DNA of 64,000 nt. It comes from Asticcacaulis taihuensis (lineage in GTDB: Bacteria; Pseudomonadota; Alphaproteobacteria; Caulobacterales; Caulobacteraceae). The stretch spans positions 62,001 through 126,000 of the forward strand of contig NZ_FMTS01000004.1 in NCBI RefSeq assembly GCF_900100255.1, written 5' to 3'. The notes under the pieces were generated by a model. That model made no database searches, was not told the origin of the DNA, and saw nothing but the letters and a program-made list of their open reading frames with translations. A program made the position numbers and the translations under genes. Positions 1 to 64,000 of this stretch are shown here, piece after piece. How positions within the stretch are numbered: position 1 is the stretch's first letter; every line of letters begins with the position of its first letter.

Positions 1-2
1 GC

Positions 3-932
3 GGCCATGCCTCGAAGACCCGCCTGATCGGCCGCGAACGCGCCTATCACGGTGTCGGCTTTGGCGGCATTTCGGTCGGCGGCATCGTGCGCAACCGCAT
101 GTATTTCGGCTCGCTGCTGACCGGCGTCGATCACCTTCCGCATACGCATGGCGTCACCGGCAACCTTTTCGCCAGAGGCATTCCGGAACATGGCGCCGAT
201 CTGGCCGATAATCTGGAACGCCTGGTCGCCCTGCATGACGCCTCGACCATCGCCGCCGTCATTGTCGAGCCCGTGGCCGGGTCCACTGGCGTGCTGGTGC
301 CGCCAAAGGGCTACCTTCAGCGCCTGCGCGCCCTTTGCGACAAGCACGATATCCTGCTCATTTTTGATGAAGTCATAACCGGTTTCGGCCGTCTGGGCGC
401 GGCCTTCGGCGCCGACTATTTCGGCGTTACACCCGATATCCTGACCATGGCCAAGGGCATTACCAATGCCGCCGTGCCGATGGGCGCCGTGGCTGTCTCC
501 AACCGAATCTACGATACCTTCATGCAGACAGCCGATGCACCGATAGAGCTGTTCCACGGCTACACCTATTCCGGCCACCCGCTGGCCTGCGCCGCCGGCA
601 TAGCCACGCTCGATGTCTATGCCGGGGAAAACCTTTTTGCCCGCGCCAACGACATGGCGCCCTACTGGCAGGAGGCCGTGCATAGCTTACGCGACGCGCC
701 GCATATCATCGACATCCGCAATCTCGGGCTGATCGGCGGCATCGAACTGGAAAGCCGCCCCGGTGCGCCGACCGCCCGCGCGCTGGAGGTCTTCGATCGC
801 TGCTTCGACAAGGGCCTGCTGATCCGCGTCACCGGCGACATCATCGCCCTCTCCCCGCCGCTCATCCTGGAAAAGACGCACATCGACCAGATGGTCGAAA
901 CCATCCGCGCGGCTCTGAAAGAGACGGCTTAA
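3..932 (+). CDS. Class III PLP aminotransferase, omega-amino acid/beta-alanine:pyruvate type (5' truncated)
   Basis: The reading frame is open from the window edge, so the N-terminus is missing. Visible residues begin GHASKTRLIGRERAYHGVGF, the region found in beta-alanine/omega-amino acid:pyruvate transaminases. The motif LIFDEVITGFGRLG carries the Asp that contacts the pyridine nitrogen of PLP. TMAKGITNAAVPMG holds the Schiff-base Lys (codon near 453). FHGYTYSGHPLACAA follows as expected for class III enzymes. The family moves amino groups from beta-alanine, omega-amino acids or amines to pyruvate. The exact amine substrate cannot be read from sequence. The gene ends in TAA immediately before a 40-base hairpin. 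Confidence 0.9.
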   Translation, partial: GHASKTRLIGRERAYHGVGFGGISVGGIVRNRMYFGSLLTGVDHLPHTHGVTGNLFARGIPEHGADLADNLERLVALHDASTIAAVIVEPVAGSTGVLVPPKGYLQRLRALCDKHDILLIFDEVITGFGRLGAAFGADYFGVTPDILTMAKGITNAAVPMGAVAVSNRIYDTFMQTADAPIELFHGYTYSGHPLACAAGIATLDVYAGENLFARANDMAPYWQEAVHSLRDAPHIIDIRNLGLIGGIELESRPGAPTARALEVFDRCFDKGLLIRVTGDIIALSPPLILEKTHIDQMVETIRAALKETA

Positions 933-972
933 CCTCATGCCCAAAAGCGGATCGCCACTTTTGGGCATGAGG
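933..972. terminator. Long perfect hairpin after the aminotransferase gene
   Basis: It begins at the base after the stop codon. The 18-base arms (CCTCATGCCCAAAAGCGG and its complement with one G:T wobble) flank an ATCG loop. It probably ends transcription from both sides, because the next gene is convergent. There is no clear U run, so it may instead be a REP-like palindrome doing the same job. Confidence 0.6.
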
Positions 973-978
973 TGTCAA

Positions 979-1257
979 TCAAGCCACGCCAGTCAGCCCT
1001 TTTGCGTCCAGTACAACGATCAGGACAAAAAAAGCGGCCGTCGCCGCGACATTAAAAACGCCTGCCGAAACCAAGCGCTTCACCAGCACGAAGCGCAGGC
1101 ACAACAGGCAGATAACAAAGCCGATGCTGATCTGGCCGACAGCGCCGCCCTTTCCCAGTTGCATCAAGCCGCCCCACAGGAAGGCCAGGGACAACAGCCA
1201 GTAAAGACCGGCGCAGATCACCTTGGCGGAATGCCATACGGCCTGCAGAAAGAGCAT
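979..1257 (-). CDS. Small integral membrane protein, unknown function
   Basis: A 92-residue protein starting MLFLQAVWHSAK. This start is preferred over one 15 codons upstream because a strong GGGGGG Shine-Dalgarno lies just ahead of it. Three hydrophobic segments are visible: about residues 8-30 (VICAGLYWLLSLAFLWGGLM), 37-55 (QISIGFVICLLCLRFVLV) and 62-82 (FNVAATAAFFVLIVVLD). There are no soluble domains or catalytic motifs. I do not recognise a family. It is convergent with the aminotransferase and divergent from the next membrane-protein gene. Confidence 0.65.
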   Translation of the reverse strand: MLFLQAVWHSAKVICAGLYWLLSLAFLWGGLMQLGKGGAVGQISIGFVICLLCLRFVLVKRLVSAGVFNVAATAAFFVLIVVLDAKGLTGVA

Positions 1258-1305
1258 GTCCCCCCCTTGTTTTTGAACAGGAATTGTCTCTAGCACGCGC
1301 ATTGC

Positions 1306-1355
1306 GGCACAACAAAGGGTGCTTTATTCATATTGTGCCTTTATATGGTTGTGCC
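1306..1355. promoter_or_regulatory. Repeated TTGTGCC boxes in a divergent promoter
   Basis: Between two divergent membrane-protein genes the heptamer TTGTGCC occurs at 1333 and 1349, exactly 16 bases apart. Its complement GGCACAA is at 1306. Evenly spaced direct copies plus an inverted one suggest a protein-binding site. No regulator can be named. Confidence 0.3.
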
Positions 1356-1393
1356 ATTAATTCGGTCGTGTCGCAGATTCATACGGAAACCTG

Positions 1394-1963
1394 ATGTTTA
1401 ATTTCTCTAACCAGCTTGAAAGCCTGAAATCCTCTATCATCGGGCTGGTACTGCTGCTGGCAAGCGCTATTATCGGACTGATCTGGGTCAGTATCGGCCT
1501 CTACAGCCTGGCCGTTAAACTGCTGGGCGATCTGTGGGGGCCGCTGGCCCTGGGCGGCATCTTCCTGTTGCCGATCGTCATTTACCTGATCATCAAGGCC
1601 CTGCCGCATAACCGGGAAAAACGCCGCCAGTCGTTGATCGACGAAGCCTTCTCGAAATCGACCGTCGGCAGCATTTCCAACCTGATTGACAGCCTGTCGG
1701 CCACCTCGCCGATCCTGGCCACGGTGGCCGCCATTGTGGCCGGCTTCATGGCCACACGCTTCCCGCAGTACCTGCCGATGTTCTCTCAGATCGTCAGCGC
1801 GCTGGGTGAAGAGTTCAAGCTGCATAAGGTCCGCCGCGCCGAATCGAAGGTGCGCAAGGCCCGCGCCGAATATGAACGCACCGCCAACCCGACGCCGCCC
1901 GATGTCGAGCCGGTAGTCAAGCGTCGTCGCAAGAGGAATGACGACCCTTACGCGGACATGTAA
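1394..1963 (+). CDS. Membrane protein of unknown function with a basic C-terminal tail
   Basis: 189 residues. Two strongly hydrophobic segments lie near residues 14-40 (IIGLVLLLASAIIGLIWVSI) and 50-70 (GPLALGGIFLLPIVIYLIIK). A third, weaker one is around 105-125 (SPILATVAAIVAGFMATRFP). The C-terminal 50 residues are highly charged and probably helical (KVRRAESKVRKARAEYER), ending KRRRKRNDDPYADM, a likely cytoplasmic tail. The shape resembles holin-superfamily (phage_holin_3_6-like) membrane proteins, but I would not assign that function. A good intrinsic terminator follows. Confidence 0.75.
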   Translation: MFNFSNQLESLKSSIIGLVLLLASAIIGLIWVSIGLYSLAVKLLGDLWGPLALGGIFLLPIVIYLIIKALPHNREKRRQSLIDEAFSKSTVGSISNLIDSLSATSPILATVAAIVAGFMATRFPQYLPMFSQIVSALGEEFKLHKVRRAESKVRKARAEYERTANPTPPDVEPVVKRRRKRNDDPYADM

Positions 1964-1969
1964 AACAAA

Positions 1970-2002
1970 AAAGCCCGGCGGTGATCCGCCGGACTTTTTT
2001 TA
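1970..2002. terminator. Bidirectional intrinsic terminator
   Basis: GCCCGGCGG-TGAT-CCGCCGGAC stem followed by a T run (TTTTTTT) and preceded by an A run. It can therefore terminate the upstream plus-strand gene and the converging DUF3126 gene. Confidence 0.85.
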
Positions 2003-2020
2003 ATTGGCTGACCGAAAGAC

Positions 2021-2221
2021 CTAGAGGTCTTCCTTCAAGATGGCCATTTCAAACAGATAGGAGCCGGCCTCGTCTTCGTCGACATAGACCACACCGACGA
2101 ACTCGTCATCGATGAACACCTCGGCGGAGTCCTTCTGCTTGCGCGGCTTGATTTCAAGCCCCTTGGTCTTGAAGGTCTTGAAAAGATAGTCCTGAACCTT
2201 GGCGATTTCGGCGGGAGTCAT
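2021..2221 (-). CDS. DUF3126 family protein
   Basis: 66 residues starting MTPAEIAKVQDYLFKTF, the conserved opening of this short alphaproteobacterial family. The rest reads as a small alpha/beta protein: an initial helix, then strands SAEVFIDDEFVGVVYVDEDE and YLFEMAILKEDL at the end. It has no signal, membrane segment or catalytic motif. The function of the family is unknown. Length matches the family. Confidence 0.85.
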   Translation of the reverse strand: MTPAEIAKVQDYLFKTFKTKGLEIKPRKQKDSAEVFIDDEFVGVVYVDEDEAGSYLFEMAILKEDL

Positions 2222-2390
2222 GATTGGCCTCGGATATTAGATTGCGGGTGGCGCCATCCTCGCGCCCGACAGTGCGCAAACTTAAGCACAATTTGCCGGG
2301 CATGAGGATAAATTTTATGTGTGGCGAACTTTAAAGCCTGCGGCAAAGCGGCGCAAATGCAAACGGCCCGTTGTCCACAGGCGGCACGAC

Positions 2391-3218
2391 TTAGATCGAA
2401 TAATCGAGGTCGATATCCGGCATGGTGTGATCCATCTGGCGGGCCGGATCCTCGCAGGTCTTGCAGTTGACCAGCCTGGCCGGCACGCCGGCCGCCGTGC
2501 AGTGCGCCGGCACGGGCTTGAGCACCACCGAGCCAGAGGCGATCTTGGCATAGTCGCCGATGATGATATTACCGAGCACATTGGCGCCGGCGCCCAGCAG
2601 CACGCCCTTGCCGATCTTGGGATGACGGTCGCCGCGCTCAGCGCCAGTGCCCCCCAGGGTCACACCCTGCAGGATCGAGCAGTCGTCGCCCACCACGGCG
2701 GTTTCACCGATGACAATGCCGGTGCCGTGGTCAAGGAAGACACCCTTGCCGATGCGCGCCGCCGGATTGATATCGATCTGGAACAGTTCCGAAACACGGC
2801 TCTGGAGGAAGTGCGCCATGGTCTGGCGGCCGTCCTTCCACAGGCGATGCGCCACGCGGTGGATTTGCAGGCTGAGGAAGCCCTTGAAGAACATGAAGGT
2901 TTGCAGATAGCCCTTGGCGGCCGGGTCGCGCTCGTAGACAGCCTGCAAATCAGCTTGGGCAAATTCGACCAGGGACGGATCGGCGTCATACGCCTTGGAT
3001 ACCAGTTCGCGCAGGGTCATGCCGCGCAAGGTATCATCGCCCAGCTTGCGGGCGATCTGGTAGCTGAGGGCGCTGGCCAGGTCATCATGAGACAGGATGG
3101 TGGAATGCAGCATCGAGGCCAGGCCGGGCTCCTCGGCAATGGCGTCGCCGGCCTCCTGACGCAGGCACAGCCAGATCGGCTTGTCATCAGGGGTAATGAC
3201 CTCGAAAACCTGTGCCAT
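2391..3218 (-). CDS. cysE: Serine O-acetyltransferase
   Basis: Transfers acetyl from acetyl-CoA to L-serine, the first step of cysteine synthesis. It is 275 residues, the usual length. An N-terminal helical domain (about 1-140) precedes a left-handed beta-helix of hexapeptide repeats (about 145-250). Visible family signatures are FLDHGTGIVIGETAVVGDD, GVTLGGTGAERGDRHPKIG with the active-site His, and LGAGANVLGNIIIGDYAKI. The chain ends DYSI; a C-terminal Ile is the residue CysE inserts into cysteine synthase to form their complex. GGAGGG lies 6 bases before the ATG. It starts 20 bases after a Nudix gene on the same strand, so the two are probably co-transcribed. Confidence 0.97.
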   Translation of the reverse strand: MAQVFEVITPDDKPIWLCLRQEAGDAIAEEPGLASMLHSTILSHDDLASALSYQIARKLGDDTLRGMTLRELVSKAYDADPSLVEFAQADLQAVYERDPAAKGYLQTFMFFKGFLSLQIHRVAHRLWKDGRQTMAHFLQSRVSELFQIDINPAARIGKGVFLDHGTGIVIGETAVVGDDCSILQGVTLGGTGAERGDRHPKIGKGVLLGAGANVLGNIIIGDYAKIASGSVVLKPVPAHCTAAGVPARLVNCKTCEDPARQMDHTMPDIDLDYSI

Positions 3219-3238
3219 GGAAAGCCCTCCAAAATTAC

Positions 3239-3871
3239 TTAGTCAAGTATAGCATCTCGCAGATGCGGCGGCAAATCACCGCTCACCGCCATATGGTATA
3301 CCCGCAATACACTGACAACCGTTAAGCCATCACGAACCTGGCCTTTTATCACCGCGTCGAGCAGGTCTTTAAAGGGCACGCGGGCATATTCGAAGGCTTC
3401 GGTCTCATCCGGCGCGATGTCGCTTTGGCTCAGGCCGGTGGCCAGAAAGCAGACGGCGACCTCGTCGGTCACCGAATTGGACATGTCGAAGGACAGGATT
3501 TCGCGCAGGTTCGCCGCTACCAGGCCGGTTTCCTCGCGCAGTTCGCGGATAGCGGCATCACGCGGGTCTTCGTCATGCGGCCCGCCGCCTTCGGGCAGTT
3601 CCCAGCTATAGGCATTAACAGCAAAGCGCGCTTGTCCGACCAAGGAAACGGTGCCGTCATCATGCAGCGGCAGGACCGCGATGGCGCGGTTGGCGAATTT
3701 CACCAGGCCGTAATGCGCCGGATTGCCGGTAGGCGCGATAACATCATGGCTTTCTATCTGTATCCACGGATTATGAAACACGGTTTGCGAGGTCACACTC
3801 TGCCAGCGCGGACGGGCAACGGCGCGAGCTTCGCTATCCCAGGGCGGTCGTTTGACTGTTTTATCCGGCAC
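3239..3871 (-). CDS. Nudix hydrolase, ADP-ribose pyrophosphatase-like
   Basis: 210 residues with a canonical Nudix box: G, five residues, E, seven residues, then RELREETGL (in GGGPHDEDPRDAAIRELREE, residues about 98-120). The box binds Mg and cuts nucleoside-diphosphate-X bonds. The preceding SWELPEGG and the overall arrangement resemble ADP-ribose pyrophosphatases, but the substrate is not certain. The start is GTG at 3871. It is divergent from the nitroreductase gene with only 46 bases between them and lies just upstream of cysE. Confidence 0.88.
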   Translation of the reverse strand: MPDKTVKRPPWDSEARAVARPRWQSVTSQTVFHNPWIQIESHDVIAPTGNPAHYGLVKFANRAIAVLPLHDDGTVSLVGQARFAVNAYSWELPEGGGPHDEDPRDAAIRELREETGLVAANLREILSFDMSNSVTDEVAVCFLATGLSQSDIAPDETEAFEYARVPFKDLLDAVIKGQVRDGLTVVSVLRVYHMAVSGDLPPHLRDAILD

Positions 3872-3917
3872 GGGACACCTATATGGTCAGGGCAGATTCG
3901 CTTTTGAAAGCCTTAGC

Positions 3918-4538
3918 ATGACCTTACCTGATTTTGATCGCGCCCCCATCGAATTCGGCCAGCCCGTACCGCAAAAGAAATCAACCGAGGTACTGGATGC
4001 CCTGTTCCATCGCCGCAGCGCCCCCGCCCCGACACTCGGCCTCCCGGCGCCGACCGAAGAAGAAATGGACCTGCTGATCAAGATCGGTTTCCGCGTGCCG
4101 GATCATGGCAAGCTCGGCCCCTGGCGGATCGTGCGCTTCACGCCGGATAGCAAGACTAAGCTGGTCGAAAAGCTGAAAACACTGGCTGAGAGTCGCTATG
4201 ACCGCAAGGCCGCGGGCGCCCTGCAAAAGCTCTCCATCCCGCCGGAAGCCCTGCTGGTGATCTCCAGCCCGGTTTTTCCGTACAAGAAGCCTTTGTGGGA
4301 GCAGCAGCTTTCCGCTGCCGCCGTCTGCCAGACCCTGCTGATCGCCGCTGGCGCCCTGGGTTATGGCGCTAACTGGATAACCGACTGGTATTCCTATGAT
4401 GATGAGGCCAAGGCATTGCTCGGCCTGACCGAGGGCGAAAACGTCGCTGGCTGGATTTTCCTCGGCACCCCCACCGAAGCGCCGCTGGAACGCGAACGGC
4501 CGGATTATGAGTCGCGGGTTAGCTGGTGGGAAGGCTGA
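3918..4538 (+). CDS. Nitroreductase family protein, YdjA-like
   Basis: 206 residues from the ATG at 3918. The opening basic patch FHRRSAPAPTLGLPAPTEEE and RVPDHGKLGPWRIVRF are hallmark FMN-binding segments of the minimal YdjA-type nitroreductases, which form homodimers and reduce nitro or quinone compounds with NAD(P)H. GYGANWITDW contributes to the flavin site. A longer reading frame extends 22 codons upstream, but it would overlap the divergent Nudix gene and lacks family residues. The gene ends exactly where the next, convergent gene ends. Confidence 0.88.
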   Translation: MTLPDFDRAPIEFGQPVPQKKSTEVLDALFHRRSAPAPTLGLPAPTEEEMDLLIKIGFRVPDHGKLGPWRIVRFTPDSKTKLVEKLKTLAESRYDRKAAGALQKLSIPPEALLVISSPVFPYKKPLWEQQLSAAAVCQTLLIAAGALGYGANWITDWYSYDDEAKALLGLTEGENVAGWIFLGTPTEAPLERERPDYESRVSWWEG

Positions 4539-4997
4539 CTAAAGTCGATCAATTCGATCGCGCTTCAAAGAAATTTTCGCGGCAACTCTCATCACCGCCA
4601 AAAGAACCATTCCTGCGGCGCATAGGCTTAAAACATAAACACAGATAAATTGCAGCCAGATGTTATCTATGCCGGCAAGGAATCCAGTGTCGTAGGAAGC
4701 CCCATAACGCTGAATTATCACCAATGACGCAAAAAAAGTTATAATGAACAAAACTGCGAAGATAGGCTGCATTACCTCCTTACGCATTGCATTTACAGCT
4801 TCTAAAATGACCACGAGCGGAAGACTTACAGCCACTCCGATTATCAAGCAGTGAAATGCAAACATCGGATCGGCAGAATAAATAGTTAAAACCTGGTCGC
4901 GCGCGTTCCACACAAATATTCCAATATTGAGCAATATATCGCTCAAGAATAAAGTGAACGGCGCTCTAACCCAGAAATTTCCCCAAAACCCCCTCAT
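4539..4997 (-). CDS. Four-helix membrane protein, unknown; AT-rich relative to neighbours
   Basis: 152 residues with hydrophobic stretches near 12-32, 48-68, 78-98 and 115-140. The last two are IFAVLFIITFFASLVIIQRY and LQFICVYVLSLCAAGMVLLA. There is no recognisable family. Codon usage is visibly richer in A/T than in neighbouring genes, suggesting recent acquisition or weak expression. It starts 6 bases after the stop region of queF on the same strand. Confidence 0.6.
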   Translation of the reverse strand: MRGFWGNFWVRAPFTLFLSDILLNIGIFVWNARDQVLTIYSADPMFAFHCLIIGVAVSLPLVVILEAVNAMRKEVMQPIFAVLFIITFFASLVIIQRYGASYDTGFLAGIDNIWLQFICVYVLSLCAAGMVLLAVMRVAAKISLKRDRIDRL

Positions 4998-5003
4998 CCG
5001 TGC

Positions 5004-5465
5004 TTACCCACGCCCGCGATAGGTCGGTACACCGAAATCCGGAACATAGACGCCCTTGGGCGCTTCGGCTGTCTGCCAGAAGACATCGATCGGGATACCC
5101 CCGCGCGGATACCAGAAACCGCCGATGCGCAGCCAGCGCGGGGCCAGCAGGTCATTCAGGCGCTTGGCGATATAGACCGTGCAGTCCTCATGGAAGGCGC
5201 CATGATTACGGAAGCTGGTCAGGAAGAGCTTGAGCGACTTGGACTCGACCAGCCACTCACCCGGCACATAATCAATGACCAGATGAGCGAAATCCGGCTG
5301 GCCGGTGACCGGGCACAGCGAGGTGAATTCCGGCGCCGTGAAGCGCGCCACATAGTTCACATCTGCATGTGGATTGGGCACGCGCTCCAGCACAGCCTTG
5401 GCGGGATCATCGACAGGACGGGCATCGCCGCCCAGTTGGGTCAGGTTATCGGTGTAATGGCTCAT
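5004..5465 (-). CDS. queF: NADPH-dependent 7-cyano-7-deazaguanine reductase (single-domain QueF)
   Basis: Reduces preQ0 to preQ1 in queuosine synthesis. It is 153 residues, the length of the single-domain subfamily. [15 protein letters not shown] carries the Cys that forms the thioimide with preQ0 and the following Asp. [20 protein letters not shown] is the QueF signature, with the conserved Glu in ESKS and the FRNHGxFHE segment. No other queuosine genes are in the window. Confidence 0.96.
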
Positions 5466-5507
5466 GAGCTGGATATAGACGCGGCTGCCAAATAAGCAAG
5501 CCTAACA

Positions 5508-5672
5508 CATCCTCCCCTGAAGCGAAGCGTACGGGGGAGGTGTCAGCGCGAGGCTCGAAGAGCCGGTGTCGCTGACGGAGGGGGCTTCTTTGGCGCTTGG
5601 GAAAGCCCCCTCCGGCGGGACTTCGCCCGCCACGGCACCGGCCGCCCGGCTCCCCCCGCTTTGCAGGGGATG
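5508..5672. repeat. Intergenic palindromic repeat, family A copy 1
   Basis: Its arms are CCTCCCCTGAAGCGAAGCG...GGGGGAGGTG on one side and GGCTCCCCCCGCTTTGCAGG on the other. A central GAGGGGGC ... GCCCCCTC pair and the phrase GCGAGGCTCG...GAGCCGGTGTCGCTGAC lie between them. The same layout recurs at 6696 and 42254. No protein is coded. Confidence 0.7.
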
Positions 5673-5682
5673 AGAAACCATC

Positions 5683-5698
5683 TTTACGCGAACGTCAA
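5683..5698. promoter_or_regulatory. Palindromic operator candidate TTTACGCGAACGTCAA
   Basis: Imperfect dyad (TTTACG-N4-CGTCAA) 36-51 bases before the nitronate monooxygenase ATG. The identical 16-mer is upstream of fadA at 11683. The form resembles LiuR-type (MerR family) sites for fatty-acid and branched-chain amino-acid catabolism. The regulator assignment is inference. Confidence 0.5.
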
Positions 5699-5733
5699 TT
5701 TATGATGAGTTGCCTCAAACAAGAGGAAACATC

Positions 5734-6690
5734 ATGGCCGTCCCCGCTTCGCTCACCAAAAACCTGCGTTTTCCGGCCGTCGCCGCGCCGATGTTCCTCG
5801 TTTCCGGGCCTGAACTGGTGATCGCCACCTGTAAGTCCGGCATGATCGGCACCTTCCCGGCCCTCAACCAACGCACCTCGGAAGGTTATGCGGAATGGCT
5901 CAATACCATCAAGGCCGCGCTTGGTCCTGATGATGCCCAGTATGGCGTCAACCTGATCGTTCACAACACCAATACGCGCTTGATGGCCGACCTGGCCATC
6001 ACCGCCCAGCACAAGGTGCCGCTGGTCATCACCTCTCTCGGTGCGGTCAAGGATATCGTCGATGGTGTCCATGCCTATGGCGGCGTGGTGTTTCACGATG
6101 TCATCAATGCCCGCCATGCCAAAAAGGCCGCCGATGCGGGCGTGGACGGCCTGATCCTGGTGTCGGCCGGGGCCGGCGGCCATGCCGGCAGCCAGCACCC
6201 CTTTGCCCTGATCAATGAAATCCGCCAGTTCTTCAACGGGACAATCCTGCTCTCCGGCGCCATGTCGACCGGTGGAGATGTGGCGGCCGCCCTGATGGCC
6301 GGGGCCGACCTCGCCTATATGGGCACGCGTTTTATCGCCACCGAAGAGGCGCGAGCCGTCGAAGCCTACAAGGAGATGCTGATCGAGACGAGCGCCAAGG
6401 ACATCACCTATACCGATGCGATTTCCGGCATCAATGCCAACTTCCTGACGCCCTCCCTGATCGCCAACGGCCTCGATCCGGCAGCCGCCAAAGACCCGCA
6501 CCACAAGATCGACATGGCCCATGAGTTAAGCAGCGAGGCCAAGGCCTGGAAAACCATCTGGTCCGCCGGCCAGGGCGTTGGCTCGATCCATGAGGTTATG
6601 CCGGTCGCCGATCTGGTCAGTCGCCTCAAGACTGAGTTTCATACCGCTAACGAAGCCTTCGCCGCCAAGGTGAAACTGTACGGTCTTTAA
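5734..6690 (+). CDS. Nitronate monooxygenase family flavoprotein
   Basis: 318 residues, an FMN-dependent TIM barrel of the nitronate monooxygenase (2-nitropropane dioxygenase) family, which oxidises alkyl nitronates. Signatures are FPAVAAPMFLVSGPELVIAT at the N-terminus, GVNLIVHNTN, then GVDGLILVSAGAGGHAGSQ and LLSGAMSTGGDVAAALMAGA with the phosphate-binding AYMGTRFIA. AAGAGGAAAC sits 4-13 bases before the chosen ATG at 5734; an upstream TTG at 5710 lacks such a site. It shares an upstream palindrome with fadA, so it may belong to the fatty-acid catabolic regulon. Confidence 0.92.
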   Translation: MAVPASLTKNLRFPAVAAPMFLVSGPELVIATCKSGMIGTFPALNQRTSEGYAEWLNTIKAALGPDDAQYGVNLIVHNTNTRLMADLAITAQHKVPLVITSLGAVKDIVDGVHAYGGVVFHDVINARHAKKAADAGVDGLILVSAGAGGHAGSQHPFALINEIRQFFNGTILLSGAMSTGGDVAAALMAGADLAYMGTRFIATEEARAVEAYKEMLIETSAKDITYTDAISGINANFLTPSLIANGLDPAAAKDPHHKIDMAHELSSEAKAWKTIWSAGQGVGSIHEVMPVADLVSRLKTEFHTANEAFAAKVKLYGL

Positions 6691-6695
6691 GACCT

Positions 6696-6845
6696 TCTCC
6701 TCCATTGCGAAGCGGGGGAGGTGGCAGCGCGAGGCTCGCCGAGCCGGTGTCGCTGACAGAGGGGGCTACCATCGCCAGTTATGCCCCCTCCGTCTCGACG
6801 CGCTGCGCTTGCTCGACACCTCCCCCGCTTCGCAAGGGAGGAGGA
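6696..6845. repeat. Intergenic palindromic repeat, family A copy 2
   Basis: About 150 bases. Outer arms are CTCCTCCATTGCGAAGCGGG and CCCGCTTCGCAAGGGAGGAG; the inner pair is GAGGGGGC...GCCCCCTC. It lies between two convergent genes and may act as a bidirectional terminator. Confidence 0.75.
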
Positions 6846-6848
6846 AAC

Positions 6849-8015
6849 TTAACCGAACACGCTCAATGCCTGCTCGATGTCCGCGATCAAGTCGTCCGGA
6901 TCTTCCAGCCCGACATAAAACCGCACGGCCGAGCCTTGCAGATAGGGATCTGGCGCATCGCTCAGGCGGGCACGGCCGCGGATCTGCGGTTCGGAATTGG
7001 TGGCCAGGCTTTCATAGCCGCCCCAACTGAACCCCAGGCCGAACAGCTTGAGCTTATTGAGGAAGGCTTGCGAATCCTTGTCGCCATTGCCTTTGAACAG
7101 GGCCATGAACAGGCCGTTGGCACCGGTGAAGTCGCGTTTGAAAATCTCGTGGCCCGGATGGCTTTCCAGCGCCGGATGCACCACCTTCAGCACTTCCGGA
7201 CGGCCTTCCAGCCATTTGGCAACCTTCAGCGCGCTGTCGCCGGATTGCTTCAGGCGCAAATGCAGTGAACGGATACCACGCGAGGCCAGATAACTTTCAT
7301 CGGCCGAGGTGAAGAAACCCCAGGCCTTGATAGCGTCGTGCAAACCCTTGGCCAGTTTCGGATCATTGACTGACACCGAGCCGATCAGAATATCCGAGTG
7401 GCCACCGACATACTTGGTCAGGGCCTGCATGGACAGATCGACGCCATGGGCCAGCGGCTTGAAGAGCACGCCGGCGCCATAGGTATTGTCGCACAGGGTC
7501 AGGATACCGCGCGCCTTTGCCAGCTTTGCGATGCCGGGAATGTCCTGGATATCAAAGGTCAGCGAGCCGGGGCTTTCTACATAGATCATCCTGGTCTGCG
7601 GCGTGGCCAGTGCCAGCACCTCTTCCGGCGTCAGGCGCGGCTCGTAATAGCGCGTGACGACACCAAAACGCTTCATCTGGGTATCGAGGAAGCGGCGCAC
7701 CGGACGGTAGCAGGAATTGACCACCAGGATTTCATCACCCGCCGAGAGAAAGGCAAACATCGGCAGGGTCAGAGCCGCCAGGCCCGAGGGCAGGATAAAA
7801 GCTTCCTGCGCCCCTTCCAACTCGGCAATTAGCCGGCACAGCTCGTTCTGCGTGCTCAGGCCATCGGTGCCATAGGTCGGTTTGATATCGTCATTGTAGA
7901 GCACTTCGGCATTTTCAAACAACACGGTCGAGCCCCGCTCCACAGCCGTATTGACGGCACGGCGGGAGTTCTGGCGGCCCAGCGTGGCACTGGTCAGGCG
8001 GGTGGTTTCTTTCAT
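6849..8015 (-). CDS. metC: Cystathionine beta-lyase (PLP, Cys/Met metabolism family)
   Basis: 388 residues. Splits cystathionine to homocysteine, pyruvate and ammonia, the step before methionine synthase. The gamma-family PLP fold is clear. YGTDGLSTQNELCRLIAELE and FILPSGLAALTLPMF precede the cofactor region LTLCDNTYGAGVLFKPL. SMQALTKYVGGHSDILIGSV carries the Schiff-base Lys. SWGGYESLA near the C-terminus is typical of MetC rather than of cystathionine gamma-synthase. ATG at 8015 is chosen; an adjoining GTG at 8018 is possible. Confidence 0.93.
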   Translation of the reverse strand: MKETTRLTSATLGRQNSRRAVNTAVERGSTVLFENAEVLYNDDIKPTYGTDGLSTQNELCRLIAELEGAQEAFILPSGLAALTLPMFAFLSAGDEILVVNSCYRPVRRFLDTQMKRFGVVTRYYEPRLTPEEVLALATPQTRMIYVESPGSLTFDIQDIPGIAKLAKARGILTLCDNTYGAGVLFKPLAHGVDLSMQALTKYVGGHSDILIGSVSVNDPKLAKGLHDAIKAWGFFTSADESYLASRGIRSLHLRLKQSGDSALKVAKWLEGRPEVLKVVHPALESHPGHEIFKRDFTGANGLFMALFKGNGDKDSQAFLNKLKLFGLGFSWGGYESLATNSEPQIRGRARLSDAPDPYLQGSAVRFYVGLEDPDDLIADIEQALSVFG

Positions 8016-8119
8016 CACGGAGCACTCGAAAAGGCGGATCAGTATACGATCTCTTCAAGCGCGAAATGCCCGCCGGCGCAAGCCATAAGAACTGAGGATA
8101 CCGGTCAGCGGGGCTGATC

Positions 8120-8156
8120 AGAAAAAAATCCCCGCCGGATGAGGGCGGGGATTTGA
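8120..8156 (-). terminator. Intrinsic terminator of the fad operon
   Basis: AAATCCCCGCC and its exact complement flank a 7-base loop. On the minus strand the stem ends in GGGGATTTTTTT, giving a U run. It lies directly after the fadB stop codon. Confidence 0.85.
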
Positions 8157-8157
8157 T

Positions 8158-10377
8158 TTAAGCTGCTTTCGCCGCCTTCTTATCAAACCGGCCGTAGAAG
8201 GTCTCGCCCTTGGTGGCCATATCGCGCAGCAACTGCGGTGGGGCGAAGCGCTCGCCATAGAGCTTCGTCATCCGATCAAGTTCCTCGACGAACTTGGCGA
8301 TACCGATCGAGTCCATCAGCGAGATGATCCCGCCCGACCACGGCGCGAAGCCCCAGCCAAGGATCGAACCGACATCGGCTTCGCGCGGATTGGTAATGAC
8401 GCCCTCCTCGAAGCAGCGCGCCGCCGTGACGGCCTGCACATATAGCAGGCGCTTTTTCAGTTCCTCGACCTCTGCCGGATTGGCTTCCGCCATCGTCACC
8501 GGGAACATATCGAGCGTACCCGACCACAGAGTCTTGGGCGCGCCCTTGGCTTCCGGATAGTCATAGAAACCCTTGCCATTCTTGCGGCCGAGGCGGCCAT
8601 CGGCCACCATCTGGGCCACTTCCTTTTCGCCGGGGATCGGCTGGTAGGCATCGCCCATCGCCTTGGCGGTTTCGGAGGTGATCTTGGTCAGCAGATCGAG
8701 CGCCACATCGTCCATCATTTCCAGAGGACCGCGCGGCATACCGGTCATGCGGCCGGCATTATCGATCAGCGCCGGGGCGACACCTTCCGACCACATGATC
8801 ATGCCTTCCGCGGTGAAGGGGATGAAACAGCGATTGGCGAAGAAGAAGCGCGAGTCATTGACCACGACCGGGGTCTTTTTGATCTTCAGCGCGTAGTCGA
8901 TCGCCTTGGCCACCGTGGCGTCAGACGTCTTGGCGCCGCGGATGATCTCGACCAGCATCATCTTGTCGACCGGCGAGAAGAAGTGGATGCCGATATAGTT
9001 TTCGGCGTGCGACGAGGCGCCGGCCAGCAGCGAAATCGGGATGGTCGAGGTATTGGTACCGAAGATCGGCGCCTCTTTGCCATTGGCATAGAGCGGCGCT
9101 TCGGCCTGTTTCGTCACCTGTTCCTTGAGGTCGGTGTTTTCAAACACGGCCTCGACCACCAGGTCGGAACCGGTGATGGCGGCATAGTCCGGCGTGGCGG
9201 TGATCAGATCGAGAATGCTCTGGGCCTTTTCCTGGGTCATCTTGCCGCGCGAGACCGACTTCTTCAACAGGTCTTCGCAATGCGCCTTGCCCTTGTCGGC
9301 AGCGGCCTGGTCGCGGTCGAGCAGGATGGTCCTGATGCCGGCGAGCGCACTGACATAGGCAATGCCCGCCCCCATCATGCCGGCGCCGATCACGGCAACC
9401 TGCGTCACATCCGTCTTCGGCACGCCCGCTGGACGACCGGAGCCCTTGCCGATGGCCTGCATCGACATGAAGAAGGTGCGGATCATCGACTTGGCCTGCG
9501 GGGTGCTGAGGGTCTTGCAGAAGAAGCGGCTTTCGATCTTTATCGCCGTATCAAACGGTACCTGCAGGCCTTCATAGACCGAGTGCATCAGATTGATGAC
9601 GGCCGGATAGTTGCCATAGGATTGCTTGCGGATCAGGGCATTGCCCATGATGAAGATTTGCGCGCCTGCCGGATGGTAAGGACCGCCGCCGGGAATTTTG
9701 AAATCCTTCTTGTCCCAGCGCGCGACCGGATCACCCTTGGTCTTGATCCAGTTTTTCGCGGCTTCCACAACCTTGTCGTCATCAACCACTTCATCGACGA
9801 TACCAGCGGCCAGGGCCTCGGCTGGCTTGAAGGACTTGCCTTCCGACATGGCCATAAGCGCCGCCTGCACGCCGATCAGGCGCGGCAAACGCTGCGAACC
9901 GCCGCCGCCGGGGAACAGGCCGATCTTGACTTCCGGCAGGCCGACCTGGACCTTGGGGCCATTGGACAGCACGCGGTAATGACAGGCGAGAGAGACTTCC
10001 AGACCACCGCCCAGCGCCAGGCCATTGATAGCTACGGCCACCGGCTTGCCACAGGTTTCCAGCAGACGGTAGACGCGGTTCATCTCGAAGGCAGCGTCGA
10101 AATTGGCTTTCAGGATCGACTGCTCGTCCTGCGCCACGTTCTTGGCTTCCCAGGCGCCGGAAAGCATTTCTTCCAGATCGGCGCCGGCGCAGAAGCCGGT
10201 GGTCTTGCCCGAGGTCAGGACCACGCCCTTGACGGCGGCATCGCTCTTGGCCTGTTCCGCAATAGCCGCCAGGTCGGCCAGGGCCTGCTTGGTGAAGGTG
10301 TTCATCGACTTGCCGGGCACATCGAAGGTGCAGAGCAGGATGCCGTCGGCGTCGAGTTCGGTCTTGAAGGTTTCCAT
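8158..10377 (-). CDS. fadB: Multifunctional fatty-acid oxidation alpha subunit: enoyl-CoA hydratase / 3-hydroxyacyl-CoA dehydrogenase
   Basis: 739 residues in FadB/FadJ order. An N-terminal crotonase domain (about 1-190) has GFCAGADLEEML and ALGGGLEVSLACHYRV oxyanion-hole segments, with the catalytic Glu in GLPEVKIGLFPGGGGSQRLP. A Rossmann dehydrogenase domain starts near residue 328 (VAVIGAGMMGAGIAYVSA) with the catalytic His in NYIGIHFFSPVDKMMLVEI. Two C-terminal helical HADH domains follow (FFANRCFIPFTAEG, GRKNGKGFYDY). It hydrates enoyl-CoA and oxidises the 3-hydroxyacyl-CoA with NAD. FadJ is an equally good name. It lies 21 bases downstream of the thiolase gene. Confidence 0.95.
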   Translation of the reverse strand: METFKTELDADGILLCTFDVPGKSMNTFTKQALADLAAIAEQAKSDAAVKGVVLTSGKTTGFCAGADLEEMLSGAWEAKNVAQDEQSILKANFDAAFEMNRVYRLLETCGKPVAVAINGLALGGGLEVSLACHYRVLSNGPKVQVGLPEVKIGLFPGGGGSQRLPRLIGVQAALMAMSEGKSFKPAEALAAGIVDEVVDDDKVVEAAKNWIKTKGDPVARWDKKDFKIPGGGPYHPAGAQIFIMGNALIRKQSYGNYPAVINLMHSVYEGLQVPFDTAIKIESRFFCKTLSTPQAKSMIRTFFMSMQAIGKGSGRPAGVPKTDVTQVAVIGAGMMGAGIAYVSALAGIRTILLDRDQAAADKGKAHCEDLLKKSVSRGKMTQEKAQSILDLITATPDYAAITGSDLVVEAVFENTDLKEQVTKQAEAPLYANGKEAPIFGTNTSTIPISLLAGASSHAENYIGIHFFSPVDKMMLVEIIRGAKTSDATVAKAIDYALKIKKTPVVVNDSRFFFANRCFIPFTAEGMIMWSEGVAPALIDNAGRMTGMPRGPLEMMDDVALDLLTKITSETAKAMGDAYQPIPGEKEVAQMVADGRLGRKNGKGFYDYPEAKGAPKTLWSGTLDMFPVTMAEANPAEVEELKKRLLYVQAVTAARCFEEGVITNPREADVGSILGWGFAPWSGGIISLMDSIGIAKFVEELDRMTKLYGERFAPPQLLRDMATKGETFYGRFDKKAAKAA

Positions 10378-10398
10378 GTTTTTCTCTCCCTGCTCTTC

Positions 10399-11616
10399 TT
10401 AAACGCGCTCGATCACAGTGGCGGTGGCCATGCCGCCGCCAACACACAGGACCGCCAGACCGGTCGATTTACCCGAACGTTCCAGCTCATCAGCCAAGGT
10501 GCCGAGGATCATGGCGCCGGTGGCGCCCAGCGGATGGCCCATGGCGATGGCGCCGCCACAGACATTGATCTTGTCTTGCGGGATATCGAGCGCCTGCATG
10601 TAACGCAGGACAACGGCGGCGAAGGCTTCGTTGAGTTCGTAAAGGTCGATGTCCGTCGTCTTCATGCCGAGTCGCTTGAGCAGCTTTTCAGTGACATAGG
10701 ACGGGCCGGTCAGCATGATCGACGGCTCCGAGCCGATCGACGCCGTGCCCAGAATGCGGGCCTTAGGTCTAAGGCCGGTGATCCTGCCGGCCTCCTGCGA
10801 GCCGACCAGAACTGCCGCCGCACCATCGACGATCGAGGACGAATTGCCCGGCGTATGGACGTGATTGACGCGCTCGACTTCCGGATAGCGCTGCTGGATG
10901 ACCGAATCAAAGGCCATTTCGCCGAAGGCGGCGAAGGACGGATTGAGACCGGCCAGGGTCTGCATGTCGGTGCCAGGACGGATGGTTTCATCGTGCGCCA
11001 GGGCGATCACGCCCATCTGGTCCTTGATCGGCACGATCGCGTTCTTGAAGCGCCCTTCGGCCCAGGATTGCGCCGCACGCTTGTGGCTCTCGACCGAATA
11101 GGCGTCGACATCGGTGCGCGAAAAGCCCCACTTGGAGGCGATCATGTCGGCCGAGACGCCCTGCGGCACAAAATGCGTCGGGAAGGCCGCGGCCACGTCG
11201 ATGGCCCAGGCGCCGCCATCGGAGCCCATCGGCACGCGGCTCATGCACTCGACCCCGCCGCCAATGGCCATAGTCGCCTCGCCGGACACCACCTTGGCGG
11301 CGGCGACATTGACGGCTTCGAGACCGGAAGCGCAGAAGCGGTTGAGTTGCACGCCGCCCGTAGTTTCGGCGTACTTTGCGGCCAGAACGGCGGCGCGGGC
11401 GATATCCCCGCCCTGTTCGCCCGCCGGCGTCACGCAGCCCCACATCACGTCATCGACCAAGGATGTATCGAGACTGTTACGGTCTTTCACGGCCTCCAGA
11501 ACCTGCTTCGACAGGTCGAGCGCGGTGATCTGGTGGAGGGAACCATCCTTCTTGCCCTTACCGCGCGGCGACCGCACGTGATCATAGATATAGGCGGAAT
11601 TTTCAGGGCTGGGCAT
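10399..11616 (-). CDS. fadA: Acetyl-CoA C-acyltransferase (thiolase)
   Basis: 405 residues from ATG 11616, which has GAGGAGT a few bases upstream; an 18-codon extension is less likely. Thiolase landmarks are [12 protein letters not shown] with the acyl-accepting Cys, [27 protein letters not shown] with the active-site His, and [15 protein letters not shown] with the second catalytic Cys. It cleaves 3-ketoacyl-CoA with CoA in beta-oxidation and pairs with the downstream fadB. A TTTACG-N4-CGTCAA palindrome lies 67-82 bases upstream. Confidence 0.95.
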
Positions 11617-11682
11617 AGATGGACTCCTCTGTTCAGGCATTTGGCTTTGGGCCATTTCTTGGTGAGGCATAGATGCGCTTAC

Positions 11683-11698
11683 TTTACGCGAACGTCAA
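11683..11698. promoter_or_regulatory. Operator candidate TTTACGCGAACGTCAA upstream of fadA
   Basis: Identical in all 16 bases to the site before the nitronate monooxygenase gene. It sits where a repressor of the fadA-fadB operon would bind. Confidence 0.5.
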
Positions 11699-11753
11699 GA
11701 TAAGCGATAAAAATAATCACGGCTGTCAGGCGGAAATTCCACGCCCGCGCATC

Positions 11754-11816
11754 TAATTATCATACAATATCTTGACCTACGCGCGCTAAATGATTAGGTC
11801 ATTTATAAGATAATTA
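11754..11816. promoter_or_regulatory. Nested dyads upstream of dgoD
   Basis: The inner perfect dyad TAAATGA-TTAGG-TCATTTA (11787-11805) lies within an outer pair TAATTATC (11754) and GATAATTA (11809), ending 13 bases before the dgoD ATG. A candidate operator for a sugar-acid regulator, not identified in this window. Confidence 0.4.
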
Positions 11817-11829
11817 CAGGACTCACCTT

Positions 11830-13011
11830 ATGGATACCGCCGCTCCGCTTTCGACTGTTACAGCCCAGACCAAACTGCGCAAGATAGAAACCTTCGCTGT
11901 GCCGCCGCGCTGGCTGTTCGTGCGCATCGAGACCGAGGACGGTGCCGTTGGCTGGGGCGAAGCCTCGCTGGAAGGTCATACCGAGGCCACGCAAGCCGCC
12001 TTCGCGGAGATTCGCGAACGCTTTATCGGCCATGACGCCGATCGAATCGAGGATATGTGGCAGGTCTTTTACCGCCTGGGCTTCTATCGCGGCGGCCCGG
12101 TGCTGATGTCGGCCCTTTCCGGCTTCGATCAGGCGCTGTGGGACCTGAAGGCCCGCCGGCTGGGCGTGCCCGTGTGGCAACTGCTTGGCGGCCGGGTGCG
12201 TGACCGCGTACAGGTCTATGCCTGGATCGGCGGCGACCGCCCGTCGGATGTGGTGGATGCCGGCAAGGCCCGCCTGGCGCAGGGCTTCAAGGCCGTGAAG
12301 ATGAACGCCAGCGAAGACATGGGCTGGCTCGATTCGCCGAAGGTCATCGATGGTGTCTGCGACCGCCTGACCTCGGTGCAGGCCCTGGGTCTCGATGTCG
12401 GCCTCGATTTCCACGGCCGCGTCCACAAGCCGATGGCCAAGCAGATCGCCCACGCGCTGGAGCCGCTGCGCCCGCTGTTCATCGAGGAGCCGCTGCTTTC
12501 CGAGCATCCGGAAGCCATCGCGCAGTTCGCCAACATGACCTCCACACCGGTGGCCCTGGGCGAACGCCTATACTCGCGCTGGGACTTCAAGCCCTTCTTC
12601 GAGCGCGCTTGCGTCGACATCATCCAGCCGGATCTCAGCCACGCCGGTGGCATTTCCGAGGTGAAGCGCATCGCCGCCATGGCCGAAGCCTATGATGTCG
12701 CCATCGCGCCGCACTGTCCGCTGGGTCCGCTGGCCATGGCCGCCTGTTTCCAGATCGGCATTTCGACGCCCAACCACGTCATTCAGGAGATGTCGCTCGG
12801 CATCCACTACAACACCAACGGCCATGACCTGCTGTTCTATATGAAGAACCCGGAAGTGTTCGATGTGAAGGACGGTTATGTCGAGGCCCTGACCGGCCCC
12901 GGCCTCGGGGTCGAGATCGACGAGGACAAGGTGCGCGAAATGTCCAGGGATTGCCCGCCCTGGCGCAATCCGGCGTGGCGCGGCCCGGATGGCTATGTGC
13001 GCGAGTGGTAG
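11830..13011 (+). CDS. dgoD: D-galactonate dehydratase (enolase superfamily)
   Basis: 393 residues. Removes water from D-galactonate to give 2-keto-3-deoxygalactonate. An N-terminal capping domain (about 10-130) precedes the barrel. Ligands and catalytic groups seen in order: FKAVKMNASEDM, GLDFHGRVHKPMAK with Asp and His, LFIEEPLLSEHPEA, VALGERLYSRWDFK, and the catalytic His in VAIAPHCPLGPLAMAA. These match galactonate dehydratases closely. It is the first gene of a lactonase-kinase-aldolase run for galactonate use, with a dyad-rich promoter upstream. Confidence 0.93.
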   Translation: MDTAAPLSTVTAQTKLRKIETFAVPPRWLFVRIETEDGAVGWGEASLEGHTEATQAAFAEIRERFIGHDADRIEDMWQVFYRLGFYRGGPVLMSALSGFDQALWDLKARRLGVPVWQLLGGRVRDRVQVYAWIGGDRPSDVVDAGKARLAQGFKAVKMNASEDMGWLDSPKVIDGVCDRLTSVQALGLDVGLDFHGRVHKPMAKQIAHALEPLRPLFIEEPLLSEHPEAIAQFANMTSTPVALGERLYSRWDFKPFFERACVDIIQPDLSHAGGISEVKRIAAMAEAYDVAIAPHCPLGPLAMAACFQIGISTPNHVIQEMSLGIHYNTNGHDLLFYMKNPEVFDVKDGYVEALTGPGLGVEIDEDKVREMSRDCPPWRNPAWRGPDGYVREW

Positions 13012-13060
13012 GCGGGACGGTCTAACGGGCTGCAAAGCATCATCTGACTGCGATACGTTC

Positions 13061-13084
13061 CTCACGTACTTAAGTACGCTGCGG
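13061..13084. repeat. Repeat containing GTACTTAAGTAC, family C copy 1
   Basis: The 24 bases here match 26335-26358 in inverted orientation except at the last base. The core is the 12-base palindrome GTACTTAAGTAC flanked by CACC/CAGCG-like phrases. Similarity extends weakly outward, so a longer degenerate element (about 13020-13110) is likely. Confidence 0.6.
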
Positions 13085-13140
13085 TACGTTTCTCGTCAGC
13101 TAATCCTTTTCGCCACGTTATCCCGCCCCGCGTCTTCTTA

Positions 13141-13215
13141 TACCTCCCCAGTTTTACTGGGGAGGGGGACCGCACGAACCGCGAAGCGGTGAGATGTGGT
13201 GGTGGGGTTTCTTGC
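13141..13215. repeat. Intergenic repeat, family B copy 1
   Basis: ACCTCCCCAGTTTTACTGGG hairpin, then GGAGGGGGACCG, a short variable stem (CCGCGAAGCGG), and the tail GTGGTGGTGGGGTTTCTTGC. A second copy with the same order is at 24769. Confidence 0.75.
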
Positions 13216-13277
13216 TTTTCTTTTTCAGCCGCTTATCCTAAAACGCCTTAACTCAGACAAAACAGGATCAGGAAACC

Positions 13278-14138
13278 ATGACTGCCATTCTCCGCCGTTC
13301 CGCCCCAGGCGCCATTCTTGGTGAAGGCCCGCTATGGTCGAAGCGCGATCAATGCGTCTATTGGGTGGATATCCTGTCGCACAATCTCCACGCCTACTAT
13401 CTGAGCGGCGAAAGCAAGACCTGGCATTTCCCCGAACCCATCGGCTGGGTGATCGAACGCGAAAAGGGCGGCTTCATCGCCGGCCTGATGTCGGGCTTCG
13501 CCGAGGTTACACTCGATCCGCTGACCATCAAACATATCGCCACCCCCTATCCTCACGAGCCGGAAAACCGCCTGAACGACGCCAAGGCCGATGACCTGGG
13601 CCGCATCTGGGCCGGCTCCATGCATAAGCCGATCGAAAAGATTTCCGGCGCCTTCTATCGCCTGAATACGGACCTCTCCTGGCAGGAGGTCGACGGGCCG
13701 TACAAGATCGCCAATGGCCCGACCTTCTCGGCTGACCATGCCCGCGTCTACCACACCGATACCGGCAAATCCGAAATCTACGTCTTCGATGTCATCGATG
13801 GCGAACTGGCCAACAAGACTCTTTGGCTGACCTTCCCGGAAGATTGGGGCGGCCCCGACGGCATGACGACAGATGCGCAGGGCGGTATCTGGATTGCCCA
13901 CTGGGGCCCCGGCCGCGTCACCCGCTTCAACCCGGATGCCACGGTCGATTTCTCCATCGATTTGCCGGCCAAACAGATCACCTCTCTCTGCTTCGCCGGC
14001 GACAATCTTAACCGCGTCTTCGTCACCTCGGCAGCGGAAAACCTGCCGGAAGACCGCGAAGGCGGTACCCTGTTTGAAATCCCGGCGCCTCTGCTGCGCG
14101 GACATACCGGGCTGGAACCGCAGAAATTCGGCGGATAA
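13278..14138 (+). CDS. SMP-30/gluconolactonase family sugar lactonase
   Basis: 286 residues, six-bladed propeller type. Metal-binding positions expected for the family are visible: LGEGPLWSKRDQCVYWVDI with the first Glu, ENRLNDAKADDLGRIWAGSM with the Asn-Asp pair, NGPTFSADHARVYHTDT, and WGGPDGMTTDAQGGIWIAHW with the catalytic Asp. Such enzymes open aldonolactones. Sitting between dgoD and dgoK it most likely hydrolyses D-galactonolactone to galactonate, a role inferred from context. AGGATCAGGAAACC precedes the ATG. Confidence 0.88.
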   Translation: MTAILRRSAPGAILGEGPLWSKRDQCVYWVDILSHNLHAYYLSGESKTWHFPEPIGWVIEREKGGFIAGLMSGFAEVTLDPLTIKHIATPYPHEPENRLNDAKADDLGRIWAGSMHKPIEKISGAFYRLNTDLSWQEVDGPYKIANGPTFSADHARVYHTDTGKSEIYVFDVIDGELANKTLWLTFPEDWGGPDGMTTDAQGGIWIAHWGPGRVTRFNPDATVDFSIDLPAKQITSLCFAGDNLNRVFVTSAAENLPEDREGGTLFEIPAPLLRGHTGLEPQKFGG

Positions 14139-14256
14139 GCGTGACAGCGGGAAATGGATTGCAACACCTTCTGAACCAGGGCGCGCACCTGCGGCAAAAC
14201 TATGGTGGCTAAGGCGTCCTCACGGTGCTAAACCCGCCGCGTAAATATCGGATTCC

Positions 14257-15186
14257 ATGAAGATTGATCACATGACCTATGCTGCACCCGCCCTGCTTGC
14301 CGCTGATTGGGGCACCACCAATTTCCGCCTGTTTCTCTTCGGCACCGACGGCCGTATCATCGCCAAGCACACGGCCAATATTGGCCTGAAAAATCTCGGC
14401 GTCCTGACCTTCGAGCAGGCCCTTCTGTCGGTCATGAAGGGCGATTTCGACCGCCCGGACCTGCCCATCCTGCTTTCCGGCATGGTCGGTTCGCGCACCG
14501 GCTGGGTGGAGGCGCCTTATCAGTCCTGCCCGTCGAGCCTGAAGGACATCGCCAGCCACCTGGTCGATGCGCCGTCCGACCGCCTGAAGGTGAAGATCGT
14601 GCCCGGCCTGCGCGCACCGGCGGATCACGAGGGCCTGCTCAATGTCATGCGCGGCGAAGAAACTCAGCTCTTTGGACTTTCCGCGACCCTGGGCGACGGC
14701 GTTTTCGTCCTGCCCGGCACGCATTCCAAGTGGGCGGCCGTCGAAAACAATGTCATCGAGGGTTTCAGCTCCTACATGACCGGCGAAATGTTCCAGGTGC
14801 TGAAACGCCACTCGATCCTGGGCGACCTGATGGATAACGACCGTGACGATGAAGCCGCCTTCACCCTGGGGGTCGATCGCGCCATGGCTGACAAGTCCTT
14901 CCTGTCCCTGGTTTTTTCCGTCCGCACCGAGGGCCTGTTCGGCCATATCGCGCCGGAGAGCCTGTCATCCTATCTGTCCGGGCTTTTGATCGGTTCGGAA
15001 ATCCGCGCTGAAAGCATCCGCCATGGCATTCGCCCGGTCGGCATTGTCGGCGACGGCACGCTCAGCAACCTCTACAAACGCGCCCTCACCCATACCGGCT
15101 TTACCGATGTCACCATCCATGATGGCGACGCGGCGGCGGCGGCGGGTCTGTGGGCCATCGCCCAGCAAGGAAAGCTCGTATTATGA
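14257..15186 (+). CDS. dgoK: 2-dehydro-3-deoxygalactonokinase
   Basis: 309 residues. Phosphorylates 2-keto-3-deoxygalactonate at O6 using ATP. Family features: LLAADWGTTNFRLFLFGTDG (phosphate 1 motif), ILLSGMVGSRTGWVEAPYQ, VLPGTHSKWAAVENN, and C-terminal VGIVGDGTLSNLYKRAL. The start has no strong Shine-Dalgarno; Met6 at 14272 is an alternative. The stop codon overlaps the dgoA start (ATGA), implying coupled translation. Confidence 0.93.
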   Translation: MKIDHMTYAAPALLAADWGTTNFRLFLFGTDGRIIAKHTANIGLKNLGVLTFEQALLSVMKGDFDRPDLPILLSGMVGSRTGWVEAPYQSCPSSLKDIASHLVDAPSDRLKVKIVPGLRAPADHEGLLNVMRGEETQLFGLSATLGDGVFVLPGTHSKWAAVENNVIEGFSSYMTGEMFQVLKRHSILGDLMDNDRDDEAAFTLGVDRAMADKSFLSLVFSVRTEGLFGHIAPESLSSYLSGLLIGSEIRAESIRHGIRPVGIVGDGTLSNLYKRALTHTGFTDVTIHDGDAAAAAGLWAIAQQGKLVL

Positions 15187-15824
15187 CCGTGATGGAACAG
15201 TGGCAGGACGCCCTGAAAACCCTGCCCCTGGTGGCGATCCTGCGCGGCCTGCGCCCCTCTGAAGCACTGGATATCGGCGAAGTTCTGGTCGAGGCCGGTT
15301 TTCGCATCGTCGAGGTGCCGCTCAATTCGCCCGATCCGTTCGATTCGATCAAACTGCTGGCACAGAGCTTAAGCAAGCGCGCCATTGTCGGCGCCGGCAC
15401 GGTGCTCACTGTCGCTGATGTCGAGACGCTTCATGCCGTCGGTGGCCAGATCTGCATCTCGCCCAACGCCAATTCGGACGTCATCCGCCGCGCCAAGGCG
15501 CTGGGCCTGATTTCGTTCCCCGCCTTCTTTACCCCGACCGAAGCCTTTGCGGCCATCGATGCCGGCGCCGACGCCATCAAGCTGTTCCCCGCCGAACTGG
15601 CGGGCACCACCGGGCTGAAAGCGATGAAGGCGGTGCTGCCGAAAACCGTGCCGGTTTTCCCGGTCGGCGGCGTAAATCCGGACAATATGAAGGATTTCAT
15701 CGAGGCCGGCGCGGCCGGTTTCGGCATCGGCTCGGCGGTCTTCAAGCCGGGCGACACACCGGAGATCGTTTACAAGAAGGCCCGCGCCTTTGTCGAAGGC
15801 TGGGAAGCCATCCACAAAATCTAG
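15183..15824 (+). CDS. dgoA: 2-dehydro-3-deoxy-6-phosphogalactonate aldolase
   Basis: 213 residues from the ATG that overlaps the dgoK stop by 4 bases. Splits KDPGal to pyruvate and glyceraldehyde-3-phosphate. Class I KDPG/KDPGal aldolase marks are VAILRGLRPSEA with the active-site Glu/Arg region, VGAGTVLTVADVETL, and ADAIKLFPAELAG with the Schiff-base Lys. VPVFPVGGVNPDNM is the phosphate site. It completes the galactonate branch, and an excellent terminator follows. Confidence 0.94.
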   Translation: MTVMEQWQDALKTLPLVAILRGLRPSEALDIGEVLVEAGFRIVEVPLNSPDPFDSIKLLAQSLSKRAIVGAGTVLTVADVETLHAVGGQICISPNANSDVIRRAKALGLISFPAFFTPTEAFAAIDAGADAIKLFPAELAGTTGLKAMKAVLPKTVPVFPVGGVNPDNMKDFIEAGAAGFGIGSAVFKPGDTPEIVYKKARAFVEGWEAIHKI

Positions 15825-15852
15825 TCACTGGCCTTGGTCAATGGGCATAGAA

Positions 15853-15887
15853 AAACCGCCGGAAGCATCAGCTTCCGGCGGTTTCTT
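15853..15887. terminator. Bidirectional intrinsic terminator
   Basis: Perfect 14-base stem AAACCGCCGGAAGC / GCTTCCGGCGGTTT with an ATCA loop, flanked by A and T runs. It lies between the convergent dgoA and TadG-like genes and serves both. Confidence 0.9.
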
Positions 15888-15894
15888 TATCTGT

Positions 15895-17475
15895 TTACTG
15901 CACCAGCCTGAGCTTGCCGATACGCAGGAAGATATCGGCCATGGTGGCATTCAACTGCGACGCCGAGCTTAGATCGTAATAATAGATCGTCTTAGTGGCG
16001 CATTTCTTCAGCATATCGCTGTTACCGTCCATCACGCGGACCACGAAAATGGTGACCCCCTTGTCCTTCGCCGCCTGGCAAGCCAGGGCCGTGCGGGCGT
16101 CGATATCGGCTTGCGTGCTGGTCCAGCGGTTTTGCGTATTGTCGCCGTCGGTGACGACGATCATGTACTTGTCCATGTCCGGATCGCCGAAGGCAACGCC
16201 CTGCGTATAAGGCGCTTCCGGAGACAACAATTCCATGCCCATCTGCACCCCGATGGTGATGTTGGTATTGCCGCCGGCGGTCAGTGCATTAACATAGGTC
16301 TTAGTGTCGCTGATACTGGTGGTGAGATCCTGGATCACCTTCGGAGGCGTGCTGGAGCAGTCCACTGCCGGATAGGCGCTGTCCGGGATATCAGCATTAT
16401 AGGTGTCGGAAACAGTATCGTAAGGCTGTCCGCGGTCCTCCACGCATCCTGCCCAGCTACTGGCATAGTTGGTTTTAATCGGCGAAAATGACGTGTAGCC
16501 GGAAGGCGCGTAGTTCGTATAGGTCGAGTAGCCGGATTGGTTTTTTTGGACCGAATATTGTGGCGTAGATGTAATTTTGTGCGTCGTTTGATCGATGCTG
16601 ACAATGACCGTTTCGGTATAGAGTGTATAGTTGTTGTTGGATATTTTCTCATACGCCATAGCTGTTGCCGAATAAGTGCCGGCGGCATTATTAAGCTTGT
16701 AATACATCCTTGACGTCGCCTTTGACAGGCAACTGGACTTGTTGCTCGACTTGGCATCGTTGCATATCGCATTATAGACCTGATATGAGGCCAGGCAGGC
16801 GTAGTATAACCCTTTGATACCATTTTCCGTGGTTGAGCACTTGGTATAGTCCACATAGGCATCGGTGGCGCTCGTCGGCATCCGCACTTGAGTATTGAAC
16901 GGCACAACCCCAACCTTGACGTCGGAGCTGTTCTTGCCATTGGCATCGAGCAGGGAATTCAGCACCGAGGTGACGCTCGATTTGAGGTTTGTCAGCTTAC
17001 TGCTCGAATTCATAGACCCGGTGACGTCAAGCACCAGAGCCAGTTCAAAGGGATTAACTTCCGACTGCGCTGTAGAACTGACATTCAGTGTCTGGGTGCC
17101 CAGGCCGACCAGTCCCAGGAAATAGGGTTTGATGGTCGCCGTCGCCGTATAGTTCAGCTTGGAGATATTATCGACAACCGTCTTCTTCAGGCTATGCGCC
17201 CCCAGGGTAACGTCGCTGGCGTTAAAATTGTCATCAAACGCCTGCTGCGCCGCCAGTTCGGAAACCGTGTCACCCTGGCTGGCCGTCAGCGCACCGCGCA
17301 GGACGGCGATATCGGCCGCATCCTGCATCTTGTTGCGCGCATCGTTGATGCGTGAGAAATCTACCGCGCCGCCAGTGACCGCCACCAGGAACAAGGCGCT
17401 CAAACCAAAGATGATGGCGACGTTTCCGCCCTTATGGCTCTGGAACCTGTTCCACAGCCCGGATTTTGCAGACAT
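15895..17475 (-). CDS. TadG-like pilus-assembly/von Willebrand factor A membrane protein
   Basis: 526 residues. The N-terminus KGGNVAIIFGLSALFLVAVT followed by GGAVDFSRIN is the TadE/TadG membrane signature. A von Willebrand A domain follows: LALVLDVTGSMNSSSK (MIDAS motif, Asp150) begins it and IVVTDGDNTQNRW supplies the later acidic site. Between them is a long Ser/Thr/Tyr-rich insertion (about residues 220-370) containing several Cys, probably extracytoplasmic. Such proteins accompany Flp/Tad pili, but no other tad genes are nearby, so this may be a stand-alone surface protein. Confidence 0.85.
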   Translation of the reverse strand: MSAKSGLWNRFQSHKGGNVAIIFGLSALFLVAVTGGAVDFSRINDARNKMQDAADIAVLRGALTASQGDTVSELAAQQAFDDNFNASDVTLGAHSLKKTVVDNISKLNYTATATIKPYFLGLVGLGTQTLNVSSTAQSEVNPFELALVLDVTGSMNSSSKLTNLKSSVTSVLNSLLDANGKNSSDVKVGVVPFNTQVRMPTSATDAYVDYTKCSTTENGIKGLYYACLASYQVYNAICNDAKSSNKSSCLSKATSRMYYKLNNAAGTYSATAMAYEKISNNNYTLYTETVIVSIDQTTHKITSTPQYSVQKNQSGYSTYTNYAPSGYTSFSPIKTNYASSWAGCVEDRGQPYDTVSDTYNADIPDSAYPAVDCSSTPPKVIQDLTTSISDTKTYVNALTAGGNTNITIGVQMGMELLSPEAPYTQGVAFGDPDMDKYMIVVTDGDNTQNRWTSTQADIDARTALACQAAKDKGVTIFVVRVMDGNSDMLKKCATKTIYYYDLSSASQLNATMADIFLRIGKLRLVQ

Positions 17476-17583
17476 GACTGGCCCCGTAAAAGAATACGCC
17501 CGTCAGCAGTCTTGCCATCATATGTTTAAACAAATGAGATCATAAGTAGTAAACGCCCCGGTAAAAATCGTTAACCAGACCAT

Positions 17584-17617
17584 AAGGCCCGCCCGGAAAC
17601 CTGCCGGGCGGGCCTTT
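17584..17617. terminator. Hairpin after the PQQ dehydrogenase gene
   Basis: AAGGCCCGCCCGG and its complement CCGGGCGGGCCTT with a GC-rich stem. The U run is short on the minus strand, so strength is uncertain. Confidence 0.7.
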
Positions 17618-17621
17618 ACGC

Positions 17622-20009
17622 TTACTTCTTTTCCGGCAGGGCATAGGCGATCAGGTAATCACCTTCCGGTGTCTTCATGAAGTGGTGGCCGCCGGCCATA
17701 ATCACCACATATTGCCGGCCATTCTGCTCGTAGACCATCGGATTGGCCTGGCCGCCCGCGGGCAGAGTGTCCTGCCACAGGGTCTTGCCGGTGCGGATAT
17801 CGATGGCGCGGAACTGGTTATCCGTGGTGGCCGCAATAAAGATCAGACCGCCCGCCGTCACCGCCGGTCCGCCATTATTGGGCGTGCCGATCCGGATTGG
17901 CAGAAGCGAAGGCAGGCCGAACGGGCCATTACGCCGGGCATCGCCAAACGCGTGATCCCACAGGGTCTTGCCGGTCTTCAGGTCGAAGGCGCGAATCCCT
18001 CCGTAAGGCGGCTGCTTGCACAGCATCCCCGTCACCGGCATCACCCAGCCGGCATTGACGTCGATGGCGAACGGCGCCCCTTCCTGCGGCCCGGCCCCCT
18101 CCGCGCCGCCCTTACCGGTGTTCTTCGGATCACCTACGGCGTAAATGCCACGATCATTCGCCTGCTTGCGGGTCAGCAACTGATCATAATTGGCGGTGAG
18201 GTTATAGTTGGCGATCACAACGCCGCGGCGCGGATCGACGGCCGCGCTGCCCCAGTCGGAGCCGCCATTATAGCCGGGATACTGGATATAGGGCTTGTCC
18301 AGTTGCGGCGCGGTATACATGCCGGCATAGTGCGCCTTGCGGAACTGAATGCGGCAGAACATCTGGTCGATCGGCGACATACCCCACATCTGGCGTTCGG
18401 TGATATCGCCGTCACGCACGTTCTGATAGGTCGAATATGGCTGAACCGGGCTGCGTTCCTGCGGCTCGACGCCGCCGACCTCGACCTTCATCTGGCCTAC
18501 CCCGGTCAAGGGCTTGCCGGTGCGGCGGTCGAGCACATAGAAATCGCCCTGCTTGGTAGGCAGCAGGATGGCCGGCACCATTTGGCCGTTCACCGGGAAA
18601 TTGACTAGCGAGACCTGGGAACCCTGGTCATAGTCCCAGACATCGTTGATCGCCGTGTGGAACACCCAGGCCGGCTTGCCGGTATCGACATTGAGCGCCA
18701 CCAGGCCCGACGAATACATCTTTTCCGGCGGCCGGCGCTGGCCGCTGAGATAATCCGCCGCTGAATTGCCCATCGGCAGATAGACCTGACCCAACGCTTC
18801 ATCGCCCGTGGCAGTGGTCCACATATTCGGCGTCCCCCGCGTATAGGTCTCGCCCGGGGGCGGCGCGCCATTACGATCCGGGCGCATCATATCCCAAGCA
18901 AAGCGCAACTGGCCCGTCACGGCGTCATAGCCCTGGATAACGCCCGATGGCGCCCACTTGTACTGGCCGTCCTGGACCTGGTGGCCGGTGACGACGATGC
19001 CATGCACGATCGTCGGCGCGGCGGTGATGGCCACCATGGACGGGATCACCTGGCCCATGCCGTCGGTAATCTTAACCTGTCCGCCGGTGCCGAAGCCCTG
19101 ACACGGCTGGCCAGTGCGCGCATCGACCGCGATGATGCGGCCATCGAGTGTGCCCTCGAAAATGCGTTCGGCGCATGACGTACCCACAGCCGCCGTCGGC
19201 ACCTTGTAATAAGCCACGCCGCGGCAGGCAGCGGTATAGGGGATGTATTCGGTCGGTACCTTCGGATCGAAGGTCCAGCGTACCTTGCCGGTGGCGGCAT
19301 CGAGCGCGTACATCTTGTTCATGCCGGTGCAGGCATAGAGGCTGTCGCCGATCTTGATCGGCGTGGTCTCGGCGCCCCATTTGTCAGGCTGGCTGCCGGT
19401 ACGATAGGTCCAGGCCACCTTGAGGTTTTTGACGGTGTCCGGATTGATCTGGTTGAGATCGGTATAGCGCTGGGCGCTTGAGCCCCCGCCATAGGTCGGC
19501 CAGTCGGCACCGGCAGCGGCGGCGGTATCGAAGGCGAGGGTGACGCCCGCGTCCGGCACAGGGGATTGCACGCCCGAACGGTTGGTGACCCAGACCGCCA
19601 GTCCCAGCAAGACGACAAAGGCGGCAATCCCGGCAAATCCCTGTAAGCGTCGCTTCCTGCCCTCGACCGGCAGAAGAGATGGCAGGAGACCGACCACGAA
19701 CAACAGCATGACGAGCGGCGCGACGATCCGCGGCACCAGCGCCCAGCCGTTCAGCCCGGATTCCGTAAAGGCCCACAGAACCGTCAGGATAAAGGTGGCG
19801 ATATAGATCCAGGCGCCGAGCACCCGGCCGGTAAAGATCAGTCCGCCGGAAGCAGCCAGAGCCACCCCCGCCAGCAGATAATACCAGCTACCGCCCAGCA
19901 CCGCCAACTGGATGCCGCCGATGACCAGGACCACGCCGATCAGCGCCAGCACTACGCCCAGCACCTTGGCGGGCCAGCCCGCTTCCACCTTCATCCACAA
20001 ATCTGTCAT
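17622..20009 (-). CDS. gcd: Membrane-bound PQQ-dependent glucose/quinate-type dehydrogenase
   Basis: 795 residues. Five N-terminal membrane helices (about 15-150) are followed by a periplasmic eight-bladed PQQ propeller beginning ADWPTYGGGSSAQRYTDLNQ. Tryptophan-docking repeats are visible, for example LYACTGMNKMYALDAATGKV, TGQLRFAWDMMRPDRNG and GGIRAFDLKTGKTLWDHAFG. The architecture matches membrane glucose dehydrogenase, which oxidises aldoses in the periplasm and reduces ubiquinone. Related quinate dehydrogenases share it. PQQ synthesis genes are not in the window. It might supply aldonolactones to the nearby galactonate genes, which is inference. Confidence 0.9.
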   Translation of the reverse strand: MTDLWMKVEAGWPAKVLGVVLALIGVVLVIGGIQLAVLGGSWYYLLAGVALAASGGLIFTGRVLGAWIYIATFILTVLWAFTESGLNGWALVPRIVAPLVMLLFVVGLLPSLLPVEGRKRRLQGFAGIAAFVVLLGLAVWVTNRSGVQSPVPDAGVTLAFDTAAAAGADWPTYGGGSSAQRYTDLNQINPDTVKNLKVAWTYRTGSQPDKWGAETTPIKIGDSLYACTGMNKMYALDAATGKVRWTFDPKVPTEYIPYTAACRGVAYYKVPTAAVGTSCAERIFEGTLDGRIIAVDARTGQPCQGFGTGGQVKITDGMGQVIPSMVAITAAPTIVHGIVVTGHQVQDGQYKWAPSGVIQGYDAVTGQLRFAWDMMRPDRNGAPPPGETYTRGTPNMWTTATGDEALGQVYLPMGNSAADYLSGQRRPPEKMYSSGLVALNVDTGKPAWVFHTAINDVWDYDQGSQVSLVNFPVNGQMVPAILLPTKQGDFYVLDRRTGKPLTGVGQMKVEVGGVEPQERSPVQPYSTYQNVRDGDITERQMWGMSPIDQMFCRIQFRKAHYAGMYTAPQLDKPYIQYPGYNGGSDWGSAAVDPRRGVVIANYNLTANYDQLLTRKQANDRGIYAVGDPKNTGKGGAEGAGPQEGAPFAIDVNAGWVMPVTGMLCKQPPYGGIRAFDLKTGKTLWDHAFGDARRNGPFGLPSLLPIRIGTPNNGGPAVTAGGLIFIAATTDNQFRAIDIRTGKTLWQDTLPAGGQANPMVYEQNGRQYVVIMAGGHHFMKTPEGDYLIAYALPEKK

Positions 20010-20125
20010 CGCATCCTCCGCTGCCAGTTCCGGCTGTCCTGCGGGCGGTCGAAACTCGTTTCAAAATCAACTATATCAGCTTAGGCTTCGAAAAATAAAA
20101 ATTCAAAGTGTTACCACTTTGCGTT

Positions 20126-21724
<1,599 letters not shown>

Positions 21725-21728
21725 GCCC

Positions 21729-23285
21729 CTATTCCTCAATCGTGCTGTTTTGCACAGTCAGGGGCTCGGCGGATTTCATCGAGAACGGCGTGCCCGTCAG
21801 CAGGCCATGGAACCTGCGCAAGGGCTCGCCAATGCGGATTCCTGACTCGGTGAGGGAAAATTCACGGATGGAACGTTCATGCCGGCCGTTGCGTTTCTTG
21901 ACGACAGAGATGAGTTGCCTGACCTCGCCCCTGGTCTCGAAATAGCGGAAGAGAATGACCGTATCGGCCAGGTAACTGGTATCGATCACGGTCTGCATCG
22001 CATTGCCAAGCAGGCCGTGCTGTGCCACCACCAGGAAAGTGATGATGCCGAGGTGACCGAGATAGGTCAGAAGCTCATGAAGCTGGGCGGTCAGAAAACG
22101 CTCTTCCGGCATGGCGTTGAGATAGCCATTGAGGCTGTCGATCACCACGATCTTGACCGGCTTGCCATTTTCGCCTTCGGCCGCCTTACGCACCTTGTCC
22201 GCGAACTCACCGGGTGACATTTCCGCCGGGTCGATGGCGCGCACCTCAATCAGCTTCTGGTCGACATAGGTGCGCAACGGAATGCCGATGCCCTCGGCGC
22301 GCTGGAACAGGGTTTCGAGGCGTTCGTCGAAGGAGAACAGGATGCTGGCCAGGCCGCGGCGTGCCGCTTCGGCGGCATACTGGACCCCGAGGCTGGACTT
22401 GCCGATCCCCGCCGGCCCCAGCAAGAGCACACTGGTGCCCGATGTCAGTCCACCGCCCAGAAGCGCGTCCATTTCAGGTATGCCGCTGCGCATGACGGTC
22501 ACATCATTGCGCTTGAGATGTTCGCTGGCGATGATGCGCGGATAGACGACAAGGCCGCCGCGCTGGATGCTGAAGTCGTGATAACCGCCGCGATATCGCT
22601 GACCGCGCAGTTTGGTAATGCTCAAGCGCCGGCGTTCGGCGCCGTAATCAGGGGATAGCTGTTCAAGACTGATGACACCGTGGGCGATGCTTTCCAGTTG
22701 CAGATCGTCTTCGCCGCGCGCCGTCTTGTCATCGAGAAACAGCACCGTGCAATCCCGCCCGACGAAAAACTGCTTGAGCGCCAGGACCTGGCGGCGAAAC
22801 CGCAAAGCGCTCTGGGCCAGCAGCTTGACCTCCGACAGGGAGTCGATCACCACCCGCTTCGGCTTGATGCGCTCAACCTCATCCTGGATACGCCGCGTGG
22901 TAACGCTCAGCTCCACTTCCGACGGCTGGAACATGGTGTACTGGTTGTCCGGATCGAGATCCTGCTCCTCGGCGATCAGCTCGAAAATCTCAACCTCATC
23001 GAGCACCATGCCGTGCGATTTCGCCACCGCCATCAGTTCCATGCGGGTTTCGGACAGGGTGACATAGAGCACCTTTTCGCCCTGCCGCACACCTTCAAGC
23101 AGGAACTGCAAGGACAGGGTTGTCTTGCCCGATCCGGGTGTTCCATGCAGCAGATAGACCCGGTTGGCCGTCAGGCCACCGCCTAGAATATCGTCAAATG
23201 CTGCTATGCCGGTCTTGATAACCGGGCTTGTCGTCTCCGCCTCTCTCACTGGGCCTCTCGCTGAAACTGTCTTGAAATCAGTCAA
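21729..23285 (-). CDS. KaiC-like double RecA-domain ATPase
   Basis: 518 residues, close to the 519 of cyanobacterial KaiC, with two RecA-like domains. Walker A motifs are [10 protein letters not shown] (residues about 47-56) and [10 protein letters not shown] (about 289-298). Walker B-like strands are [11 protein letters not shown] and [11 protein letters not shown]. The signature [13 protein letters not shown] plus [11 protein letters not shown] near the end matches the CII tail. The two residues aligned with the clock phosphosites Ser431-Thr432 read Ser437-Tyr438 ([10 protein letters not shown]). KaiA and KaiB are absent; the partner is the histidine kinase immediately downstream. The first codon is TTG; a GTG 12 codons in, after GAGAGG, is also possible. 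Confidence 0.92.
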
Positions 23286-23374
23286 TTACAGCGGGAATAA
23301 TTTTTCAATTAGGTTGGAGGTCGTGGAAGTCCAAGCCCGCGTAAAGCGTCTGTTGTCGCGCCAAACGGATAAGG

Positions 23375-23803
23375 TCAGGCCAGTTCTGCCTGCGCCTCGG
23401 CGAAATCAGACCGGGCCTCCCGTATCTGCGCGTGGTGATCGGCCGCCCATTTCATCAGGCCCATCAAGGGCGGCATCATCGATTCGCCCAACGGCGTCAG
23501 GCGGTATTCGACCGAAGGCGGCTGGGTCGGGAAGACATGCCGGCTGACCAGGCCGTCGCGTTGCAGATCGCGCAGGGTCTGGGTCAGCATCCGCTGCGAG
23601 ATATCCGGCACGGCGCGTTTCAACTCGCCGAAGCGGTGCGGCCGGGTGCCCAGGGCCACCATCAGCAGGCTCGACCACTTGTCGCCGATATGATCCATCA
23701 CATCGCGTATCGGACACTTGCTGCTGTCTACCCGGCCCTCGACCTGAACCATGACGGCCTGCATGGCCTGACGCAGCGCAGGCGTGATTACTGGTTCCTT
23801 CAA
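23375..23803 (-). CDS. HxlR-family transcriptional regulator
   Basis: About 142 residues. [20 protein letters not shown] is the typical HxlR opening with the redox-capable Cys. A winged helix follows: [32 protein letters not shown], then [12 protein letters not shown]. HxlR proteins often sense electrophiles or quinones and control a divergent oxidoreductase, exactly the arrangement here. The start is uncertain: TTG 23803 has GGAG upstream, and TTG 23845 or ATG 23764 are alternatives. Confidence 0.88.
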
Positions 23804-23825
23804 GGTAACTATCTCCCGAAAACCT

Positions 23826-23843
23826 GCCGCCTTTACAGGCGGC
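23826..23843. promoter_or_regulatory. Perfect dyad GCCGCCT-TTAC-AGGCGGC
   Basis: Lies in the divergent interval between the HxlR gene and the quinone-oxidoreductase-like gene, 60 bases before the latter's ATG. A likely operator for the HxlR protein, or a hairpin in its own leader. Confidence 0.45.
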
Positions 23844-23903
23844 AATAAGCTATTATTTTACACATGGTCTCATTTAGTAACCAAATATCATAAAGGAACC
23901 ATC

Positions 23904-24764
23904 ATGTCCAATCTTCTCGTTACGGGCGCCAATGGCAAGCTCGGCCGTCATGTCACCCAGCTTCTGCTCGAAGCTGGCCGGGACCATATCATCGCCGCTT
24001 CGCGCGACACCGCGAAGATCGCCGATCTGGCCGCCAAAGGCGCGGAAACCCGCACCGCCGACTTCGACGATCCCGCTTCGCTTGCCGCCGCCTTCAAAGG
24101 TGTCGACCGCGTCCTGATCATTTCGACCGATTCCCTCGGCACCGGCCAGCGCCTCAGGCAGCATCTGAATGCCGTAAAAGCCGCCGCCGAGGCCGGCGCC
24201 GAAATCGTCTATACCTCCATGCCGAAACCGGAAGGCTCCGCCGTCACCTTCGCCCCCGATCATGCCGGCACCGAACAGGCGATCATTGCCACTGGCCGTC
24301 CCTACACGATCCTGCGCGACGCCTGGTATCAGGAAAACCTGCTGATGACCCTGCCGGGCGCCTTTGCCTCAGGCACGCTCTATACCTCCGCCGGCGATGG
24401 CAAGATATCCCATGTCTCCCACGCAGATGTCGCCCGTTCAGCGGCGGCGGCCCTGAGCAGGTCCTCGGCCAACCAGATTCTCACCCTGACCGGCCCTGAA
24501 CTTCTGACCACGAAACAGATCGCCGCCCTGGCCTCGGAAGTCATCGGCAAGCCGCTGGCAGTCGTCGACCTGACCGACGCGCAACTGGCCGGCGGCATGA
24601 AGGCGGCGGGCGTTCCAGAAGCGATTATCCCTATGCTGGTCTCCTTCGACACCACCACCCGCGAAGGCGGCTTCGATATTCTGACTGACGATGTCGAAAC
24701 CCTTACCGGCCGCAAGCCGGAGCCCCTGCGCGCCTTCCTGGAAGCCAGCAAGTCGGCATTCTAA
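23904..24764 (+). CDS. NmrA/QorB-type NAD(P)H:quinone oxidoreductase-like protein
   Basis: 286 residues. LLVTGANGKLGRHVTQLLLE is the Rossmann dinucleotide motif at the N-terminus; VDRVLIISTDSLGTGQRLRQ and VYTSMPKPEGSAV follow as in QorB. Atypical short-chain dehydrogenase without a YxxxK pair in the usual place, as expected for NmrA-like proteins. The family reduces quinones or senses NADP/NAD. ATAAAGGAACC precedes the ATG. Divergent from HxlR, which probably represses it. Confidence 0.9.
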   Translation: MSNLLVTGANGKLGRHVTQLLLEAGRDHIIAASRDTAKIADLAAKGAETRTADFDDPASLAAAFKGVDRVLIISTDSLGTGQRLRQHLNAVKAAAEAGAEIVYTSMPKPEGSAVTFAPDHAGTEQAIIATGRPYTILRDAWYQENLLMTLPGAFASGTLYTSAGDGKISHVSHADVARSAAAALSRSSANQILTLTGPELLTTKQIAALASEVIGKPLAVVDLTDAQLAGGMKAAGVPEAIIPMLVSFDTTTREGGFDILTDDVETLTGRKPEPLRAFLEASKSAF

Positions 24765-24768
24765 ACTA

Positions 24769-24847
24769 TACCTCCCCACCTGTGTTGGGGAGGGGGACCG
24801 TCCGGGGTAGCCTTTAGGCGAAGCCGGATGGTGGTGGGGTTTCTTGC
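24769..24847. repeat. Intergenic repeat, family B copy 2
   Basis: ACCTCCCCACCTGTGTTGGG hairpin, GGAGGGGGACCG, a variable stem, then GGTGGTGGGGTTTCTTGCTT. Same order and tail as the copy at 13141. Confidence 0.75.
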
Positions 24848-24878
24848 TTAGGCCGCGCACACAGGCTATCACACGCTC

Positions 24879-25394
24879 ATGCGCATCCTGCCCGTCGAAC
24901 CCCACCACATCCCCGCCCTGTCGCAATTGGCGAGGGATACCTTTACCGAGACGTTCGGTCCCCTCTATCCGCCGGAAGACCTCAGCGCCTTTCTGGAAAA
25001 ATCCTACGCGCCTGAAAAGCTGGCGGCGGAAACCGCCGATCCGGCGCAGTTCTGGCGCATTGTCTATGACGGCGATGACGCCGTGGCCTATCTGCAATGC
25101 GGACCGGTCGGCCTGCCCCACCCCGATGCCGATCCGGCCCGTGCCGGCGAACTGAAGCGCCTCTATGTCCATTCCAGCCAGCAAGGCAAGGGCCTGGGTC
25201 GGATGCTGATGGCCATTGCCCTGAACTGGCTGGGCGAGACCTATGGCGATGCGCCGCAGTGGATCGGCGTATGGAGCGAGAACCACAAGGCGCAGGCGCT
25301 TTACCGGTCTTACGGCTTCGAGCGGGTGGGCGAATACCAGTTCCCTGTCGGCCAGACGCTTGACGACGAGTTCATCCTGCGCCGCCAGCCTTAA
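24879..25394 (+). CDS. GNAT-family N-acetyltransferase
   Basis: 171 residues. The acetyl-CoA binding segment is ELKRLYVHSSQQGKGLGRML (the Q/RxxGxG/A loop), followed by PQWIGVWSENHKAQALYRSY and GFERVGEYQF, the classic GNAT C-terminal half. An N-terminal DTFTETFGPLYPPEDLSAFL resembles spermine/spermidine- or protein-acetylating GNATs. Substrate unknown. It overlaps the convergent LysR gene by 4 bases at the 3' end. Confidence 0.88.
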   Translation: MRILPVEPHHIPALSQLARDTFTETFGPLYPPEDLSAFLEKSYAPEKLAAETADPAQFWRIVYDGDDAVAYLQCGPVGLPHPDADPARAGELKRLYVHSSQQGKGLGRMLMAIALNWLGETYGDAPQWIGVWSENHKAQALYRSYGFERVGEYQFPVGQTLDDEFILRRQP

Positions 25395-26263
25395 CTTTTG
25401 CAGATATCCATGAACGCCTGCTCAGCACGCGTACCGCTGCGTTCCTTCAGCCGAAGCAGGTAAAAGGATCGCGGCGACAGGCCGATATCCACCCCCTGCA
25501 ACAAACCTGAGCGGATCGCTCGCTGCGCCACCAGTTCGGATTGCAGCGATACCCCCAGTCCGGCCTCGACCACGCCGCGCACCGCTTCGTTCGACGGCAG
25601 TTCCATGACCAAATTACCGGCATTGAGCCTTAATCCCATCGCGGCCAGATGGTCTTCCAGGATATGCCGTGTGCCCGATCCCGGTTCGCGGACGATAAAG
25701 CGCAATCCGGCCCAGTCCGCCGGCGTCAGGGATTGCGGCAGGTTGAGGCCCATTGGCGCGATCAGCACAAGCCGGTCGCCGTCAAGCGGCGTGACCGCCA
25801 GCCGCGGATCATCCACCTGTCCTTCCACCATGGCAATATCGGCCTCGCCGCTCAAAACCTTCGCCGCCGCCCGGTCGGTATTGCCGATCGTAAGTGCCAG
25901 GGTCAGGCCGGGACAGGCGGCATGAAACCGCGCCAGGCGCTCCGGCAGCCAGAAATTGGCGACCGTTTGGCTGGCGGCCAGATTAAGTGTTCCGCGCAGG
26001 CCACCCGTCGCGTCATGAAGAGTCTGCTCGGCCGCCCGCACCCGCGCCAGAACCGCCCGTGCTTCCGGCAGGAACAGCCGGCCAGCTTCGGTCAACGCAA
26101 TGCCGCGCCCGATGCGGTCGAAAAGCTTCGTGCCATAACGAGCCTCAAGCGCCGCGATCGCCGAACTGACCGCCGACTGCGTCAGGTTTAGCGCTTCCGA
26201 GGCGCGGGTCAGGTGCTCGCGTTCGGCGACGGCGATAAAGATGCGAAGCTGCTCCAGGGTCAT
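25391..26263 (-). CDS. LysR-family transcriptional regulator
   Basis: 290 residues. The N-terminal helix-turn-helix is MTLEQLRIFIAVAEREHLTR ASEALNLTQSAVSSAIAALE. The substrate-binding domain starts near residue 90 (LRGTLNLAASQTVANFWLPE). It resembles YeiE/CysB-like regulators that act on a YeiH-type exporter, and such a transporter gene lies just upstream on the same strand. In most genomes the pair is divergent; here a 143-base palindromic repeat separates two same-strand genes. Confidence 0.92.
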   Translation of the reverse strand: MTLEQLRIFIAVAEREHLTRASEALNLTQSAVSSAIAALEARYGTKLFDRIGRGIALTEAGRLFLPEARAVLARVRAAEQTLHDATGGLRGTLNLAASQTVANFWLPERLARFHAACPGLTLALTIGNTDRAAAKVLSGEADIAMVEGQVDDPRLAVTPLDGDRLVLIAPMGLNLPQSLTPADWAGLRFIVREPGSGTRHILEDHLAAMGLRLNAGNLVMELPSNEAVRGVVEAGLGVSLQSELVAQRAIRSGLLQGVDIGLSPRSFYLLRLKERSGTRAEQAFMDICKS

Positions 26264-26275
26264 CTGTCAGATTTA

Positions 26276-26418
26276 AGAGACTGTTTTGAAAATGCGTCAG
26301 GCTGAGGCGAAACGGGCTGATTTCGAGAACCGGCGCGCAGCGTACTTAAGTACGTGAGCACCGGAAGCGCAGAAAGTAGCTCGTTGTAGGCCAGCCTCAC
26401 GCATTTGCAACAGTCTCT
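26276..26418. repeat. 143-base imperfect palindrome, family C copy 2
   Basis: Terminal arms AGAGACTGTT...AAATGCGT and ACGCATTTG..AACAGTCTCT match over roughly 28 bases. The interior carries GCGCAGCGTACTTAAGTACG, shared inverted with 13061-13084. Its right end (CTCTA) provides the stop codon of the YeiH-like gene, and its left end lies 12 bases upstream of the LysR start. No coding potential. Looks like a small non-autonomous palindromic element. Confidence 0.75.
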
Positions 26419-27418
26419 AGGCGAAAGCCAGGGTAAGTCCCAGCGTAAAAAGCGAGATGAACACCGTGCCGAACGCGCCGAGCGCCAGCGGCGCCCAGCC
26501 CCTGGCTTTCAGGCCATTGATATGGGTCTTCAGGCCCATCGCCCCCAGCGCCACGGCCAGCAGGAAGCCCGACACCTGCCCGGCCAGGGCCGTCAATTCG
26601 TGCGGCAGGACGATCAGGCTGTTGATCACCACCAGGGCCAGGAAGCCGATGACGAACAGCGGCACAGCGGCGCCCGTATTTCCGGCTTCGGCCTTGCGCC
26701 GTCCGAAACGCAGGGTCATGACCAGGGGCGCCAGCATCAGGACGCGCGTCAGCTTGGCAATGGCGCCCGATTGCGTGGCCGCCGGGCCGACCTGTGCCGT
26801 GGCGCCGACCACCTGCGCCACCTCATGGATCGACGCCCCGGCCCACAGGCCATAGCAGCGGGCATCCAGCATCAGCCAATGATCGATCAGCGGATAGAGC
26901 AGCATCGCGGCCGTACCGAACAGGGTCACCATGGCCACGGCATAGGCGACATCCTCGTCCTCCGCCCCGGTCACCGCATTGACGCCCGCCACCGCCGATG
27001 CACCGCAGATACTGGTGCCGGCGGCGATCAGTTCGGCCAGTTTCGGCGCCACGCCGAGCGCCCGCCCCACCGCGCGGATCGTCAAGAAACTGACCGCCAG
27101 CCCGGCGGCGACAATGACAAACCCTGTCCAGCCGATCGCCACGATCTGGCCGAAACTGACCTGAAGACCCAGCAGGGCCACTGCCCAGCGCAACAGGCTG
27201 CGCGAGGAAAAGGCGATGCCGGCCTCCGCACGGTCCGGCAGCTTCACCGCATGGGCCAGGAACAGGCCGATGACCGCCGCCAGAATAGCCGGCGACACCG
27301 CGTTCATATGCGGCAACTGGTGAAGTCCGAACGCAACGGCCCCGATCAGGGCGGCGATCATAAGGCCCGGAAAAACTTCCGGCAGGCGGGCAGGTAATTT
27401 GGCGGCAAGATCGGTCAT
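26417..27418 (-). CDS. YeiH/UPF0324 family putative sulfate exporter
   Basis: 333 residues with about ten hydrophobic helices, for example VSPAILAAVIGLFLAHAV, LLRWAVALLGLQVSFG and VPLFVIGFLALVVINSLIVL. Family signatures are ELIAAGTSICGASAVAGVNA and YGLWAGASIHEVAQVVGATA. The transported ion is not proven; annotations suggest sulfate or related anions. The stop codon TAG lies on the edge of the repeat at 26276-26418. A LysR regulator is downstream. Confidence 0.9.
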   Translation of the reverse strand: MTDLAAKLPARLPEVFPGLMIAALIGAVAFGLHQLPHMNAVSPAILAAVIGLFLAHAVKLPDRAEAGIAFSSRSLLRWAVALLGLQVSFGQIVAIGWTGFVIVAAGLAVSFLTIRAVGRALGVAPKLAELIAAGTSICGASAVAGVNAVTGAEDEDVAYAVAMVTLFGTAAMLLYPLIDHWLMLDARCYGLWAGASIHEVAQVVGATAQVGPAATQSGAIAKLTRVLMLAPLVMTLRFGRRKAEAGNTGAAVPLFVIGFLALVVINSLIVLPHELTALAGQVSGFLLAVALGAMGLKTHINGLKARGWAPLALGAFGTVFISLFTLGLTLAFA

Positions 27419-27504
27419 TGGGCAGGCTTTCAGTGTGTCTGACAGCCCGTATTAGATCGTCACCTTTATTCGATCCAATGAATTAAATTTATAAAATCGT
27501 TCAA

Positions 27505-27957
27505 TTAAATCGATTGACTGCGCAACCACATGGCCAGCGGCCAGGCATAGCCCTCATGCTTCAGGTGCGTCATCACAACCATCGGATCGAGCCAGACCAG
27601 TTCATGATCCGCCTCAACCTTAAGGGTCGCGTCCTCGCCAATCAGCCGCATCTCGAAGAAGTGGCTGTGGTTGTTATAGGGCGTGCCGTTTTCGTGAATG
27701 ATGTAGTGGTTCAGATTGGCGATCGGCCGGACGACCTCGACTACCAGCCCGACCTCCTCGCCGAACTCGCGCACCACCGCCTGTTCCGGCGTTTCGCCGG
27801 CATCGGTGGCGCCGCCGGGAAAGTCATAGCTGTAGGGGCCATAACCAATACGCGCGCAGGCGATCTTGCCATTGATCGTCAGGATGCCGTAGCCGCCGGT
27901 GCGCGGCAGGTAATCCAGACCTTCGCGGCGCGTGCCGTACTGATTAATCGTCGCCAT
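27505..27957 (-). CDS. Nudix hydrolase
   Basis: 150 residues starting MATINQYGTRREGLDY. Complete Nudix box GATDAGETPEQAVVREFGEE plus VGL (residues about 50-72). The start ATG lies inside the end of the nuclease gene (14-base overlap), so the two are translated together. A long upstream extension of this frame is only a shadow of the nuclease. Substrate unknown. Confidence 0.9.
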   Translation of the reverse strand: MATINQYGTRREGLDYLPRTGGYGILTINGKIACARIGYGPYSYDFPGGATDAGETPEQAVVREFGEEVGLVVEVVRPIANLNHYIIHENGTPYNNHSHFFEMRLIGEDATLKVEADHELVWLDPMVVMTHLKHEGYAWPLAMWLRSQSI

Positions 27958-28969
27958 ACAGCACTTCCCACGGATCGGCGATCCGGCCGCCGACAAAATC
28001 ATCATAGCTGCCGGCCTTGTAACCCACCTGCATGGTCTTGGACTCACGCCAGGCATCCAGCAGCGCGTCCCGCAGGTCGCCGGCACCACGCCCCAGGCGC
28101 TCGACCATGAAGGCCTTGCCGCGCGGGTCGCCGGCCGTGAAGCCACCGTCCTTTTCCATCTGGTACATCGGGATCACCTTGGCAAAGCTCGGCTTGAAGC
28201 GGCCGGTGACGCAGGTCATGATCGGCGCCGTGCAGGGCACATAGTCGCCCATGGCAGCCGCGATGTCGTCTTCCCTAACGGTGTCGTGAACATAGACACC
28301 TTCGAGCGGCGAATGGACCTTCTCCATCGTAAAACCGTTCGGATTAGGGAAATCGCCCCAACCATTATAGTGGATGCTGAGGTGCATAGGATTGGTCGAA
28401 TCGCCGACATAATGCGCCAATATGCCGATGTCGCGCAGGGTCAGGTCTTCACGGCGGGCGAGATCGGCCCTGTACCAGGCTTTCTTCGTCCGGTCGGTTT
28501 CGCGCGCCTCGACATAGGTCAGGACACGCCAGAAAGCCATGTCCTTGACCACCTGCTGCCAGGCGTCGACCGTGGCATAGGGCAGATAGCCGGCCTTGTA
28601 GGGCTCGACGCCTTTCGCACGTAAGGCCGCTTCGTAGTCCGAGCGGTTGGCGAGCAGGTTATCGAGCGAGACTCCGGCCAGGGTGTTGCCGTCATCATCC
28701 AGGTCGATGAAGTGAGCAACATCGCGGTCATTGTCGTGAACCTTGCCGGCGCCACGCCAGCGGTCGGGCTCACGGGCATATTCGCCGACATCACTGATAG
28801 CTTGAGGCGTGCGCAGGAAGGCCGGCATATAGTCCGGCAGCGATTTCAGCGCCATCTCGCCGATCATGCGATGCCCCGAAGACCCCCAGGCCCAGGCCGC
28901 GCCCGCAGCCACCGTACCAACCAGGGCTGAACCGATCAGCAAAGACGCCAGCAGGGTTTTCAAACGCAT
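27944..28969 (-). CDS. Secreted S1/P1-type nuclease
   Basis: 341 residues. Signal peptide MRLKTLLASLLIGSALVGTV ending AAWA before WGSSGHRMIG. Cleavage there would leave Trp28 as the new N-terminus, which is a zinc ligand in P1/S1 nucleases. Other ligands are visible: GHRMI, DVAHFIDLD, and HYVGDSTNPMHLS followed by HYNGWGDFPN. The family is a zinc-dependent, periplasmic or secreted single-strand nuclease and 3'-nucleotidase. GAGGCA precedes the ATG. The overlapping Nudix gene suggests shared nucleotide salvage. Confidence 0.93.
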   Translation of the reverse strand: MRLKTLLASLLIGSALVGTVAAGAAWAWGSSGHRMIGEMALKSLPDYMPAFLRTPQAISDVGEYAREPDRWRGAGKVHDNDRDVAHFIDLDDDGNTLAGVSLDNLLANRSDYEAALRAKGVEPYKAGYLPYATVDAWQQVVKDMAFWRVLTYVEARETDRTKKAWYRADLARREDLTLRDIGILAHYVGDSTNPMHLSIHYNGWGDFPNPNGFTMEKVHSPLEGVYVHDTVREDDIAAAMGDYVPCTAPIMTCVTGRFKPSFAKVIPMYQMEKDGGFTAGDPRGKAFMVERLGRGAGDLRDALLDAWRESKTMQVGYKAGSYDDFVGGRIADPWEVLYGDD

Positions 28970-29010
28970 GGATTGCCTCTTATATCTGTGGCCGCAACCT
29001 GCTCCGCCGC

Positions 29011-29340
29011 TTAATCCGCTTCCGGAGCCAGGGTGACCTCAAGTCCGTTTAAATCGTCGCGCATCAGAATCTGGCAGGAGAGACGCGAATTGCGCTTCAC
29101 ATTGAAGGCTTCGTCGAGTTTCTCGTCCTCCTCGTCGGATTTCGGCACCAGTTTCTCCTGCCACGTATCGGCGACATAAACATGACAGGTGGCGCATTCC
29201 AGGCAACCGCCGCACTCGGCCTTGATCGGCAGGCCGTTGTCACGGATGATTTCCATGATACGCCAGCCTTCGAGCGCGGGCAGGGTATGAACCACGCCTT
29301 CACGGTCGGTACAGATGATATGCAGCTCTTCGTCGCTCAT
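29011..29340 (-). CDS. 2Fe-2S ferredoxin, adrenodoxin type
   Basis: 109 residues. Cluster ligands are in AECGGCLECATCHVYV, giving C-x5-C-x2-C, with the fourth Cys in NSRLSCQILM. An additional Cys lies inside the loop (CGGC). LPIKAECGGC and the acidic DEEDEKLDE helix are typical of bacterial adrenodoxin-like ferredoxins that feed P450s or iron-sulfur assembly. Its partner is not in the window. Confidence 0.92.
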   Translation of the reverse strand: MSDEELHIICTDREGVVHTLPALEGWRIMEIIRDNGLPIKAECGGCLECATCHVYVADTWQEKLVPKSDEEDEKLDEAFNVKRNSRLSCQILMRDDLNGLEVTLAPEAD

Positions 29341-29444
29341 GCCGGCTCTCTGGTTTCACTGAAAGATAGGGTCTGAGCTGAGCGTTTAAAGAGCCGCCCC
29401 CCAAATGCCAAGCCATAAAAACCGGCCGCTTGCGTCAGTTCTGC

Positions 29445-29798
29445 TTAACCGCGCAGGGATCTCAGTTGCAGTTCGTGAAGATAGGCCGCCACATCGTGCT
29501 GGGCGGCATTCATGGCCGAACGCACCTTGTCCAGACGCAGATCGGCCCCTTCGGCATCCCCGCGCTCGGCCGCCTCGGCAGCCGCCGCCAGCAGGCCCGC
29601 GCCGACACCAGCCGCCGCCCCCTTGATGGTGTGGGCAGCATCGCGCCAGCCATCATGCGCAGTAGTCAAAAGCGGCGACCACAGTTCGCACTGCTGCTGG
29701 AAGATGCGCAGGACTTCCTCCATCACCACAGCGTCATTCAGCGTATAGGCTTCAAGGTGGCCGAAATCGACCGCACCGGTCACATCACGCAAAGCCAT
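29445..29798 (-). CDS. HPt (histidine phosphotransfer) domain protein
   Basis: 117 residues from an ATG with GGGGAG upstream. Single HPt four-helix bundle: DAAHTIKGAAAGVGAGLLAA carries the phospho-His in the AHxxKG motif. The acidic N-terminus reads FGHLEAYTLNDAVVMEEVLR. It can relay phosphate between a hybrid kinase and a response regulator. The orphan hybrid kinase at 20 kb is a possible donor, which is speculation. Adjacent to a small membrane protein preceded by a CtrA-like box. Confidence 0.88.
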   Translation of the reverse strand: MALRDVTGAVDFGHLEAYTLNDAVVMEEVLRIFQQQCELWSPLLTTAHDGWRDAAHTIKGAAAGVGAGLLAAAAEAAERGDAEGADLRLDKVRSAMNAAQHDVAAYLHELQLRSLRG

Positions 29799-29870
29799 AC
29801 CCATCTCCCCGGAAAGAATCAGAGAGAGAACTTTGGTCTGTCCCGCTGTTTCCGGCAAGCCGGAATGACA

Positions 29871-30065
29871 TCAGTGCATCAGGGTGGGGATATATTTCGC
29901 GGAAAGCACCGGCAGCAGATAGATGAACTCAAGCAGCAGGACAGCATACATGGTGCCCAGAACCGGACGACCGCCGCGGAAATTATGCACGATGCCGGCC
30001 AGCAGCGGACCACTGACGGGGCCGAGGAGAAAATAGGGCGCGAGACGCTTGATCCTGGCCAGCAT
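29871..30065 (-). CDS. Small membrane protein under a CtrA-like box
   Basis: 64 residues MLARIKRLAPYFLLGPVSGP...IPTLMH with two hydrophobic segments (about 10-26 and 38-58). Unknown function. CAGGAG lies 8 bases before the ATG and is partly held in a hairpin. It lies upstream of the HPt gene on the same strand and may be in one operon with it. Confidence 0.6.
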   Translation of the reverse strand: MLARIKRLAPYFLLGPVSGPLLAGIVHNFRGGRPVLGTMYAVLLLEFIYLLPVLSAKYIPTLMH

Positions 30066-30074
30066 GGGACAGCT

Positions 30075-30100
30075 CCTGATTACAGGCCGATGTAATCAGG
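30075..30100 (-). promoter_or_regulatory. 5' leader hairpin that covers part of the Shine-Dalgarno
   Basis: On the minus strand CCTGATTACA-TCGGCC-TGTAATCAGG forms a perfect 10-base stem. Its last bases AGG are part of CAGGAG, the ribosome-binding site of the 64-residue protein. Opening of the stem would be needed for translation. Confidence 0.45.
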
Positions 30101-30125
30101 TTTACGGCCGGCCCGCCAGTCATTG

Positions 30126-30140
30126 TTAACAACAGGTTAA
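30126..30140. promoter_or_regulatory. CtrA-type box TTAA-N7-TTAA
   Basis: TTAACAACAGGTTAA fits the CtrA consensus exactly in spacing. It lies between the small membrane-protein gene and fbp, nearer the former. Supports Caulobacterales-like cell-cycle control. Confidence 0.5.
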
Positions 30141-30271
30141 TTATTTTTGTGGAATACACCAATATAGAGAATTGGTTAACCCTAACAACACTCACTCGGT
30201 GTAAACGGGGTGGCGTGTTTTGCGGATTTCGCTATGGTGTCCGGCAACAATAACAAGCCACACTGGATACC

Positions 30272-31231
30272 ATGCTGACACCGCTCTCCCGGTTCCTTGC
30301 CGAACAACCCGCCCCTGAATCCCTGCGCCAACTGATCCTGGCCGTCGCCGATGCCTGCCGCGACATCGGCCACGCCGTCAATACCAGCGCCATCGAGGGC
30401 CTGACCGGCGCGCTCGAACAGGAAAATGTCCAGGGCGAGATGCAGAAGAAGCTCGACGTCATCGCCAATGACATGATGCTGGAAGCTCGTCGCTGGGGCG
30501 GACATGTGTCGGCCCTGGTATCGGAAGAAATGGAAGAGATTTATCCGCTGATCAGCGGCGAATACCTGCTGGTCTTCGATCCGATCGACGGCTCCAGCAA
30601 TGTCGATGTCAATGGCGTGGTCGGCACCATATTTTCCGTCCTGAAAGCGCCGGAAGGTCCCATCGCCGAGGCCGACGTACTGCAACCCGGCCGTCGGCAA
30701 CTGGCGGCGGGCTATGCCATTTACGGCCCGCAGACCACCCTGGTCCTGACGCTGGGCGCCGGCGTTTCGGCCTTTTCGCTCGATCAGAAAACCGGCGACT
30801 GGCTGATGACCACGCCTCGCATGACGATTCCCGCCAGCACACGCGAATTCGCCATCAACATGTCGAACCACCGCCACTGGATGCCGTCGGTGCGCCGCTA
30901 TATCGACGAATGCCTGGCCGGCAAGACAGGCGTGCGTGGGGCTGATTTCAACATGCGCTGGCTAGCCTCGATGGTGGGTGACGTTCATCGCGTGCTGACG
31001 CGCGGCGGCATTTTCATGTATCCGGTCGACAGCCGCAAAGGCATTGGCAAGCTGCGCCTGATGTATGAAGCGAACCCCATCGCCTTCCTGATCGAACAGG
31101 CTGGCGGGTTGGCGACCGATGGCGTCAATCCGATCCTCGATATCCAGCCAGACGATCTGCACCAGAGGGTCGGCGTGGTGCTCGGCTCCCGTGAAGAGGT
31201 CGAGCGTGTCGCCGATTATCACAAAGCTTAG
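30272..31231 (+). CDS. fbp: Fructose-1,6-bisphosphatase class 1
   Basis: 319 residues. Hydrolyses fructose-1,6-bisphosphate in gluconeogenesis. Metal-site signature [20 protein letters not shown] (residues about 100-119) preceded by [11 protein letters not shown]. The sugar-phosphate region reads [20 protein letters not shown] followed by [14 protein letters not shown], as in class 1 enzymes. The stop codon TAG is the first base triplet of a palindromic repeat. Growth on pyruvate-yielding sugars would need this enzyme. Confidence 0.96.
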
Positions 31232-31288
31232 AGTGTTACTTTTACGCGCTTTCCGAAAAGTGCGTCACACTTTTCGGAAAGCGCTCTA
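31229..31288. repeat. 60-base palindromic element with TAGAG ends
   Basis: GCGCTTTCCGAAAAGTG-CGTCA-CACTTTTCGGAAAGCGC is a perfect 17-base stem. The outermost TAGAG and CTCTA provide the stop codons of fbp (plus strand) and the GH127 gene (minus strand). Probably also a bidirectional terminator. Confidence 0.8.
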
Positions 31289-33646
31289 GGCTGTCTCCGT
31301 CTTCCGCACGATCACCCGGCATTCATAAACCGTCATCCACTGGTCGGCGGCGGCCTCGAAACGGACGGTAATCCGGTCCTTGCCGGCCAGGTCCGGCAGC
31401 GGATAGGTCTTCACCGTCCGCGCCACGGTGGCCTCGCCCGGCAGGGTTTCATGTGCCAGAAGCTGGCCATCGACCAGGATATTGAAGTCCTTGTCGTGGT
31501 CACTGCCGTTATAGCTGACATGCAGATCGAGCGGCCCCGGCCTGACCGCCAGTTCAAACTGGAAATAACCCTTATTGATCAGCCGGCCACGCTCGGCGAT
31601 ATGGGTAATCGCGGCCGTATTGGGCGTGCCTTCAAAGGCATGGTCGGTCTCCGGTTGCTGTTCGCCGAGACGTATGGAATCGACGGTACGGCGCAAGATA
31701 TCGGTCTTTTCGGCCGCGGCGGCACGATAACCGGCCTCCGCCTGCGGCCATTCAACCGGTGTGAAGCGACGGAAATAGACGGCTGTGCGGTTATGGTGCT
31801 GACCGTAAAACGGACGGATAGTCAGGTTCTGTGGCTGGCCGCTATCGCCCAGGCTGAAGGTCTCCCCTGCCCGCATCAGTACGCCCTCGTTACTGTCGGC
31901 CACCACCGCCGGATCAAAACCTTCCCACGGCTTGTCGCTCGGCCCCAGATCGGCGGCCAGAACCAGAGGCCCATTCAGAAAAGCCACCAGCCGATCATCG
32001 TCGGGCATGGTCTCGGCATGGACAGCCATCGGCAGGGTCAGGCCAACCACATCGCCCGCCTTGAGGGATGTCAGCACCAGATAACCATCCTTTGGGCTGA
32101 CGGCCATCGCCTTGCCATTCACCGTCAGCTTCGGGGCGGCGCACCATGATGGCACGCGCAGGGCCAGCTCAAACGGTGATCGGGCCTGGCTTACGCGCAA
32201 GGTGACCGCTTCTTTCAACGGAAACTCCGTATCCATATCGAGACGCACGCCCTTTTCCGCCCAGTCGAGCGTCGAGGCATAGTAGAGATTGACCAGCACA
32301 CGGCTGCCCTTGCGCCACCAGATACTTTCGCCGTGCTTGGAATGGCTTTCCATCCCTGATCCGACGCAGCACCAGAAGTCATTTTCCGGTGAGGAATGCA
32401 CGCGCCCATACCCTGAAGCCAAAGGCGTGAAATAGGTGAACATGCCCGTCTGCGGGTCCTGCTGCGACATGATATGGTTGAGGTGGGCACGCTCATAGAA
32501 ATCGAAATAGCGCGCATCGCCCGACCAGCCATAAAGATGGCGCGTCAGTTTCAGCATGTTGTAGCTGTTGCAGGCTTCGCAGGTCTGCTGGCCCAGGCGT
32601 CTGGACAGCTTGCGCGGTTCGCCGAAATGCTCATATTCCGAATTGCCACCTATGACGTAGGAGTGATCCTTCGTCACCGTCTCCCAGAAGAACAGCGCGG
32701 CCTTGGCGCAGTCCTGTCTGTGCTCGCCGCTGGGCGCCACCTCGTAAATCCGCGACAGGCCGATGACTTTCGGTATCTGGGTATTGGCGTGCTTGCCGGC
32801 CAGTTCATCGCGCCCCTCGGCCAGCGGGTCGAGCACGGCGCGGTGGCGGATACGCTCGGCCAGGGTCAGCCAGCGCCTGTTGCCGGTGCGGGCGTAAAGC
32901 TCGGCAAAGCACTCATTGATGCCGCCATGCTCGGCGCGCAGGATTTCCTGGACCTGCGCATCAGTGAGGCCCTCGATAATGCGTCCGAAATAATCCGCCA
33001 GGCCCAGCGCTACCTCAAGCGAGGCCGGATCGTTACAGTAATGGTGGGCATCGAGTGTGCCGGCCAGCACCTTGTGATAGGTATAGATCGGCACCCAGCC
33101 GCCATTGAGATCGAACCCCTGCGTGCGGATATCGCCGCGACGGATTTCCTCAAAAATGACCTTGCCGTCCACAGTCTTACCGTCCCGGTCGACATTGGTG
33201 CCGCCGGCATAGCCATCACCATTGCGGCCCTGCACCAGGGCCAGTTCGCGGGTGATGTAACGCGCGCGCTCACGAAATTCCGGCTTGCCGGTCTGGGCAT
33301 ACATCAGGCTCAGCGCCGACTGGTAATGCCCCAGGCTGTGCCCGGCAATGCCGCGCGCTTCCCAGCCGCCATAAAGCGTACCCTTCGGCTCAAGCCCGGC
33401 ATAGAGCCGGAAATTATGCAGGAAACGATCGGGATCGAGCGACAGCAGATAGCGCTGGTTGGCTTCGATCGAGGTCAGGAAGAGAGAGGGCTTCAGCCGC
33501 ACCGCCGACAATGGAAACGGCGTGATGGCCGTAACCTGCGTCCCAACCTGTGCCTCCGCCTGCGCCAACGCCTTGCCGGCAAGGCCCGTGGTTGCCAGTC
33601 CAGCGGCAGACGCCAATGTGGCGCGGCGTGAAAATATCAACATCAT
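31286..33646 (-). CDS. GH127 (DUF1680) beta-L-arabinofuranosidase-like, Tat-exported
   Basis: 786 residues. Twin-arginine signal FSRRATLASAAGLATTGLAG at the N-terminus, so it is exported folded. The catalytic alpha/alpha barrel (about 45-560) contains Glu357 and Cys359 in QTCEACNSYN and Cys426-Cys427 in FWCCVGSGMES. These match the zinc-binding Glu/Cys set of HypBA1, where one Cys is the nucleophile. The C-terminal beta domain resembles DUF4986/DUF6805 (HVSYNGSDHDKDFNILVDGQ). Family members release beta-L-arabinofuranose; other sugars are possible. AGGGAGTTGG precedes the ATG. Confidence 0.9.
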   Translation of the reverse strand: MMLIFSRRATLASAAGLATTGLAGKALAQAEAQVGTQVTAITPFPLSAVRLKPSLFLTSIEANQRYLLSLDPDRFLHNFRLYAGLEPKGTLYGGWEARGIAGHSLGHYQSALSLMYAQTGKPEFRERARYITRELALVQGRNGDGYAGGTNVDRDGKTVDGKVIFEEIRRGDIRTQGFDLNGGWVPIYTYHKVLAGTLDAHHYCNDPASLEVALGLADYFGRIIEGLTDAQVQEILRAEHGGINECFAELYARTGNRRWLTLAERIRHRAVLDPLAEGRDELAGKHANTQIPKVIGLSRIYEVAPSGEHRQDCAKAALFFWETVTKDHSYVIGGNSEYEHFGEPRKLSRRLGQQTCEACNSYNMLKLTRHLYGWSGDARYFDFYERAHLNHIMSQQDPQTGMFTYFTPLASGYGRVHSSPENDFWCCVGSGMESHSKHGESIWWRKGSRVLVNLYYASTLDWAEKGVRLDMDTEFPLKEAVTLRVSQARSPFELALRVPSWCAAPKLTVNGKAMAVSPKDGYLVLTSLKAGDVVGLTLPMAVHAETMPDDDRLVAFLNGPLVLAADLGPSDKPWEGFDPAVVADSNEGVLMRAGETFSLGDSGQPQNLTIRPFYGQHHNRTAVYFRRFTPVEWPQAEAGYRAAAAEKTDILRRTVDSIRLGEQQPETDHAFEGTPNTAAITHIAERGRLINKGYFQFELAVRPGPLDLHVSYNGSDHDKDFNILVDGQLLAHETLPGEATVARTVKTYPLPDLAGKDRITVRFEAAADQWMTVYECRVIVRKTETA

Positions 33647-33742
33647 CCAACTCCCTGCGACCGCGCTTTCCGCGCGTGTCCGTGGCCCTATCGATCACGA
33701 TACGGCCCGGAGAGTCAATACTCATACAATTGAACGGCCGGA

Positions 33743-34411
33743 TTATGTCGCGTCAGGAATATCATAGACCAGACGGACCATGCCCGGAAACATGCCGCGA
33801 TAGTGTTCCGGCCCGAAACGCGCCCTGACTTCAAAGCCGAGCCGACCCATGGCGCGTTCGACAACGAGATTGCCTTCGACGCCCGTGCTGCCCACGGATC
33901 TATACCCGCGCTCTTTTGCCCGCTCGATATGCGCCTTTACCATGTGGCGATACAGCATACGCCCACGCAGGTCGGGGCGCACGGCACCGAATTCCAGTAT
34001 GTATTCGCCCGGATGCTGCAATTGCGGCGCCGTTCCGAAAAAGCCAAAAAACGATACGTATTTTCGCCAGAAGCCCTGGGATACCTCCTTTGACCAGTTC
34101 AGCTTCGCTGCTACACGTTCAAACCCCTCGGCCGTCAGCGGGCGAAGGTCCGACTGGTTATTGAAGTAAGCCCCCATTATGCCACCAGGTGTGCCGTCTT
34201 CGACTTCAAGAATGAAGAAGCTGTCGATCTGCCCCCAGTTGCTGGCTTCGTTAAGAAGCAAGGTTTCGTGGAAGGTGATTGGATCGACTCCTGTCCCCTC
34301 CAGGGCTGCGTCAAACATGCCCCGGCCTACAACCGGCAGCATGGATTCGTACATCATTTCCGCCAGAAAGCGGTGGTCACTCGCAACCGCGGGGCGAACA
34401 TTAACAGGCAT
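33743..34411 (-). CDS. GNAT-like acetyltransferase
   Basis: 222 residues. NVRPAVASDHRFLAEMMYES is a GNAT opening. The CoA-binding half has YILEFGAVRPDLRGRMLYRH (R-G-R loop) and GVEGNLVVERAMGRLGFEVR. Longer than typical GNATs, with an extra aromatic segment FWRKYVSFFGFFGTAPQLQH in the middle. Substrate unknown. Upstream of the GH127 gene on the same strand but 96 bases away. Confidence 0.75.
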   Translation of the reverse strand: MPVNVRPAVASDHRFLAEMMYESMLPVVGRGMFDAALEGTGVDPITFHETLLLNEASNWGQIDSFFILEVEDGTPGGIMGAYFNNQSDLRPLTAEGFERVAAKLNWSKEVSQGFWRKYVSFFGFFGTAPQLQHPGEYILEFGAVRPDLRGRMLYRHMVKAHIERAKERGYRSVGSTGVEGNLVVERAMGRLGFEVRARFGPEHYRGMFPGMVRLVYDIPDAT

Positions 34412-34543
34412 GGCTTTATCCGATCAGCGCGCATCAGATTTTGCGGCGCTTGCGTCAGGATGCCACAAAGTCGAAAAATTTGCATCGCACAAAAATAAAA
34501 TTTGCCGCCCGCGCAGAGTACTGACGTGGAAACGGTGTATATT

Positions 34544-34560
34544 ATGGAAAATATTTCCAT
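34544..34560. promoter_or_regulatory. Perfect IclR-type operator ATGGAAA-ATA-TTTCCAT
   Basis: Seven-base arms, 47 bases before the start of the IclR gene. Very close to the TGGAAATnATTTCCA boxes bound by IclR-family repressors. Similar boxes precede malate synthase at 37643 and 37692. Suggests autoregulation. Confidence 0.6.
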
Positions 34561-34607
34561 TCCAAATCAGCCATACGCTCCGCCGGTCTGACCTCAAAAG
34601 GATTGTC

Positions 34608-35447
34608 ATGACTTTACCATCTGGCCGAAAGACGCGCGGACGGCCCCGCGAGGACAGGCGCCTGAGCAACGATTCTCATGCCCTCCCCAAGCCCAACCAA
34701 TCTCTGGAAAAGGCGCTTGGCCTCCTGAAATCGTTGTCCGATCATGACGGCCTGACGCTTACGGAACTGTCTGAAAAATCCGCCCTGCCCCCTTCCACCA
34801 CGCACCGTCTGCTCAGCACCCTGGCCGGCCATGACCTCGTAACGGTCGATGAACCGAGCCAGAAATGGTCGATCGGCATAGAGGCCCTGCGTATCGGCAT
34901 GGCCTTTCAGCGCCGCAACAATATCCTGCTGGCCGGTCGCCCGGTCATGACAGATCTGATGGAGGCCACGGGCGAAACGGTCAACATGGCCATGCTCGAC
35001 GGCTTCGAGGTCGTCTTCGTATCACAGGTCGAATGTCATGAACCGATCCGCGCCTTTTTCGGCATCGGCCAGCGCCGGGCCAGTCATGCTTCCGGGATCG
35101 GCAAGGCCCTGCTGGCGGAAATGTCGGCAGAGCGGATCGCGCCCTTCCTGCGCAGTAAATCCCTCGCCCGCTTTACACCGGCGACGATTACCGACCCTGA
35201 AGCCTTGCGTGCCGAACTGGCGACGATTCGCCAGCGCGGCTGGTCGATCGATGACGAAGAGGCCAATGCCGGAATGCGCTGTGTTGCGGCGCCAATATTC
35301 AACGCCTTCGGCGAGGCCCGCGCCGGAATATCACTTTCCGGCCCTTCAGCGCGGCTAACGCCGGACAGCCTGCCGGATTTGGGGCAAAAGGTGCGCGCCG
35401 CCGCCGACCGGATTACAAATCTGATCGGCGGCCACCTGTTGGCCTAA
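34608..35447 (+). CDS. IclR-family transcriptional regulator
   Basis: 279 residues from ATG 34608 (AAAAGGA upstream); upstream open frame lacks family residues. The basic tail [14 protein letters not shown] precedes the winged helix [40 protein letters not shown]. The effector domain runs from about 110 ([40 protein letters not shown]). It overlaps convergent malate synthase by 4 bases. Candidate operators before itself and before malate synthase suggest it controls glyoxylate use. Confidence 0.92.
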
Positions 35448-37582
35448 GCAAGTTGTAATGCCGCCTGTTTGGCTTCGCGGCGGCGTTTGTGCAGGATGAA
35501 TTCGGTATAGCCGTTTGGCTGCGACGAGCCCTGGAAGACCAGATCACAGGCCGCCTGGAAGGCGATGCCGTCAAAATCCGGCGCCATTGGCACATAGGCC
35601 GGATCGCCGGCATTTTGCCGGTCAACGACCTGCGCCATATGCTTCAGCCGCGCCATGACCATCGCTTCGTCAACCAGGCCATGTCGCAGCCAGTTGGCGA
35701 CATGCTGGCTGGAAATGCGCAGTGTGGCGCGGTCCTCCATCAGGCCGACATCATGGATGTCCGGCACCTTGGAGCAGCCGACGCCCTGGTCGATCCAGCG
35801 CACGACATAGCCGAGCAAACCCTGCAGATTGTTATCCAGTTCCTCCGCGATCTCATCGGGTGAATAGTTCCGATCGGCCAGCGACGGGATCAGAATATCC
35901 TCCACGGAGGCGCGCGGACGTTTGGCGATTTCCGCCTGAACCGTGGCGACATCGACCATATGGTAATGCAGGGCGTGCAGGGTTGCCGCGGTAGGTGACG
36001 GCACCCAGGCAGTGCTGGCGCCGGCCTTCGGATGACCGATCTTTTGCGCCAGCATATCCCGCATCATGTCCGGTGCCGCCCACATGCCCTTGCCGATCTG
36101 GGCATGTCCGGGCAAGCCGCAGGCCAGGCCGATATCGACATTGGAGTCCTCGTAAGCCCTGATCCACCGGGCATTCTTGATGTCGCTCTTGCGCATGATC
36201 GGCCCGGCCTGCATCGAGGTATGGATCTCGTCCCCCGTGCGATCGAGGAAGCCGGTATTGATGAAGAAAACGCGTTCGCGGGCGGCTTCGATACAGGCCA
36301 TCAGGTTGACGCTGGTGCGGCGCTCCTCGTCCATGATGCCGATTTTCAGCGTATTCGCCGGCAGACCCAGTGCCGCCTCCACAAAGGCGAAGGTCTCGAC
36401 GACAAAGGCGACCTCGTCCGGCCCGTGCATCTTGGGCTTGACGATATAGGCCGATCCGGCGCGGCTGTTGCCGCCGGTATCATGCCGAGCAATCAGGGCC
36501 GTGACCATCAAATCGACCAGACCTTCCGGCACGGCCATGCCCTCCGCATCACGCACCATGTCGCTGTACATATGCAGGCCAACATTGCGTGACAGCATCA
36601 GGCTGCGGCCATGCAGGGTCAGGACGCCGCCCTCCGCCGAGGTATAGATTCGGTCCGGATTGAGCGCCCGCGTCAGGGTCCGGCCACCCTTCTCAAAGGT
36701 CTCGCTTAAGCTCCCCTTAATCAGGCCCAGCCAGTTGCGGTACAGCCCGACCTTATCCGCCGCATCGACAGCGGCGACGCTGTCCTCCATGTCCATGATG
36801 GCCGAAAGCGCCGCTTCCATGAGGATATCGGCGATACCGGCGGGATCATTGCGGCCGACCGGACTGTTCCGATCGATCCGGATATCCATGTGCAGGCCAT
36901 TATGGCGCAGCAGGATCGATGTGGGCGCGTCGGCTTCGCCCGTATAGCCGGCAAACTGCGAAGGCGTCTGCAAACCGACGGCCCCCACCGTTGTCTGCGC
37001 CGTCAGCGCGCCGCCGGAAACTTTATAGGCCGTCACATCGCTGTGGCTGGCGCCCGACAGCGGCACAAACTGATCGAGCCAGGCGCGCGCCTGCCTCTGC
37101 ACCAAGGCGCCGCGTCCGGAAGCATATCCATGGGTGGAAGCGAGCGGCGCAACAGCATCGGTGCCATAGAGCGCGTCATAGAGGCTGCCCCAGCGCGCAT
37201 TGGCGGCATTCAGGGCATAGCGCGCGTTTGACACAGGCACCACAAGTTGCGGGCCGGCCAGACGGGCGATCTCTTCATCGACACTTTGCGTGGAGACCCG
37301 AAAAGCCACCGGCTCCGGCCGCAGATAGCCGATGTCTTTCAGGAAAGTTTTATAGGCCAACGGATCGAAGGCATGACCACGATGCCACTCATCGATCCGC
37401 GCCTGAAGCGCATCCCGGTGCGCCAGCAGCGCGGCATTGCGCTCGCTGAAGGTTGTCAGAAGGCCCGCCAGCCCCCGCCAGAAAGCATCGGCGCTTATGC
37501 CCGATCCTGGCAGGGCCTCGTCGGTAATGAAACGATGCAGTTCGGCAGCGACGGTGTAGCGGTCAAACGCAACATAGGCCAT
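35444..37582 (-). CDS. glcB: Malate synthase G
   Basis: 712 residues, the single-chain G isoform. Condenses glyoxylate with acetyl-CoA to malate. Family motifs: [40 protein letters not shown], and the active-site region [17 protein letters not shown] with catalytic Asp/Glu. Also visible are [20 protein letters not shown] and [20 protein letters not shown], with [20 protein letters not shown] between. No aceA is adjacent. Promoter region contains two IclR-like boxes. Confidence 0.97.
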
Positions 37583-37642
37583 GTGTCATCCTCCTGCATG
37601 GATTTCTGAGTATGAACCACATGGCCCAAAGGTCAATTTTTC

Positions 37643-37709
37643 TGAAAATTATTTCCGTTTTTGAAAATAAATACAAACCACGTGTATTTATTGGGAAATT
37701 TATTTTCCA
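37643..37709. promoter_or_regulatory. Two IclR-like boxes upstream of glcB
   Basis: TGAAAATTATTTCCG (37643-37657; 13 of 15 match to TGGAAATTATTTCCA on the minus strand) and TGGGAAATTTATTTTCCA (37692-37709). The AT-rich 136-base interval between glcB and the rhamnose dehydrogenase also contains the glcB promoter. Confidence 0.5.
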
Positions 37710-37718
37710 GAAATACGT

Positions 37719-38480
37719 CTATTGCAAATGCACGAACGCGCCGCCATCGACCAGCACATGGGCGCCGGTCATGTAGCCCGCCAGGTCGGAGGCCAGGAAG
37801 ACCACGACCTTGCCGATATCTTCCGGCTTGCCCAGGCGGCCAAGCGGGATACGGCCTTCCATATATTCGCGCTTGGCGGGGTCGGCCAGGTCTTCCTTGT
37901 TGATGTCGGTGGCGATGGTGCCCGGCAAGATGGAGTTGGCGCGAATACCGTACTTGCCCAGCGCGATGGCGACCGACTGCATCAGCGAGTGCTGGCCGGC
38001 CTTGGTGGGGGTATAGTGGGACTGCATCTCACCACCGACGAGCGCTGAAATCGAACTGATGGCGATCAGCGACCCACCGGTGCCCTGCCTGACCATCTGA
38101 TTGGCCGCCGCCTGGCACATATAGTAGGTGCCCATCAGGTTAACATCGACCGTGCGTTTGACCACCTCGACCGGCATGTCCAGGAAGCTGTGGAACGGAC
38201 AGATGCCGGCATTGGCGACCATATGATCGACGCCGCCCAGCCCCTTGACCGCCGCCTCGATAAAGGCGGTGGCGCTGTCCGGATCGGCCACGTCGCCGAT
38301 CGATACCACCGCCTTGCGGCCCAGAGTTTCAATTTCCTTTACCAGGCTGTCAACAGAGTCCGACGGTGCCGAGGCATTGATGGCGATATCGGCGCCGTGC
38401 TTCGCGCATTCTATGGCCGCGCCGCGGCCAATGCCGCGCGAACCGCCTGTAATCAGAATCCGTTGTCCCTGTAAAAGCAT
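37719..38480 (-). CDS. SDR-family L-rhamnose 1-dehydrogenase (probable)
   Basis: 253 residues. RILITGGSRGIGRGAAIECA (cofactor loop), DHMVANAGICPFHSF, ISSISALVGGEMQSHYTPTK with the catalytic Ser-Tyr-Lys, and GTIATDIN complete a classical short-chain dehydrogenase. Location beside L-rhamnonate genes and the opening MLLQGQRILITGG resemble L-rhamnose dehydrogenases that form L-rhamnono-lactone with NAD(P). The start is 9 bases after the end of the IclR gene, forming a two-gene unit. An L-fucose substrate cannot be excluded. Confidence 0.8.
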   Translation of the reverse strand: MLLQGQRILITGGSRGIGRGAAIECAKHGADIAINASAPSDSVDSLVKEIETLGRKAVVSIGDVADPDSATAFIEAAVKGLGGVDHMVANAGICPFHSFLDMPVEVVKRTVDVNLMGTYYMCQAAANQMVRQGTGGSLIAISSISALVGGEMQSHYTPTKAGQHSLMQSVAIALGKYGIRANSILPGTIATDINKEDLADPAKREYMEGRIPLGRLGKPEDIGKVVVFLASDLAGYMTGAHVLVDGGAFVHLQ

Positions 38481-38489
38481 CTTAAAGCC

Positions 38490-39317
38490 TTATGATTTGA
38501 GGTTGTTTTCGCTCCAGCCGAATTCGTGCGAAATGGCGTGGACTGTGGCGAGCACCAGTTCGGTGAGCGCCGTCATGCGGGCGTCATCCATATATTGCGC
38601 CGCCGAAGACACACTAATGGAGCCGATGATCCTGTTGCCGGCGTCGCGGATCGGCGCGGCCACGCAGCGGATACGGTCTTCGTTTTCTTCGAGATCGTAG
38701 GCGTAGCCCTTTGCGGCATAATCGCGCATCCGGTCCATCCAGGTGCCGAAATCGACCCGATAGGACGGCCATTCCCGCCCTTCGCGCATATAGACGGCCG
38801 TCAGTTCGTCCTCGGTGGCGTCCAGCAGCAGCGCCTTGCCGATACCGGTCGAGCGAAGCGGCTGACGCTCACCAATGCGCGAACTGATTTCAATCCGGCG
38901 GCTGCCCTGCACCTTGTCAAGATAGAGGGCGCGTTCGCCATCCAGTATGCCGAGATGCACCGTATCGCCAGTATCGAGCGACAGGGCCAGCAGGTGATCG
39001 TGGGCGATGCGCGGCAGGTTCATCTGGCGCGAGGCGAGATGCCCGAGTTCGAGCAATTTTGGCCCCAGCGAATAACCAACGCGCGGCGTAAAATTGAGGA
39101 ACCTCTGCTCGACCAGGGTGGTGGCCAGGCGGTGCGTGGTCGAACGCGTCAGGCCCAGCGCTTCGGAAAGCTGGGGCAGGCTGCGCGCATTGGCGGCCAC
39201 CGCCATCATGACATCGAGGCCACGCACCAGGGTCTGGGCGCCGGCCAGCGATTTGCCGCCGCTTTCGCCCTCTCCGTCCCTGCTGCTCAAATTATCCATT
39301 GACGCCGTTTGTTTCAT
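38490..39317 (-). CDS. IclR-family regulator of the L-rhamnose genes
   Basis: 275 residues. Winged helix: LVRGLDVMMAVAANARSLPQ, LSEALGLTRSTTHRLATTLV. Effector domain: ISSRIGERQPLRSTGIGKAL and DRIRCVAAPIRDAGNRIIGS. Divergent from the rhamnonate dehydratase gene and co-transcribed with the dehydrogenase. Local control of rhamnose use is inferred from position. Confidence 0.9.
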   Translation of the reverse strand: MKQTASMDNLSSRDGEGESGGKSLAGAQTLVRGLDVMMAVAANARSLPQLSEALGLTRSTTHRLATTLVEQRFLNFTPRVGYSLGPKLLELGHLASRQMNLPRIAHDHLLALSLDTGDTVHLGILDGERALYLDKVQGSRRIEISSRIGERQPLRSTGIGKALLLDATEDELTAVYMREGREWPSYRVDFGTWMDRMRDYAAKGYAYDLEENEDRIRCVAAPIRDAGNRIIGSISVSSAAQYMDDARMTALTELVLATVHAISHEFGWSENNLKS

Positions 39318-39340
39318 TATTTAATGCTCATATCTAAAGT

Positions 39341-39408
39341 GTGGGATGAATACAAGCCGTTCAGCCCAAAATCGATGCAGGGATTGTGGGATGTGATCGA
39401 TCGTCCCA
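39341..39408. promoter_or_regulatory. Candidate operator TGGGA-N12-TCCCA in the rhamnose divergent promoter
   Basis: Repeated GTGGGATG at 39341 and 39386; the second pairs with TCCCA at 39404 to form a dyad around GATCGATC. It ends 14 bases before the dehydratase ATG. Likely site for the divergent IclR protein. Confidence 0.4.
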
Positions 39409-39421
39409 AATGGTGAGATTA

Positions 39422-40621
39422 ATGCGAAATTTTCCGAAGATCAAGCAAGTGCGCGCCAGCGTCATCAAGGGCGGCGAAGGCGGCGGCGGCGCGGATTACC
39501 ACGACCAGGGCGAAGGCCACTGGATCGACAATCACATCGCCACCTCCATGGGCCGCTATCCGGAATACCGCCAGAGCCGCAAGTCGTTCGGCATCAATGT
39601 ACTGGGCACCCTGGTGGTCGAGATCGAGGCCGATGACGGCACGGTCGGCTTTGCGGTCACGACCGGCGGCGAACCGGCCGCCTATATGGTGGAAAAGCAC
39701 TTCGCCCGTTTCCTGGAAGGCCGCTCGCCCTTCGATTACGAGACCATCTGGGATCAGATGTACTTTGCCAGCCAATATTATGGCCGCAAGGGTCTGGTGG
39801 TGAACGCCATCTCCGGCGTCGACCTGGCCCTGTGGGATCTGATGGGCCGCCTGCGCGGTGAGCCGGTCTATCACATGCTGGGCGGCGCGGTGCGTAATGA
39901 GCTGCAATTCTATGCCACCGGCGCGCGTCCAGACCTGGCGAAACAGATGGGCTTTATTGGCGGCAAGATGCCTCTGCTCCACGGTCCGATCGAAGGCGAC
40001 GAAGGTCTGAAGAAGAATGTCGAGATGCTGGCCGATATGCGCAGCAAATGCGGTGATGACTTCTGGCTGATGTGGGATTGCTGGATGGCGCTCGACGTCA
40101 ACTACGCCACCCGTCTCGCTCACGCCTGCGCCCCGCACGGCCTGAAGTGGATCGAGGAAGCCATTAGTCCTGACGATTACTGGGGCTATCAGCAACTGAA
40201 GAAGAATGTGCCAGCCGGGATGCTGGTGACCACCGGCGAACACGAAGCCACGCGCTGGGGCTTCCGGATGCTGATGGAAATGGAGTGCTGTGACCTGATC
40301 CAGCCCGATGTCGGCTGGTGCGGCGGCGTGACCGAACTGCTGAAGATCTCGGCCATGGCGGATTCCCGCGGCATCATGGTCGTGCCGCATGGCTCATCCG
40401 TCTATTCGTATCACTTCGTCATCACGCGTCACAATTCGCCATTTGCCGAATTCCTGATGATGGCGCCCAAGGCCGATCACGTCGCGCCGATGTTCCACCC
40501 GCAATTGCTGGGCGAGCCGGTGCCGGAAAACGGCCGTCTCAACGTCAATAAGCTGGATAAGCCGGGCTTCGGTGTCGAACTGAACCCGGAAGTCAAGCTG
40601 CATCGCCCCTATACCCACTAA
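39422..40621 (+). CDS. rhmD: L-rhamnonate dehydratase
   Basis: 399 residues. Converts L-rhamnonate to 2-keto-3-deoxy-L-rhamnonate. Close to E. coli RhmD throughout: [74 protein letters not shown]. Metal ligands lie in [37 protein letters not shown] and [13 protein letters not shown]. The Asp/His pair is in [10 protein letters not shown] and [14 protein letters not shown]. The ATG at 39422 is chosen because GGTGAG precedes it and the alignment begins there. Confidence 0.96.
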
Positions 40622-40631
40622 GGACTACCCC

Positions 40632-41504
40632 ATGAAACTCTGCCGCTATGGCCCTAAGGGTCAGGAAAAGCCCGGCGTCATCGATGCCGATGGCCGTATC
40701 CGCGATCTGTCATCCGTTGTCGGTGACATCACCGCCAACGAAGTCCGCCTGTCGCAACTGGCGAAACTGAAAACCGCCGATCTGAATGCTCTGCCAGTCG
40801 CCGAAGGCCAGCCGCGCTATGGCGTACCGGTCGCCAATATCGGCAAGATCATCGCCGTTGGCCTCAACTATGCCGACCACGCCGCCGAATCCAACCTGCC
40901 CGTGCCGCCGGAGCCCATCTATTTCACCAAGGCGACCTCCTCGCTCAGCGGTCCGAATGACGATGTGATGAAGCCGCGCGACGCCACCAAGATGGACTGG
41001 GAAGTCGAACTCGGCGTCATCATCGGCAAGACCTGCCGTTATGTCGATGAGAAGGACGCCCTCAGCCATGTCGCCGGATATGTGCTGGTCAACGATGTCT
41101 CCGAACGCGCCTTCCAGAAGGAACGCGGCAGCCAATGGGTCAAGGGCAAGGGCTGTGACACCTTCTGCCCCACCGGCCCGTGGCTGGTCACGGCCGACGA
41201 ACTGGGCGATCCGCAGGCCCTCGACATGTTCCTCGATGTCAACGGCCAGCGTATGCAGACCGGCAATACCCGCACCATGATCTTCCCGGTGGCCGAGGCC
41301 CTGGCCTATATCAGCCGCTTCGTCACCCTCCAGCCGGGCGATATGGTCATTACCGGTACGCCGCCAGGCGTCGGCGAAGGCAAGAAGCCCAATCCGATCT
41401 ACCTCAATGCCGGCGACACCATGCACTTGGGCGTCTCAAAGCTTGGCGAGCAAAGGCAGACCGTTATCCCCTTCTCGCTGCATGGCCTGGAGATTATCGA
41501 GTAA
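40632..41504 (+). CDS. FAH-family 2,4-diketo-3-deoxy-L-rhamnonate hydrolase (probable)
   Basis: 290 residues. Fumarylacetoacetate-hydrolase fold: GKIIAVGLNYADHAAESNLP, PIYFTKATSSLSGPNDDVMK, the metal-binding DWEVELGVIIGK with Glu residues, VLVNDVSERAFQKERGSQWV and DMVITGTPPGVGEGKKP. In the LRA5/LRA6 route this enzyme cuts 2,4-diketo-3-deoxy-L-rhamnonate to pyruvate and L-lactate. The assignment rests on context with rhmD. Stop and next start overlap as TAATG. Confidence 0.88.
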   Translation: MKLCRYGPKGQEKPGVIDADGRIRDLSSVVGDITANEVRLSQLAKLKTADLNALPVAEGQPRYGVPVANIGKIIAVGLNYADHAAESNLPVPPEPIYFTKATSSLSGPNDDVMKPRDATKMDWEVELGVIIGKTCRYVDEKDALSHVAGYVLVNDVSERAFQKERGSQWVKGKGCDTFCPTGPWLVTADELGDPQALDMFLDVNGQRMQTGNTRTMIFPVAEALAYISRFVTLQPGDMVITGTPPGVGEGKKPNPIYLNAGDTMHLGVSKLGEQRQTVIPFSLHGLEIIE

Positions 41505-42247
41505 TGTATCCCGATCGTTTTAAGGGCCGCACGGCCATCGTCACCGGCGCCGCCTCTGGTCTCGGCAAGGCCGCCGCCGCCCGCATCGTCGCCGAAGGCG
41601 GACAGGTTGTGCTCTGGGATCTTAACGCCGAGGCGCTGGAAACCGCAAAGGCCGAAACCGGTGCCGTCGGCGTGGTGGCGCTCGATGTCTCCGATCTCGT
41701 CGCCGTTTCGGCCGCCGCGAAAGCCTCGAAGGAAATTCTGGGCAAGATCGACATCCTGATCAATTCGGCCGGCATCACTGGCGCTACCGTCCCGGTATGG
41801 GAATTCCCGGTCGAGAGCTGGCTGAAGGTCATGGATATCAACCTCAACGGCCTGTTCTACTGCTGCCGCGAGGTCATCCCCTTCATGCTGGAAGGCGGCT
41901 ATGGCCGCATCGTCAATGTGGCGAGCGTGGCCGGCAAGGAAGGCAATCCGAATGCCTCGGCCTATTCCGCCTCCAAGGCCGGTGTCATCGGCCTGACCAA
42001 GTCACTCGGCAAGGAACTGGCGCAGAAAGGCGTGATCGTCAACGCTCTGACGCCGGCTACCTTTGAGAGCCCGATCCTGGAACAATTGCCCGCGTCTCAG
42101 GTCGAATATATGCGCTCGAAAATTCCGATGGGGCGCTTAGGGATCGTCGATGAATCGGCCGCTACGGTCTGCTTCATGGCTTCCGAGGAATGTTCTTTCA
42201 CCACCGCTTCGGTCTTCGATACGTCGGGCGGACGGACAACCTACTAA
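41504..42247 (+). CDS. SDR-family 2-keto-3-deoxy-L-rhamnonate 4-dehydrogenase (probable)
   Basis: 247 residues from the ATG overlapping the preceding stop. GRTAIVTGAASGLGKAAAAR, ILINSAGITGATVPV, NVASVAGKEGNPNASAYSAS with catalytic Ser-Tyr-Lys. It oxidises C4 of the keto-deoxy acid with NAD before hydrolysis, in the pathway described for Sphingomonas. The missing TGxxxGxG is canonical here. The C-terminus ends with SGGRTTY, typical of dehydrogenases acting on sugar acids. Confidence 0.85.
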   Translation: MYPDRFKGRTAIVTGAASGLGKAAAARIVAEGGQVVLWDLNAEALETAKAETGAVGVVALDVSDLVAVSAAAKASKEILGKIDILINSAGITGATVPVWEFPVESWLKVMDINLNGLFYCCREVIPFMLEGGYGRIVNVASVAGKEGNPNASAYSASKAGVIGLTKSLGKELAQKGVIVNALTPATFESPILEQLPASQVEYMRSKIPMGRLGIVDESAATVCFMASEECSFTTASVFDTSGGRTTY

Positions 42248-42253
42248 ATACGA

Positions 42254-42448
42254 TCCTCCCCTGTAGCGCAGCGTGCGGGGGAGGTGGCGAGCCAGCGAAG
42301 ACCGTCAGGTCGAAGCGTGTCGAGACGGAGGGGGCATGATGGACGGAAGTTGCCCCCTCCGTCAGCGACACCGCCCGCCAAATCTATCGCTTTGGCGGCC
42401 TCGCGCTGCCACCTCCCCCGCTTCGCCCAAAGGCTCGCAGGGGAGGAT
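42254..42448. repeat. Intergenic palindromic repeat, family A copy 3
   Basis: 195 bases. CCTCCCCTGTAGCGCAGCGT...GGGGGAGGTGG on the left, ACCTCCCCCGCTTCGC...CAGGGGAGGA on the right, GAGGGGGC ... GCCCCCTC in the centre. It sits inside the rhamnose operon between the 4-dehydrogenase and lactonase genes. Confidence 0.75.
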
Positions 42449-42466
42449 ATATAAAGAGAGGGCAGG

Positions 42467-43354
42467 ATGAGTGTGAAACGTTTTGTGGACGCCCATGTCC
42501 ACCTCTGGCAACTCATCCGGCTGCGCTATCCGTGGCTGATGCCGCCATTTGCCGATGACGGCCCGAATGGCAGCGTCGAGGCCATTGCCAAGGACTACAC
42601 CCTTGCCGACTATTTCGCTGATGCCAGCGGCTATCCGATGGAGAAGCTCGTCCATATCGATGCCGGCGCTCATCCGGATGACGCGCTGGCAGAAACGAAA
42701 TGGCTGCAATCCCTGGCGGCTGAGACCGACCATCCCGATGCCATCGTCGCCTTCGCCGCGCTCGATGCCCCGGACGTCGAACGCCTGCTGGCCGCCCATG
42801 CCGAGCACGCCAATGTACGCGGCATCCGCCATATCCTCAACTGGCACAGTGATCCGAAGAGAACCTATACCCCGCGCAACCTGCTCGATGACGACGCCTT
42901 TGCCCGTGGCTATGCCCTGCTTGGCAAATATAGCCTATCTTTTGATCTGCAAATATACCCTAACCAGATGCAACAGGCGGCGGCCCTGGCAGCCAGGCAC
43001 CCCGAGGTGCCGGTGATCCTCAACCATATGGGAATGCCGGTGGATGCTGATCTGACGGAATGGCGCGCGGGGCTCAAGGCGCTGGCCGCCCTGCCCCATG
43101 CGGCGGTCAAGATTTCCGGCATGGGCTTTATCGACCGCCAATGGACCACGGCCTCGATGCGGCCGCTGATCCTCCAGGTGATCGAGACCTTCGGGCCTCA
43201 GCGTTGCGCCTTCGCCAGCGACTTCCCCACTGACAAGCTGTTCAATAGTTACGGCAAGGCGCTGGACGCCTATGACGACATAACCAAAGACTTCAGCGCC
43301 GATGAACGGGACGCCCTGTTCGCCGGGACAGCCGAGCGTATCTATAAAATATAA
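42467..43354 (+). CDS. Amidohydrolase-2 family L-rhamnono-lactonase (probable)
   Basis: 295 residues. FVDAHVHLWQLIRLRYPWLM is the metal-binding HxH opening of amidohydrolase-2 lactonases. Later His/Asp sites appear in VPVILNHMGMPVDADLTEW and CAFASDFPTDKLF. Context places it as the lactonase that opens L-rhamnono-lactone before rhmD acts. GAGAGGGCAGG lies just before the ATG. The same fold is used for L-fucono-lactone, so the sugar is inferred. Confidence 0.85.
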   Translation: MSVKRFVDAHVHLWQLIRLRYPWLMPPFADDGPNGSVEAIAKDYTLADYFADASGYPMEKLVHIDAGAHPDDALAETKWLQSLAAETDHPDAIVAFAALDAPDVERLLAAHAEHANVRGIRHILNWHSDPKRTYTPRNLLDDDAFARGYALLGKYSLSFDLQIYPNQMQQAAALAARHPEVPVILNHMGMPVDADLTEWRAGLKALAALPHAAVKISGMGFIDRQWTTASMRPLILQVIETFGPQRCAFASDFPTDKLFNSYGKALDAYDDITKDFSADERDALFAGTAERIYKI

Positions 43355-43378
43355 CAACATCTCATTCAGGAAACGCGC

Positions 43379-44452
43379 ATGAACCCCAATCCCTTACTTG
43401 GCGTCTTTTTTCACTGGCTGGGCGGCCTGTCCTCCGCCAGCTTCTATGTCCCTTACAAGCGTATCAGGCTGTGGTCGTGGGAAATTTTCTGGCTGACCGG
43501 CGGTATCTTCTCGTGGGTTCTGGCCCCCTGGATCGGCGCCTTTATCGGCAGCAAGGATCTGATTAACGTTCTGGCAAATACGCCCGTGCACACCCTGCTG
43601 ATCTGTTATCTGTGTGGCGCCGGCTGGGGTTTTGGTGGTCTGACTTTCGGGCTGACCATGCGCTATCTCGGCCTGTCGCTCGGCATGGCCGTGGCACTGG
43701 GCCTGACCACGGTGATCGGCACCTTGGGGCCACCGATTTTCCAAGGCACGTTCGGCGAGGTGGTTGCCAAATACGGCAGCGAATATACCTTTATCGGCAT
43801 CGCCGTGGTCATCGCTGGCATCATCATCGTCGCCCTGGCTGGCGGCGCCAAGGAAAAGCAGCTCGCCAATGCCTCCGGCGACGCCAATATACCTAGCAGG
43901 GGCGAATTCGACCTGAAGAAAGGCATCCTGATCGCCGTCTTCTCCGGCGTGATGTCGTCCTTCTTCTCGTTTGGCCTGGCGGCGGGTGATCCGATCCGCG
44001 CGGCCACCGCGGCCGCCGGCACCGGCCCTCTGTGGGTCGGCCTGCCTGTGCTGTGCGTGGTCCTGGCCGGCGGCTTCACCACTAATTTCGTGTGGTGCCT
44101 GTATCTCATCCTCAAGAACAAATCTGCCGGCGAATGGGGCGGGAAGACCGCTACCGTCTCTGATACCCGCACGCCCCTGCTGGCCAATTACGCGCTGGCG
44201 GCGCTTGGCGGCACCCTGTGGTACTTCCAGTTCTTCTTCTACACCATGGGCGAAAGCCAGATGGGCAAGTTCGGCTTCTCATCGTGGACCCTGCACATGG
44301 CCTCGATCATCCTGTTCTCGACCCTGTGGGGCTTCGCGCTCAAGGAATGGAAGGGTACGGCCAGCCGGACGCAGTTCCTGGTGTGGCTCGGCATCGGCAC
44401 ACTGATCATCTCGACCGTGATCATCGGTATCGGCAATATGCTGGCCGCCTGA
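43379..44452 (+). CDS. rhaT: L-rhamnose/H+ symporter
   Basis: 357 residues, about ten membrane helices. Starts MNPNPLLGVFFHWLGGLSSA SFYVPYKRIRLWSWEIFWLT, diagnostic of RhaT. ICYLCGAGWGFGGLTFGLTM and ALGGTLWYFQFFFYTMGESQ MGKF repeat family signatures. It brings L-rhamnose across the inner membrane by proton symport, supplying the dehydrogenase at 37719. Last gene of the operon; a hairpin follows. Confidence 0.96.
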   Translation: MNPNPLLGVFFHWLGGLSSASFYVPYKRIRLWSWEIFWLTGGIFSWVLAPWIGAFIGSKDLINVLANTPVHTLLICYLCGAGWGFGGLTFGLTMRYLGLSLGMAVALGLTTVIGTLGPPIFQGTFGEVVAKYGSEYTFIGIAVVIAGIIIVALAGGAKEKQLANASGDANIPSRGEFDLKKGILIAVFSGVMSSFFSFGLAAGDPIRAATAAAGTGPLWVGLPVLCVVLAGGFTTNFVWCLYLILKNKSAGEWGGKTATVSDTRTPLLANYALAALGGTLWYFQFFFYTMGESQMGKFGFSSWTLHMASIILFSTLWGFALKEWKGTASRTQFLVWLGIGTLIISTVIIGIGNMLAA

Positions 44453-44470
44453 GCCAGCATCATTTCCGTC

Positions 44471-44496
44471 GCCGGATGGGCTTGAAACCATCCGGC
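44471..44496. terminator. Hairpin after rhaT
   Basis: GCCGGATGG ... CCATCCGGC stem of 9 bases with an 8-base loop, 18 bases after the stop. No U run, so weak or Rho-assisted. Confidence 0.55.
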
Positions 44497-44638
44497 AAGG
44501 CGCTATAGCCTGTCTGATGGAAGAATCGGTGCGCTGCAACATGACCGTCATCAGAAAGACATTATTCTTCCGTCATAGAATTTCATCGGCCTTGCGGGCA
44601 AGGTCTTGAGGCTGATTTCAAAAGCGACGGGAAACAGT

Positions 44639-45727
44639 ATGTCCACCGGAAAAAACATCATTATTGCCGGGCTTGGCCTTGGTCTGATCCTTCTGGCGGC
44701 ATGTGGTGGTGGCGGATCCGGAGGCTCCGGGTCTTCCGGCGGCGGGTCATCGAGCAGTTCTGCCTCCTCTAGCACGTCATCGTCTTCCAGCAGTTCATCG
44801 TCCTCAGCCAGCAGCAGTTCATCGGCCTCTTCGACCAGCGCCGCGGAACCAACCGACGGCGTTTTGACTCAGGTTACCAATTTCGGCACCGATCCAGGTC
44901 AGCTCGACATGTTCGTCTACAAGCCGGCCGGCCTGACCAGCAATCGTCCGGTTGTCGTGTTCCTTCATGGCTGTGGCTCGCAGGCCGCGCAATATGATAA
45001 CGAAACCGGCTGGACCAAATGGGCCGACCAGATGAAATTCGTTCTGATCTTTCCTCAGGTGACGAGTGTCCAGCCGGATGGCTGCTTCCGCTACTATATG
45101 GCCGAACATCAGATGTACAATGCCGGCGAGCCCTTGTCGGTCGTCCAGATGGTGAACTGGGTGCAGTCCCATTACAACACTGACTCAAAGCGCGTTTTCG
45201 TAACCGGTTTTTCGGCCGGCGCCGCCATGACCAACATTATGCTGGCGACCTACCCCGACGTCTTTTCGGCCGGCGCCCCGGTGGCGGGCATTCCCTACAA
45301 ATGTACGGAAAGCCCGGCAGGCCTCGACAACTGCCTGAAGGGAAATGTGACCCTAACCGCGAAACAGTGGGGCGACAAGGTGCGGGCCGCACGGCCAGGC
45401 TATAGCGGTCCCTGGCCACGCGTGTCCATCTGGCAAGGTGTCGATGACGGCACGGTTGCGCCGGTCAATGCCACCTGGACCATGGAACAATGGACCAATG
45501 TCAATGGTCTTACCCAAACCCCGCAAACCAGCAATACGGTCAGCGGCCAGCCGCATAGGGTTTATGGCGCAAATGTCGTGGAAGCCTATGATGTCATCGG
45601 CACTGGCCACCAGTTCCCCATAAAGCCGGGTACTGGTACAGAGGATTGTGGCAGTGGTTACCCCGGCCAAGATAACGGTATTTGCGCGTCGCTTTATACC
45701 GCCCGCTGGTTCGGGCTGGATAAGTAA
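44639..45727 (+). CDS. Lipoprotein esterase with a poly-Ser linker (PHB-depolymerase/feruloyl-acetyl xylan esterase-like)
   Basis: 362 residues. Lipobox ILLAACGGG, so lipid-anchored at Cys22. Then a Gly/Ser-rich linker (about residues 23-68), nearly all Ser with a few Ala. The alpha/beta hydrolase follows: PVVVFLHGCGSQAAQY (oxyanion), FVTGFSAGAAMTNIM with nucleophile Ser, and WQGVDDGTVAP and TGHQFPIKPG with Asp and His. Such esterases trim acetyl or feruloyl groups from plant polysaccharides; some act on polyesters. It ends convergently with glpD, overlapping 34 bases. Confidence 0.88.
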   Translation: MSTGKNIIIAGLGLGLILLAACGGGGSGGSGSSGGGSSSSSASSSTSSSSSSSSSSASSSSSASSTSAAEPTDGVLTQVTNFGTDPGQLDMFVYKPAGLTSNRPVVVFLHGCGSQAAQYDNETGWTKWADQMKFVLIFPQVTSVQPDGCFRYYMAEHQMYNAGEPLSVVQMVNWVQSHYNTDSKRVFVTGFSAGAAMTNIMLATYPDVFSAGAPVAGIPYKCTESPAGLDNCLKGNVTLTAKQWGDKVRAARPGYSGPWPRVSIWQGVDDGTVAPVNATWTMEQWTNVNGLTQTPQTSNTVSGQPHRVYGANVVEAYDVIGTGHQFPIKPGTGTEDCGSGYPGQDNGICASLYTARWFGLDK

Positions 45728-47252
45728 CCTGCCGCCAGGTCCATGAATGTCCTGACCTGAGCCGCCTGCCAGGCCGTGTCGCGCCCCAGTTCCTCCGCCA
45801 ATATTTCGGCCACACGCGGCGCCATGGCCTGGCTTGTTGCGGCATCGAGGAAAAGCGCCCGCAGGCGCCGGGCCAGCACGTCTTCCACGGTCCGCGCCTG
45901 CTCGCAGCGCGCCGCCCAGCGCACCTCGGCCTCCGTGTAGGGCAGAGCGGGGTGAAGCCTGACATCGGCACCCGGCAGGGTGTGGATTTCCGCCGCATCG
46001 TGACCATAGACATGCCAGTGGTTGCGGCCGCTGTTCTCGGCCCAACCGTGCAGCCGCAAGCTCCCGGTCAGGCTTGGCCGGGGCGGCAGGCCGCCCGTTT
46101 GGGCCGCCAGGTCCACCGCATCCTCCCCCATCTGTCGATAGGTGGTCCACTTGCCACCGGTCAGGGTGATCAACCCGCTGTCGGATACCACCAGTTCATG
46201 TTCACGTGACAAGGACTTCGTATCGCCGATGGCTGCTTTCACCAGCGGACGCAGACCCGCAAAGACACTGAGGATGTCATCTCGCCGGGGTGCCGGATCG
46301 AGATAGTCGCCCGCCGTTTTGAGGAGGAAGTCGATTTCAGTCGCCAGCGCGCGCGGCTCCTCGCTCACCTCCGCCACCGGCGTATCCGTGGTGCCGATCA
46401 GCGTCCGGTCGTGCCAGGGCACGGCGAACAGCACGCGGCCATCGGAGGTGCGCGGCACCATCAGCGCCGTGTCGGCCGCCAGAAACCGGCGATCGACCAC
46501 GATATGCACCCCCTGGCTCGGCGTCAGCATGGGGGCGATATCAGCCTCATCCAGCCGCCGGACCGCGTCGACAAACACACCTGTGGCATTGATCACGGCG
46601 CGCGCCCTTGCCGTGTAACCCCTCCCCGTTTCGCTGTCGGTAAACTGCACACCTGTCACCCGGCCGCCTAATTTCACCAGACCTGTGACCGGCGTGGCAT
46701 TCATCGCCACACCGCCCAGGTCTTCCAAGGTTCGCATCAGGGTGATGGCCAGGCGGGCGTCATCGAACTGGCCATCGAAATAGAGAATACCGCCCTTGAG
46801 ATGCGATGATTTCAGGGTCGGGATATGGGTCAGCGTCGCCTTGCGGCCTAGGGCACGGCTGGGGCGCAGGTTCAGCTTCCCCGCCAGCAGATCATAAAGC
46901 TTCAGACCGATGCCGTAAAAGGGCAGCCGCCATATCTGATAGGTCGCCACCAGAAAACCGAGGTCATGCACCAGATGCGGCGCATTACGCCGGAGCAAGC
47001 CGCGTTCGTGCAGGGATTCCCGCACCAGATGGATATGCCCCTGCGCCAGGTAACGCACCCCGCCATGCACCAGCTTGGTTGAGCGGCTGCTGGTGCCTTT
47101 GGCATAGTCATGCGCTTCCAGCAGCAGGGTTTTGTAGCCGCGTGAAGCCGCCTCCACCGCCGTGCCGAGGCCGGAGGCCCCGCCACCGATGACAATGACA
47201 TCCCACAGGGTATCGGCCGTCGCCCTGGCCAGCCGGGCGGGACGCGGATCAC

Positions 47253-47256
<4 letters not shown>
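45694..47256 (-). CDS. glpD: Glycerol-3-phosphate dehydrogenase (FAD)
   Basis: 520 residues from TTG 47256 overlapping the glpK stop (TTGA). FAD-binding [43 protein letters not shown], and [13 protein letters not shown] with LFAVPW are characteristic. It oxidises glycerol-3-phosphate to dihydroxyacetone phosphate at the membrane. C-terminal DAO_C domain ([20 protein letters not shown]) is present. An earlier start (MAQGGRPEP) would sit within glpK. Part of an esterase-glpK-glpD operon. Confidence 0.95.
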
Positions 47257-48745
<1,489 letters not shown>

Positions 48746-48749
<4 letters not shown>

Positions 48750-50428
48750 TCCGCGACCTCTTCCTGCCAGACCTTGCGCGCCGCGCCTTCCGGGTCGTTT
48801 TCGACGCGGCAGGCGGTATTGATCAGCATGACCGGCCGGTCCGCTGTGGTATAGCGTGGCCAGTCCGGCTGTCCGGGCGCCTGTGGCGCTCCGGTACGGG
48901 CGAAGCTGGACCAGAAGGCGCTCATGTTTATTGACGCCTCCGCCAGACCAGCCCCATTACCCTCCAGACCCGGCTGGTCGGTATTGAGAAACAGGGAGGC
49001 AATCTCGGTGGCATGGCCGGCCCTGAGCGTGGCGGTCGTCCCCGCAATCGGGAAATTCGACTCGTAGTCATAGCGGTACTGATAGACCGGCGCGGCCTGC
49101 ACCGACTTGCGATCCGCCGTGGTGGCGGAATCGGCGCCGAACCAGCGCGCCGAGGCGATAGCGATATAGAGATCGGTCGGCGTCGCCTGCGGATAGGTGG
49201 CGCGATAGACGGTCAGGAGCTTATCGGCATCGCTGCCGAATTCTGTGGCCATACGCGCTGTCAGCCCGGCCTCATCGAGTGTGAACGTATCCGGCCGCCC
49301 CATATTGAAGAAGGTCGCCTCGTCGCGGTTGTGACCGACGATCAGCGGCACATCGGCCATCAAAGGCGAGGCTACCGGCGCGAACGGATCGGCCGGCAGG
49401 ATCGTGCCGTCCACCACCGGCCCGTATCCGCCCGGCACCCAGTAGCCCGCCTTGTGCAGCCGGCCATCGCGCGGCACGGGCGGTGAGCCATCCGACGGCA
49501 GGGTCATTGGCCCCTGCCCCTGCTCCGCCGCCAACTGGATGGCCAGGATCTGTTCGGCGGGTACATCGGCCAGCTTGTGCAGGTCGTTCGGTGCTATACC
49601 CAGCCCCTTAAGCACCCGAAGCGCCGTTTCGGTCGCCATATCCTTCGGCATCCGGGTCAGGGCCGCGCCGCTCTGGATGCTGGCCTTGTGGAACAGTCCC
49701 TTCGCCGCCGGCATGGCCAGTAGGGTGCCGACCTTGAAGCCGCCACCGGATTCGCCGAAGATCAGGACATTATCCGGATCGCCGCCAAAGGCGGCGATAT
49801 TGGCCTTCACCCAGCGCAGGCCCGCTACGATATCGAGCATCCCCTGATTGCCGGATGTGGCCCAGTCCGCACCGCCGATCTCGCCCAGATAAAGATAGCC
49901 CAGAAGCCCCAGCCTGTGATTGGTAGCCACCACCACCACATCATAGGTGGCGGCCAGCCGTGCGCCATCCTGCGCCGTCGACCCCGCCGAACCGGTGGCA
50001 AACCCGCCGCCGTGGCAATAGAACATGACCGGGCGCTTCTTGCCGTCATTCACCGCCGGGGTCCAGACATTGAGCACCAGGCAATCCTCGGCATAGGCCG
50101 GTTCCTGCTCGCCATAGGTCGATTTCGGCTTTTGCAGCGATGGCGCGCCCAGATTTGTCGCGTCACGCACACCCGACCACGGCACAACCGGCGGCGCCTC
50201 ACGAAACCGCGCCGCGCCGCTCACCGATCCCGCATAGGGAATGCCCTTGAAGGCCAGAGCGCCTCGGCTGTGCCCGCCGCGCAGCCGGCCATCAGCGATC
50301 TCGACCACGACATCCGGCCCGGTGGTAACCGTCGAGCGAGAGAGGGTTTGCGCATTCGCCACCGGCCTCAAACCGAATGCCCCCAGCGCCGCCATGCCGC
50401 TGCCTAATAGCCGTCGCCGGTTCCACAT
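48746..50428 (-). CDS. Exported type-B carboxylesterase/lipase
   Basis: 560 residues. Twin-arginine signal [19 protein letters not shown]. Type-B esterase signatures: [29 protein letters not shown] oxyanion loop, [17 protein letters not shown] with nucleophile Ser, and the catalytic His in TGHATEI-like [12 protein letters not shown]. Substrate unknown; the operon with glpK and glpD implies it may release glycerol from glycerol esters outside the cell. Confidence 0.9.
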
Positions 50429-50761
50429 GCGTCCCTCCTGTTTTTTCTTCGGGAATTCATATCACGGGGGTCGCGCGGTTTACAGACCCGTTTGATCGGG
50501 TAAAATTATCCTTGATCTCTCCGGCGAAAAATGAAAATGAGAACGAAACGCATTACCGCCTCCCTTTCACGGCGTATTTTATAGCGTTGCCGTGCGAACA
50601 TGGTTTACGTGTATTTGTGACGAATGCGATTTAGAATACACTTTTAAATTGGCAAGCTGCCCGAAAAAAGCCTATTTTTCTCGGAGCCGTCGTGCAAATT
50701 TCACTTATGGCTTGGTCAGATTGCCTCCGGTACGAAACCGATCGACAGACAGGAAAAGATC
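50429..50761. other. Divergent intergenic interval
   Basis: 333 bases between the exported esterase and the tandem hydrolase. AT-rich with a CCGAAAAAA...TTTTTCTCGG weak hairpin near 50668-50692 and a CCCG-TTTGAT-CGGG dyad near 50487. No coding sequence seen; it should hold both promoters. Confidence 0.5.
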
Positions 50762-52516
50762 ATGAACGGGGCAACAGGTGCCGCCACTGAAATCATCCCG
50801 GTCGTATTCGACGGGCACAGCGGCAGCCTGCATCGTCCTTCCACCCGGACCGGCAACGGGGCCGCAGTTATCATTTGCGCGCCGGCCGGACGCGATGCCC
50901 GATGGACCTATCACGCGCTCTTTCATTGGGCCGAGCAACTGGCCTGCGAAGGTTACCTGGTTTTACGCTACGATCTGCTCGGTGAAGGCGACTCTCTCGG
51001 CCTGGATGATGCGGCGGATCAATGGGCCGCGTGGGTAAAAGGCGTACGGCAGGCGGCCGATTTCGTACGGACGCAGACCGGCGTATCACAACTGTTTGTC
51101 TGCGGCCTGCGCATTGGCGCCACCCTGGCCTGCGTCGCGGCGGAAGGCGTAAAGCCCGACGGACTGATCCTTTGGGATCCGCTGCCCTCCGGCAAGGCAT
51201 GGCTGAAAGAACTGCGCCTGGCCTATGCCATGCAGATTGGCGCCCACTCCGACGACGACACGATCGAATGCAATGGTCTCTACCTTTCAGCGGCAACCAT
51301 TCAGGCACTTGAAGCTGTAGATATCGCGCACCTCAAGACCGAATGGCCGCCCCTTCTCCTGGCCAGCCCGGTCGGTGCCAAAAGATTGCTGTCCGTTTTC
51401 GGCGACCAGGCGGACTCAACGCCATTTGCCGGCTATACGTTGTTCTTCAAGGATTCCTACGTCAACCAGGCACCTGACGAGTTGTTTAAATCCACAAGGC
51501 AATGGCTCGAAAAGCACCTTGCGCCTTCGTCAGCGACCATTATGCCTTCTGTGCCTTCGGGTATCCTGCAGGCCGACAACTGGCGCGAAGAAAGGGTTTG
51601 TTTCGGTCAGGGACTGCGTGGCGTGCTATGCCTGCCATTACAAAATACAGGCGGCCAGGCCGTCATTTTTGGTAATACCGGCGGCGATCCGAGGGCCGGG
51701 GTGGCCAATTTCTCGACACGCGCCAGCCGCCTTCTGGCGGCGCAAGGCATTGCCGCCCTGCGGTTTGATTTTTCCGGACTGGGGGAAAGCGAGGGTAGCG
51801 ATGTCCACGTCTATGAAACGGACCGCACGCCGGAAATCAAAGAGGCTGCCGTTCTGCTGACCGGGCGCGGTTTCGCTGACGTCACCACCGCCGGCGTCTG
51901 TACCGGCGGTTTCCATGCTGTTCGCGCCGTTCTGGGAGACAGCGGCATCAGCCGTGCCGTGGCTATCAATGCCTGGCTGCTCTGGGAGCAGGGCCGTGAA
52001 CTTGATCGTGCGGCCCATGTCGAATCCATGCGCTCCGTCTATCTGAAGGCACCAGTCCAGGCACGAAAGTGGGTCCGCCTGGCGCGGGAAGCCCTGCATA
52101 GCCATATCCTTTCGCGCCTGGCAGGCCTGAAGCGCAGCTTCTTTCCCCACCCCGCGGCTCAGGCCGCCCGCCTGCAGTTCGCAAAGGCCACCGCTGCGCG
52201 GGATATCCATATCCAGGTTCTGGCCGGTGCAATGGACCTGTCGCTGGAAGGTCTCGAACACTTCGGCCCCCGCGGACGCTGGCTCGCCCGGCAAAAAGGC
52301 ATTTCGATTGCCGTACTGCCGGAACTCGATCACGCCCTGACCACGAAAAAAAGCCAGAAGGAGGCCATCAAAGCGCTTCTTTCCTTCCTCTCCGCAACCT
52401 CATCGAAGGATCGGACTACGGATCGCAGCCAGGCAGCCCCGGCCGCAAACGATTTGCCGTCCAGCGGGAAAAAGTTCGTCGAAAGGACTACCGCAAACCT
52501 TCTCCCGGAAGCCTGA
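50762..52516 (+). CDS. Tandem alpha/beta-hydrolase with non-Ser nucleophile positions
   Basis: 584 residues, two alpha/beta-hydrolase domains (about 10-255 and 280-530). In the first, the nucleophile elbow reads VCGLRIGATLA, so Arg117 replaces the Ser. In the second it reads AGVCTGGFHA, with Cys380. YDLLGEGDSLG and FDFSGLGESEG mark each fold. These elbows resemble the two exosortase-A-associated hydrolase families (hydrolase 2 and hydrolase 1), here fused; no exosortase is in the window. The C-terminal 50 residues are disordered-looking. It faces the fusion acyltransferase gene convergently and may edit acyl-thioesters on its carrier domain, which is inference. Confidence 0.8.
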   Translation: MNGATGAATEIIPVVFDGHSGSLHRPSTRTGNGAAVIICAPAGRDARWTYHALFHWAEQLACEGYLVLRYDLLGEGDSLGLDDAADQWAAWVKGVRQAADFVRTQTGVSQLFVCGLRIGATLACVAAEGVKPDGLILWDPLPSGKAWLKELRLAYAMQIGAHSDDDTIECNGLYLSAATIQALEAVDIAHLKTEWPPLLLASPVGAKRLLSVFGDQADSTPFAGYTLFFKDSYVNQAPDELFKSTRQWLEKHLAPSSATIMPSVPSGILQADNWREERVCFGQGLRGVLCLPLQNTGGQAVIFGNTGGDPRAGVANFSTRASRLLAAQGIAALRFDFSGLGESEGSDVHVYETDRTPEIKEAAVLLTGRGFADVTTAGVCTGGFHAVRAVLGDSGISRAVAINAWLLWEQGRELDRAAHVESMRSVYLKAPVQARKWVRLAREALHSHILSRLAGLKRSFFPHPAAQAARLQFAKATAARDIHIQVLAGAMDLSLEGLEHFGPRGRWLARQKGISIAVLPELDHALTTKKSQKEAIKALLSFLSATSSKDRTTDRSQAAPAANDLPSSGKKFVERTTANLLPEA

Positions 52517-52527
52517 ATGATCCGCTG

Positions 52528-55341
52528 TCAGGCGCCCCGCATCGGTCCGCCGTTAAAGATCAGGCTCAGCAGACGCGACCGGCTGACAACCATATAAACC
52601 AGCCAGCAGCAGCCAAAGCTCCCCGCCGTCGTGAGCGTAATGGCGACCAGCGGATTGACATGCAGTGATATCCACAGATCGTTAAACAGCAAAACAAATA
52701 CGATATGCCAAACATAGATCACGTAGGAGGCGTCCAGCAGACGGGTAATGACCGGGTGCGTATTGTTGGCCCAGCGGTGCATCGCGCTCAGGAAAACACG
52801 GGTCGCAAGCATCCCGACCGGCAGGATATTCAGTTGCTCCAAAATCATCATCGGCAGCGTTTTTGAACTGTCCAGGATAACAAAGACCGCTGTCAGCACA
52901 ACCGTCAGCACAATGGTGAACAGGGACGGCTTCAGATACCATTCAAAAACTTTTGGCCTGAGGAACATCAAAGCCCCGACGAGAAATACCGGCGCGTACA
53001 TGACGATTGTGCGGTATTCAAACATATTAAAGAGGTATGCCCAGTTACCGGCCAGTTTGGCGGCAACGGTTGCGGCCAGGCCCAGCGGTGCAAGCCCCAA
53101 AACCAGACCCCACCAGCAGGCCGCCGTATGCCTGTCTACCATGTCGAGGAAACGTTCCGGCAGGGCACCAAAGCGTCCCTTTCGGTAGAGGGTAACGAGA
53201 ATGGCCATACAGGCCGCCACCGCCAGCAAGGTGGCCAGGAACCACCTGTGGACCAGCCATTGCGGCCCTGTAGACGTCATTTGCTGCACCCAGAATTCCC
53301 ACGGCGGCGGACCTGCGCGGACGGGTGAAATGGCCACTGCCATCACCTCCAGCGGCACAAGCAAAATTCCGCCCAGCACAAGCGGAAAACCCAGCCGCTT
53401 GGCCTGCTGCGTAAACCAGTTGAGCGCCGTCGTCCGCTTCAGGATCAGCATCGAGAAATAGCCGCTGATGAAGAAATAGGCGAACATCCGGAAAGCGTGC
53501 AGCGCCATGAATATCACAGTCGCTATCCAGGAGCGCTCCGGCGCGGAAATGATCATGTCCGACTTGGCATTGAATGCCATGGCGGCATGGAAGGGAATAC
53601 CCAGGAACAGCATGAGCACCCGACCGGTGTTCAGGAAATGCAGCGGCATGGCGACATCTTTTTCGCCGTCGGCATGACGCAGGGCCTCAAGTTCGTCTAC
53701 CGTCTTCATTTCCCAGTCATTGGGCAGGAAGCCCAGATATTCTTCAACCGCCAGCGAGGTCACGACATAGGAAAGAGAATCTCCGGCCAGCGCGATGAAT
53801 GTGCTGTCTCCGGTGACGGCCTTGGCACCGGTCAGGGTAATAAAAATTGCGGAGATGCTGTCCCAGCGGCCGCCATCTGCTGATTGACCGCTGGCGATAT
53901 CCGCAGGCGGATGCTTTTCAGCCGCCTGCCGTATCAGGTTCTGATAGTCGGGTTTGCCACTCGGCAATAGCGGGATCTCGGCCACGGAAAGGATTTCGAT
54001 CAGGAAGGCCGGCAGGCCATAAGTGTCTGTCAGCCAACTGACCAGGGACGCCTGGTCACCAGTTCCCCCCGGCACTGCCACCACAAGGCGCTCGTCGGTG
54101 CCCGTACAAATGGCGCCAGCGGCCCGTTCGCGCACCTGCGCCTGCAATTCATCGAGATTAAGGCGGATCCCGAATGGCTTTATAAAGCGCGAACTGCGCC
54201 CCACGATACGATACAGTCCGTTAGACAGCCTGACCGCGATATCCCCGGTCTTAAGACTGGGGGGTGTTTCGTCTGTCGCCAGGGCCGCCGGTCCTTCGGC
54301 ATACCCCATCATGACGTTCGGTCCCGTATAGATCAACTCGCCCGCCGTATCGGGCGCGTTAATAACCATACCCACCTCATCGATCAGGGACAGGGCGCCG
54401 CCCGGCACTGCGCGGCCAATACAGTCCGGATGGTCAAGAGCGTTTTCCGGCGGCAGGTAGGTCATGCGGGGCGCCGCCTCGGTCTGGCCGTACATGACGA
54501 AAAATCGCCAGCCGTTATTCCGGCCGAATTCGGCCATGCGACGCACGATTTCCGGCGCCAGACGCCCGCCCGCCTGAGTCACATAACGCAGATTGGGCTG
54601 AGCGGCCCAATCGCTCGTACGGTCGAGCATTTCAAAAATATAGGGAACCCCGGCAAAGCTGGTCGCGCCCTGGGCCTCGAACATTGGCCAGAAGCCCGGT
54701 GTCGTGACCGAGCTCTCTGTCAAAACAAGCGACGCGCCACAAGCCAGATGAGAATGAATGATCGACAGGCCATACGAATAGTTGAACTTCAATGTCGTAA
54801 TCGCCCGCTCCGTTTCGTCCAGTCCCAGATATTCGGCGATGGCGAGGGCGTTGGCGTGGATATTCCGGCCCGACAGTTTCACGAACTTGGGCGAACCGGT
54901 GGACCCAGAAGTGGACAGCAGAACGGCAAGATCAGGATGGAGAGGGATTGTTTCGTCGTGGCGCCGCCCGATTACAGACGGTCCCGGTGTCTCATGACGG
55001 ATGACGGCATGCGGGTTATAAATATCGATCAGCCGCTCTACGCGAGCCTCCTCCCCCTCGCCAAACAGATGCACAACATGGCCAGCCCGCAAACATCCGA
55101 GATAGGCCGTCACCGCTTCGATGGTATTTCGCGCTTCAAGAAAGACCAATCGTCCCTGCGGGCCGATCTCGGCACCGATAGTATCGGCATTTGTGATCAA
55201 TGAAGCATAAGTGATGCGACGCGCGCCTTCTATCAGGGCGACATTATCGGCGAAGCGCGTCAGGTTGTTGTAAAATAATACATCCCCCACAGCGGCCGCG
55301 CCATTGTCTGTATTCTCGGATGAGTTCTGTTCGTTCCGCAT
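52528..55341 (-). CDS. Three-domain fusion: adenylation domain, carrier protein, membrane acyltransferase-3
   Basis: 937 residues. Residues about 20-480 form an AMP-binding ligase: LLSTSGSTGSPKFVKLSG (P-loop), MYGQTEAAPRM, ELIYTGPNVMMGY, LKTGDIAV and catalytic Lys463 in PSGKPDY. About 490-560 is an acyl/peptidyl carrier with LAGDSLSY (Ser522, phosphopantetheine site). About 565-930 is an acyltransferase-3 membrane domain of ten helices. R574-x10-H585 is the family catalytic motif and FFISGYF follows. Together it could activate an acid, load it and pass it through the membrane to a glycan. It lies convergent with the tandem hydrolase and divergent from a Wzx-like flippase. Confidence 0.88.
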   Translation of the reverse strand: MRNEQNSSENTDNGAAAVGDVLFYNNLTRFADNVALIEGARRITYASLITNADTIGAEIGPQGRLVFLEARNTIEAVTAYLGCLRAGHVVHLFGEGEEARVERLIDIYNPHAVIRHETPGPSVIGRRHDETIPLHPDLAVLLSTSGSTGSPKFVKLSGRNIHANALAIAEYLGLDETERAITTLKFNYSYGLSIIHSHLACGASLVLTESSVTTPGFWPMFEAQGATSFAGVPYIFEMLDRTSDWAAQPNLRYVTQAGGRLAPEIVRRMAEFGRNNGWRFFVMYGQTEAAPRMTYLPPENALDHPDCIGRAVPGGALSLIDEVGMVINAPDTAGELIYTGPNVMMGYAEGPAALATDETPPSLKTGDIAVRLSNGLYRIVGRSSRFIKPFGIRLNLDELQAQVRERAAGAICTGTDERLVVAVPGGTGDQASLVSWLTDTYGLPAFLIEILSVAEIPLLPSGKPDYQNLIRQAAEKHPPADIASGQSADGGRWDSISAIFITLTGAKAVTGDSTFIALAGDSLSYVVTSLAVEEYLGFLPNDWEMKTVDELEALRHADGEKDVAMPLHFLNTGRVLMLFLGIPFHAAMAFNAKSDMIISAPERSWIATVIFMALHAFRMFAYFFISGYFSMLILKRTTALNWFTQQAKRLGFPLVLGGILLVPLEVMAVAISPVRAGPPPWEFWVQQMTSTGPQWLVHRWFLATLLAVAACMAILVTLYRKGRFGALPERFLDMVDRHTAACWWGLVLGLAPLGLAATVAAKLAGNWAYLFNMFEYRTIVMYAPVFLVGALMFLRPKVFEWYLKPSLFTIVLTVVLTAVFVILDSSKTLPMMILEQLNILPVGMLATRVFLSAMHRWANNTHPVITRLLDASYVIYVWHIVFVLLFNDLWISLHVNPLVAITLTTAGSFGCCWLVYMVVSRSRLLSLIFNGGPMRGA

Positions 55342-55639
55342 TTTTTTGCCCCTGCTGCCGCAGTTTTTGAACGCCGCTGCTTTATATTCATCAGATCAGC
55401 GCGCGATATCGCCCTTGCTGGTATCCAAGCACAGGCAGGTCTGATATGCAAGATAAGGGCCAGCGACAGACAACGCCCCTCATAGGTCGCATTCAGGCAA
55501 AGCTTGTCAGGCGGTCCGAAAAGTGACAGAGAGGCTGATGGGCTAAAATCGCCGCCCGAGTTACTCACCGAACGCAACGATATATGATATTTGCGCCTCC
55601 ATTATCGCCGCCTGCCCCCGCTATGCTGGAACCGGCGGC
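55342..55639. other. Divergent promoter region, no gene seen
   Basis: 298 bases between the fusion acyltransferase and the flippase. An open frame on the minus strand is a low-quality shadow. No clear palindromes or RNA structures were seen. Confidence 0.5.
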
Positions 55640-57127
55640 ATGAGTAAATCGGAGGGGCGCCCGCTTTCCGAACGCACGGCCACCGCCGGCGCATGGACAG
55701 TCGGCGGAAAACTGTTCGGCAAGGCGCTTGACTTCATCTCCCTGCTCGTCCTGGCGCGCTTTCTGGGACCGGCGGATTTCGGTGTCGTCGCCATGGCCAT
55801 GACGGCAGTCCAGGTGGTGGAAGCCCTGTCAGAACTGCCCCTGTCCGCCGTTCTGCTCAATGTGGAAAAGCCCACGGCCAGGATGTATGACACGGCTTTT
55901 TCGATGGCCGTTCTTCGGTCGGTTGCCATCATCGCTGTTCTGGCCACCCTCTCATGGCCCTTGTCAGTCCTTTATCATGAGCCCCGCCTGATCGCCCTGC
56001 AATGTGTGCTCGCCACCGCCCCGGCCATGCGCGGCCTGGTGAGTCAGCGGCTTGTCGAATTTGCCCGCGTCTTTGATTTCAGGCGCGACGTAGCCCTCGA
56101 AATATTCGGAAAAGCCGGCTCTCTGGTAATCGCCACGACACTCGCCATCACCACACACAGTTACTGGGCCATCGCGGCCGGCACTGTTTCGACCACCCTG
56201 GTCATGATGATTGTGTCCTATGTTTTCGCTCCCCAGCGTATCCGCTTTGACCTGTCGCAATGGCGACTGTTCGCGGATATGGTTGGCTGGAACGCCGCCG
56301 GTCAAGTCGTTTCGGCGATCAACTGGCAGGTGGACAAGATCGTGCTGCCGCGCTTTGTCGACACCATGACCTTCGGCCGTTTCACTTCAGCCGACAACCT
56401 GATCGGTATGCCGCTACAGGCCATCATAGTCCCACTTTCAAAGCCTCTTTATACCGCCTTCGTGGCCACACGGGCCCGCGGAGACACGGCGCGCGTCTAC
56501 CTTAAGGCCTATGCCGGCATATTTTCGCTCGTCGGCCTTATCCTGCTGATGATTGCCATACTGGCACACCCCATCGTGCAGCTTATTCTCGGCCCGAAAT
56601 GGCTTGAAACCGCCCCCATCCTGTCATGGCTGGCCCTCACCGCCATCGCCATGCTGCCTTCAGTGGTTCTGCCCCCGCTGGCAATGGCGCTGAACCAGAC
56701 CCGCATGGTATTTTTCAACTTGACAGTGCAGTTCATGGTGAAAGTGCCTCTGATTATCGTTCTGGCCATCACAATGCAGTTGCAAGGGGTCTTGATCGGC
56801 CATGCCGTCGCTTCGGCCGTGGCTTTCGTCACCTGTCTGCTGATCGTCAGGCAAATGGCAGACCTGCCGGTGAAGACGCAGCTTCTGGCGCTGGTTCGCC
56901 CTGTCATGGCGGCGCTGCCGACCACTGTTTTCATGCTGCTGGCCATGAATACATTCAGCGCCCTGGAAACACCCCTTTATCTTTTCCTGAATCTGAGCTG
57001 GGTCTGTACCGGCGCTGCGATCATATTCGCAGGCAGCAGTCTGGCGTTATGGAAGATGGCGGGCTGCCCCGATGGTTACGAAAGCCTGGCGGTCAGGCTT
57101 ACCGGCAAGATGATCCGCCGGACTTGA
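55640..57127 (+). CDS. Wzx/PST-type oligosaccharide flippase
   Basis: 495 residues, 12-14 membrane helices. The N-terminal TAGAWTVGGKLFGKALDFIS followed by LARFLGPADFGVVAMAMT is the MATE-like PST signature. Charged loops (RIRFDLSQWRLF) separate halves. It should flip lipid-linked oligosaccharide to the periplasm. Context with glycosyltransferases and the acyltransferase points to a surface polysaccharide. It ends 6 bases before the convergent GT25 gene. Confidence 0.92.
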   Translation: MSKSEGRPLSERTATAGAWTVGGKLFGKALDFISLLVLARFLGPADFGVVAMAMTAVQVVEALSELPLSAVLLNVEKPTARMYDTAFSMAVLRSVAIIAVLATLSWPLSVLYHEPRLIALQCVLATAPAMRGLVSQRLVEFARVFDFRRDVALEIFGKAGSLVIATTLAITTHSYWAIAAGTVSTTLVMMIVSYVFAPQRIRFDLSQWRLFADMVGWNAAGQVVSAINWQVDKIVLPRFVDTMTFGRFTSADNLIGMPLQAIIVPLSKPLYTAFVATRARGDTARVYLKAYAGIFSLVGLILLMIAILAHPIVQLILGPKWLETAPILSWLALTAIAMLPSVVLPPLAMALNQTRMVFFNLTVQFMVKVPLIIVLAITMQLQGVLIGHAVASAVAFVTCLLIVRQMADLPVKTQLLALVRPVMAALPTTVFMLLAMNTFSALETPLYLFLNLSWVCTGAAIIFAGSSLALWKMAGCPDGYESLAVRLTGKMIRRT

Positions 57128-57133
57128 TTGCGA

Positions 57134-57892
57134 TCACAGGCGCCGCTTCAGTCCCCTCACCGCGATCAGAAACTTCAGGTTGCTCAAGGTTTTGGCCAGC
57201 TTCTCACTAATCCGGAACCAGGTATGGGCCAAGGCCACTTCCTTCAGATCAGCCTTGCGGCGCGCCCGCTCGCCGGCAATATTCGATCGTGCGGATTTCT
57301 CGATCACCGGAAAGGGGTATACGGCATACAGATCGAGACCATTGGCCCAGAACCGGCCCAGCTCATCATCAATCGGCATGGTGATGGCTTTTACAGACGC
57401 CAAAAAACGCCGTGCCCCCGCCTTATTGATCAGATAGGCCTGCGTGCCGTAAGGGTCGGTTTTGAAGCGAACGAGCTGATGTTCGTGCCAGCCGTGTATG
57501 ACGGTTCCGGGCTTGAACCGTTTCGCATACAGGCGAACATAGGCGATATCCAGCTTTTCGGCGATCGTAATAACATTCTGATAGTCGAATCCCGTATCGA
57601 CCCAGACATCATCCTCCAGGACCAGTAGCCAGTCCGATTCGCCATCCTGCACAAAAGCCTGCATGACCGCCGCGTGGCTTTTAAAACAGCCGATTTCGCC
57701 CGGTCCCAGTTCACGACCAAAGCGGATCAGTTGTTGCGCAGGGTTGGAAACATAATCGCTGGGTGAATCACTCCGCATAGCGTTGAAGAAACGCCAGTTC
57801 CCACCGTTAAACGCCCCCAGATTCTCCGTTACGGACTGCCGGCGCGCCTCATCCGTTTTGAGGTTGATGACCCTGACCGTTAAATTCCCCAT
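57134..57892 (-). CDS. Glycosyltransferase family 25
   Basis: 252 residues from ATG 57892 (an adjoining TTG at 57895 is possible). VRVINLKTDEARRQSVTENL, ELGPGEIGCFKSHAAVMQAF and WLLVLEDDVWVDTG are the GT25 signature (LPS galactosyl- or related transferases). C-terminal basic stretch KFLIAVRGLKRRL may touch the membrane. The donor sugar is unknown. Confidence 0.9.
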   Translation of the reverse strand: MGNLTVRVINLKTDEARRQSVTENLGAFNGGNWRFFNAMRSDSPSDYVSNPAQQLIRFGRELGPGEIGCFKSHAAVMQAFVQDGESDWLLVLEDDVWVDTGFDYQNVITIAEKLDIAYVRLYAKRFKPGTVIHGWHEHQLVRFKTDPYGTQAYLINKAGARRFLASVKAITMPIDDELGRFWANGLDLYAVYPFPVIEKSARSNIAGERARRKADLKEVALAHTWFRISEKLAKTLSNLKFLIAVRGLKRRL

Positions 57893-58186
57893 CAAATCCA
57901 GCCTTTTCCGTTGCTTACATAACTCAGGTACTTACTTCTCACGGCGTCGTTGAAAAACTATTGACCCTGACCAGACTTTTACGCTGCGCAAGTGCTCCCT
58001 TTTCTCATAAAATTATAAATTTTATGAACCAAAACCGATATTTCACCAAATCGCAATCGGTTGACATTACAGAACAGACGCGTCACTTCGGCTGACAATC
58101 TTTGTGGCTGGCCTGTTTCTTGCTAACGGTCGCCATGCCAGGGCCCGACCGCCGGCGTATTAATTTGTCACTCTCTGGAGTTCAGC
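57893..58186. other. Divergent promoter with a perfect 23-base dyad
   Basis: Between GT25 and the GT2 genes. TCATAAAATT-ATA-AATTTTATGA at 58005-58027 is perfectly symmetrical with 10-base arms. It is an operator candidate for a regulator of the glycan locus. No coding sequence is apparent. Confidence 0.5.
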
Positions 58187-58231
58187 ATGAGCCTTATTCT
58201 GGTCATTTCAAACCTTCCAGGTGCTGAATGA
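58187..58231 (+). CDS. 14-codon leader ORF coupled to the GT2 gene
   Basis: MSLILVISNLPGAE with GGAG 6 bases ahead. Its stop overlaps the GT2 start (ATGA). It could be a true leader peptide or an N-terminal remnant of an earlier gene version. Confidence 0.35.
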   Translation: MSLILVISNLPGAE

Positions 58232-59103
58232 AGATTGCCATCGCCATTGCTACTGCCGGCCGCGTGCAGGTTTTGTCCGAGGCCATAGCCTATATGCGCA
58301 AACAGACACGTAAACCCGATGGCTTATACATCTGCCCGGCAACCGACGCAGATCTCGATCCGGCCTGTCTTGAGGGCTTTCCGTGTCCAACCCGCGTCGT
58401 CAAGGGACCGCGCGGTTCGGCATCGCAGAGAAATGCCATTTTGAAACAGTTGAGCGACGAGGACATTGTTGTCTTCTTTGATGACGACTTCCTGCCCGAA
58501 CCCACCTTTCTGGCTGAACTCGAAGACCTCTATCTCCGTCACCCCGATGTCGTGGTTGCAACCGGTCACGTCGTTGCGGACGGCATAAAAAATGCCGGCA
58601 TCAGTTATGATGAAGCCATGCGCATTATCGATGCTTTGCCGGAATTACCTCCCGCAGTACTGACCGCTTCCTTTTCGGGTTACGGCTGCAATATGGCGGT
58701 GCGCCGGCAGGCTCTGGTTGAGACGGGCATCGAATTTGATGAAAAACTGCCGCTTTATGCCTGGTGGGAAGATGTGGATTTTTCCCGCCGGCTGGCGCCT
58801 TATGGCCGCATAGTCACCTATAACCGTATGAGAGGCGTCCACCAGGGCACGAAAAAAGGCCGCTCCCCTGGCAAGCGCCTCGGTTACAGCCAGGTCATCA
58901 ACCTGATTTACCTCAATCGGAAGGGCAGTATCGGGCCCGCCATGACATACAACCAGATATTAAAGAATATAGCGGCCAACCTGGCGGGGTCTTTCCGGCC
59001 CGAGCCTTGGGTTGACCGGCGTGGTCGCCTGACCGGCAACCTGATGGCCCTGGGTGACGCGATCAAGGGCAAGGTTGATCCCGAACGCATATTGGAAATG
59101 TAG
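58228..59103 (+). CDS. Glycosyltransferase family 2
   Basis: 291 residues. IAIAIATAGRVQVLSEAIAY is the nucleotide-sugar fold start. DEDIVVFFDDDFLPEPTF has the metal-binding DDD. GYGCNMAVRRQALVETG and PLYAWWEDVDFSRRLAPYG hold the catalytic ED pair. Cytoplasmic sugar transferase of the surface-glycan locus; the sugar is unknown. Confidence 0.92.
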   Translation: MKIAIAIATAGRVQVLSEAIAYMRKQTRKPDGLYICPATDADLDPACLEGFPCPTRVVKGPRGSASQRNAILKQLSDEDIVVFFDDDFLPEPTFLAELEDLYLRHPDVVVATGHVVADGIKNAGISYDEAMRIIDALPELPPAVLTASFSGYGCNMAVRRQALVETGIEFDEKLPLYAWWEDVDFSRRLAPYGRIVTYNRMRGVHQGTKKGRSPGKRLGYSQVINLIYLNRKGSIGPAMTYNQILKNIAANLAGSFRPEPWVDRRGRLTGNLMALGDAIKGKVDPERILEM

Positions 59104-59134
59104 TCTGCCAAACAGCCTCGGAAGGTCCGAAAAA

Positions 59135-60118
59135 TTGAAACTCAGCGTCATTATCGCCAATTATAATTACGAACGTTTCGTTGGCGAAGCGATCGACAGC
59201 GCCCTGGCCATCCGGGGCGCCGAGATCGAAGTTATTGTTGTCGATGACGGCTCAACGGATCAATCATGGCAGGTTATCACCTCCTACGGTGATCGTGTTA
59301 TCGCCATCCGTCAGGCAAATGCCGGACAACGCGTTGCCTCCAATGTCGGCTATGCGCGGGCGACTGGCGATTGGATCCTCTTCCTGGATGCCGACGACCT
59401 GGTCGATCCGTCGATCGCTGAAGAAGTCATGCGCGTTGCCACGCCCGATACCTGCAAGGTGCAGTTCCAAATGGAACGGGTCGGTGGCGAAGGACAACAG
59501 ACCGGATCACGCTTCCCCATTTACGATCCCCCGCCGACACCGGAAAAGATAAAGGTGTGGGCCATCCGTCTGAATGCATACCCGACACCGCCCGGCTCCG
59601 GCAACGTCTATGCCCGCGCCTATCTCGATGCGCTTTTTCCACTCGATAATAGCTGTGGGGAAACACCGGATTCCGCTCTGGTGACAGCCGCGCCCTTTTT
59701 CGGGGATGTCATCACTGTTGATAAACCGCTGGTGCATTACCGCGTCCACGGCGCCAATGACAGCAACCTGTTTGCCAGGGAAGGGCTATTCGCGCGGGAA
59801 GTCGCCCGCGGCCATGCCAAATTCCTCTTCGCGCAGCGTATCGCAAAGACGGTCGGCACCGAAATCCCGGATAGCAGCTTCCGCAAGAACCTTCATGTGC
59901 TTCAGCACCGCATCCCTTCCGTGACGCTGACGCCGGCGCTCCATCCCCTTCCCTGGGATAACAAGTATCAGCTTTTCAAAGACATTATCAGGTCGACACT
60001 GGTATTTGACGCCATGGCGGTAAAGCGCCGGATCATCTTGCTGGTCTGGGGCGTCCTGACACTCATCAGCCCCCGGCCCATTGCCGAAAAGCTGATACGG
60101 AAGCGGTTTCGCGCTTAG
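59135..60118 (+). CDS. Glycosyltransferase family 2, second copy
   Basis: 327 residues from TTG 59135 (GGAAGG upstream); a longer frame overlaps the previous gene. KLSVIIANYNYERFVGEAID, VIVVDDGSTDQSWQVI and GDWILFLDADDLVDPSIAEE are the GT-A landmarks. The C-terminus has one hydrophobic helix RIILLVWGVLTLISPRP, likely a membrane anchor. Ends just before a repeat. Confidence 0.9.
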   Translation: MKLSVIIANYNYERFVGEAIDSALAIRGAEIEVIVVDDGSTDQSWQVITSYGDRVIAIRQANAGQRVASNVGYARATGDWILFLDADDLVDPSIAEEVMRVATPDTCKVQFQMERVGGEGQQTGSRFPIYDPPPTPEKIKVWAIRLNAYPTPPGSGNVYARAYLDALFPLDNSCGETPDSALVTAAPFFGDVITVDKPLVHYRVHGANDSNLFAREGLFAREVARGHAKFLFAQRIAKTVGTEIPDSSFRKNLHVLQHRIPSVTLTPALHPLPWDNKYQLFKDIIRSTLVFDAMAVKRRIILLVWGVLTLISPRPIAEKLIRKRFRA

Positions 60119-60219
60119 GATGCATCCCAAAAAGTGTGATGCACTTTTTGGATTAAGATGCGCGTTAAAACAAAAGTTTAGAGCGCCGATCTGAAGCAAT
60201 CAGATCGGAATACGCTCTA
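60119..60219. repeat. Composite palindromic repeat with TAGAG end
   Basis: CCAAAAAGTG-TGATG-CACTTTTTGG hairpin (60127-60151), then TAGAGCG-CCGATCTGA-AGCAA-TCAGATCGG-AATA-CGCTCTA (60179-60219). The right edge supplies the putA stop codon TAG. Confidence 0.75.
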
Positions 60220-63200
60220 AATATCCGTCTCGGCCAGTGACAGTAGGGTCGCGTTGCCGCCGGCCGAAGTCGTATCCGTAGAGATCGTCCGCTCGCTGAC
60301 AAAGCGCATCAGGAAGTGCGGTCCGCCGGCCTTCGGGCCGGTGCCGGAAAGGCCCTCGCCGCCAAAGGGCTGCGAGCCGACGACCGCGCCGATCATCGAG
60401 CGATTGACATAGAGATTTCCGACCCGCGCCATATCGCTGACCGCATCGGCCGTGGCCTTGATGCGCGAGTGCAGGCCCATGGTCAGGCCATAGCCCTGGG
60501 CATTGATACGGGCGACGACATCTTCCAGTTCCCCGGCCTTCCAGGTGATGACATGCAGCACCGGGCCGAACCATTCGCTGGTCAGATCCTCGACTTTTTC
60601 CAGGCGGATCAGGGTCGGCGGCACAAAGGTGCCGGACAATGTGGGCTTTTCGAGCGCATGAACCCAGTTGGCTTTCATCGACTGGCGGTAGGCTTCCAGC
60701 TTGTCGCGGGCACCGGCGTCAATAACCGGGCCAACATCGGTGCGGATATCGGCCGGATCACCTAACACCAGCGTATCCATGGCGCCGGTCAGGAGACGGA
60801 TCAGGCCGTCGGCGATATCTTCCTGCACCACCAGCAGGCGCAGGGCCGAACAACGCTGGCCGGCGCTGCGGAAGGCCGAGGTGACCACATCTGCCACCAC
60901 CTGTTCCGGCAGGGCCGAGGAATCGACGATCATGGCGTTCAGGCCACCGGTTTCAGCAATCAGCGGCACGATCGGGCGGTTGTCGTCCTTCAGCAGGTTG
61001 CGGGCGATGGCGCGGGCGGTCGGCATGGAGCCGGTAAAGGCCACGCCATTGACGCCGGTGTGCGAAATAATGGCGTCACCGACCTCGACGCCGCCGGGCA
61101 GGAAGTGCAGTACGTCGGCGGGAATGCCGGCCTTGTGGGTCAGTTGGATGGCTAGGTGCGCGATCAGCGGGGTCTGCGGCGCCGGCTTGGCGACCACGGC
61201 ATTGCCGGTGACCAGGGCCGCGGTGATCTGCCCCAGGAAGATGGCCAGCGGGAAGTTCCATGGCGAGATACAGGCGAAGACGCCACGGCCGACCAGGCGC
61301 AGTTCATTGCACTCGCCGGTCGGTCCCGGCAGGATCTCCGGCGCCAGTGAGGTGCGGGCCTGATTGGCGTAGTAGCGACAGAAATCGACCGCTTCGCGCA
61401 CTTCGGCGACGGCATCACCCACCGTCTTGCCGGCTTCCTGCACCGCCAGGCGCAGCAGTTCGGGCCGGTTCTCTTCCAACAAGTCGGCCAGGCGCTCCAG
61501 GCAGGCGGCGCGGTCCTCGACCGGCCGCGCGTTCCAGGCAGGTGCTGCGGCCGTGGCGGCGGCGATGGCGCGACGCACATCATAGGCAACCGCCTCGATG
61601 ACACTGCCGACCTTCGCGCCAGTGGCCGGATTGACCACGGATTTTGGGTCACCGGTCACCGGCTGGCCCGAAACGAGCGCCGTGGCGGCAAACGACTCCG
61701 ACTTAGTCACCGCTTCCAGAACGGTCTTCAATGTCGCTTCATCGTTCAGATCGATGCCGGCGGAATTGACACGGCCGGGGAACAACTCGGCCGGCTTGCG
61801 GATGCCGGGATGCGGACGGCCTTCCACGGTGGCGATACGGGTTGCAGGGTCGGCCAAGAGCATGTCCTCGGTAATGGTCGCGTCGGCGAGTTGATGAACA
61901 AATGAGCTATTGGCGCCGTTTTCCAGCAGGCGGCGCACGAGATAGGCCAGCAGTTCGCGGTGGCCGCCGACCGGCGCGTAGGTGCGGCAGGCAAAGCCTT
62001 CCTCACGCACCAGGCGCTCATGCAGCCCCTCGCCCATGCCATGCAGGCGCTGGAACTCGAAATCGCGGCGTGGACCGGCCCAGTCTATCAGGGTGGCGAC
62101 GGTCAGGGCGTTATGGCCGGCGAAGGCCGGATATACGTGCCTGGCGTCCAGCATGTCGCGGGCACAGGCGAGATAGGAGACGTCGGTGGCCGCCTTGCGG
62201 GTAAAGAGCGGATAATCGCTCAAGCCATCGACCTGGGCCTTCTTGATCTCAGAGTCCCAGTAGGCGCCCTTGACCAGACGGACAAACAGCTTCCGGCCCG
62301 TAGCCGCACCCAGGGCCTCGGCCCAGCCGACCAGCGGGCGGCAGCGCTTGCCATAGGCCTGGATAGCCATGCCGAAACCGTCCCAGCCCGAAAGCTGCGG
62401 ATCGCGCGCCACACCCTCGATGATATCGAGAGACATCATCAGACGCTCGGTTTCCTCGGCATCAACCGTCAGGCCGATCCCCAGACTGGCGGCCTTGCGC
62501 GACAGGCTGATCATCATTTCGGTCAGTTCGGGAACGCAGGCTTTTGCATTGGCGACCTCATAGCGCGGATGCAGGGCCGACAGCTTGACCGAGATATTAT
62601 GCCCCAGAACCTTTTTCGAGGCGCCGACGGCGGCGATAGCGTTCTCGTAAGATGCGTAATAGGCGTGAGCGTCATCCCAGGTGCGGGCGGATTCGCCCAG
62701 CATGTCGAAACTGGCGGTAAAACCCTTGTTTTCCGGCTTGGCGGCGCGATCAAGCGCCTCTTCGATATCGCGCCCCATGACGAAGACCGAGCCCATCAGA
62801 CGCATGGCGGCGGCCACGCCGGCACGGATGAAGGGCTCGCCGGCCCGCGCCAGCAGGCCCTTCAGAATCCCGCCCTCATCGGCCACAAGGGCGCGGGTCA
62901 GGACCAGGCCGAAAGTCGCCGAATTGACCAGTTTTGAGCCGGACTGGCCGGAATGCGCCTTCCAGTCGGCATCGCCCAGCTTGTCCTTGATCAGCAGGTC
63001 GGCCGTCGTGGTATCGGGCACGCGCAGATAGGCTTCGGCCAGGGATAGCAGGGCCACGCCCTCCTGCGTGTTCAGGCGATATTCCTGCAGGAAGCGGTTG
63101 ATCCAGCCGGTCGATTGCGCGGCACGCAGGTCGTTCAGGATCAGGCGGGCATGGCCCTCGACGCGAGCGCGGGTGGCAGCATCGAGCGTGGCCGCTGGCA

Positions 63201-63282
63201 GCAGGCTCTTAAGCACATCGGGTTCCGGCGCCCGCAGGAGGGCGACCATTTGCGAACGGGTCAGGTCAAGCGCGTCTGGCAT
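60217..63282 (-). CDS. putA: Bifunctional proline dehydrogenase / L-glutamate gamma-semialdehyde dehydrogenase
   Basis: About 1021 residues from ATG 63282 (GTG 63294 is possible). Oxidises proline to glutamate through P5C. PRODH barrel: VKLSALHPRYEVANAKACVP, VDAEETERLMMSLDIIEG, GFGMAIQAYGKRCRPL, RLVKGAYWDSEIKKAQVDG. The aldehyde dehydrogenase half: ISPWNFPLAIFLGQITAALV, NAVVAKPAPQTPL, AETGGLNAMIVDSSALPEQV with catalytic region AGQRCSALRLL. No N-terminal ribbon-helix-helix domain, so regulation is by the divergent Lrp-type protein. Its stop codon is inside the repeat at 60219. Confidence 0.96.
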   Translation of the reverse strand: MPDALDLTRSQMVALLRAPEPDVLKSLLPAATLDAATRARVEGHARLILNDLRAAQSTGWINRFLQEYRLNTQEGVALLSLAEAYLRVPDTTTADLLIKDKLGDADWKAHSGQSGSKLVNSATFGLVLTRALVADEGGILKGLLARAGEPFIRAGVAAAMRLMGSVFVMGRDIEEALDRAAKPENKGFTASFDMLGESARTWDDAHAYYASYENAIAAVGASKKVLGHNISVKLSALHPRYEVANAKACVPELTEMMISLSRKAASLGIGLTVDAEETERLMMSLDIIEGVARDPQLSGWDGFGMAIQAYGKRCRPLVGWAEALGAATGRKLFVRLVKGAYWDSEIKKAQVDGLSDYPLFTRKAATDVSYLACARDMLDARHVYPAFAGHNALTVATLIDWAGPRRDFEFQRLHGMGEGLHERLVREEGFACRTYAPVGGHRELLAYLVRRLLENGANSSFVHQLADATITEDMLLADPATRIATVEGRPHPGIRKPAELFPGRVNSAGIDLNDEATLKTVLEAVTKSESFAATALVSGQPVTGDPKSVVNPATGAKVGSVIEAVAYDVRRAIAAATAAAPAWNARPVEDRAACLERLADLLEENRPELLRLAVQEAGKTVGDAVAEVREAVDFCRYYANQARTSLAPEILPGPTGECNELRLVGRGVFACISPWNFPLAIFLGQITAALVTGNAVVAKPAPQTPLIAHLAIQLTHKAGIPADVLHFLPGGVEVGDAIISHTGVNGVAFTGSMPTARAIARNLLKDDNRPIVPLIAETGGLNAMIVDSSALPEQVVADVVTSAFRSAGQRCSALRLLVVQEDIADGLIRLLTGAMDTLVLGDPADIRTDVGPVIDAGARDKLEAYRQSMKANWVHALEKPTLSGTFVPPTLIRLEKVEDLTSEWFGPVLHVITWKAGELEDVVARINAQGYGLTMGLHSRIKATADAVSDMARVGNLYVNRSMIGAVVGSQPFGGEGLSGTGPKAGGPHFLMRFVSERTISTDTTSAGGNATLLSLAETDI

Positions 63283-63412
63283 GTGGGGCGGCACCCTTTA
63301 TGGCTGATTATATCTATGGTATATGGCCAAATTTACCGAATGTGCTTGGTATTTTGAAAAGCATTTCCGAATATTATTTTACAAAAGCGGCATATATCCG
63401 AAGGAATTTATC

Positions 63413-63868
63413 ATGCTCGACGAAATGGACAGACGCATCCTGCGCGCCCTTCAAAACGATGGCCGCATTACCAACCAGGCCCTGGCCGACCTGTGCCACA
63501 TCTCCCCCGCTGCCTGTTTCGAGCGCGTCAAGCGTCTGCGCAAGGACGGCTATATTCTCAGCACCATGGCGGTGCTCGATCCGGAAAAGCTCGACTGCGC
63601 CCTGATGATCTTCGTCGAGATCCTGCTCGACCGCACCACCGGCGGCCTGTTCGAGGAATTTGCCCGCGCCGTGAAACGCCGGCCGGAAATCATGGAATGT
63701 CATATGGTCGGCGGCGGCTTCGACTACCTGATCAAGGTGCGGGTCAAGGATATGGCCGCCTACCGACATTTCCTCGGCACCACGCTGGTGGACATGCCGG
63801 GCGTGCGCGAAACCCGGACCTATGCCGTGCTGGAAGAGGTCAAGAATACCCAGACCCTGCCGGTATAA
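63413..63868 (+). CDS. Lrp/AsnC-family regulator, probable PutR
   Basis: 151 residues from ATG 63413 after AAGGAA. MLDEMDRRILRALQNDGRIT with NQALADLCHISPAACFERVK is the AsnC winged helix. The RAM effector domain contains PEIMECHMVGGGFDYLIKVR. Divergent from putA, as in other alphaproteobacteria where PutR activates putA with proline. The promoter between them is AT-rich. Confidence 0.92.
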   Translation: MLDEMDRRILRALQNDGRITNQALADLCHISPAACFERVKRLRKDGYILSTMAVLDPEKLDCALMIFVEILLDRTTGGLFEEFARAVKRRPEIMECHMVGGGFDYLIKVRVKDMAAYRHFLGTTLVDMPGVRETRTYAVLEEVKNTQTLPV

Positions 63869-63946
63869 GGACAGGCGGGACACGGATATGTCAGTTTGCG
63901 CATCCGGCGAGCCCCGTTATGAATTGATCATCGCAAAGGTCACATA

Positions 63947-64000
63947 ATGCCCAAAACGCCGTCCTCTTCATCAAATCCGGCCGCCCGGTCCTGGCATGGT
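63947..64000 (+). CDS. Start of an unidentified gene, cut by window end
   Basis: ATG with AAAGG 8 bases upstream, reading MPKTPSSSSNPAARSWHG to the edge. Too short to identify. Confidence 0.4.
   Translation, partial: MPKTPSSSSNPAARSWHG

Follow-up and report, generated by a model that had tools for sequence, protein, structure and literature searches.

A fused adenylation-carrier-AT3 protein of Asticcacaulis taihuensis is probably a one-piece, carrier-fed transmembrane acyltransferase

The window analyzed here, a stretch of 64,000 nucleotides of Asticcacaulis taihuensis (contig NZ_FMTS01000004.1, positions 62,001 to 126,000), harbors a gene that encodes an adenylation (A), a carrier (T) and a transmembrane acyltransferase-3 (AT3) domain in a single open frame (Table 1). 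This fusion had been predicted from the DNA sequence without a strand being given; it was borne out as a protein of 937 aa encoded on the minus strand. The residues named as catalytic marks in the original prediction, Lys463 (within LLPSGKPDY), Ser522 (within ALAGDSLSY) and the pair Arg574-x10-His585 (within GRVLMLFLGIPFH), were all found at these positions, and PF00501 and PF01757, which were expected in one sequence, were both matched by Pfam.

Table 1. Features of the fusion gene and its neighbors, with positions in the window.
Feature	Position	Strand	Evidence
Convergent neighbor, two alpha/beta-hydrolase domains in one frame	50762..52516	+	TIGR03101 79.8 bits, TIGR03100 68.4 bits, both below cut-off
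Fused A-T-AT3 gene	52528..55341	-	937 aa, ATG start at 55341; single open frame
A (ANL) domain, residues about 25-476	53914..55269	-	PF00501 (residues 25-347), E=5.4e-42
Ser189, aligned with the amino-binding Asp (VinN Asp230)	54775..54777	-	HMMER alignment
Arg292, aligned with VinN Arg331	54466..54468	-	Alignment; 93/93 family rows
Lys463, catalytic A10 lysine	53953..53955	-	93/93 family rows
Carrier (T/PCP) domain, residues 493-557	53671..53865	-	Family profile, E=5.3e-20
Ser522, predicted phosphopantetheine site	53776..53778	-	88/88 rows with a residue there
AT3 (OpgC-like) transmembrane acyltransferase domain, residues 568-917	52591..53640	-	PF01757 (profile 2-326 of 326), E=5.5e-21
Asn571, at the usual Asp of DxxR in free AT3s	53629..53631	-	Motif alignment
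Arg574 of R-x10-H	53620..53622	-	Motif alignment
His585 of R-x10-H	53587..53589	-	Motif alignment
Gln646, at the usual first Arg of RxxR in free AT3s; second Arg (Arg649) kept	53404..53406	-	Motif alignment
Divergent neighbor, Wzx/MOP-type polysaccharide flippase	55640..57127	+	PF13440, E=5.8e-44
Glycosyltransferase family 25	57134..57895	-	PF01755, E=2.2e-23
Glycosyltransferase family 2	58228..59103	+	PF00535, E=1.7e-6
Glycosyltransferase family 2	59054..60118	+	PF00535, E=5.1e-26

The window protein is one branch of a large and widespread A-T family. Among the 80 named family loci, A-T is fused to a different AT3 in 65 and to an OpgC-type AT3 in three, and at four loci a separate AT3 gene lies close to the A-T gene (split pairs). 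Six Massilia/Pseudoduganella copies combine A-T, a transmembrane stretch and an SGNH domain in one protein, and a DltB-like MBOAT gene comes next after the A-T-SGNH gene in all six loci; these assignments were made with Pfam and NCBIfam on locus L047 and by similarity to L047 for the other five. The A-T-SGNH protein has one hydrophobic stretch, the MBOAT bears a C-terminal FIYFQF motif, and the arrangement is a condensed Dlt pathway. In a 93-row family alignment, from which the near-duplicates L009-L011, L013 and L014 were dropped and in which discrete ligases and A-T-only proteins were kept, Lys463 is conserved throughout, as is Ser522 in the 88 rows having a residue there. The plasmid records of family copies that were looked at carry the annotation AMP-binding protein and nothing further, and no paper on the A-T-AT3 architecture was among the matches listed by one open-access library. 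The original prediction had seen neither this wide distribution nor two traits described below, the OpgC-like AT3 half and the A domain without the amino-binding Asp.

Polysaccharide genes flank the window gene, as assigned by Pfam, and the same was seen by eye at L042, L149 and L150. The weak matches of the convergent neighbor are to exosortase-A-associated hydrolases 2 and 1. A link to exosortase, suggested by TIGR03098, TIGR03100 and TIGR03101, was rejected as context; no exosortase was found in the genome. OpgG (PF04349) likewise gave 0 matches in the genome, so that ordinary osmoregulated glucans of the OpgG kind drop out as the acceptor. Instead of acting on a surface polymer, the AT3 domain might act on a small acceptor, so that the protein would make a small diffusible product such as a metal-binding molecule. 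This would fit the ferric-type ABC transporter trio found in actinobacteria within 6.5 kb at 21 of the 80 named loci and in varying gene order, and the iron ABC transporter annotated beside two of the four plasmid copies looked at. It is nevertheless unlikely: the six genes scanned around the window fusion include no ABC parts, no trio was detected by search at L039-L042 or L044 or by eye at L149 and L150, the window gene, L042, L149 and L150 sit among polysaccharide genes, and the acceptors of AT3 proteins are described as mostly glycans (PMC9558356).

In the preferred reading, the acyl group would be held as a thioester on the carrier and passed to an extracytoplasmic acceptor. The predicted carrier domain was recovered by a family profile, but PF00550 was not reported for the window protein by Pfam at E<=0.01. 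The profile was built on the carrier domains of 83 relatives with OpgC-type rows excluded, and the search space was set to 20000. PF00550 was detected at E<=0.01 in nine of ten relatives scanned, seven of these being above its cut-off, and the relative without a match was the OpgC-type L039. Ser522 is a GDSL-type carrier Ser and matches the carrier sequence profile; it lies 52 residues ahead of Arg574, the median distance between the carrier Ser and the Arg of TMH1 being 54 over 75 rows. Only one phosphopantetheinyl transferase, of AcpS size, was found in the genome, and this counts against the reading, as AcpS enzymes can have a narrow range. DltC, the carrier of the Dlt system, is nonetheless reported to be modified by AcpS (PMC9338922).

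Judged by its sequence, the AT3 half is OpgC-like. Its best NCBIfam match shown was NF003014 (MdoC; E=1.5e-42), spanning positions 9-374 of 386 with 146.1 bits against a cut-off of 338 bits. The domain is a variant of the AT3/TmAT superfamily (PF01757) that has the full-length profile match and R-x10-H but lacks two residues linked to CoA binding, the Asp in the DxxR motif of TMH1 and the first Arg in the RxxR motif of TMH3. Both residues are absent from all 76 fused rows and from all four split partners, whereas 47 of 65 other AT3 rows have the Asp and 60 of 65 the first Arg; the count over the fused rows reflects few events because these rows are related. R-x10-H is retained in the fused rows (75 Arg and one Lys; His in 76/76). 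Since 18 of the 65 other rows also lack the DxxR Asp (and five the first Arg), its absence does not exclude AT3 membership. The Asp is a weak marker for the same reason and because just 12 of 26 AT3 rows from the 12 family-holding genomes, and four of eight from the own genome, have it; in OacB, the TMH1 Asp is described as dispensable. The first RxxR position is a Lys, and thus not neutral, in three of the four split partners, and the second Arg, for which contact with the CoA 3'-phosphate is predicted in OafB, is kept in 32 of the 76 fused domains including the window protein.

For these counts, the near-duplicates L009-L014 were dropped. The 76 fused rows comprise 68 of the 80 named loci, seven unnamed loci and the window protein, each represented by a single row; no AT3 row came from 12 of the named loci, L042, L044, L045, L047, L049, L060, L062, L080, L083, L100, L107 and L116. 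The 65 other rows stem from 62 loci, three of which gave two rows, with no row from L160, L180 and L181, and extra AT3-like rows of L042, L044, L068, L081, L149, L150 and L151 were not counted as free. A tree was calculated from 20 canonical and three OpgC-type fused AT3s, four split partners and 68 other rows. In the best tree the paired AT3s occupy three places, that is, three AT3 lineages are paired with A-T, although the well-supported branches alone call for no more than two switches between the paired and the unpaired state. The AT3 of the window protein clusters with free OpgC-like proteins, and in a starred clade the window type stands together with ten free proteins, all of which have the first Arg (10/10) and nine of which have the Asp (Glu in the remaining one).

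Published accounts of AT3 proteins name acyl-CoA as their donor, and the case against ACP in this role is made in a 2022 review (PMC9558356). The original prediction, too, had called a carrier-fed AT3 unusual. Hence the A domain could yield acyl-CoA, or acyl-AMP handed to CoA, for an AT3 domain working in the normal way, with the carrier as a spacer or transient relay. The similarity of the A domain to acyl-CoA ligases as well, with an oxalate-CoA ligase as top PDB match, is in line with this, as is the second RxxR Arg kept in the window protein. The invariant carrier Ser, the absence of two CoA-site residues in every fused and split partner examined, and the pairing of the same A-T module with a DltB-like MBOAT and SGNH in the six Massilia-group loci argue against such a route, which we consider quite improbable.

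To return to transfer from the carrier, the nature of the acid was approached through the A domain. Its top PDB sequence matches are oxalate-CoA ligase (5ie0) and then the NRPS entry 3wvn (VinN), the latter described as a stand-alone adenylation enzyme loading a separate ACP. Arg292 corresponds to VinN Arg331 and Tyr190 to Phe231, residues whose roles were taken from the VinN papers; unlike VinN, the window protein has Ser189 in place of Asp230 and Ala257 in place of Ser299. The position of Arg292 is invariant in the family, and Ser or Cys occupies that of Ser189 in 92 of 93 rows. Because Arg292 is invariant and the amino-binding Asp is absent, the acid would most likely be an amino-free dicarboxylate of succinate size, a reading held with low to moderate confidence. 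The OpgC-like AT3 half was counted in its favor, OpgC being described as a succinyltransferase (PMC9558356). The succinate assignment rests on one residue, and VinN Ser299 is aligned with Ala257. The discrete-ligase outgroup also keeps Arg292, and the genes beside it (LuxE, LuxC, FabG-like) give no hint of a dicarboxylate. Aas-type NCBIfam models match the A domain weakly. The transfer of an alpha-amino acid, comparable to D-alanine in Dlt, would be consistent with the Dlt logic of the family, with the A-T-SGNH and MBOAT relatives and with a match to TIGR01733 (amino acid adenylation domain), which at 128.6 bits lies below its cut-off of 317.4 bits. The replacement of the amino-binding Asp by Ser189, and by Ser or Cys almost throughout the family, is evidence against amino acids as substrate; such a donor was rejected and is given only a slim chance.

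The full-length fusion was found in six of 25 same-genus genomes searched, the own genome counted; three of the other five are the named genomes of A. endophyticus, A. machinosus and an Asticcacaulis MAG. As the other five fusion proteins (919 aa) share about 50% identity with the window protein, an artefact in which two genes were joined through assembly or a wrong frame, a case that would have undone the original prediction, is refuted with near certainty.

Taken together, the window protein is probably a one-piece, carrier-fed transmembrane acyltransferase of Dlt-like logic in which an AT3 replaces the MBOAT. The original prediction, in which a single protein would carry out acid activation, thioester attachment and transfer to an extracytoplasmic acceptor, is supported by the conserved catalytic marks, the split A-T/AT3 pairs, the MBOAT and SGNH sister arrangement and the absent CoA-site residues. 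In the AlphaFold model of the whole protein the mean pLDDT is 74.8, and ten-residue blocks of the AT3 half range from 36 to 78; the best 50 of 1160 Foldseek matches in the PDB are adenylate-forming enzymes or NRPS structures, with no AT3 among them. As suggested by its fold and Lys463, the cytoplasmic A domain would adenylate a carboxylic acid with ATP. The acyl group would then move to the phosphopantetheine on Ser522, an arm that the single AcpS-type transferase found in the genome probably attaches. Tethered beside TMH1, the carrier would reach into the AT3 pore from the cytoplasm with its acyl-phosphopantetheine arm, and CoA would not be the donor; this would resemble DltC feeding DltB, and in Dlt the carrier is reported to feed the MBOAT (PMC12148441, PMC9338922). 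Via Arg574 and His585, the AT3 domain would finally acylate an acceptor outside the cytoplasm; for the window protein, the likeliest candidate is a glycan exported through the adjoining flippase.

The window protein would thus share with Dlt (DltA, DltC, DltB, DltD) adenylation, a carrier thioester and transmembrane transfer to a surface acceptor, and its Massilia-group relatives come close to Dlt in their composition of A-T, hydrophobic stretch and SGNH plus an MBOAT that is DltB-like in L047. It differs in being one protein, in having an AT3 instead of MBOAT and SGNH, and in the A domain lacking the amino-binding Asp (Ser189). With OpgC/MdoC, described as the succinyltransferase of osmoregulated periplasmic glucans, it shares the NF003014 match over most of the AT3 half and the grouping with free OpgC-like proteins; the low score (146 versus 338 bits), the fusion to A-T, Asn571 and Gln646, and a genome in which no OpgG was found set it apart. 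The AT3-SGNH O-acetyltransferases OafB and OatA, described as acyl-CoA users, have the AT3 profile and R-x10-H in TMH1 in common with it, but their extra domain is a C-terminal extracytoplasmic SGNH whereas that of the window protein is the N-terminal A-T. Aas, an acyl-ACP synthetase joined to a PlsC acyltransferase, is also a ligase-acyltransferase fusion and relies on a separate ACP when it repairs phospholipids; a PlsC domain was not reported by Pfam (E<=0.01) in the window protein.

On a wider scale, and more as a speculation than an expectation, a widespread A-T module may have recruited up to four transmembrane machineries for acyl transfer, namely AT3s of three lineages and one MBOAT with its SGNH partner. 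Independently of CoA, these would decorate molecules of the cell surface with an acyl group that bears a carboxylate, in the simplest case succinyl; each joining AT3 would have lost CoA-site residues, and the actinobacterial carboxylates might help to gather ferric iron for the adjoining ABC transporter. With donor, carrier and membrane enzyme in one chain, the A-T-AT3 family is a natural, self-contained test of the AT3 donor, and the missing CoA-site residues mark positions worth probing. If the carrier-fed reading is true, it would link the AT3 and Dlt worlds, show that one activation module can work with interchangeable membrane acyl-transfer steps, and assign a role to proteins which the plasmid records looked at name simply for AMP binding.

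The original prediction had described the window gene as encoding adenylation (A), carrier (T) and acyltransferase-3 (AT3, PF01757) domains in one protein, and the four catalytic marks claimed for it (Lys463 in A, Ser522 in T, Arg574 and His585 in AT3) were all found at the predicted residues. The A and AT3 domains were matched by Pfam, the latter over its full length, whereas the carrier match in Pfam fell under the reporting limit. The carrier was clearly matched, however, by a profile of its relatives' carriers (83 relatives, OpgC-type rows excluded). Nine of 10 relatives gave a Pfam carrier match at E ≤ 0.01, seven of these over the cut-off. Among the NCBIfam matches listed, the best for the AT3 half was MdoC/OpgC (146 bits, under the family cut-off). 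An artefact origin of the fusion was rejected, since the full-length fusion also occurs in other genomes of the genus (six of 25, own genome counted), including Asticcacaulis endophyticus, A. machinosus and one Asticcacaulis MAG. Some match to the window protein was present in 199 of 199 genomes of its family, the majority of those listed at about 30% identity over the adenylation part only. A same-genus genome carries an A-T gene copy broken by two stops near an AT3-like frame (L151).

Coordinates of the window gene and of features at related loci
Feature	Location	Strand	Remarks
Fused A-T-AT3 gene	52528-55341	minus	single frame, 937 aa
Two-domain hydrolase	50762-52516		one frame
Phosphopantetheinyl transferase (PF01648), own genome	G000:C8:359295-359567		AcpS-sized
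TmAT-like membrane protein	L039:12835-14034		
TmAT-like membrane protein	L040:12835-14034		
TmAT-like membrane protein	L041:9991-11190		
Polysaccharide locus	L042:2866-15170		four AT3-profile matches
Fifth AT3-like frame	L042:3975-5075		by eye

The window gene stands alone, divergent from a flippase and glycosyltransferases and convergent with a hydrolase whose two alpha/beta-hydrolase domains resemble exosortase-A-associated hydrolases 2 and 1; no exosortase was found in the window's genome. Only one phosphopantetheinyl transferase of the PF01648 family was found there.

A scan of the genome collection yielded 343 relatives from 363 candidate stretches, and the best 80 were named as loci. In 68 of these an AT3 domain lies in the same frame as A-T (65 of the common kind and three OpgC-type), six are A-T-SGNH fusions, two encode A-T alone (L042, L044), two are discrete ligases (L100, L116) and two frames are ended by a contig edge (L045, L107). 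Judged from record titles, their hosts are actinobacteria, Rhodobacterales, Sphingomonas, Massilia and further groups, and seven additional common-kind fusions, beyond the 80, were found in genomes of the window's own family. In L039, L040 and L041 the OpgC-type fusion lies directly 5' of a further TmAT-like membrane protein, DUF418/YeiB-like by eye. The closest outgroup ligases (L100, L116, L189, L190) are discrete enzymes, with SDR and LuxE-like neighbours in L100, L116 and L189, LuxC-like ones also in L100 and L189, and a discrete ACP near L100, L189 and L190; families were scanned for L100 only, the other three being judged by eye.

At four loci (L042, L044, L149, L150) a separate same-strand AT3 gene, matched by PF01757 in each case, lies near the A-T gene; the two genes are adjacent at three of the loci, and in L042 another AT3 gene separates them. 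Three of the AT3-profile matches in the L042 polysaccharide locus have Lys for the Arg of R-x10-H.

In Massilia and Pseudoduganella (L047, L049, L060, L062, L080, L083) A-T, one hydrophobic stretch and an SGNH/GDSL domain share one frame; the SGNH/GDSL domain was called by Pfam on L047 and, for the other five, by 43-96% identity of their C-terminal parts to that of L047. In all six an MBOAT gene starts 7-23 bases past the stop and its product ends in FIYFQF, consistent with the acyl-tyrosine motif FXYXXF of bacterial MBOATs; the L047 MBOAT scored 158.9 bits against the DltB model, under the cut-off. According to passages of the source of this motif (PMC12148441), DltB receives D-Ala from the carrier DltC, and the MBOAT-SGNH pathways other than Dlt are described there as lacking a carrier. 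The Massilia-type arrangement therefore has the parts of Dlt and amounts to a condensed Dlt-like system, here in Gram-negative bacteria.

The acyl-CoA site of AT3 proteins, as described in parts of PMC12423673 and PMC9833829, includes an Asp and an Arg in TMH1 and the RxxR motif in TMH3; mutation of the first RxxR Arg impairs HGSNAT, and the TMH1 Asp is essential in HGSNAT but dispensable in OacB. Neither this Asp nor the first Arg was present in any of 76 fused AT3 domains or in the four split partners, which carry three Lys and one Tyr at the Arg position (the Asp position of L044 is an alignment gap, Asn by eye). In contrast, other AT3 rows kept the Asp in 47 of 65 and the Arg in 60 of 65. 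AT3 rows from 12 family-holding genomes kept the Arg in 21 of 26 and the Asp in 12 of 26, and eight AT3s of the own genome (of 12 listed besides the fusion) kept them in eight and four, respectively. As these stricter controls keep the Arg more often, it is the stronger marker. In a gap-free alignment of the window protein with its free relative L028, Asp is replaced by Asn and Arg by Gln. R-x10-H is retained in fused AT3s, with one Lys for Arg (L068). We read this pattern to mean that the donor to paired AT3s would no longer bring the adenosine part of CoA. Counter to this reading, the second RxxR Arg is retained in 32 of 76 fused AT3s, three split partners have a basic residue at the first Arg position, and CoA-site residues are also absent from some unpaired AT3s.

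In a midpoint-rooted AT3 tree the paired AT3s fell in three separate places. The common fused AT3s grouped with the L150 split partner, the other three split partners (L042, L044, L149) occupied a second place, and the OpgC-type AT3s lay in a third, within a starred clade of 13 rows including 10 free proteins. Three paired/unpaired changes were counted in the best tree and its bootstrap range, and the starred branches alone force two. In an A-T tree made by a quick method the OpgC-type fusions joined the split A-T proteins (SH-aLRT 98) and the SGNH type formed one group. That A-T was paired with AT3 repeatedly is thus well supported by these trees, the exact number of events less so.

The adenylation pocket was compared with VinN (PDB 3wvn, identified as VinN in PMC11253843) by HMMER alignment, VinN numbers assuming an offset of 16 derived from that alignment. 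Ser189, Tyr190, Ala257 and Arg292 correspond to VinN Asp230, Phe231, Ser299 and Arg331; published work reports that Asp230 holds the amino group of methylaspartate and proposes Ser299 and Arg331 as contacts of its far carboxylate. Arg292 is present in 93 of 93 family rows, and Ser or Cys at position 189 in 92. Because the pocket is aspartate-like but without the amino-binding Asp, a C4 dicarboxylate such as succinate is suggested, though only suggested, as substrate, which fits an OpgC-like AT3 partner. This is weakened by the loss of one of the two carboxylate residues (Ser299 to Ala257) and by the presence of Arg292 in the discrete-ligase outgroup, despite its ACP, FabG-like SDR, LuxE and LuxC neighbours.

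Within 6.5 kb of the A-T-AT3 gene, 21 of the 80 named loci, all actinobacterial by title, hold a ferric-type ABC transporter trio of binding protein, permease and ATPase, on either side, in both orientations and in several gene orders (L058, L059, L064, L066, L067, L085, L090, L093-L095, L098, L099, L101-L103, L105, L106, L108, L110, L115, L118). The binding protein matched PF13343 and, in NCBIfam, aminoethylphosphonate, thiamine and molybdate types, all under cut-off; the predicted cargo is likely iron. "Iron ABC transporter" is also the RefSeq name beside the A-T-AT3 gene on two of four plasmids examined. The plasmid copies of Rhodococcus fascians D188 (L194) and Mycolicibacterium rufum (L195), annotated only as AMP-binding protein, adjoin an iron ABC transporter, with genes for metal transport or metal resistance close by.

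The A-T-AT3 combination may already be on record in domain databases, and an eLife paper points to other Pfam architectures; among the matches listed for one open-access library, no description of its function was found. The original prediction of one protein passing a carrier-held acyl group to AT3 stands more strongly than it was stated, because the family-wide pattern supports carrier-fed AT3 transfer. Taken together, the domain and residue patterns support a system in which Dlt-like activation would be joined to AT3-type transfer.
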